Positions 1 to 27,574 of a DNA stretch of 27,574 nt are shown piece after piece. A program made the translations under genes and the position numbers. How positions within the stretch are numbered: the first letter of the stretch is position 1; every line of letters starts with the position of its first letter. The stretch is from a virus. Where the stretch lies: IMG/VR virus record IMGVR_UViG_3300013099_000070, positions 1-27,574 of that record. One strand, given 5' to 3'. The notes below the pieces were generated by a model. The model had not been told where the DNA came from. It did not search any database and was given only the letters and a program-made list of their open reading frames with translations.

Positions 1-886
1 CACCACCTGAGCGAATTTTTAAACTACCACCCGCTTTTAATTGCATGTTCTGCCCCACATTCATATCAAAATTTCCTCTCACGTCTACCTTACCATTTCC
101 CTTAACTAAAACTGTTGCGTTACCTTCGACTGTGATATTACAGTCACCCTTAATATGAACGTTATTATCGCCTAACACTATTTCATATTTATCCTTTGAA
201 ATGCGTCTGACTTGATCACCGTTCGGAAAGTCTTCAATGTAAGTTTGAGAAGGATGCCATCTATGGTATCTCAATTTTCCTGCGGTATCGTCAAACTCTT
301 CTACATGACCATTTTCTGATTCTTTAACATGGTTGTATGGATAGGTTGCACCGTATGGGGTTGTTGGTTCGTCCCATTGTCCTGAATTTAAAGCCTTTTC
401 AACTTGTTTGTCTACAATGTCACGTCTTGTCTGAATGACCGTTTCAGAAATCTTTTCATTACGTGAGAGTCTGTTAGTATCTGGCTCATTTAAAAAGTCC
501 TCTTTAGGATATTTAGCATTAGGATCAAAGAATCCAACACCACCGTTAGGAGCTTCTTCTGGTATACCACCTATAGTACCCATAATAATAGGTATTTGAG
601 CTTGGTGTCCATCCATGAAAAATCCCATGACATGTGTACCTTCAACAATTCCAGTTGGACTTTGGCCGATACCATTCATTGATGAACTATTAGCAGGCAT
701 TATTGGCATAGCCCAAAATAAATTTTCAGTTGAAATTTTACCCTTATCTTTTACATGATAACCAATCATTCTTACACGTAAGCGACCCAATTTTTTAGGG
801 TCAAGTCTATCCTCAACTACGCCAAACCACCACGTAAAACTACCATATGAAAAGGCTTGCGACTCCATTTGATTTGAAACTAACAT
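1..886 (-). CDS. 5: gp5-like baseplate hub/spike protein (3' end cut by window)
   Basis: Partial gene: the ATG is at 886 and the reading frame stays open to base 1. About 295 residues are visible. The N-terminal ~130 residues look like the gp5 OB-fold (motifs such as LGRLRVRMIGYH and an HVMGFFMDG segment). From about residue 230 there are short repeats of the VxGxx type (NITVEGNATVLVKGNGKVDV), as in the gp5 C-terminal beta-helix of the membrane-piercing spike. Only about 100 residues separate the two parts, and I see no T4-lysozyme-like segment there, so the tail lysozyme domain of T4 gp5 appears absent. That state is known from some marine T4-like phages. The start codon directly follows the stop of the 887-4036 gene. 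By family role it sits under the hub at the baseplate centre. Confidence 0.85.
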   Translation of the reverse strand, partial: MLVSNQMESQAFSYGSFTWWFGVVEDRLDPKKLGRLRVRMIGYHVKDKGKISTENLFWAMPIMPANSSSMNGIGQSPTGIVEGTHVMGFFMDGHQAQIPIIMGTIGGIPEEAPNGGVGFFDPNAKYPKEDFLNEPDTNRLSRNEKISETVIQTRRDIVDKQVEKALNSGQWDEPTTPYGATYPYNHVKESENGHVEEFDDTAGKLRYHRWHPSQTYIEDFPNGDQVRRISKDKYEIVLGDNNVHIKGDCNITVEGNATVLVKGNGKVDVRGNFDMNVGQNMQLKAGGSLKIRSGG

Positions 887-3800
887 TTATAATCCTGTAA
901 ATTTAATTGAAAATTTGTAAACGGGGTCAATACTTGAAGTGAAGAACCCTTGTACTTCTGGAATGATACCCTCACCATTCAGAGCCATAACGTCAAATTT
1001 TGTTTCTGGTTCTAAACCATTAAACGTGTAAGCACCTGTATCTATAGCAGATAACACACGTTGCGTTAGCTCACCTGTTATTCTATCATAAAGTCTGACT
1101 TCGGTTTGAGCTAAAACATTATTGACAGAGACAGTGCCAGTTATTGAATAATTGTCTGCGACTTCATAAGAAATTAAGGTATCTTGCTTTGACTGAATTT
1201 GTAAAACACTATCATTTATAGTGTCATTTGAAATTCTAAGCTCTTTTAGCTTACCTTCAAATGAGTAGTAAATTGAACTATTATAAACGGTACAATCATC
1301 AGAATCATTATAAGAACCGATTAACGCTGAACATGGGTTACTATAATCTTCATCAACAACATCAGACCAATCGGCTTGAATGTCTAAATTTCCATTGATA
1401 TACATTGAGCACATGCCAGACCTATCCCAAATCAAATCAACATTATAGTCTACGCCTATAATAACAGTTGTCGCTGAGTCTAAGATATTAAAATTATTAT
1501 CTTCTTTTTCTAAAACAAAACGCACGTTACCCTCTTCTAATGTTAGTGCATAACGTCCAATTTGAGTGTTACCTTTTGACTTTGCAAAAATACCATTCGT
1601 TTCTGTTAGATCATTAGTATTAAACTTGACTGAAATTTTTAAGTCATTCAGTCCTAAATCCATCACGTTACCCATATTAAAATGAGAAGTCGAGCCGTTA
1701 AAATCGAGTCCTTTACCAATGCCAAAGTCAACAACGTTGTTAGCATCCAAATCAGTAGCAGTACCGTCATAGTCGTTTCTGGTAGCGTCTAAGCCCCCTG
1801 CATCCGTTAAGTGATAAACCGCTTGATAGTTCTTATTCCAGACAGCCTTAGCAGGTTGAGTGCCTGTTGAGCCTATATAACCAGTGATTTCATCCACTGA
1901 ATTAATTAAAAAGTTTGAGAAGAAAAATTGTGCATATTCAGCACCAATATTCCCTCTACCAAACCCAACACTAACGTCATCTGTAAACGCTGTTATATTT
2001 GAAATTTCAATCCAGTTTGATCCATTCCAGTAATAACCTGTAAAAACATTAGTGGCAGTTCTTGTAATTCTTAATTTACCCGTTCGATCTGTTGTGAGTG
2101 CATTGGTTATATTTTCCCAAACACCGTTTACATACGCAGTAAAACGATAATAATAATTTACAGAATCAGACCAAATAAGAATTGCAATTGTGTTGTTATC
2201 ATCAAAATTAACGGATAAAACTTGTGCCCACTCATCATTCATGACCGATAGACTATTATCAAAATCAACTTGAATATCAAAGTTTCCAACTAACGCAAAA
2301 CGTGAGTCTATTTTTACTGGATAATCTGCTACTGCAAAATGAGCCTGATAATTATCTATCCAACACCCATCGTCAATCAATTCAAAATAATTTCTATTTA
2401 AAACAATGTCCGTTCTATCCATCGTTTCATAAGAGGGATTTGTGTTGGCAAAATCAATTTCAATTTTGGTGTCTTGAGTTGAACTCAAATAAGGTACATT
2501 AATCCAAACTTGACCCTCTGAATTTACATTATCCCAACGATCAACGTCTGCGAATAATTGACCTGATTCTATCCCAGTTTCGGGCCAGACTACATTTCCA
2601 GAGTTTAAAACAAAATTATCTGCAAATGCGGAGCTATATGTCACATCAATTAACCCATACCAACCCATACCAATTTCCATAGGATTTGCAATGCCAAGAT
2701 CATCCGACAAATAACTCTGCCATTGAGCACCGTCCCAGTAGAACGCCTCATAAAATGTCCCCGTTCTTGTGATTCTACGTTTGGAATCTGCAAGTGCCCC
2801 TGCTGTTTCTTCTCTTAAAGTAGTTGAAACTGCATCAACTCTTTTTGAAATTTTACCTTCCCAATGACCAGAAGCGAACGTTCGATCTAACATATAAAAA
2901 TTATCAGCGGTTACTGGATCTCTCACATAAAAATAAAAACCACTGGTATTTGTGATTGGTGTATCTGTGCGATCAATATCAACTTGAATGTCAAAGTCAC
3001 CTTGCAGAGAATACATAGAAAACATATCAGATTGTGTATTTTCCGTTGTTGCCTCTAATTTGAGTGAATTATTTTCAATTGTGGGTAATGGGTAATTTGT
3101 TGCTTTCCATAATTCAGCGTTAGGTAGATCGTCATCATTGCCTGTGAAGTCGTCATCCACGCTTAAAGGTCTTGTAGGTAGGCTTAAACCGTCCCACGTT
3201 ACCTTTAAATTGTCTGCGTTAGCCGAAGCATCAATTATATAACGGTTGTCAAAATCATTAACGCCAACACTTGCCCCCACATTTAATAGCACGGGAAAGT
3301 CATATTGATCGGTGTCAACTTGTGCGTGAGCGATTGTTAAATTATATTTTGGAGTCGAGTTATAAAGCATTGAGGTATAAAGTGTTTGAACTTCGCTCTC
3401 AGTTAATGCCTTAGTAAATAATGCAACGTCATCAATAACCCCTGCAAAATTACTACTGCCTGCATCCCCCATACGCCCGATCTTCCAGTAGTGCGTTCCT
3501 ACCGTGCCAAGACTAACGCTAGACGTTCTATCATAGACCAATTCGCCATTGAGATAAATTTTAACAGACGTGCCATCAATAACGTATGCTATGTGATAAG
3601 TCATACCTGCAACTAAATTGTGAGGGATATTATGATCGAACCATTCAACCGATCCATTGCCAAGAAAAATGCCCCATTTACTGTCACGAATTTGTAAAGT
3701 TACTCTTGAATATTTTGCAGTACCAGTACTATTCATATCCCCAAATAGCGTATAATTACTACCAATGACAGAAGGCGTAAACATCGTAACGCAAGACATA

Positions 3801-4036
3801 GCAGGTTCGGCAGGAATTAAAAAAGGATTCAAATCGACATGCTGATCGTTAGTCCTTTGCAATTCTATAGCGGTGTTAATATCGTTTCTGATTAGACCCT
3901 CGACACCTAGCACTGGACTGTTTATATAAGTGCCTGCATTAACTCCCATATCATCCACTGCAAGAGTGCCTGAGTTTTCACCTAAACGCCAATAAGATAA
4001 TGGGTTTAACGCTTTTATATTATCATAATAACTCAT
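887..4036 (-). CDS. Large LamG-like/DUF2341 repeat protein, probable tail-associated adhesin
   Basis: 1049 residues. The N-terminus (about 1-225) is a concanavalin/LamG-like domain: SYWRLGENSG near the start and a closing GVIDDVALFTKALTESEVQ segment, the usual end of this domain. About 230-560 and 560-740 resemble DUF2341-type beta-sandwich modules (FPVLLNVG, followed by two similar DIQVDFD / RITRT / YWNGSNW units). A second LamG-like domain starts near 755 (YQAVYHLTD ... GLDFNGSTSHFNMGN). The last ~80 residues look like a carboxypeptidase-regulatory/SpaA-like sandwich. Such modules bind glycans, so I infer host-surface or polysaccharide binding. It overlaps the upstream hub gene by 4 nt (ATGA) and directly precedes gp5, an unusual place for an adhesin. 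No enzyme motif is visible. Confidence 0.7.
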   Translation of the reverse strand: MSYYDNIKALNPLSYWRLGENSGTLAVDDMGVNAGTYINSPVLGVEGLIRNDINTAIELQRTNDQHVDLNPFLIPAEPAMSCVTMFTPSVIGSNYTLFGDMNSTGTAKYSRVTLQIRDSKWGIFLGNGSVEWFDHNIPHNLVAGMTYHIAYVIDGTSVKIYLNGELVYDRTSSVSLGTVGTHYWKIGRMGDAGSSNFAGVIDDVALFTKALTESEVQTLYTSMLYNSTPKYNLTIAHAQVDTDQYDFPVLLNVGASVGVNDFDNRYIIDASANADNLKVTWDGLSLPTRPLSVDDDFTGNDDDLPNAELWKATNYPLPTIENNSLKLEATTENTQSDMFSMYSLQGDFDIQVDIDRTDTPITNTSGFYFYVRDPVTADNFYMLDRTFASGHWEGKISKRVDAVSTTLREETAGALADSKRRITRTGTFYEAFYWDGAQWQSYLSDDLGIANPMEIGMGWYGLIDVTYSSAFADNFVLNSGNVVWPETGIESGQLFADVDRWDNVNSEGQVWINVPYLSSTQDTKIEIDFANTNPSYETMDRTDIVLNRNYFELIDDGCWIDNYQAHFAVADYPVKIDSRFALVGNFDIQVDFDNSLSVMNDEWAQVLSVNFDDNNTIAILIWSDSVNYYYRFTAYVNGVWENITNALTTDRTGKLRITRTATNVFTGYYWNGSNWIEISNITAFTDDVSVGFGRGNIGAEYAQFFFSNFLINSVDEITGYIGSTGTQPAKAVWNKNYQAVYHLTDAGGLDATRNDYDGTATDLDANNVVDFGIGKGLDFNGSTSHFNMGNVMDLGLNDLKISVKFNTNDLTETNGIFAKSKGNTQIGRYALTLEEGNVRFVLEKEDNNFNILDSATTVIIGVDYNVDLIWDRSGMCSMYINGNLDIQADWSDVVDEDYSNPCSALIGSYNDSDDCTVYNSSIYYSFEGKLKELRISNDTINDSVLQIQSKQDTLISYEVADNYSITGTVSVNNVLAQTEVRLYDRITGELTQRVLSAIDTGAYTFNGLEPETKFDVMALNGEGIIPEVQGFFTSSIDPVYKFSIKFTGL

Positions 4037-5271
4037 TCTAATACCTTTTTAAGACGTTTCTTAGCAATTTCCATAACTATAGTGTATGACTTATTTTTAA
4101 CGGTATGGCGAATCGCTGTGACTAAATACTCACCTTTCAAATATTTATCTTGTCCTACATTTTCAATTGTTTCTTGTGATGGCATTTTAATTTTTATCAT
4201 TTTGCCAATAGTTTTATATAAACAAGCATGACCCGGAATTTCTATCACGGCACGATTAGTTTCAAATTTCATAACGTTTGACTTACGTGACGGTTTCCAC
4301 ATCTCAGCATTTTCGTTAGGATTCATTGATTGTACAATACCAGAATGAACAGGCAGATATGAAACGTTAGACTCTTCACAGTCTTCAAAAATACTACCCT
4401 TAAATGGTTTTAGTATTTTATCAGTTGGATTGTCTTGCCCATAATTATATTTTGAGTCTGTAATTTTCTTATTGATAATGTCATGTTTGATAATTTTTGA
4501 TCCAAAAAAACCCATTGCAAAATTATTAATGCTGTCAATATTACCCAAAAATTTCATATTTTGAATCGTGCGATAAGAATTTTTCTTATCATTGCCACTT
4601 TCACGATCCTCACGATAGTTTGGGTTTTCTTGAACTAATTCAATACCAGAGTCATCTTTAAACATTTCTTCCATAGACTTAAAGGCAAATACACCACCAA
4701 TGTCTTTTTGAAAAAATGCAAAGTCTGCCCCACCCTGAGCCTTTGCCATTGTTGCCATATATTCAACTGCAACAAAAGGGGACATGTTTGGAATAATAAT
4801 ATCATAATTGTAATTAGCATTTGAAATTTCAAGTGATCCCATTCCATAACCAGAAATGATACTGCTTGCAATACTAGCAGGCCCACCCTGAAAATGTTCA
4901 GAAACTCTTAATTTTTCATTCTTAAAAAATTCTTTAGTAATTAATTGCAAGTTATAAACGTAATGACGCTCTTTAACAATTTCTTTATCATCAATTTTTG
5001 AAACAAAGAAAATAAACTTTTTCTTACCAGTACACGGATGGCCCGGAGGTGGGCGAGTTTCTAACGTTATTTCTACCTTGTCTCCTATTGAGATTGGAAG
5101 TAACATTAACAAATTTTCAGTGTCAGACATTGCAAGGTTGCCAGACCAAACAGGGTTAAATATATCTTGATAAATTTCACAAGTGTCAACAAGCTCTGTT
5201 ATGTCAACACCGCTTATTTTCACAATATATTCATATACGTCCTTTGGAGCAACATACTTTCCATTAGCCAT
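4033..5271 (-). CDS. 27: gp27-like baseplate hub protein
   Basis: 412 residues, close to T4 gp27 (391). The family forms the trimeric cylinder that joins the tail tube to the gp5 spike. Supporting segments are an N-terminal VYEYIVKISGVDITELVD with a beta-rich tube-like start, and the mid-protein IIIPNMSPFVAVEYMATMAKAQGG motif that recurs in phage hub proteins. The C-terminus is rich in short strands (EYLVTAIRHTVKNKSYT), typical of hub proteins that carry a tail-spike socket. Translation is coupled: the stop overlaps the next ATG (4033-4036), and its own ATG overlaps the stop of gp53 at 5271. A TATAAATA box inside the gp53 3' end (5293-5300) might give it an extra late start. Confidence 0.82.
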   Translation of the reverse strand: MANGKYVAPKDVYEYIVKISGVDITELVDTCEIYQDIFNPVWSGNLAMSDTENLLMLLPISIGDKVEITLETRPPPGHPCTGKKKFIFFVSKIDDKEIVKERHYVYNLQLITKEFFKNEKLRVSEHFQGGPASIASSIISGYGMGSLEISNANYNYDIIIPNMSPFVAVEYMATMAKAQGGADFAFFQKDIGGVFAFKSMEEMFKDDSGIELVQENPNYREDRESGNDKKNSYRTIQNMKFLGNIDSINNFAMGFFGSKIIKHDIINKKITDSKYNYGQDNPTDKILKPFKGSIFEDCEESNVSYLPVHSGIVQSMNPNENAEMWKPSRKSNVMKFETNRAVIEIPGHACLYKTIGKMIKIKMPSQETIENVGQDKYLKGEYLVTAIRHTVKNKSYTIVMEIAKKRLKKVLE

Positions 5272-5837
5272 TATTTTAAAATTCCTGCTTCATATTTATA
5301 TCCATACATTAACTCATCAAACTGATTGACAAACTCTTCAATGTAACGCTCTTGTAAGACTTTTATGTTTCGCTTTTTATTATTCTCATCAGCTTCATAC
5401 ATAGAGTTTATTATAGGCGATATGTAATGTGGCAACGGTACTTGATCGTGCCAGTCTTTGTAATAACGTTGGAAATCATATTCGTCAACCCATCTATCGG
5501 TTCTTATGTCAATGAAATGATGAACGTCAAGAACGTCATCATATTTTGAGTCAATATAACTTTCTAACTCTTGTTGAGTCAAAACCCAATTAAAATAAGG
5601 ATCGACAACATTATTAATTAAAATAATTATCCAGTGTAAAGAAGCGTCTTTATAAAATTCATACGCAATATCTTCTGGTCTTTGTCCGTCCTGCACATTA
5701 TGATAGTAAAATAATGTTGTGTTAAATATTGGCTCATATTTTACTATCAGTGAATTTATTATATTCACCGCAGTTTTTTGAGGGTCAGGTTTGTCAGGTT
5801 TGTATTGTAATTTATCAAAGTGATCGAAATATGCCAT
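5271..5837 (-). CDS. 53: gp53-like baseplate wedge protein
   Basis: 188 residues (T4 gp53 is 196). The segment YHNVQDGQRPEDIAYEFYKDASLHWIIILIN (about 45-75) is the LysM-like core of gp53: a RPEDIA-type turn followed by WIILL(I/L)NN. This protein closes neighbouring wedges around the hub in T4. A second recognisable region is the aromatic-rich segment after residue 80 (DPYFNWVLTQQELESYI). It lies between the gp48/54-like and gp27-like genes with 1-nt overlaps or gaps on both sides, consistent with a baseplate operon. Nothing looks truncated. Confidence 0.88.
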   Translation of the reverse strand: MAYFDHFDKLQYKPDKPDPQKTAVNIINSLIVKYEPIFNTTLFYYHNVQDGQRPEDIAYEFYKDASLHWIIILINNVVDPYFNWVLTQQELESYIDSKYDDVLDVHHFIDIRTDRWVDEYDFQRYYKDWHDQVPLPHYISPIINSMYEADENNKKRNIKVLQERYIEEFVNQFDELMYGYKYEAGILK

Positions 5838-5838
5838 T

Positions 5839-6594
5839 TTAGTACCCTGCGTCTACATCTCGTCTAAAGACAAGTTCGTTTTCAGTAAAAGTCATTTTTA
5901 ATAAAGTTTGAGCAGGGAATCCGTCAGACATCGCATTATAAAAACCTGCCCCCGTATAGTTAACGTTTAAATCTGTTATTACACAACGTTTAAATTTATT
6001 TAGCCATTTGTTACTTGCTCCCCCTGCTGAAATATATTCAATACCAACTTCTCTAGGATAGGTCATTAAACTACCTGATTGTTCAGGCAAAGCCGCTTTA
6101 CGAAATTCTTTTATAATTTCATGAATTATATTAGACTCATCAGCGTTTTTAGGCAAAAAGTTAAACATCATTGTAAATGAGCGAAAGTCCAGACCCTTGA
6201 ACAATAATTTAATATAAGGGTTGTTAATTTTTCCAGAGGTGTATTCTGTTACGTCTGATCCACTAACGGATGAACTTAGACCTGCTGAGGTTAAACTTGA
6301 TATTCCAGATTGTGCCGCACGTTTACTACGTTCAAACATATTTCCCATACTGGGAACTGACCCCACTTCATTACTTGACCCCATTAAGTCGAATGGTTTA
6401 CTTTGCCAATCAACTTTCATTGGATTTTCAAATTGTAATGGCATATGTAAAAAGATGCCTCCAATTCTGCTATTTGAAGTTGAGTTGCCTCTTTCGTAAA
6501 TAGTAAATTTAACAGCACTGGCTTGAACGCCTGCTCCTGCCGCATTGCTTAAATACGTTTCAGTGTTAAGTGGATATTCTAATGCCATTGCCAT
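5839..6594 (-). CDS. 48: Baseplate tail-tube cap/initiator (gp48/gp54 family)
   Basis: About 251 residues. The core NPYIKLLFKGLDFRSFTMMFNF with FLPKNADES and a helix (NIIHEIIKEFRKAALPE) is the hallmark of gp48/gp54, the proteins that cap the hub and start tube polymerisation. The C-terminal part (CVITDLNVNYTG ... PAQTLLKMTFTENELV) continues the tube-like beta-barrel. T4 has two such proteins of 320-364 aa; this one is shorter, and I cannot tell gp48 from gp54. The first in-frame ATG (6603) has AAGAG directly against it, too close to serve as a ribosome site. The ATG at 6594 lies 9 nt after AAGAG, so I place the start there. It is driven by a TATAAATA late promoter at 6631-6638. Confidence 0.8.
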   Translation of the reverse strand: MAMALEYPLNTETYLSNAAGAGVQASAVKFTIYERGNSTSNSRIGGIFLHMPLQFENPMKVDWQSKPFDLMGSSNEVGSVPSMGNMFERSKRAAQSGISSLTSAGLSSSVSGSDVTEYTSGKINNPYIKLLFKGLDFRSFTMMFNFLPKNADESNIIHEIIKEFRKAALPEQSGSLMTYPREVGIEYISAGGASNKWLNKFKRCVITDLNVNYTGAGFYNAMSDGFPAQTLLKMTFTENELVFRRDVDAGY

Positions 6595-6607
6595 TGCTTT
6601 CATCTCT

Positions 6608-6615
6608 TATAAATA
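6608..6615 (+). promoter_or_regulatory. T4-type late promoter (TATAAATA), plus strand
   Basis: Exact match to the T4 late promoter box TATAAATA, 33 nt upstream of the gp4 ATG at 6648 in the divergent gap between two structural operons. T4 late promoters consist of this -10 box alone and are read by a gp55-type sigma with the gp33 co-activator. A gp33 candidate is encoded at 17127-17351. Confidence 0.7.
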
Positions 6616-6630
6616 TTGTTATATTACTTA

Positions 6631-6638
6631 TATTTATA
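6631..6638 (-). promoter_or_regulatory. T4-type late promoter (TATAAATA), minus strand
   Basis: Exact TATAAATA on the minus strand (TATTTATA as written on the plus strand), 37 nt upstream of the preferred gp48/54 start at 6594. It faces away from the plus-strand late box 15 nt to the left. The two transcripts would therefore overlap and be complementary over a short stretch at their 5' ends. Confidence 0.7.
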
Positions 6639-6647
6639 TGGATTGAG

Positions 6648-7112
6648 ATGGGAAACTTTAAGCAAGGCATATTTAAACCAAAAAATAAAAAAAAATACAT
6701 CGGTAACGCTGATAATATCGTTTTTCGTAGTGGGTGGGAATTACGGGTTATGAACTGGCTCGACCAAAACACTAACGTTATTGAGTGGTGTTCAGAAGAG
6801 TTAATGATTCCATATTTTTTTCAAGGTGACGGCAAAACGCATCGTTACTACCCTGACTTTTTAATTAAGTTGAAAAGTAAAAATGGGGTCAATCGCAAAA
6901 TAATAATTGAGGTTAAGCCTGCAAAAGAAACGGTATTGCCAAAAAAACCTAAACGAATGACAAAGAAATCAAAAGTAAGGTATCTTAATGAGTGTATGAC
7001 ATATCAAAAGAATTCAGACAAGTGGGAATCAGCAACGGCTTATGCAAAGAAAAATGGAATGGAATTTAAAATTATGACTGAATATGATATATATGGACAA
7101 AAGGGTAAATAA
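6648..7112 (+). CDS. 4: gp4-like head completion protein
   Basis: 154 residues (T4 gp4 is 150). The pattern GNADNIVFRSGWELRVMNWLD, then VIEWCSEELMIPYFFQGDGKTHRYYPDF and KIIIEVKPAKE, is the conserved gp4 core. It resembles a PD-(D/E)XK nuclease fold: YYPDF supplies the Asp and IIEVKP the ExK. In T4 gp4 is needed to finish DNA-filled heads so that tails can join. An in-frame start at 6570 would lie inside the divergent gene; the ATG at 6648 follows GGATTGAG and fits the family N-terminus (MGNFKQGIFKPKN). It overlaps the ATG of the gp2 gene by one base. The T4 order 2-4-53 is rearranged here because gp53 is on the other strand. Confidence 0.87.
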   Translation: MGNFKQGIFKPKNKKKYIGNADNIVFRSGWELRVMNWLDQNTNVIEWCSEELMIPYFFQGDGKTHRYYPDFLIKLKSKNGVNRKIIIEVKPAKETVLPKKPKRMTKKSKVRYLNECMTYQKNSDKWESATAYAKKNGMEFKIMTEYDIYGQKGK

Positions 7113-7813
7113 TGGGCATTTTTAGTGCATTTAAAAGAAAAACAAAGTCATTAGTCGATAAGGTCAAAGACTTGACCTCATCACAGGTAAAGCGTGAGAC
7201 TGATAAATCTGTTGACTGGTTTAAGAGACAAATAAAAACGGCTATGAAAAGTCGCAATAAACCAAAGTCGCCTGCGGAAGAACGCAGAGATGAAAAAAGT
7301 CGTCTGGATAGTAAAATTGACAGTCGAATGTCAATGGCAGGCAATGACATTAAAGCTAAGTCTTATATGACAGCGTTTGCCAACACTGGTTATTTATACT
7401 TCTTTATGTATGACGCAAAATGGAAAAATACGCCACAATTACCTTACTATGACTATTTTCCTTGTACAATTCCTATTGAACAATATAAAGATGGTTTTTT
7501 AGGTTTGAATATGCACTACCTGCCCCCTATTTTGAGAGCACAATTGTTTGATCAATTATTGCAATTGAAACGTGACACTATTGACAGAGGTAGGTGGGAT
7601 AAATATTTAAGTATCTCATATCCTATGGTTAAGAGTATGGGTAATTTATATAAACCTTGTATTAAACGTTATCTGAATACTCAATTTAGATCAAAGTTTG
7701 CTAAGGTTCCGTTTGAAGAGTGGGAAAATGCCGTCTTCTTACCATTACAAGATTTCCGTGGTGCAAGCTATAATAAAGTTTGGTCTGACAGTAGAAAAAA
7801 AGTTAAGGGATAA
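7112..7813 (+). CDS. 2: gp2-like DNA end protector protein
   Basis: 233 residues. The basic N-terminus (DWFKRQIKTAMKSRN) is followed by GYLYFFMYDAKWKNTPQLPYYD, a GFLGLNMHYLPPILRAQLFD block and a C-terminal KPCIKRYLNTQFRSK ... VFLPLQDFRGA region. This is the pattern I associate with T4 gp2 (gp64), which protects packaged DNA ends from host RecBCD and helps finish the head. Adjacency to gp4 matches T4, where genes 2 and 4 are neighbours. The ORF is somewhat shorter than T4 gp2 (274). The identification is from memory of the family pattern, not a search. The alternative is an unassigned structural protein conserved in T4-like phages. Confidence 0.72.
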   Translation: MGIFSAFKRKTKSLVDKVKDLTSSQVKRETDKSVDWFKRQIKTAMKSRNKPKSPAEERRDEKSRLDSKIDSRMSMAGNDIKAKSYMTAFANTGYLYFFMYDAKWKNTPQLPYYDYFPCTIPIEQYKDGFLGLNMHYLPPILRAQLFDQLLQLKRDTIDRGRWDKYLSISYPMVKSMGNLYKPCIKRYLNTQFRSKFAKVPFEEWENAVFLPLQDFRGASYNKVWSDSRKKVKG

Positions 7814-7816
7814 AAA

Positions 7817-8329
7817 ATGTCAAGCAACATATCAGATTTCGTTTCACATGTTAGTGAAAATGGTACTGCCAGATCCAACCGTTACTGGGTAGAGTTTAAT
7901 GGCCCTGTGGGTTCGTTAGGCAATATGGCAATGTATTGTAAAACAGCACAAATGCCGGGTCGTGCATTTCAGACAGTAGAACAAAGACAACTTAACGCTC
8001 CATTTAAGATTCCATATGTTGCATCTTATGATGACGTTAGTTTTACCTTTAATTTGTCTGACGACTTAAAAGAACGTATATTTTTTGAGAAGTGGCAAGC
8101 GTCAATGTATGACGAAGACACAGCTTTAATGAATTATTATGATACATATAAAGGTACAACAATTATTCAACAATTAGATAGACAAGATACAAAAACTTAT
8201 AGCATTTTATTGAGAGAATGTTATCCAGTGGCATTGTCGAGTGTAGATTATGCTTATGATAACACAGATAACATTCAACAAATGACGGTAACAATGGCGT
8301 ACCGATATTGGACTAACCAAGGAATTTAA
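7817..8329 (+). CDS. 19: Tail tube (gp19-family) protein
   Basis: 170 residues (T4 gp19 is 163). The layout is that of the tube family: SNRYWVEFNGPVG, then a CKTAQMPGRAF loop, a PYVASYDDVSFTF strand pair, EKWQ, and a final TVTMAYRYW strand. Such subunits form hexameric rings in contractile tails. In T4 the major tube gene lies next to sheath gp18, but this one sits among baseplate-assembly genes next to gp26 and the tape measure. It may therefore be a tube paralogue used at the baseplate end rather than the major tube protein. Its start is 4 nt after the gp2 stop, and AAGGGATAAAA provides a ribosome site. Confidence 0.75.
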   Translation: MSSNISDFVSHVSENGTARSNRYWVEFNGPVGSLGNMAMYCKTAQMPGRAFQTVEQRQLNAPFKIPYVASYDDVSFTFNLSDDLKERIFFEKWQASMYDEDTALMNYYDTYKGTTIIQQLDRQDTKTYSILLRECYPVALSSVDYAYDNTDNIQQMTVTMAYRYWTNQGI

Positions 8330-8332
8330 AAA

Positions 8333-9043
8333 ATGGCTTTACCATTAGTAGCAACACCCAAATTTGATTTGACTTTACCAATAAGCAAAAAACAAATTAA
8401 ATACAGACCTTACCTTGTCAAAGAGCAAAAGGTCATTTTACAAGCAGTTGAGATGGGTAGTCCAGATCAACTTACTAACGCAATGCGTGACGCAATCATA
8501 GCATGTACTTATAATGAAATTGAAATTGATAAACTACCCTTTGCAGACGTAGAATTTATTTTAATTAATATCCGTGCAAAGTCATCAGGTGAAATGGTTG
8601 AATTATTTTATCGTTGCAACTCGAAAGGGTGTGACGGTAGAATCCCAGTTCAAATTAATTTATCTGAAATTGAAGTGGTCGAACCCAAAAAGGAAAATTT
8701 AAAAATAGAATTCGGTGGTAGTATTGGTATTGTAATGCAGTACCCAACTTACAAAGATCATATTGAAGCAACAAAATTAGATAGTGGTGTAGATCAAGCT
8801 ATGTCCCTAATTTTTGCTTGCACGAAATCTGTTTTTGACGGTGAGCAAGTTTGGTCAAAAAGCGACTTCACAAAAGAAGACCTTGAAGAGTTTATTTTGA
8901 ATTTACAAGAAGACGACTTTAAAAAATTAAATGATTATGTGGACGACTTACCACAAATAACAAAAGAATTGCATTTAACATGTCCTAAGTGTGGCGTTAC
9001 AGACGATTTAAAACTTACAGGTATTGACTCTTTTTTAGACTAA
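8333..9043 (+). CDS. 26: gp26-like baseplate/tail assembly protein (0-frame product)
   Basis: 236 residues. It matches the T4_baseplate (gp26) family as I know it: RPYLVKEQKVILQAVEMG, a helical segment with LPFADVEFILINIRAKSSGE, and two Cys pairs (YRCNSKGC near 103-109 and LTCPKCG near 221-226) that likely bind one zinc. In T4 gp26 is a hub assembly component. The gene stands just before the tape measure, the position of tail-assembly chaperones in other tailed phages. The last codons read TCT TTT TTA GAC TAA and include the slippery heptamer T_TTT_TTA (9031-9037). A -1 slip there bypasses the stop and enters the 51-aa frame downstream (see that entry). Confidence 0.8.
   Translation: MALPLVATPKFDLTLPISKKQIKYRPYLVKEQKVILQAVEMGSPDQLTNAMRDAIIACTYNEIEIDKLPFADVEFILINIRAKSSGEMVELFYRCNSKGCDGRIPVQINLSEIEVVEPKKENLKIEFGGSIGIVMQYPTYKDHIEATKLDSGVDQAMSLIFACTKSVFDGEQVWSKSDFTKEDLEEFILNLQEDDFKKLNDYVDDLPQITKELHLTCPKCGVTDDLKLTGIDSFLD
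9031..9037 (+). promoter_or_regulatory. Candidate -1 frameshift heptamer T_TTT_TTA
   Basis: In the gp26 frame the codons are TCT-TTT-TTA-GAC-stop, so the heptamer is correctly phased (X XXY YYZ). After a -1 slip the frame reads AGA CTA ATT TTT GGT and runs into ATG 9052 without a stop until 9205-9207. A perfect 9-bp stem, 9058-9066 with 9097-9105 (GAACTTATG/CATAAGTTC), lies 20 nt downstream. That is farther than usual stimulators. Confidence 0.6.
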
Positions 9044-9051
9044 TTTTTGGT

Positions 9052-9207
9052 ATGGGTGAACTTATGGCTTATTATAGAAGTACATTTTTATTAAGGCATA
9101 AGTTCGAGTATAAGATAGGGGAACTTGATGACATGCTCCCATTTGAACGTGATATTTATATGTTAATGCTACAAGATCAATTAAAAAAAGATAGCGAGAG
9201 AAAATAA
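9052..9207 (+). CDS. Small ORF between gp26 and tape measure; probable C-terminal extension of gp26 by frameshift
   Basis: 51 residues if started at ATG 9052: MGELMAYYRSTFLLRHKFEY, then an acidic and hydrophobic helix (IGELDDMLPFERDIYMLML) and a charged tail. No good Shine-Dalgarno precedes either ATG (9052 or 9064), which argues against independent initiation. The -1 frame from the T_TTT_TTA site at 9031-9037 enters it directly and would give a gp26 fusion of about 291 residues. The MLPFERDIY motif recurs in similar small ORFs next to tape measure genes, by analogy to the E/E' or G/GT chaperone pairs of P2 and lambda. The stop is one base before the tape measure ATG. Confidence 0.65.
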   Translation: MGELMAYYRSTFLLRHKFEYKIGELDDMLPFERDIYMLMLQDQLKKDSERK

Positions 9208-9208
9208 C

Positions 9209-12200
9209 ATGGCATTATCAGAACAACAAACAGCAAGACAAGCGGCTATTATAACTGCCGTTAGGAGTCAAGACGGTGGCAGTGAAAGTCAAGGCGTATT
9301 TTCTAACACCAATAGCCGATATAATCGAGGAAATTCAGAACTTGATGTTAGTGTTGCCTTACATAATTTTGAGCAAGATATAGCAGACAAAATTTCAGCA
9401 CAGTTACATAAAGATAATTTAGATCGTGCAAAAGGAAATGAGGTAGGCGAAAGTTTTAATGCCTTTGAAGATGAAGAGACTACAAAATTCTTTAAAAATT
9501 CTTTAGAGAGAATGGTGGGTGACGTTCAAGGAATGAGTGCGAAAGCATTAAATATTCAAATAGAACGTATGCAACACATTATGTCTTCTATTGATGAAAC
9601 TTCCTCATCAGAAGCAGAATTTTTACAAGAGCAATATGCAAAGTCTATTGTATTCATGCAAGATGAATTCAAACGTAAAAATAATATAGCCTTAAAGTCC
9701 ATGAATTTTATGGCAGAAACCGCAGAACAATATCTCAATCTTGAAAGTTTATATTCTGGGTTTGTAAACCACAATCCAATTGCAATGGGGTTATTCAAAC
9801 TTGGTGCAAATGCAGTAAGGTCTTTCCGCACAAATAAGAAAGCTAAAGAAGACTTGATGGCTCAGGATCAAGCCCGTGCGTCAGAAGCATTTCGTATTGA
9901 ACGTGATAGGGAAATTACAGAAGCACAAGAAGCACATAGAGCACAGGAAATTCAAGACCTTGAAGAAGCTAACGCTACAGGTAACAGTGGTGGTGAAGGA
10001 CTGTCTGCCCGTGAACAAGCTATTCAAGATGAAGAAAATGAAGGTGGTGACGGGTCTTGCGATTGTTTTGAACAAGTAATTAAAGACGCTCAAGGTGATT
10101 ATTTTACAAGAGAAGCCCCTGAAAGAGACTCAATCGGAACGTTACTTGATAACGAGGACGAAGAAGAAGATAGAGCAACTGATAATTTCAGAAAGGAAAC
10201 AAAAGCTAGAGAAATTAAATTATTCAAAAAAGTTTCTGAAATTAAAGATTTGTTAGTTGATGGCGGTATAGGTGGGAAAGAAGAAGAAGAAGAAAGTCAA
10301 AGTCTATTAGGCAGACTAGCAAAAATGTTTGCGTTTGGTAGAATATTAAAAGTATTAGCCTCTTTTAAAGGATCATTAGGTGCATTGGTTAAAGCCATTG
10401 GTGGTTTGCTTGCAGGATTTGGTCTGGGTGACGCTATAGGCGATTTTGGTGAAGACATTGACGTTGATAAGGACGATAAGAAAAAGTCCAAGAAAGACGC
10501 TAAGAAGAAGTCTAAAGCCAAATCAAAAAGAAAGGGTAAGGTCGGACGTGGTACTGGATTTGCAAATTCATATAAAGACAAAAGTCCACTCGAAAAAGCT
10601 AAAGAAAAGTTCAAAAAGTTCAAAAAACCCTCAATGGGTGGCGTGGGTAGGGCTGTTAGTGGTGCAGGAAGCCGTATAGGAGGCGTTCTAAGCGGGGCAG
10701 GACGCATGTTAGGGGGTAGCCTTTTAGGTGGAGCAGGAGCCACTACAGCCACAGCAGGAGCTACCGCAGGAGCAGGAGCAGGGATGGGAGCAATGGCTTT
10801 GCCTGCATTGGCACTTGCAGGAGCAGGAGCCACAGGTTATGGTATTGGCTCATTAATTTATGATAATGTGTTAGGTGATGACAGTAAAGACCTGATTGGT
10901 GAAGGTATAACCAGAACGTTAGCATTTTTTGGAAATGACGAAGCTCAATCCACATTAGACTCAAATGAAAAGTTTGAGCAAATGAAAAAAGCTGAGAAGT
11001 TGAAAAAAGATCGCTCTAATTTTGATACAGATAAGGTATTAGGAAAGCATGGTAAAAAACCAAGACCAAAAAGTAAAAACGCTAAACCACCTAAAGAAAT
11101 TGTCGATACATTTGCAATGCAAGAAAAAGCAAATAAAGAATTAGGAAAGCAATTTGAAAACAATGAAGGCTTTATGGATTTGACAGGTGAAGGCACAGCC
11201 AAAACGTTAGCATTTTTTGGAAATGACGAAGCTCAGGCATCCATTGACTCAAATGAAAAAAGTGAGAAAATAAAGAAAGAAGAAAAACTTACAGAAGCAC
11301 GTTCACATTTTGACATGGACGCTATTTTAAAAAGAAGTGCTGAACAATCAAAACCAAAACCAGTTGCTAATGTTTTAGACGCTAATGAAAATGCAGAAAC
11401 ATTAAATGGTCTATCAAAGAAAACTGTTAATGGTATTGTGTCTCGCAAATTAAACGGTGAACAATTTGACGAAGAAAAATTCAAAAAGTTAGGATTGAAG
11501 AAAACTGTTACAGACAGTATGGCTGATGGTGACATACCTATTCATGACGTTAGTGACGAACAGGGTTTACCTGCATGGTTTACTAATACAGCAGAAGAAG
11601 ATAAAAAATTAGAACGTATCTCACAAACAGGTCTTGAAACAGAAGTTTTCCGTGGTGTAGACACTGGTGAATTTCATAACAAGCTCGCAGAAAAAGATTC
11701 AATGGGTGCGTTTTCAGATCCAGACGAGATAAACAATACACGCCAACAAGACGCTAATAAAAAATATCTTGAATTGCAAGATATGGGTGCTCCACAAAAA
11801 CTCATTGAAAAAGAGTTAGGTGATTTCTACTTATCTGCAAAAAGTGCCAACACAAAACAAGCTATTAATCCACTGGAATTAAATAAGGGTATCAATGAAG
11901 AAAGCGGAACATTTGAAAAAATAAGTGACGCTCCAAATCGTGATCAGTTGCTTAACAAAGAACCTAATGAACAATTTGAAAAGGCAGACTCAGGTACACC
12001 AAAAATTAAAGACGTGAATTTTGGTATTGCAATGGAAAATTCTAAAATTGATAATTTGGAAATGCCAGAGTCAGCGTTAGGTGGTTTGATGGGTAGTGTG
12101 TCTGGAATGAAAGATGGGATGGATGCAGGAGGTGGTGGTGAAGCTATGCCACAACCTGTTTCATCTGGAACGCAAGCAAAAGTTCAACCAATTTTAGGAT

Positions 12201-12295
12201 CGGGTGGTGGTAAAAGTTCGGTTGTTAGTGCAAGAAACCCTGATAGCTCTATCCAAAGATTGACAGATCGCTTTCAGGGATTTGGTATGGCTTAA
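9209..12295 (+). CDS. Probable tail tape measure/central tail protein (gp29 position)
   Basis: 1028 residues. Residues 1-400 are helical and highly charged (long runs of E, K, Q). A hydrophobic region follows at about 370-410 (LAKMFAFGRILKVLASFKGSLGA). Then come a Lys-rich stretch (DKDDKKKSKKDAKKKSKAKS), a second Gly/Ala-rich hydrophobic block (about 485-545) and a low-complexity charged C-terminal half ending in GGSGG-type linkers and QRLTDRFQGFGMA. Long helical proteins with hydrophobic segments directly after the assembly chaperones are typical of tape measures; T4 gp29 is 590 aa. It carries an internal duplication (LAFFGNDEAQ units near residues 570 and 666). It could instead be another structural protein of this position. 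The stop overlaps the convergent gene at 12292. Confidence 0.6.
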   Translation: MALSEQQTARQAAIITAVRSQDGGSESQGVFSNTNSRYNRGNSELDVSVALHNFEQDIADKISAQLHKDNLDRAKGNEVGESFNAFEDEETTKFFKNSLERMVGDVQGMSAKALNIQIERMQHIMSSIDETSSSEAEFLQEQYAKSIVFMQDEFKRKNNIALKSMNFMAETAEQYLNLESLYSGFVNHNPIAMGLFKLGANAVRSFRTNKKAKEDLMAQDQARASEAFRIERDREITEAQEAHRAQEIQDLEEANATGNSGGEGLSAREQAIQDEENEGGDGSCDCFEQVIKDAQGDYFTREAPERDSIGTLLDNEDEEEDRATDNFRKETKAREIKLFKKVSEIKDLLVDGGIGGKEEEEESQSLLGRLAKMFAFGRILKVLASFKGSLGALVKAIGGLLAGFGLGDAIGDFGEDIDVDKDDKKKSKKDAKKKSKAKSKRKGKVGRGTGFANSYKDKSPLEKAKEKFKKFKKPSMGGVGRAVSGAGSRIGGVLSGAGRMLGGSLLGGAGATTATAGATAGAGAGMGAMALPALALAGAGATGYGIGSLIYDNVLGDDSKDLIGEGITRTLAFFGNDEAQSTLDSNEKFEQMKKAEKLKKDRSNFDTDKVLGKHGKKPRPKSKNAKPPKEIVDTFAMQEKANKELGKQFENNEGFMDLTGEGTAKTLAFFGNDEAQASIDSNEKSEKIKKEEKLTEARSHFDMDAILKRSAEQSKPKPVANVLDANENAETLNGLSKKTVNGIVSRKLNGEQFDEEKFKKLGLKKTVTDSMADGDIPIHDVSDEQGLPAWFTNTAEEDKKLERISQTGLETEVFRGVDTGEFHNKLAEKDSMGAFSDPDEINNTRQQDANKKYLELQDMGAPQKLIEKELGDFYLSAKSANTKQAINPLELNKGINEESGTFEKISDAPNRDQLLNKEPNEQFEKADSGTPKIKDVNFGIAMENSKIDNLEMPESALGGLMGSVSGMKDGMDAGGGGEAMPQPVSSGTQAKVQPILGSGGGKSSVVSARNPDSSIQRLTDRFQGFGMA
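10915..10947 (+). repeat. 33-bp direct repeat, copy 1 (inside tape measure-like gene)
   Basis: Identical 33-bp sequence at 10915-10947 and 11203-11235, both in the same reading frame and 288 nt (96 codons) apart. It encodes TLAFFGNDEAQ. The similarity extends on both sides at the protein level (D-L-x-GEG before; SNEK and EKL after). Confidence 0.9.
11203..11235 (+). repeat. 33-bp direct repeat, copy 2
   Basis: Second copy of the repeat at 10915-10947. Flanking codons differ, while the protein unit of about 96 residues is partly conserved. The absence of any base change in the 33-bp core suggests recent duplication or gene conversion. Confidence 0.9.
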
Positions 12296-12609
12296 AGGTT
12301 AATAGGTGGTGAGTTAGCATTAACAGTATAATGCACGTCATCACCTGACACTACAACGTTTCTAATGGGTTGTATGGTCACGCCAGAGCCGTTCTCATTA
12401 CATAGCAAACCTGTTGGCCCTAATTTTGAAATGTAAATAACTGAGTCTGACATTTGTCTAGGCTCGTTTAACATTTGTCTAAATTTGCCTAACTGTCCAT
12501 GTGAAGTGATCGCAGTTTCACAAGCTACAATTGAATTTCTACCAACTTCTGCCTCTGCCCCACAACCAACCATTAATGTAAGTGTTGCCATAATAAATAA
12601 TTTTTTCAT
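12292..12609 (-). CDS. Small exported protein, possible lipoprotein
   Basis: 105 residues. The N-terminus MKKLFIMATLTLMVGCGAEA has two Lys, a hydrophobic core and a Cys at residue 16 in a lipobox-like M-V-G-C context, so lipidation is possible. Two more Cys (about 30 and 70) could form a disulfide in the periplasm. No function recognised. Its stop overlaps the convergent tape measure stop by 3 nt. The ATG follows an AGGATGGATTAA ribosome site located in the last codons of the upstream gene, giving a compact minus-strand operon with the genes up to the promoter at 13443-13470. Confidence 0.7.
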   Translation of the reverse strand: MKKLFIMATLTLMVGCGAEAEVGRNSIVACETAITSHGQLGKFRQMLNEPRQMSDSVIYISKLGPTGLLCNENGSGVTIQPIRNVVVSGDDVHYTVNANSPPINL

Positions 12610-12963
12610 TTAATCCATCCTGCTTATGTAAGTTGAGCCGTCTTCTTGCACGATTGCAATTATGGCATATTCATATTGATAAAACGTTTCCGTGCCTCTA
12701 ACGATTTTAATAAGGGGGCTAAGGTCAGGATCACCCTTTGATTTATAAGTGCCATCAGGTGCTACCGTTGCCCCAAATTCGTCAAAGTCTGACATGGGCA
12801 TCCCGTACTGTGACGCTAACGCCTCTCGTAAGGGCGTATCAAACAATTCATCATTGACAACCCATACAGGCAAAATCCCACACGCCTGAGCGATTTTTTC
12901 ATCCTGTTCATCAGTGAATTGTTTAAGAGGGTCGATAGTTATTTCTTTAATAAAATTGTTCAT
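12610..12963 (-). CDS. Hypothetical small phage protein
   Basis: 117 residues, soluble and acidic, with no signal peptide. Segment EKIAQACGILPVWVVNDELF is a helix-turn element that could be a small interaction domain. Then come SQYGMPMSDFDEFGATVAPDGTYKSKGDPDLSPLIKI and a final strand pair (FYQYEYAIIAIVQEDGSTYI). I do not recognise the family. The ATG overlaps the upstream stop by 4 nt (12960-12963), so it is translationally coupled in the early-type operon. Confidence 0.75.
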   Translation of the reverse strand: MNNFIKEITIDPLKQFTDEQDEKIAQACGILPVWVVNDELFDTPLREALASQYGMPMSDFDEFGATVAPDGTYKSKGDPDLSPLIKIVRGTETFYQYEYAIIAIVQEDGSTYISRMD

Positions 12964-13196
12964 CGTAAGTAAACCTTTTTTTGTTTTTCGTAAATATAAA
13001 TAACATTTGAGTTTGAAACAACATCCGTATAAACACGGTAAAGTCTATTTTTGTTTTCGACTTTGTAAACTGTTTTCAGTTTTTTACCATAGCCAGAAGC
13101 GGTTTGAGAAAGTCCCTGCTCATGATACCATAGAGGGACATAATGTGCGTTCAATGTTTCGCCATTGTCATCACGGGTGAATGATTCGTGCATCAT
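12960..13196 (-). CDS. Hypothetical small phage protein
   Basis: 78 residues from the ATG at 13196, basic, ending KVYLR. The open frame extends back to a GTG at 13205, but the ATGATG at 13196-13191 overlaps the upstream stop (ATGA) and follows TAGG, so I choose 13196; 13193 is nearly as good. The region after residue 40 (KTVYKVENKNRLYRVYTDVVSNSNVIYIYE) looks like three beta strands. No family recognised. Confidence 0.65.
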   Translation of the reverse strand: MMHESFTRDDNGETLNAHYVPLWYHEQGLSQTASGYGKKLKTVYKVENKNRLYRVYTDVVSNSNVIYIYEKQKKVYLR

Positions 13197-13405
13197 CCTA
13201 CACACAAAAGCTCAAAGTTTTTGCTAGGGTGTTTTGCACTACACTTCTCTAACATTTCAATAGCCTCAGAACGATCCTCAGTTGTCCACGCCATGTCTTC
13301 TGTGCCAAACGATAACGAGCCAAGGTACGCATGGTTTAAATAAAATGTTGCCTCTTCTCCATCAACATCTGAAACCCAATTTTCGATAATTGTAAATGTA
13401 GCCAT
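13193..13405 (-). CDS. Hypothetical small acidic phage protein
   Basis: 70 residues from the ATG at 13405, which has an AGAGGAAAT ribosome site 6-7 nt upstream; an upstream in-frame ATG (13444) would start inside the -10 box of the promoter. The sequence is MATFTIIENWVSDVDGEEAT followed by FYLNHAYLGSLSF and a helix (SEAIEMLEKCSAKHP). It is the first gene behind the promoter at 13443-13470 and probably early. No function recognised. Confidence 0.7.
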   Translation of the reverse strand: MATFTIIENWVSDVDGEEATFYLNHAYLGSLSFGTEDMAWTTEDRSEAIEMLEKCSAKHPSKNFELLCVG

Positions 13406-13442
13406 AATATGATTTCCTCTAGTTGTTAATTCAATATTGAAC

Positions 13443-13470
13443 ATTATACAGTAATTACAGGGAAGGTCAA
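13443..13470 (-). promoter_or_regulatory. Sigma70-type promoter TTGACC-16-TATAAT (copy 1)
   Basis: On the minus strand TTGACC (13465-13470), a 16-bp spacer and a perfect TATAAT (13443-13448). The same ~30-bp sequence recurs at 14333-14360. A third version at 15084-15111 keeps TTGACCTTCCCT and TATAAT. It reads into 13405-12292, so host polymerase could start these genes early. Confidence 0.85.
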
Positions 13471-13478
13471 GAACTTTT

Positions 13479-13946
13479 TTAAAATTCTGGGAAAATATAA
13501 TTTTCAGACCTTACATATAAGTCGCCATCATGATCTAATGTCCATGTTTTGCCCATGTATTTCAATTCAGCACTATTTAAAATGTCATTCCAAAGATCCC
13601 AGTAACCGTCATATTCAAAGTCATCAACTTTGTCGATTAAGATTTTGAGGTCTTCTGCTTTGATCCCTGTCCATACTGCGGGAGTAGAAACGCCATCATT
13701 TATGAAAACATAACTGCCGTCTTCTTTTAATTCGTAGCCATCACCTTCGTTGAAAATTTCAGCAAAGAATTTTGGGATATACACGCCACAACGATCACTG
13801 AATAATTCATAAGTTTCAGTTGCATTGAAATCCATAATTACTTCGTCAAGGTCAAAGTCGTCACCATTATAATGATCCCGTACCCATCCGATAAACTCGT
13901 CATTCAATTCATAACCCGTGTCTTGAATTTTTGAAAGTGTTGTCAT
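13479..13946 (-). CDS. Hypothetical acidic phage protein
   Basis: 155 residues, very acidic with many Asp/Tyr/Trp (DYDGYWDLWNDIL, DHDGDLYVRSENYIF). The composition resembles DNA-mimic or antirestriction (ArdA-like) proteins, but I see no specific family motif, so this is only a suggestion. The ATG (13946) shares its A with the stop of the previous gene in a TAATG-type junction. A GAGGAAACCATATAATG ribosome site lies inside the upstream gene end. The gene belongs to the unit driven from 14333-14360. Confidence 0.72.
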   Translation of the reverse strand: MTTLSKIQDTGYELNDEFIGWVRDHYNGDDFDLDEVIMDFNATETYELFSDRCGVYIPKFFAEIFNEGDGYELKEDGSYVFINDGVSTPAVWTGIKAEDLKILIDKVDDFEYDGYWDLWNDILNSAELKYMGKTWTLDHDGDLYVRSENYIFPEF

Positions 13947-14179
13947 TATATGGTTTCCTCTTTTAATGCGTTAGCTAAGATTGCAAGGTCATTGTCACGG
14001 TTTGCTTTCACTTCTGATAATAACTTACCAACATTCAAAAATGCTTTTGAATAATACTCGTCTGAATAACCAGAACTAAAAAGTGTGTTAACACTTCGTT
14101 CAATTGGTTGCTCAGATTCAAGTAAAGTGGTACAAAACTCTGCAAGGTTTTCGATAATTGCTCTTTCTTCACTGGTCAT
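13946..14179 (-). CDS. Hypothetical helical phage protein
   Basis: 77 residues, predicted all-helical: EERAIIENLAEFCTTLLESE, then a Ser/Tyr-rich turn, then KAFLNVGKLLSEVKANRDND and a final Ala/Leu helix. No known family. It overlaps the 40-aa ORF upstream (TAATG) and the acidic gene downstream by one base, so the three are translationally coupled behind one promoter. Confidence 0.7.
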   Translation of the reverse strand: MTSEERAIIENLAEFCTTLLESEQPIERSVNTLFSSGYSDEYYSKAFLNVGKLLSEVKANRDNDLAILANALKEETI

Positions 14180-14301
14180 TAATAACCACCTGTCAGAGTA
14201 ATTGTTAATTTAGAACCGTCTGCCTCAAACATTAAACCTTTGGTCACAAGGTTATAAATACCTGCGTAAAAGTCATCAATATTTTCGTAAGTAATTGTCA
14301 T
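14179..14301 (-). CDS. 40-aa ORF, first gene behind promoter copy 2
   Basis: MTITYENIDDFYAGIYNLVT then KGLMFEADGSKLTITLTGGY. It has a good ribosome site (CGGAG, 6 nt before ATG 14301), an ATG, and a TAATG junction into the next gene, all of which support translation. The alternating hydrophobic C-terminus suggests a small beta hairpin. Too short for homology judgement; no function proposed. Confidence 0.65.
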   Translation of the reverse strand: MTITYENIDDFYAGIYNLVTKGLMFEADGSKLTITLTGGY

Positions 14302-14332
14302 TTTTTCTCCGTTTGCGTATTCAATATAGAGC

Positions 14333-14360
14333 ATTATACAGTAATTACAGGGAAGGTCAA
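14333..14360 (-). promoter_or_regulatory. Sigma70-type promoter TTGACC-16-TATAAT (copy 2)
   Basis: TTGACC at 14355-14360 and TATAAT at 14333-14338 on the minus strand. Spacer and flanks are identical to the 13443-13470 copy over about 30 bp. It lies just upstream of the 40-aa ORF's CGGAG ribosome site. Confidence 0.85.
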
Positions 14361-14363
14361 GGA

Positions 14364-14564
14364 CTAATTGTATTTTTTGTTCAAATTGTTTCGTGAACGT
14401 TCCAAAATCTCACTATAAACCTTAACATTAACCTTTCTACCTATTGATAATGCAAGCCATGCAATTTCACGTATTTCTGAGTCATCATCAAACTGCATAC
14501 CCAGATCATCAGCAATTTTTTCCATTATCTTATCTTTTAAACGTTCTTCTCTTGCATTATTCAT
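14364..14564 (-). CDS. Hypothetical small phage protein
   Basis: 66 residues, charged and helical: REERLKDKIMEKIADDLGMQ, an acidic patch, then IREIAWLALSIGRKVNVKVYSEILERS. No family recognised. It overlaps the 54-aa ORF upstream by 8 nt and ends 4 nt before the -35 of promoter copy 2, so it closes the transcription unit that begins at promoter copy 3. Confidence 0.65.
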   Translation of the reverse strand: MNNAREERLKDKIMEKIADDLGMQFDDDSEIREIAWLALSIGRKVNVKVYSEILERSRNNLNKKYN

Positions 14565-14721
14565 TTATAGCGTCCTCCCAGAGCATTATAAAGGCTTCTA
14601 ACCAACGTTCTTGGCTAGGACAAAGGCTACCCTCTGCTAACAATTCGTCTGCTGAAATAGGCTCTAAGGCTTGCTCAGATACCCATAACTTATATAACTC
14701 ACTTAATAAATCTAATTTCAT
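14557..14721 (-). CDS. 54-aa acidic ORF
   Basis: MKLDLLSELYKLWVSEQALE, then PISADELLAEGSLCPSQERW and a final helix ending in EDAINE. ATG 14721 follows an AGGAACTTAA ribosome site. It overlaps the next gene by 8 nt. The composition is typical of small phage proteins; no function is visible. Confidence 0.6.
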   Translation of the reverse strand: MKLDLLSELYKLWVSEQALEPISADELLAEGSLCPSQERWLEAFIMLWEDAINE

Positions 14722-14784
14722 TTAAGTTCCTGTTTTTTAACGGGTTTCCCTTCATTTGAAGTAAAACCACCATTTGAAGGAAAA

Positions 14785-15051
14785 CTACTCACAAAAGCAA
14801 GCATGATTCATTGCATTACCAAGAGTGATAATGATCCATCGTTTGTCTTTTCGATTTAAACGTTTTTTAGAACCACGTCTAAGTACATGAAAGTAAAGGT
14901 CTTTTAGTTCGGTTTCTTTCATACCCCATTCAACACCTAAACTTTCAAAGAAGTTAACTTCCCATGTTGCCTCAGTCAATGTAAACCCATGATCACGTAC
15001 CAAAAACATTTTAAATATCTCGAACGTTTTTTTCATGTCAGTTGGTTTCAT
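14785..15051 (-). CDS. Hypothetical small phage protein
   Basis: 88 residues from the ATG at 15051, which has AGGGA 6 nt upstream; the longer reading starts with a TTG at 15066. Sequence features: MKPTDMKKTFEIFKMFLVRD, a mixed helix region (TEATWEVNFFESLGVEWGMKETELKDLYFHVLRR), a basic segment (GSKKRLNRKDKRW) and a Cys-containing tail. First gene behind promoter copy 3. No family recognised; the basic patch might contact nucleic acid. Confidence 0.68.
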   Translation of the reverse strand: MKPTDMKKTFEIFKMFLVRDHGFTLTEATWEVNFFESLGVEWGMKETELKDLYFHVLRRGSKKRLNRKDKRWIIITLGNAMNHACFCE

Positions 15052-15083
15052 TTTTGTCCCTATCAATTAATTCAATAACACAC

Positions 15084-15111
15084 ATTATACACGAATCTGA
15101 GGGAAGGTCAA
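15084..15111 (-). promoter_or_regulatory. Sigma70-type promoter TTGACC-16-TATAAT (copy 3)
   Basis: TTGACCTTCCCT at the -35 side (15106-15111 for the hexamer) and TATAAT at 15084-15089. The spacer core differs from copies 1 and 2, but the 16-bp length and the TTCCCT extension are kept. The three promoters are therefore related rather than chance matches. Confidence 0.82.
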
Positions 15112-15121
15112 GTAAAACCGC

Positions 15122-15153
15122 AAAAAAAAGGCAACCCATTTCTGAGTTGCCTT
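15122..15153 (-). terminator. Rho-independent terminator of the gp32 unit
   Basis: On the minus strand a 10-bp stem (AAGGCAACTC / GGGTTGCCTT, one G-T pair) with a 6-nt loop is followed by a run of T. It starts 20 nt after the gp32 stop and insulates it from the early promoter at 15084-15111. Confidence 0.9.
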
Positions 15154-15172
15154 AAATTAGCAGAGCTAAATT

Positions 15173-16090
15173 TTAATCATCTAACATATTTTGAAAATAA
15201 TCCATATCGTCATCTTCATCTGTCTGAGCTTCGGTGCTTTCATCTGGCACGTCTTCTTTTTTAGCAGGTTTATGATCTGGCTCATCTTCTTCTTCTGGAT
15301 CTTCGTCAATGGTTTTAGCTTTTGACTTATTACCAAGCACGTCATCAAGAAGTTTTTTCAGGTCATCATATGATTTATAATTATCTTCACTTCTAAATTC
15401 TGCAAGTGAGATAACTTCTTTCCATATCTTTTCAATTTCTGCGTCATCTTCACTTAAAGGTGTAGGTGCTTTAAATTCAGACTTATCATAATTGACATAA
15501 CCTTCTTTGTCACGTACTTTCAATTTGAAGTCAGCACCGTCCCAAAAGTCAAAAATGTTCACTGCTTCTTCATCTTCAAATTCAGGCATTAATTTATCTT
15601 GAATAATATCAAAAATAGATTTGCCGAATTCATATAAGAAAACTTTACCTTCATTTTCAGGGTTAAGTTTATCTTCAAGAACTTTAATGTTAGCAATATA
15701 CTTTAATTGGCGTTTACGATTACGTGCAATGTCTTCGTTAGCTTTTAACTTTGTGTCCCATAATTCAGAATTGGCTTCACAGGCAGGGCATTTTGTATCA
15801 CCTTCAAGATCATGAGGGCAACGTTCAACATACCACTTCTTGCTATTTTTATTCTTTCTAAACATGTGACGGTGATAAAACATATACGGTATAGCTTCAT
15901 CGCCATCATTTTCTGAGTCTTCCATTGATGGGGGCAAAAAGCGAATGACAGCATAGGCGTTACCTGCTTTATCTTGTGCGGGTGCTTTCCAGAATCGATC
16001 ATCACCACCTGTTTGTTGGTCTTGCTCCATTCTGTGTTGCAATTTTTCAGTTTTCTTTTTTCGGTTTTTTTTCATCTGTGCTAAATTCAT
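15173..16090 (-). CDS. 32: gp32-like single-stranded DNA-binding protein
   Basis: 305 residues (T4 gp32 is 301). Basic N-terminal domain (MKKNRKKKTEKL) corresponds to the cooperative-binding B region. The core has the zinc site pattern HRH ... ERCPHDLEGDTKCPACE (His plus three Cys) around residues 73-107 and the OB-fold strands (KYIANIKVLED, GKVFLYEFGKSIFD). The C-terminal ~60 residues are very acidic (DPEEEDEPDH, DEDDDMDYFQ), like the A domain that recruits replication and recombination partners. Upstream is gp59; downstream is a strong terminator. The leader just before the ATG is A-rich with repeated AAAACT units, reminiscent of the unstructured operator through which T4 gp32 represses its own translation. 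Confidence 0.95.
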   Translation of the reverse strand: MNLAQMKKNRKKKTEKLQHRMEQDQQTGGDDRFWKAPAQDKAGNAYAVIRFLPPSMEDSENDGDEAIPYMFYHRHMFRKNKNSKKWYVERCPHDLEGDTKCPACEANSELWDTKLKANEDIARNRKRQLKYIANIKVLEDKLNPENEGKVFLYEFGKSIFDIIQDKLMPEFEDEEAVNIFDFWDGADFKLKVRDKEGYVNYDKSEFKAPTPLSEDDAEIEKIWKEVISLAEFRSEDNYKSYDDLKKLLDDVLGNKSKAKTIDEDPEEEDEPDHKPAKKEDVPDESTEAQTDEDDDMDYFQNMLDD

Positions 16091-16140
16091 TTAATTTTTT
16101 TCCTAGTTTTTAAAGTTTTTTAAGTTTTTAGTTTTTTCTC
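16091..16140 (-). promoter_or_regulatory. Candidate gp32 translational operator (A-rich leader)
   Basis: The minus-strand text before the gp32 ATG is almost free of C and G and repeats AAAACT/AAAAACTT units, then AGGA and an A-run to the ATG. T4 gp32 binds cooperatively to such an unstructured leader on its own mRNA. The stretch also encodes the Lys/Asn-rich C-terminus of gp59. Inference by analogy; no pseudoknot was found. Confidence 0.4.
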
Positions 16141-16696
16141 GAAGAATACTTGCATATTCATCAAGACTATTTATGCTCACAAATTTAGCGTACTTCTCAA
16201 GGTTAAAAAATTTATCATCATATAAAGGGTCACGTTTTGCATTAATGGATAAATTTGTAAGTTGGTTAATTATATTCATGGTATGAATATTTGTCAAGTC
16301 AAAACATGACCCCATTAAAAGAAATTTTTTGAACGTGATATTCTCAGCGTTCAAATGTTCTACTATGGCATCAATTGAATTCTTAAAGTATCTTGTGGGA
16401 GCTTGTTTGAATTTAATAAAGTCCATATAACAATTATGACTATCAGAATTATCCAAAGAACCAACCCAACGAGTACCGATACTGTTAGCAAAATTAGCAA
16501 CATAAAAGTCCCTAACGCTATCGCCATATTCTCTAGCGTATTGTTCATAGTAACGTTTGTCCTGCGGTTTTATTTGTTTGAATTTTTCGGGGCTATTGAG
16601 AAAGTGTTTACCACGTTTTTCAAAGTAGTCATATTTTTTATTTTTGAAATGCTCTCGAATTGAGATAAAAATTTTAAAAGACTGATAAGGTTTCAT
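16103..16696 (-). CDS. 59: gp59-like helicase loader
   Basis: 197 residues (T4 gp59 is 217). Basic throughout. The motif DFYVANFANSIGTRWVGSLD followed by NSDSHNCYMDFIKFKQAPTRYFKNSI matches the gp59 core (ANLVANQDAWIGDISDADA...). Two-domain helical protein that in T4 loads gp41 helicase on gp32-coated forks. The position directly upstream of gp32 is the T4 arrangement (59-33-32). AAAGGAATAAATG gives a normal start. The C-terminus (KTKNLKNFKN) coincides with the A-rich leader of gp32. Confidence 0.83.
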   Translation of the reverse strand: MKPYQSFKIFISIREHFKNKKYDYFEKRGKHFLNSPEKFKQIKPQDKRYYEQYAREYGDSVRDFYVANFANSIGTRWVGSLDNSDSHNCYMDFIKFKQAPTRYFKNSIDAIVEHLNAENITFKKFLLMGSCFDLTNIHTMNIINQLTNLSINAKRDPLYDDKFFNLEKYAKFVSINSLDEYASILREKTKNLKNFKN

Positions 16697-17127
16697 TTAT
16701 TCCTTTCTTGTTCGGCTTGGATCTCTTCTTTAATATCTTGTTGTTGAGTCATAACCCAATCATAACACCTTTTTAAAACATCTTCTGAGGTGTGACCGTC
16801 CCATGTAGGTGCATTGAGAATTGTCGCCATGCCTGTGTAGTCTAAACATTCCCAGTATTTTATGGGTATGTGATAAGTGATCGTGCCGTGAGGTGTGTCT
16901 ATACCTGCAATAAACATTCCTGAAAACATTGTGCCGTCTTCATGGTTATTAGCTCGCCATGAAAGTTTTGGGTGGGATCTCATTAAGAGAATGAAAAGTA
17001 AGTGTCTGTGGTTATAAAGTTCGTCAAAGGTATGATACCCGTCTGAGATTTCACCTGAGCGAATTTTTTTAGGTTTTAAGTGTTCTGGCATTTCGTGTAA
17101 TAGTCTTTCGATTTTGGAAATAAACAT
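16693..17127 (-). CDS. WDGH-domain phage protein
   Basis: 144 residues. Conserved segments are SDGYHTFDELYNHRHLLFILLM, then HEDGTMFSGMFIAGIDTPHG, ITYHIPIKYWECLD and the C-terminal WDGHTSEDVLKR. This is the widespread small phage family with a WDGH signature, of unknown biochemical role. The many His, Asp and Trp residues suggest a metal or nucleotide site, but nothing is proven. It lies between gp33 and gp59 with 1-4 nt overlaps on both sides, so it is expressed with replication/late-transcription genes. Confidence 0.82.
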   Translation of the reverse strand: MFISKIERLLHEMPEHLKPKKIRSGEISDGYHTFDELYNHRHLLFILLMRSHPKLSWRANNHEDGTMFSGMFIAGIDTPHGTITYHIPIKYWECLDYTGMATILNAPTWDGHTSEDVLKRCYDWVMTQQQDIKEEIQAEQERNK

Positions 17128-17351
17128 TAAAGCGGTAACTCCTTTGGTTTTTTAAACCCTAAGACATATCTGTGTTTTATCGCATCAATTTTTACCTGCT
17201 CTCTAAGGTTACGATCTAAGAGTGGTATTATTTCAGTCATATCAACATCGTTTTCTTCTGAGTATGAAATAATCGCTTCAATTAAATTAAAGTCATTTTC
17301 CTGAGCAAGCTCATTAATTATTAAAGCGAATTTTTCTTTACTCTGATTCAA
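17127..17351 (-). CDS. 33: gp33-like late-transcription co-activator
   Basis: 74 residues. The pattern KEKFALIINELAQENDFNLIEAIISYSEEN, a short linker, NLREQVKIDAIKHRYVLG and a Pro/Leu-rich end (KELPL) fits the small gp33 family. In T4 gp33 binds the RNA polymerase flap and, through its hydrophobic C-terminus, the sliding clamp gp45. The start is TTG at 17351: AGGA lies 8 nt upstream and no ATG is available. The location in the 33-(WDGH)-59-32 block matches T4. Its presence fits the exact TATAAATA boxes seen elsewhere in the window. Shorter than T4 gp33 (112). Confidence 0.72.
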   Translation of the reverse strand: MNQSKEKFALIINELAQENDFNLIEAIISYSEENDVDMTEIIPLLDRNLREQVKIDAIKHRYVLGFKKPKELPL

Positions 17352-17469
17352 AATTTAGTCCTATTGTTATTGGTTTGATATTAGGATTATAATGCCCAAG
17401 AGATAAAGAGTCAACAAAAAGTGACCCTATAATGAATACAGCCATAACGATAAGAAATTTTACATACAT
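17338..17469 (-). CDS. 43-aa single-span membrane peptide
   Basis: MYVKFLIVMAVFIIGSLFVD is one hydrophobic span, followed by a polar tail rich in Asn. The frame continues upstream through the tRNA-His gene, so only the ATGs at 17484 or 17469 are plausible. 17469 has GGGGGC 9 nt before it. Its stop overlaps the gp33 start by 14 nt. A TATAAATA box at 17508-17515 lies 39 nt upstream. Confidence 0.6.
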   Translation of the reverse strand: MYVKFLIVMAVFIIGSLFVDSLSLGHYNPNIKPITIGLNFESE

Positions 17470-17507
17470 GATATAAGCCCCCATTGGTTTTTTAGTAGTA
17501 AAAACCT

Positions 17508-17515
17508 TATTTATA
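17508..17515 (-). promoter_or_regulatory. T4-type late promoter (TATAAATA)
   Basis: Exact box on the minus strand between tRNA-His and the 43-aa membrane peptide. It would transcribe the peptide, gp33, WDGH, gp59 and gp32. Confidence 0.6.
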
Positions 17516-17533
17516 ATTATTTTATTTTTGAGG

Positions 17534-17608
17534 TGGTGTGACGCACGGGATTTGAACCCGTACTCTGAAAGCCACAATTTCAGGTGCTAACCATTACACT
17601 AACGTCAC
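17534..17608 (-). tRNA. tRNA-His(GUG)
   Basis: Acceptor GTGACGT/GCGTCAC with A73 and encoded CCA. Anticodon stem TGAAA/TTTCA with loop TTGTGGC. T-loop TTCAAAT. A G precedes base 1, which could serve as G-1. A73 instead of the bacterial C73 is unusual for His. Confidence 0.9.
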
Positions 17609-17652
17609 CATTGAATTATACTCCCAAAATTAGAATAGGGGAGTATAATGAA

Positions 17653-18123
17653 TTAGTGAAACCAATCACGTCTAACGCCTGCGTCAGCCGCATAACTTGC
17701 GGCAAACGCTTCTGGTTTCACTTTTGGCTCAATTCCCGTCATACCGAGAATGTAGCCAGTTGCTTGTTTGAACACAATATTTGAATTATGAACGTGATCT
17801 GGGTTAATGTCAAGGTGTATTTCAATATTACGATCTTCTAACTCTTCTGCAAGTTCAAGATATAATGCCGAAACCTTATAAACCTCGTTCATCAGTCTCA
17901 TTCTAGGCTTATCTGAATTCTTATCAAAATCACGCTCACTGTCAGTAAAACCGAAGACTTTACACCCCTTTGAGTCGTCTATGTGGACAACAACAACGGT
18001 GGTGTAACGTGCATACCATGTCTTACCTTTCTTGTATTTCTGAGAGTCACAACCAAGATAGACCGTGCCTTCATGATCTTCTAAAAAAACTTTAATTTCT
18101 TCTATTTCATTTTCTGTAAACAT
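17653..18123 (-). CDS. DUF458 (YkuK-like) RNase H-fold protein
   Basis: 156 residues from ATG 18123. The motif TVYLGCDSQKYKKGKTWYARYTTVVVVH near the N-terminus, then IEIHLDINPDHVHNSNIVFKQATGYILGMTG and KPEAFAASYAADAG at the C-terminus, is the DUF458/RNase-H-like pattern (GCDSQ; HxDIN; KP..AAS.AAD). Conserved Asp residues could form a nuclease site, but no activity is established for the family. An in-frame ATG at 18150 lies inside a 20-bp hairpin. The ATG at 18123 is at the end of that hairpin with AAGAG upstream, so folding would control start-site access. Second gene after the GGQ protein. Confidence 0.82.
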   Translation of the reverse strand: MFTENEIEEIKVFLEDHEGTVYLGCDSQKYKKGKTWYARYTTVVVVHIDDSKGCKVFGFTDSERDFDKNSDKPRMRLMNEVYKVSALYLELAEELEDRNIEIHLDINPDHVHNSNIVFKQATGYILGMTGIEPKVKPEAFAASYAADAGVRRDWFH

Positions 18124-18168
18124 AATAATTATACTCTTATATAAACACATAAGAATATAATTATTATG
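18121..18168 (-). promoter_or_regulatory. Long intercistronic hairpin covering the DUF458 start
   Basis: Arms 18121-18140 and 18149-18168 are inverted repeats of 20 bp with one mismatch (or G-U) around an 8-nt loop. The hairpin contains the stop of the GGQ gene and the start codon of the DUF458 gene, so it could block initiation or be an RNase processing site. Confidence 0.75.
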
Positions 18169-18553
18169 TGTTAGCTGATTTTAAACGTGCCTCAATCATA
18201 GGTGTTAAGTTTGGTTTTTCTACAATCTCTTTATAACTCATTTTTAATCCTGACGCTTTATCGTGAACTTCATTTCTTTCAGCATGATAATTTCTTATTA
18301 CTTCTTGACCACCAAAACGCTCACGCCCTTGATCATCATTATAATAACTTAAAATCATTCGTGCTAGTTTAGTAAAAGCATCCCTTTGGTTTGCGACCCT
18401 TGACTTATTATCTTGCCCTTGAGCCTTTAAACCACTTTCTATATGTACTATGCGACAACAATTTTGGTGCTTATTTCTATGTTGACCACCTGCACCCTTT
18501 CCAGAAAACCATTCAACTTTAAAATCTTTTTTAGTTAAATGTATTTCTTTCAT
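18164..18553 (-). CDS. GGQ-only class I release-factor-like protein
   Basis: 129 residues. Residues about 17-55 contain SGKGAGGQHRNKHQNCCRIVHIES, then GLKAQGQDNKSRVANQRDAF: the GGQ peptidyl-hydrolysis loop and the flanking R/K-rich helix of class I release factors. There is no codon-reading domain. ArfB/ICT1-like rescue factors have the same domain plus a Lys/Arg-rich tail that enters the mRNA channel; here the tail (PNLTPMIEARLKSANT) is only weakly basic. It may hydrolyse peptidyl-tRNA on stalled ribosomes, or need a partner. It lies in a gene group with a tRNA array and an RNase-H-like protein. Confidence 0.87.
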   Translation of the reverse strand: MKEIHLTKKDFKVEWFSGKGAGGQHRNKHQNCCRIVHIESGLKAQGQDNKSRVANQRDAFTKLARMILSYYNDDQGRERFGGQEVIRNYHAERNEVHDKASGLKMSYKEIVEKPNLTPMIEARLKSANT

Positions 18554-18560
18554 AACGTAC

Positions 18561-18692
18561 TCACTTTTTTTCTTGTATATGAAACCCTGATTCTTTTTTA
18601 TTTATCTCATAAACAACTGAGGTAAAAATAATAATAAAAAAGAATATCACACCTATCACGAAAACAGTATGTTTTGCATCTTCTGTTGTCAT
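18561..18692 (-). CDS. 43-aa single-span membrane protein
   Basis: MTTEDAKHTVFVIGVIFFFI continues with IIIFTSVVYEI, one clear transmembrane helix, and ends in a Lys-rich tail (NKKESGFHIQEKK). The orientation is likely N-out with a cytoplasmic Lys tail. ATG 18692 has TAGGG 8 nt upstream. It ends 7 nt before the GGQ gene and starts after tRNA-Cys. Function unknown. Confidence 0.65.
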   Translation of the reverse strand: MTTEDAKHTVFVIGVIFFFIIIFTSVVYEINKKESGFHIQEKK

Positions 18693-18709
18693 AAAGTGAC
18701 CCTATTGTT

Positions 18710-18783
18710 TGGAGGGATAGACAGGAATCGAACCTGCTTCATTGGATTTGCAATCCACTGTCCAACCATTTGACTACTATCCC
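18710..18783 (-). tRNA. tRNA-Cys(GCA)
   Basis: Acceptor GGGATAG/CTATCCC, U73, encoded CCA. Anticodon loop TTGCAAA within GTGGA/TCCAA-type stem. T-arm GCAGG TTCGATT CCTGT. The 5' end contains the stop codon (TAG) of the membrane protein gene 18777-19229. Confidence 0.93.
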
Positions 18784-19229
18784 TTTGTTGTAATTAAGAA
18801 GCAAGTTTTGTCATGCCAAGCATCATAATTCGTTTTAATAAAACTTTTAAATTCTTTCATGTCTTTTGACTTATCCGTTAGTTTACTAATTTTATAAGAT
18901 ATGTCATGCCGTTTTTCGAGTGCGACTACAAATAAAACTACAAGTGTGGTTACGCCTAAAACGATCCCCAATCCTATAAAAAATTCTGATATGAATATTC
19001 CTTCCATTGCCCACAAAAATAAGAAGAAAAATGGCATACCAACACCAACCCCGATCAACGCACCAAACCCTATAAATAAAGGTATAAACCAGAATATCCC
19101 TAACAAAACCTTTCGAGTAAAACGGCAAATGTCAGTCTCACCTGTATGCCAGTTTACAACTTCATGATCTTCAAAGAGTGTGCCCCAAAGAGCCAAACGA
19201 TAAAGTAAACCTTTCTTATTTATTTGCAT
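18777..19229 (-). CDS. Membrane protein of unknown function
   Basis: 150 residues. The central region about 43-105 holds two to three transmembrane helices (LLGIFWFIPLFIGFGALIGV, MPFFFLFLWAMEGIFI, FFIGLGIVLGVTTLVVLFVV). The N-terminus has WGTLFEDHEVVNWHTGETDIC, and the C-terminal 45 residues are polar (EKRHDISYKISKL ... WHDKTCFLITTKG). No signature of holin or superinfection-exclusion families that I can name. The stop codon overlaps the first bases of tRNA-Cys, so transcription continues into that tRNA. Confidence 0.75.
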   Translation of the reverse strand: MQINKKGLLYRLALWGTLFEDHEVVNWHTGETDICRFTRKVLLGIFWFIPLFIGFGALIGVGVGMPFFFLFLWAMEGIFISEFFIGLGIVLGVTTLVVLFVVALEKRHDISYKISKLTDKSKDMKEFKSFIKTNYDAWHDKTCFLITTKG

Positions 19230-19503
19230 TTTTTAAATCCTTCCCATGTATAACATTTCTACGTTTCATTAAGTCTTGAACGTATTGATCCCGTTCAGAC
19301 TTTTGCATGTGCATAAACAAATCAGCATTAAAATTTAATGATTTATGAAATTCATCACTACCACTATAACGTCTATCAATTAAATGTTTTGGTTTTAACC
19401 AACAATGAAAAATACAACGATCATATAATTCAATTAATGTCCATTTAATTATGAGCCATATTTGTCTGATTTGACAACGCATATCACATGTTAAAGTTTT
19501 CAT
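19216..19503 (-). CDS. Hypothetical small phage protein
   Basis: 95 residues. The N-terminal half is amphipathic with Cys and Trp (MRCQIRQIWLIIKWTLIELY, CIFHCWLKPKH). The second half is charged (FHKSLNFNADLFMHMQKSER, then VQDLMKRRNVIHG). Possibly membrane-associated. The ATG overlaps the upstream stop (19500-19503) and its stop overlaps the downstream gene start by 14 nt, a tightly packed cluster. No family recognised. Confidence 0.6.
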   Translation of the reverse strand: MKTLTCDMRCQIRQIWLIIKWTLIELYDRCIFHCWLKPKHLIDRRYSGSDEFHKSLNFNADLFMHMQKSERDQYVQDLMKRRNVIHGKDLKNANK

Positions 19504-19694
19504 CTTATAACCAATATCCTAATAATAAACCAAACCCCAACCGCTAACCAATAACTAATTTCTGGTACGTTTGGAAAGATAGTGACTAAGACACTATTCC
19601 ATAGGAACATTGTTAGCCAACCCATTAAGGTTATAATTATAACTGTTAAAATTAAAATTGCAAGGATTGACCCCCACGTAGTTTTAGAATTCAT
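19500..19694 (-). CDS. Small membrane protein, two spans
   Basis: 64 residues with two hydrophobic helices: about 10-35 (ILAILILTVIIITLMGWLTM) and 45-62 (YWLAVGVWFIIRILVI). The start at 19694 has AAAGGTGAATTTAATATG. Position and topology would fit a small holin-like or inner-membrane modulator protein, but nothing specific supports that. Confidence 0.68.
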   Translation of the reverse strand: MNSKTTWGSILAILILTVIIITLMGWLTMFLWNSVLVTIFPNVPEISYWLAVGVWFIIRILVIR

Positions 19695-19711
19695 ATTAAA
19701 TTCACCTTTTG

Positions 19712-20188
19712 TTAAATATAATTTATTTCATAATAGTCAAACACACTATAGTTTTGCCATGCTGTGTTGCCAGAACTTGTAAACAATTTAAAACGCCAAC
19801 CTCTATTATATCTATTTGAGGTTGTGCTTAATACGTTACTATGAGTATATATATGACTTGCATTATCAAAACAATCAGAAAAAACCGCCATATCTACATT
19901 ATAATATTCAACTGCCCCCGCCATAATTAAACCCATAGAATCCCAAAGGGCAGTTATGCCCCTATAGTCATGACTATAACCTAAATTTGGCACAGAAAAA
20001 AGATTTATATTATTATAAAGATATGAAGAAAAATATGTGAAGGATAGAGAAGTCGCAGTGCCAGAGTCATATTTACTTTGACGACTGTCAATATAATCAT
20101 TATAGACATTGATCATTTCACCCGTCTTTCCGTGCGTTAGGATTGATCCAGACCAGTCCAAACAGGTTAAAATTTCTCTCGTTGCCAT
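19712..20188 (-). CDS. Diverged von Willebrand A-like protein (paralogue of 20299-20928)
   Basis: 158 residues. LTCLDWSGSI at the N-terminus resembles the MIDAS DxSxS motif of vWA domains. Next, DYRGITALWDSMGLIMAGAV matches the threonine-containing MIDAS loop of its neighbour (VRGMTSLNDAIGKTL), and MAVFSDCFDN corresponds to the third motif (QTDGGEN). The Tyr/Asn/Ser-rich middle differs strongly. I infer an old duplication with loss or change of some metal ligands. The gene lies just downstream of tRNA-Ser(GCU). No good Shine-Dalgarno precedes the ATG (20188). Confidence 0.6.
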   Translation of the reverse strand: MATREILTCLDWSGSILTHGKTGEMINVYNDYIDSRQSKYDSGTATSLSFTYFSSYLYNNINLFSVPNLGYSHDYRGITALWDSMGLIMAGAVEYYNVDMAVFSDCFDNASHIYTHSNVLSTTSNRYNRGWRFKLFTSSGNTAWQNYSVFDYYEINYI

Positions 20189-20204
20189 ATAATGATTCTG
20201 TATT

Positions 20205-20294
20205 TGGAGGAAAGCACTGGTATCGAACCAGACAGGCTTTTAACCTGCGAACTGTTTAGCAAACAGACCCTATCACCATCAAGGATTACTTTCC
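20205..20294 (-). tRNA. tRNA-Ser(GCU)
   Basis: Class II tRNA: acceptor GGAAAGT/GCTTTCC, CCA encoded. Anticodon loop TTGCTAA. Long variable arm (GCAGG...CCTGT). T-arm CTGG TTCGATA CCAG. Confidence 0.93.
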
Positions 20295-20298
20295 GAAT

Positions 20299-20928
20299 TT
20301 AATTGCTACGATAAGCAGTTGACCTTACGCTCATGGTAACACTATTAGTATTTATGCCCGACTTATTTGCGACATAATTCATCATTTGATTTGGTTGAAA
20401 TCCATAAGATGACCCTACGCTAAAGGTGTCAATGTTTGCACCTAAGAATAAAAAGTCCCAACCAAGAGCCTGCTTCTTTTCAACTAACGTCTTCACTCTC
20501 GCATTACTATAGTCTTTTGATGAATTTTCGCCACCGTCTGTTTGAATTAAAACAATTGCTTTTTTCTTACCAACGAATAAATCATGATTTAACGTCTTAC
20601 CAATAGCATCATTTAATGAAGTCATACCACGTACATAATAAATTTCTTCATCAATATCTTTAAACTTTTTCAACTTCACACGCATAAAAGGCATTTCAAT
20701 TTTATCATCAAATAAAACTAACGTGACCCGTGCCTTACCTGACATTTCTTTTTGTTCTTCAATAAAACTATTAAAACTATTAATCACTTCCATTCTTAAA
20801 TGACCCATTGAGCCTGAGCGATCTAGAATGCAGATAATTTCAGTTGTTTCATCACATTCACAATGTTTACATTTTTTACAAGTCAAAACATGACCCCCTA
20901 TAGTGTATAAAAAAGGGTCACATGACAT
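20299..20928 (-). CDS. von Willebrand factor A domain protein with N-terminal Cys cluster
   Basis: 209 residues. A Cys-rich start (LTCKKCKHCECDE, residues 16-28) suggests a small zinc knuckle. Then a canonical vWA domain: CILDRSGSM (DxSxS), VRGMTSLNDAIG (Thr ligand), IQTDGGEN (Asp ligand), i.e. a complete MIDAS site. vWA domains mediate Mg-dependent protein contacts; in phages they occur next to chaperone ATPases or tellurite-resistance-like (Ter) modules, neither of which is seen here. A tandem diverged copy lies downstream. AGGGTC stands 3 nt before the ATG, a short spacing. Confidence 0.85.
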   Translation of the reverse strand: MSCDPFLYTIGGHVLTCKKCKHCECDETTEIICILDRSGSMGHLRMEVINSFNSFIEEQKEMSGKARVTLVLFDDKIEMPFMRVKLKKFKDIDEEIYYVRGMTSLNDAIGKTLNHDLFVGKKKAIVLIQTDGGENSSKDYSNARVKTLVEKKQALGWDFLFLGANIDTFSVGSSYGFQPNQMMNYVANKSGINTNSVTMSVRSTAYRSN

Positions 20929-20942
20929 GACCCTATAAGTTT

Positions 20943-21027
20943 TGGAGGAAGATGGAGGGATCGAACCCCTAACTGTAACGTTACCCTGATGTTCAAGACC
21001 AGTTTGTGCCCATGCACGGCATCTTCC
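20943..21027 (-). tRNA. tRNA-Ser(UGA)
   Basis: Acceptor GGAAGAT/ATCTTCC, CCA encoded. Anticodon stem CTGGT/ATCAG with loop CTTGAAC. Variable arm with GTAACGTTAC. T-arm AGGGG TTCGATC CCTCC-like. Confidence 0.92.
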
Positions 21028-21029
21028 AT

Positions 21030-21104
21030 TGGTGATCCTGACCAGAGTTGAACTGGCATTGACAGATTGAAAGTCTGCTATCCTAACCGTTAGATGACAG
21101 GATC
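21030..21104 (-). tRNA. tRNA-Glu(UUC)
   Basis: Acceptor GATCCTG/CAGGATC, A73, CCA encoded. Anticodon GCAGA-CTTTCAA-TCTGT. T-loop TTCAACT. Confidence 0.92.
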
Positions 21105-21109
21105 AAAAT

Positions 21110-21186
21110 TGGCGACTCTAACGGGATTTGAACCCGTGATCTCCTGCGTGACAGGCAAGCGTCCTAGACCACTAGACCATAGAGCC
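21110..21186 (-). tRNA. tRNA-Asp(GUC)
   Basis: Acceptor GGCTCTA/TAGAGTC, G73 as in bacterial Asp, CCA encoded. Anticodon loop CTGTCAC. T-arm ACGGG TTCAAAT CCCGT. Confidence 0.93.
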
Positions 21187-21194
21187 ATTAAATT

Positions 21195-21278
21195 TGGTGG
21201 GCAGAGTAGGAGTCGAACCTACAATGTTAACCTAGAAGGAGCAGATTTACAGTCTGCCGACACACCACCATCGTGCCC
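21195..21278 (-). tRNA. tRNA-Tyr(GUA)
   Basis: Anticodon stem GCAGA/TCTGC with loop CTGTAAA, class II variable arm, T-arm GTAGG TTCGACT CCTAC, A73, CCA encoded. The acceptor GGGCACG/TCTGCCC has a C-C mismatch at the sixth pair and a G-T at the seventh; the D-arm is short. Possibly less stable than its neighbours. Confidence 0.85.
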
Positions 21279-21311
21279 GTCTACCCAAACGGACGCATTA
21301 CACGTCCAACT

Positions 21312-21428
21312 AGATACTATTTCTATGTGCTAACCACTACACCAAGTAGGATCTCATCTCCCACTGTCAGACTCGAACTGACCCCTTTACTTTCAAGAGT
21401 AATAGAATTTTATTGCTGTTTAGTATCT
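21312..21428 (-). ncRNA. Circularly permuted tRNA-like element P1
   Basis: Reading the minus strand: helix strand AGATACT (21422-21428), motif AACAGCAA (21413-21420), tRNA 3' part with T-arm GTCAG-TTCGAGT-CTGAC (21366-21382), acceptor 3' strand AGTGGGA (21359-21365) and G73. Then a 6-nt linker, acceptor 5' strand TCCTACT (21345-21351), a D-arm (GTGT-AGTGGTTA-GCAC), TAGAAAT, and the closing strand AGTATCT (21312-21318). The acceptor strands pair 7/7 (one wobble), but the 3' half comes first. Joining TAGAAAT to TAAAATTCTA would give a 7-nt loop with anticodon UAA (Leu) plus a long variable hairpin. Alternatively the TTACT-CTTGAA-AGTAA hairpin is the anticodon arm. No CCA encoded. Confidence 0.7.
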
Positions 21429-21446
21429 CTGAGATATTTCTAAAAC

Positions 21447-21561
21447 AAGTCACATTTTTAAGTTGCTCTAACCAACTGAGCTAAACGTCCTTACGAACGC
21501 TAAGGGACTCGAACCCCTGACCTACTGCTTACAAGGCAATTTTAAATGCTGTTAGTGACTT
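21447..21561 (-). ncRNA. Circularly permuted tRNA-like element P2, probably Thr(UGU)
   Basis: Minus strand: AAGTCAC (21555-21561), T-AACAGCAT, then a complete anticodon arm ATTGC-CTTGTAA-GCAGT (21524-21540), AGGTC variable loop, T-arm AGGGG-TTCGAGT-CCCTT, acceptor 3' AGCGTTC (21495-21501), G73. After a 3-nt linker: acceptor 5' GGACGTT (21484-21490), D-arm GCTC-AGTTGGTTA-GAGC, AAAAAT and the closing strand GTGACTT (21447-21453). Acceptor pairs 7/7 with two wobbles. Joining at position 26/27 gives a canonical 74-nt class I tRNA with anticodon UGU. An ordinary tRNA-Thr(UGU) also exists at 26222-26296. Confidence 0.75.
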
Positions 21562-21600
21562 TAAATTTTTGCGGTCGTTTGCAAAAGTTGACACTGAAAC

Positions 21601-27574: not shown

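Follow-up and report, generated by a model that had tools for sequence, protein, structure and literature searches.

The gp26-family gene of an uncultivated T4-like phage is followed, just before a probable tape measure gene, by a small open reading frame (ORF) of 51 aa that lies in the region annotated as gp51 in relatives. The phage is known from the IMG/VR virus record IMGVR_UViG_3300013099_000070, of which the whole stretch analysed here, 27,574 bases, is called the window. The locus raises the question of whether this ORF is a gene of its own or the end of a longer protein that is reached from gp26 by a -1 ribosomal frameshift. From the sequence, the second answer is very probably the right one, that is, the window would encode a T4-like tail assembly chaperone (TAC) pair whose long form is made by -1 slippage at the gp26 3' end. 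The elements concerned are:

8333-9043, plus strand: TAC-N, T4 gp26-family gene of 236 aa, probable short tail assembly chaperone (PF12322, phrog_150, AlphaFold model)
9014-9024, plus strand: Shine-Dalgarno (SD)-like stretch upstream of the heptamer (ACAGG, weak in the window, about -3.9 kcal/mol)
9031-9037, plus strand: slippery heptamer T_TTT_TTA, in frame with gp26 and conserved as T_TTT_TT[C/T/A]
9037-9207, plus strand: TAC-C, the -1 frame extension of 56 codons and a stop, containing the ORF annotated as gp51 in relatives (phrog_634)
9041-9043, plus strand: zero-frame stop TAA, which the shift would bypass
9057-9106, plus strand: hairpin downstream of the slippery site with a 19-nt spacer, possible stimulator (-18.7 kcal/mol, z -4.05)
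9209-12295, plus strand: probable tape measure protein of 1028 aa (position, length, Gly/Ala-rich hydrophobic stretches)

The gp26 gene and its -1 frame extension

The gp26 ORF ends in GAC TCT TTT TTA GAC TAA, with the last codon of the heptamer one codon before the stop. The original prediction had placed an in-frame T_TTT_TTA near this stop and a -1 frame open into the 51-aa ORF, and both are present, the heptamer at 9031-9037 within the ORF 8333-9043 and 59 open codons of the -1 frame over 9028-9204, with the small ORF at 9052-9207. The gp26 ORF matches PF12322 (E 3e-54, 184 bits against a cut-off of 24.5) and phrog_150 (E 2e-57), and the 51-aa ORF matches phrog_634, "baseplate hub assembly catalyst" (gp51), at E 1e-14. 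By homology above thresholds the pair belongs to the T4 gp26/gp51 family, the gp26 and gp51 of T4 being of the same families (PF12322 with a phrog_634 tail). The window gp26 shares 25-37% identity with its relatives and retrieved only one close relative when used as query.

Most ribosomes would read gp26 to its stop and release TAC-N, and a minority would slip back one base with the P- and A-site tRNAs on TTT TTA (9032-9037), re-pair with TTT TTT and pass the TAA in the -1 frame. The slip would add 56 residues to give TAC-NC, a protein of 291 aa and about 33.5 kDa with the junction ...GIDSFL-RLIFG.... We infer both the slippage and its efficiency in this phage. By analogy with gpG/gpGT of lambda, TAC-N would form a coat on the tape measure protein and TAC-NC, as the minor form, would recruit tube subunits, and the ratio of TAC-N to TAC-NC would matter because of these coating and tube-recruiting roles.

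Conservation of the frame and the heptamer

As the reading frame and the heptamer can be followed in relatives, we surveyed loci from IMG/VR and phage isolates, 301 of which carry both gp26 and TAC-C. The queries were single -1 frame peptides, some of them spanning the junction, and a query of TAC-C only served as the unbiased check. TAC-C lies in the -1 frame of gp26 at 300 of the 301 loci, where one third would be expected if the two were independent, and at these loci as in the window its ORF is open across the TAC-N stop. The sole exception (L244) has a broken gp26 frame and the same T-run. At 203 of 207 distinct junctions an in-frame T_TTT_TT[C/T/A] is present, the rest of the gp26 genes having T_TTT_TTN at 8 of 15,384 codon positions read in frame (about 0.05%). 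The four junctions without it belong to two Ackermannviridae, to L086 (T changed to G) and to L148 (gp26 frame ends early). With the TAC-C query, which excludes the junction, the heptamer was found in 43 of 44 loci, the 44th being L244, which has CTTTTTTCG but the broken gp26 frame. All 11 isolate phages carry it. P-SSM4, HTVC008M, Melnitz-3 and Mosig have TTTTTT[C/T] near the gp26 end and a small gp51 ORF in the -1 frame, and Syn9, P-HM2, ME01, Stenotrophomonas YB07, Sinorhizobium phiN3, Aeromonas PX29 and Vibrio D491s likewise combine a T-run with a -1 frame gp51. The fusion had been predicted with the reservation that relatives might not keep the heptamer; they do, and the TAC-N/TAC-C overlap holds a conserved slippery heptamer.

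The metagenome loci with a broken gp26 frame (L244:753-1340 and L148) and the one with the T to G change in the heptamer (L086:1510-1531) are sequencing errors or real variants.

For the signal itself we used 67 clusters at 60% identity, all drawn from heptamer-bearing junctions, so that their statistics describe the signal and not its frequency. In every cluster the first Phe is written TTT (68% elsewhere) and the codon before it has T in third position; log10 P is -11 and -15 for these two synonymous constraints. The codons that directly follow the slip in the -1 frame spell a conserved peptide of the FFRIALSHDSLENYYKTNFALMQHHKYSLTELDDMIPWEREIY type, and their codon-position entropies are 1.15/0.80/1.60, the third positions being the most variable. 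The corresponding window peptide FFRLIFGMGELMAYYRSTFLL aligns with that of the relatives from the slip site onward, reaching 39% identity (E 4e-15) with that of locus L001.

Start codons of the downstream ORF

The ATG at 9052, 8 nt past the gp26 stop, is without a ribosome site (-2.4 kcal/mol), and the ATG at 9064 has GGGTGA 4 nt upstream, a ribosome-site-like stretch of -6.7 kcal/mol. The earlier statement that the 51-aa ORF lacks a ribosome site thus holds for the first of these codons and fails for the second. As ATG 9064 has a plausible ribosome site, free TAC-C could also be made in the window, and the frameshift to TAC-NC could be accompanied in this phage by internal initiation at this ATG to give a free TAC-C of 47 aa. 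We regard such a double output as unlikely, since the ribosome site of ATG 9064 is not conserved in relatives and its GGGTGA is also -1 frame coding sequence that overlaps the start of the hairpin.

It is far less probable still that the 51-aa ORF is a small gene in its own right, translated by re-initiation at ATG 9052 or 9064 after termination at 9043, with the heptamer incidental. The short distance from the stop to ATG 9052, the GGGTGA before ATG 9064, TAATG or TGATG overlaps in some relatives and the annotation of gp51 as a gene in databases all speak for it. However, -1 frame residues are conserved upstream of any start codon (FFRL.F...L..YY precedes ATG 9064), and in 52 of the 67 clusters the -1 frame runs for its first 15 codons without an ATG. 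Besides, the first ATGs of the relatives are without ribosome sites: a strength of -5 kcal/mol or better is reached at the first in-frame ATG of 7% of homologues, as compared to 79% of gp26 starts and 10% of random positions, and the mean energy is -0.7 kcal/mol against -5.8 kcal/mol at gp26 starts. Strong independent ribosome sites in the homologues, named beforehand as evidence that would tell against the fusion, are therefore no more frequent than at random. A free ORF would also need neither the -1 frame kept at all but one locus nor the T6 heptamer kept at nearly every junction. In these alignments protein conservation of the -1 frame sets in at the slip site, in most cases with neither a start codon nor a ribosome site, as in a frameshifted extension of gp26.

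Among annotated cyanophage gp51 genes, those at L014:2289-2381, L013:2271-2414 and L002:3217-3402 have been given a start at an ATG that lies inside the conserved -1 frame, by as much as 34 codons, and the P-HM2 gp51 of 31 codons is a clear truncated annotation.

Phages with gp51 as a separate gene

T2 and six other Straboviridae encode gp51 separately, as a protein of about 250 aa that ends in a TAC-C-like tail; the T2 protein consists of a PF12322 (gp26-like) domain and a phrog_634 tail, and the C-termini of the other six are similar. The T6 heptamer was found at the gp26 end in none of these seven phages, although Phe-Phe persists, as TTC TTT, in the gp26 genes of T2, GRNsp7 and LC53. Because the heptamer is absent from gp26 where the fused gp51 is a separate gene, despite the Phe-Phe, it tracks the need for frameshifting and not the protein sequence. 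That the heptamer is kept merely because the end of gp26 needs Phe-Phe (or Phe-Leu) is the least probable reading of all and close to negligible: although Gly-Leu-x-x-Phe-Phe is also kept in non-frameshifting T4-type gp26, these genes do not write Phe-Phe as TTT TTY, whereas in the marine group the codons are fixed at synonymous positions and the -1 frame encodes a conserved protein.

In the Ackermannviridae (L020:2229-2399, L022:2289-2462, L310:1700-1893 and L311:1700-1893), TAC-C lies in the gp26 -1 frame without a T6 heptamer. These loci share the motif GA[A/G]-ATT-TTC-AT[T/C]-TAA, followed by TAATG (Agtrevirus-type) or TAATT (Kuttervirus/Taipeivirus), and their TAC-C would come either from a non-canonical slip or from a coupled ATG/ATT start.

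Elements flanking the heptamer

Of the 67 clusters, 97% have AGG, GGG or GGA at 6-18 nt before the heptamer, against 7-21% at control positions, and no other part of the region matches the anti-SD better than this SD-like stretch (mean -6.1 kcal/mol). It is partly a by-product of a conserved Gly codon, which is also kept in T4-type genes. The codons used at the stretch are nevertheless in excess for GAG (22/35 vs 28%, P 2e-5) and GGG (14/64 vs 7%, P 1e-4), and because of this excess, the sole argument beyond the Gly codon, the data suggest that the stretch is partly under RNA-level selection, as in dnaX. In E. coli dnaX an SD-like stretch precedes the in-frame heptamer by about 10 nt and a hairpin follows it, a layout like that of the window, where the heptamer is U-rich and not A-rich. 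Any role of the stretch in promoting slippage here is putative.

The 9-bp stem predicted at 9058-9105 does exist, GAACTTATG (9058-9066) pairing with CATAAGTTC (9097-9105) to give 10 bp in the fold, and none of 200 shuffles was as stable. The hairpin begins 19 nt past the heptamer, the usual spacing between heptamer and stimulator being 5-9 nt, which makes it too distant for a classical stimulator; a stimulatory role is possible. Unlike that of dnaX, it has this 19-nt spacer and is not consistently conserved, the relatives having a weak trend towards downstream structure (mean z -1.39 vs -0.22 in controls). A downstream pseudoknot or hairpin did not emerge as a general component, with z < -2 in 22 of 67 clusters vs 13 of 132 controls.

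We put forward tentatively, and at somewhat less than an even chance, a three-part signal in marine T4-like phages, comprising an SD-like element 6-18 nt upstream with a bias in its favour at synonymous sites, the heptamer T_TTT_TTN and a downstream hairpin in part of the lineages, the window among them. The Ackermannviridae would then slip at a different site or use a coupled start, which in some of them is not an ATG.

Predicted fold of gp26

An AlphaFold2 model of gp26, for which 59 sequences of the window and of related loci were used, has a pLDDT of 94. Foldseek alone gave no significant match for it in the PDB. A second-look aligner, run on the chains ranked by Foldseek and the sole source of the TAC fold match, placed the HK97 tail assembly chaperone 2ob9 first (Z 7.5, 4.2 Å, 83 residues), a Z which, lying below 8, can reflect merely a common arrangement; 3fgx was second (Z 7.2) and the next match had Z 4.3. 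This resemblance gives moderate backing to a chaperone role of the modelled gp26, independent of the frameshift argument. The probable -1 frameshift giving a gp26 fusion, as originally predicted, is hence supported by the heptamer conservation, by the homologues' ATGs without ribosome sites and by the likeness to the HK97 chaperone. PMC3004832 counts gp26 and gp51 of T4 among the chaperones of hub assembly.

Relation to known systems

A conserved frameshift in tail genes was reportedly described by Xu, Hendrix and Duda in 2004. Like the window, lambda encodes a short and a -1 frameshift-extended protein (gpG/gpGT) before the tape measure gene; its heptamer is GGGAAAG and its extension is longer, whereas the window has a U-rich heptamer and an extension of 56 aa. 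In T4-like phages, frameshifting is said to have been reported by Vladimirov et al. in 2022 as conserved in several groups, the T4 group using two genes.

According to PMC10885494 and PMC12846349, which cite it, the TACs of T4-like phages were identified by Vladimirov, Gautam and Davidson 2022 (Virology 566:9-15). Citing the same study, PMC12846349 states that poly-T sequences are known to act as -1 signals in the TAC-N genes of T4-like phages, and PMC10885494 that in some of these phages the short and the fused TAC each have a gene of their own. The claim that the window newly unifies T4-type tails with the chaperone rule is thus out of date, as the link was published in 2022 (Virology 566:9-15; PMC10885494, PMC12846349). 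A frameshifted TAC in T4-like phages is correct but already described, and the window adds a divergent, uncultivated member with T_TTT_TTA in place of the common T_TTT_TTC. PMC12846349 also describes a conserved -1 frameshift in Pakpunavirus Adele and Vandenendeviridae, with a GTTTTT motif at the TAC-N 3' end and a downstream ORF annotated as a separate gene; these are other phage families than that of the window, and the likeness is one of frameshift layout.

The known chaperone rule would hereby reach a divergent marine virus, and in cyanophages and pelagiphages the annotation of "gp51" (30-60 aa) would be corrected from an independent truncated gene to an extension of gp26. The cyanophage gp51 has been described as about 20% of the usual length, with the first ~200 residues missing (Sullivan et al. 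2010, PMC3037559), and this shortness would be explained if gp51 is the gp26 extension. Apart from this, at least 67 lineages share an exactly placed signal and lend themselves well to tests of -1 stimulators at U-rich heptamers in bacteria.

Neighbouring genes

The 1028-aa ORF follows TAC-C after a gap of 1 nt. Family searches gave it no significant match, to tape measure families or to others, and it is probably the tape measure protein by its position, size and composition. In HTVC008M, a large ORF one small ORF further on in the same neighbourhood is clearly homologous to tape measure families. The other neighbours are:

5839-6603, minus strand: tube cap, a baseplate gene
6570-7112, plus strand: head closure, with a listed GTG start
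7112-7813, plus strand: DNA end protector
7817-8329, plus strand: tail tube
24168-24701, minus strand: 177-aa protein with an endonuclease VII/HNH family match and weak Srd anti-sigma and sigma70-decoy matches

Across 5839-12295 of the window, minus-strand baseplate genes, with the tube cap, are divergent from the plus-strand block. Provided that the GTG start listed for head closure is right, this gene and the tube cap gene share 6570-6603 at their 5' ends.
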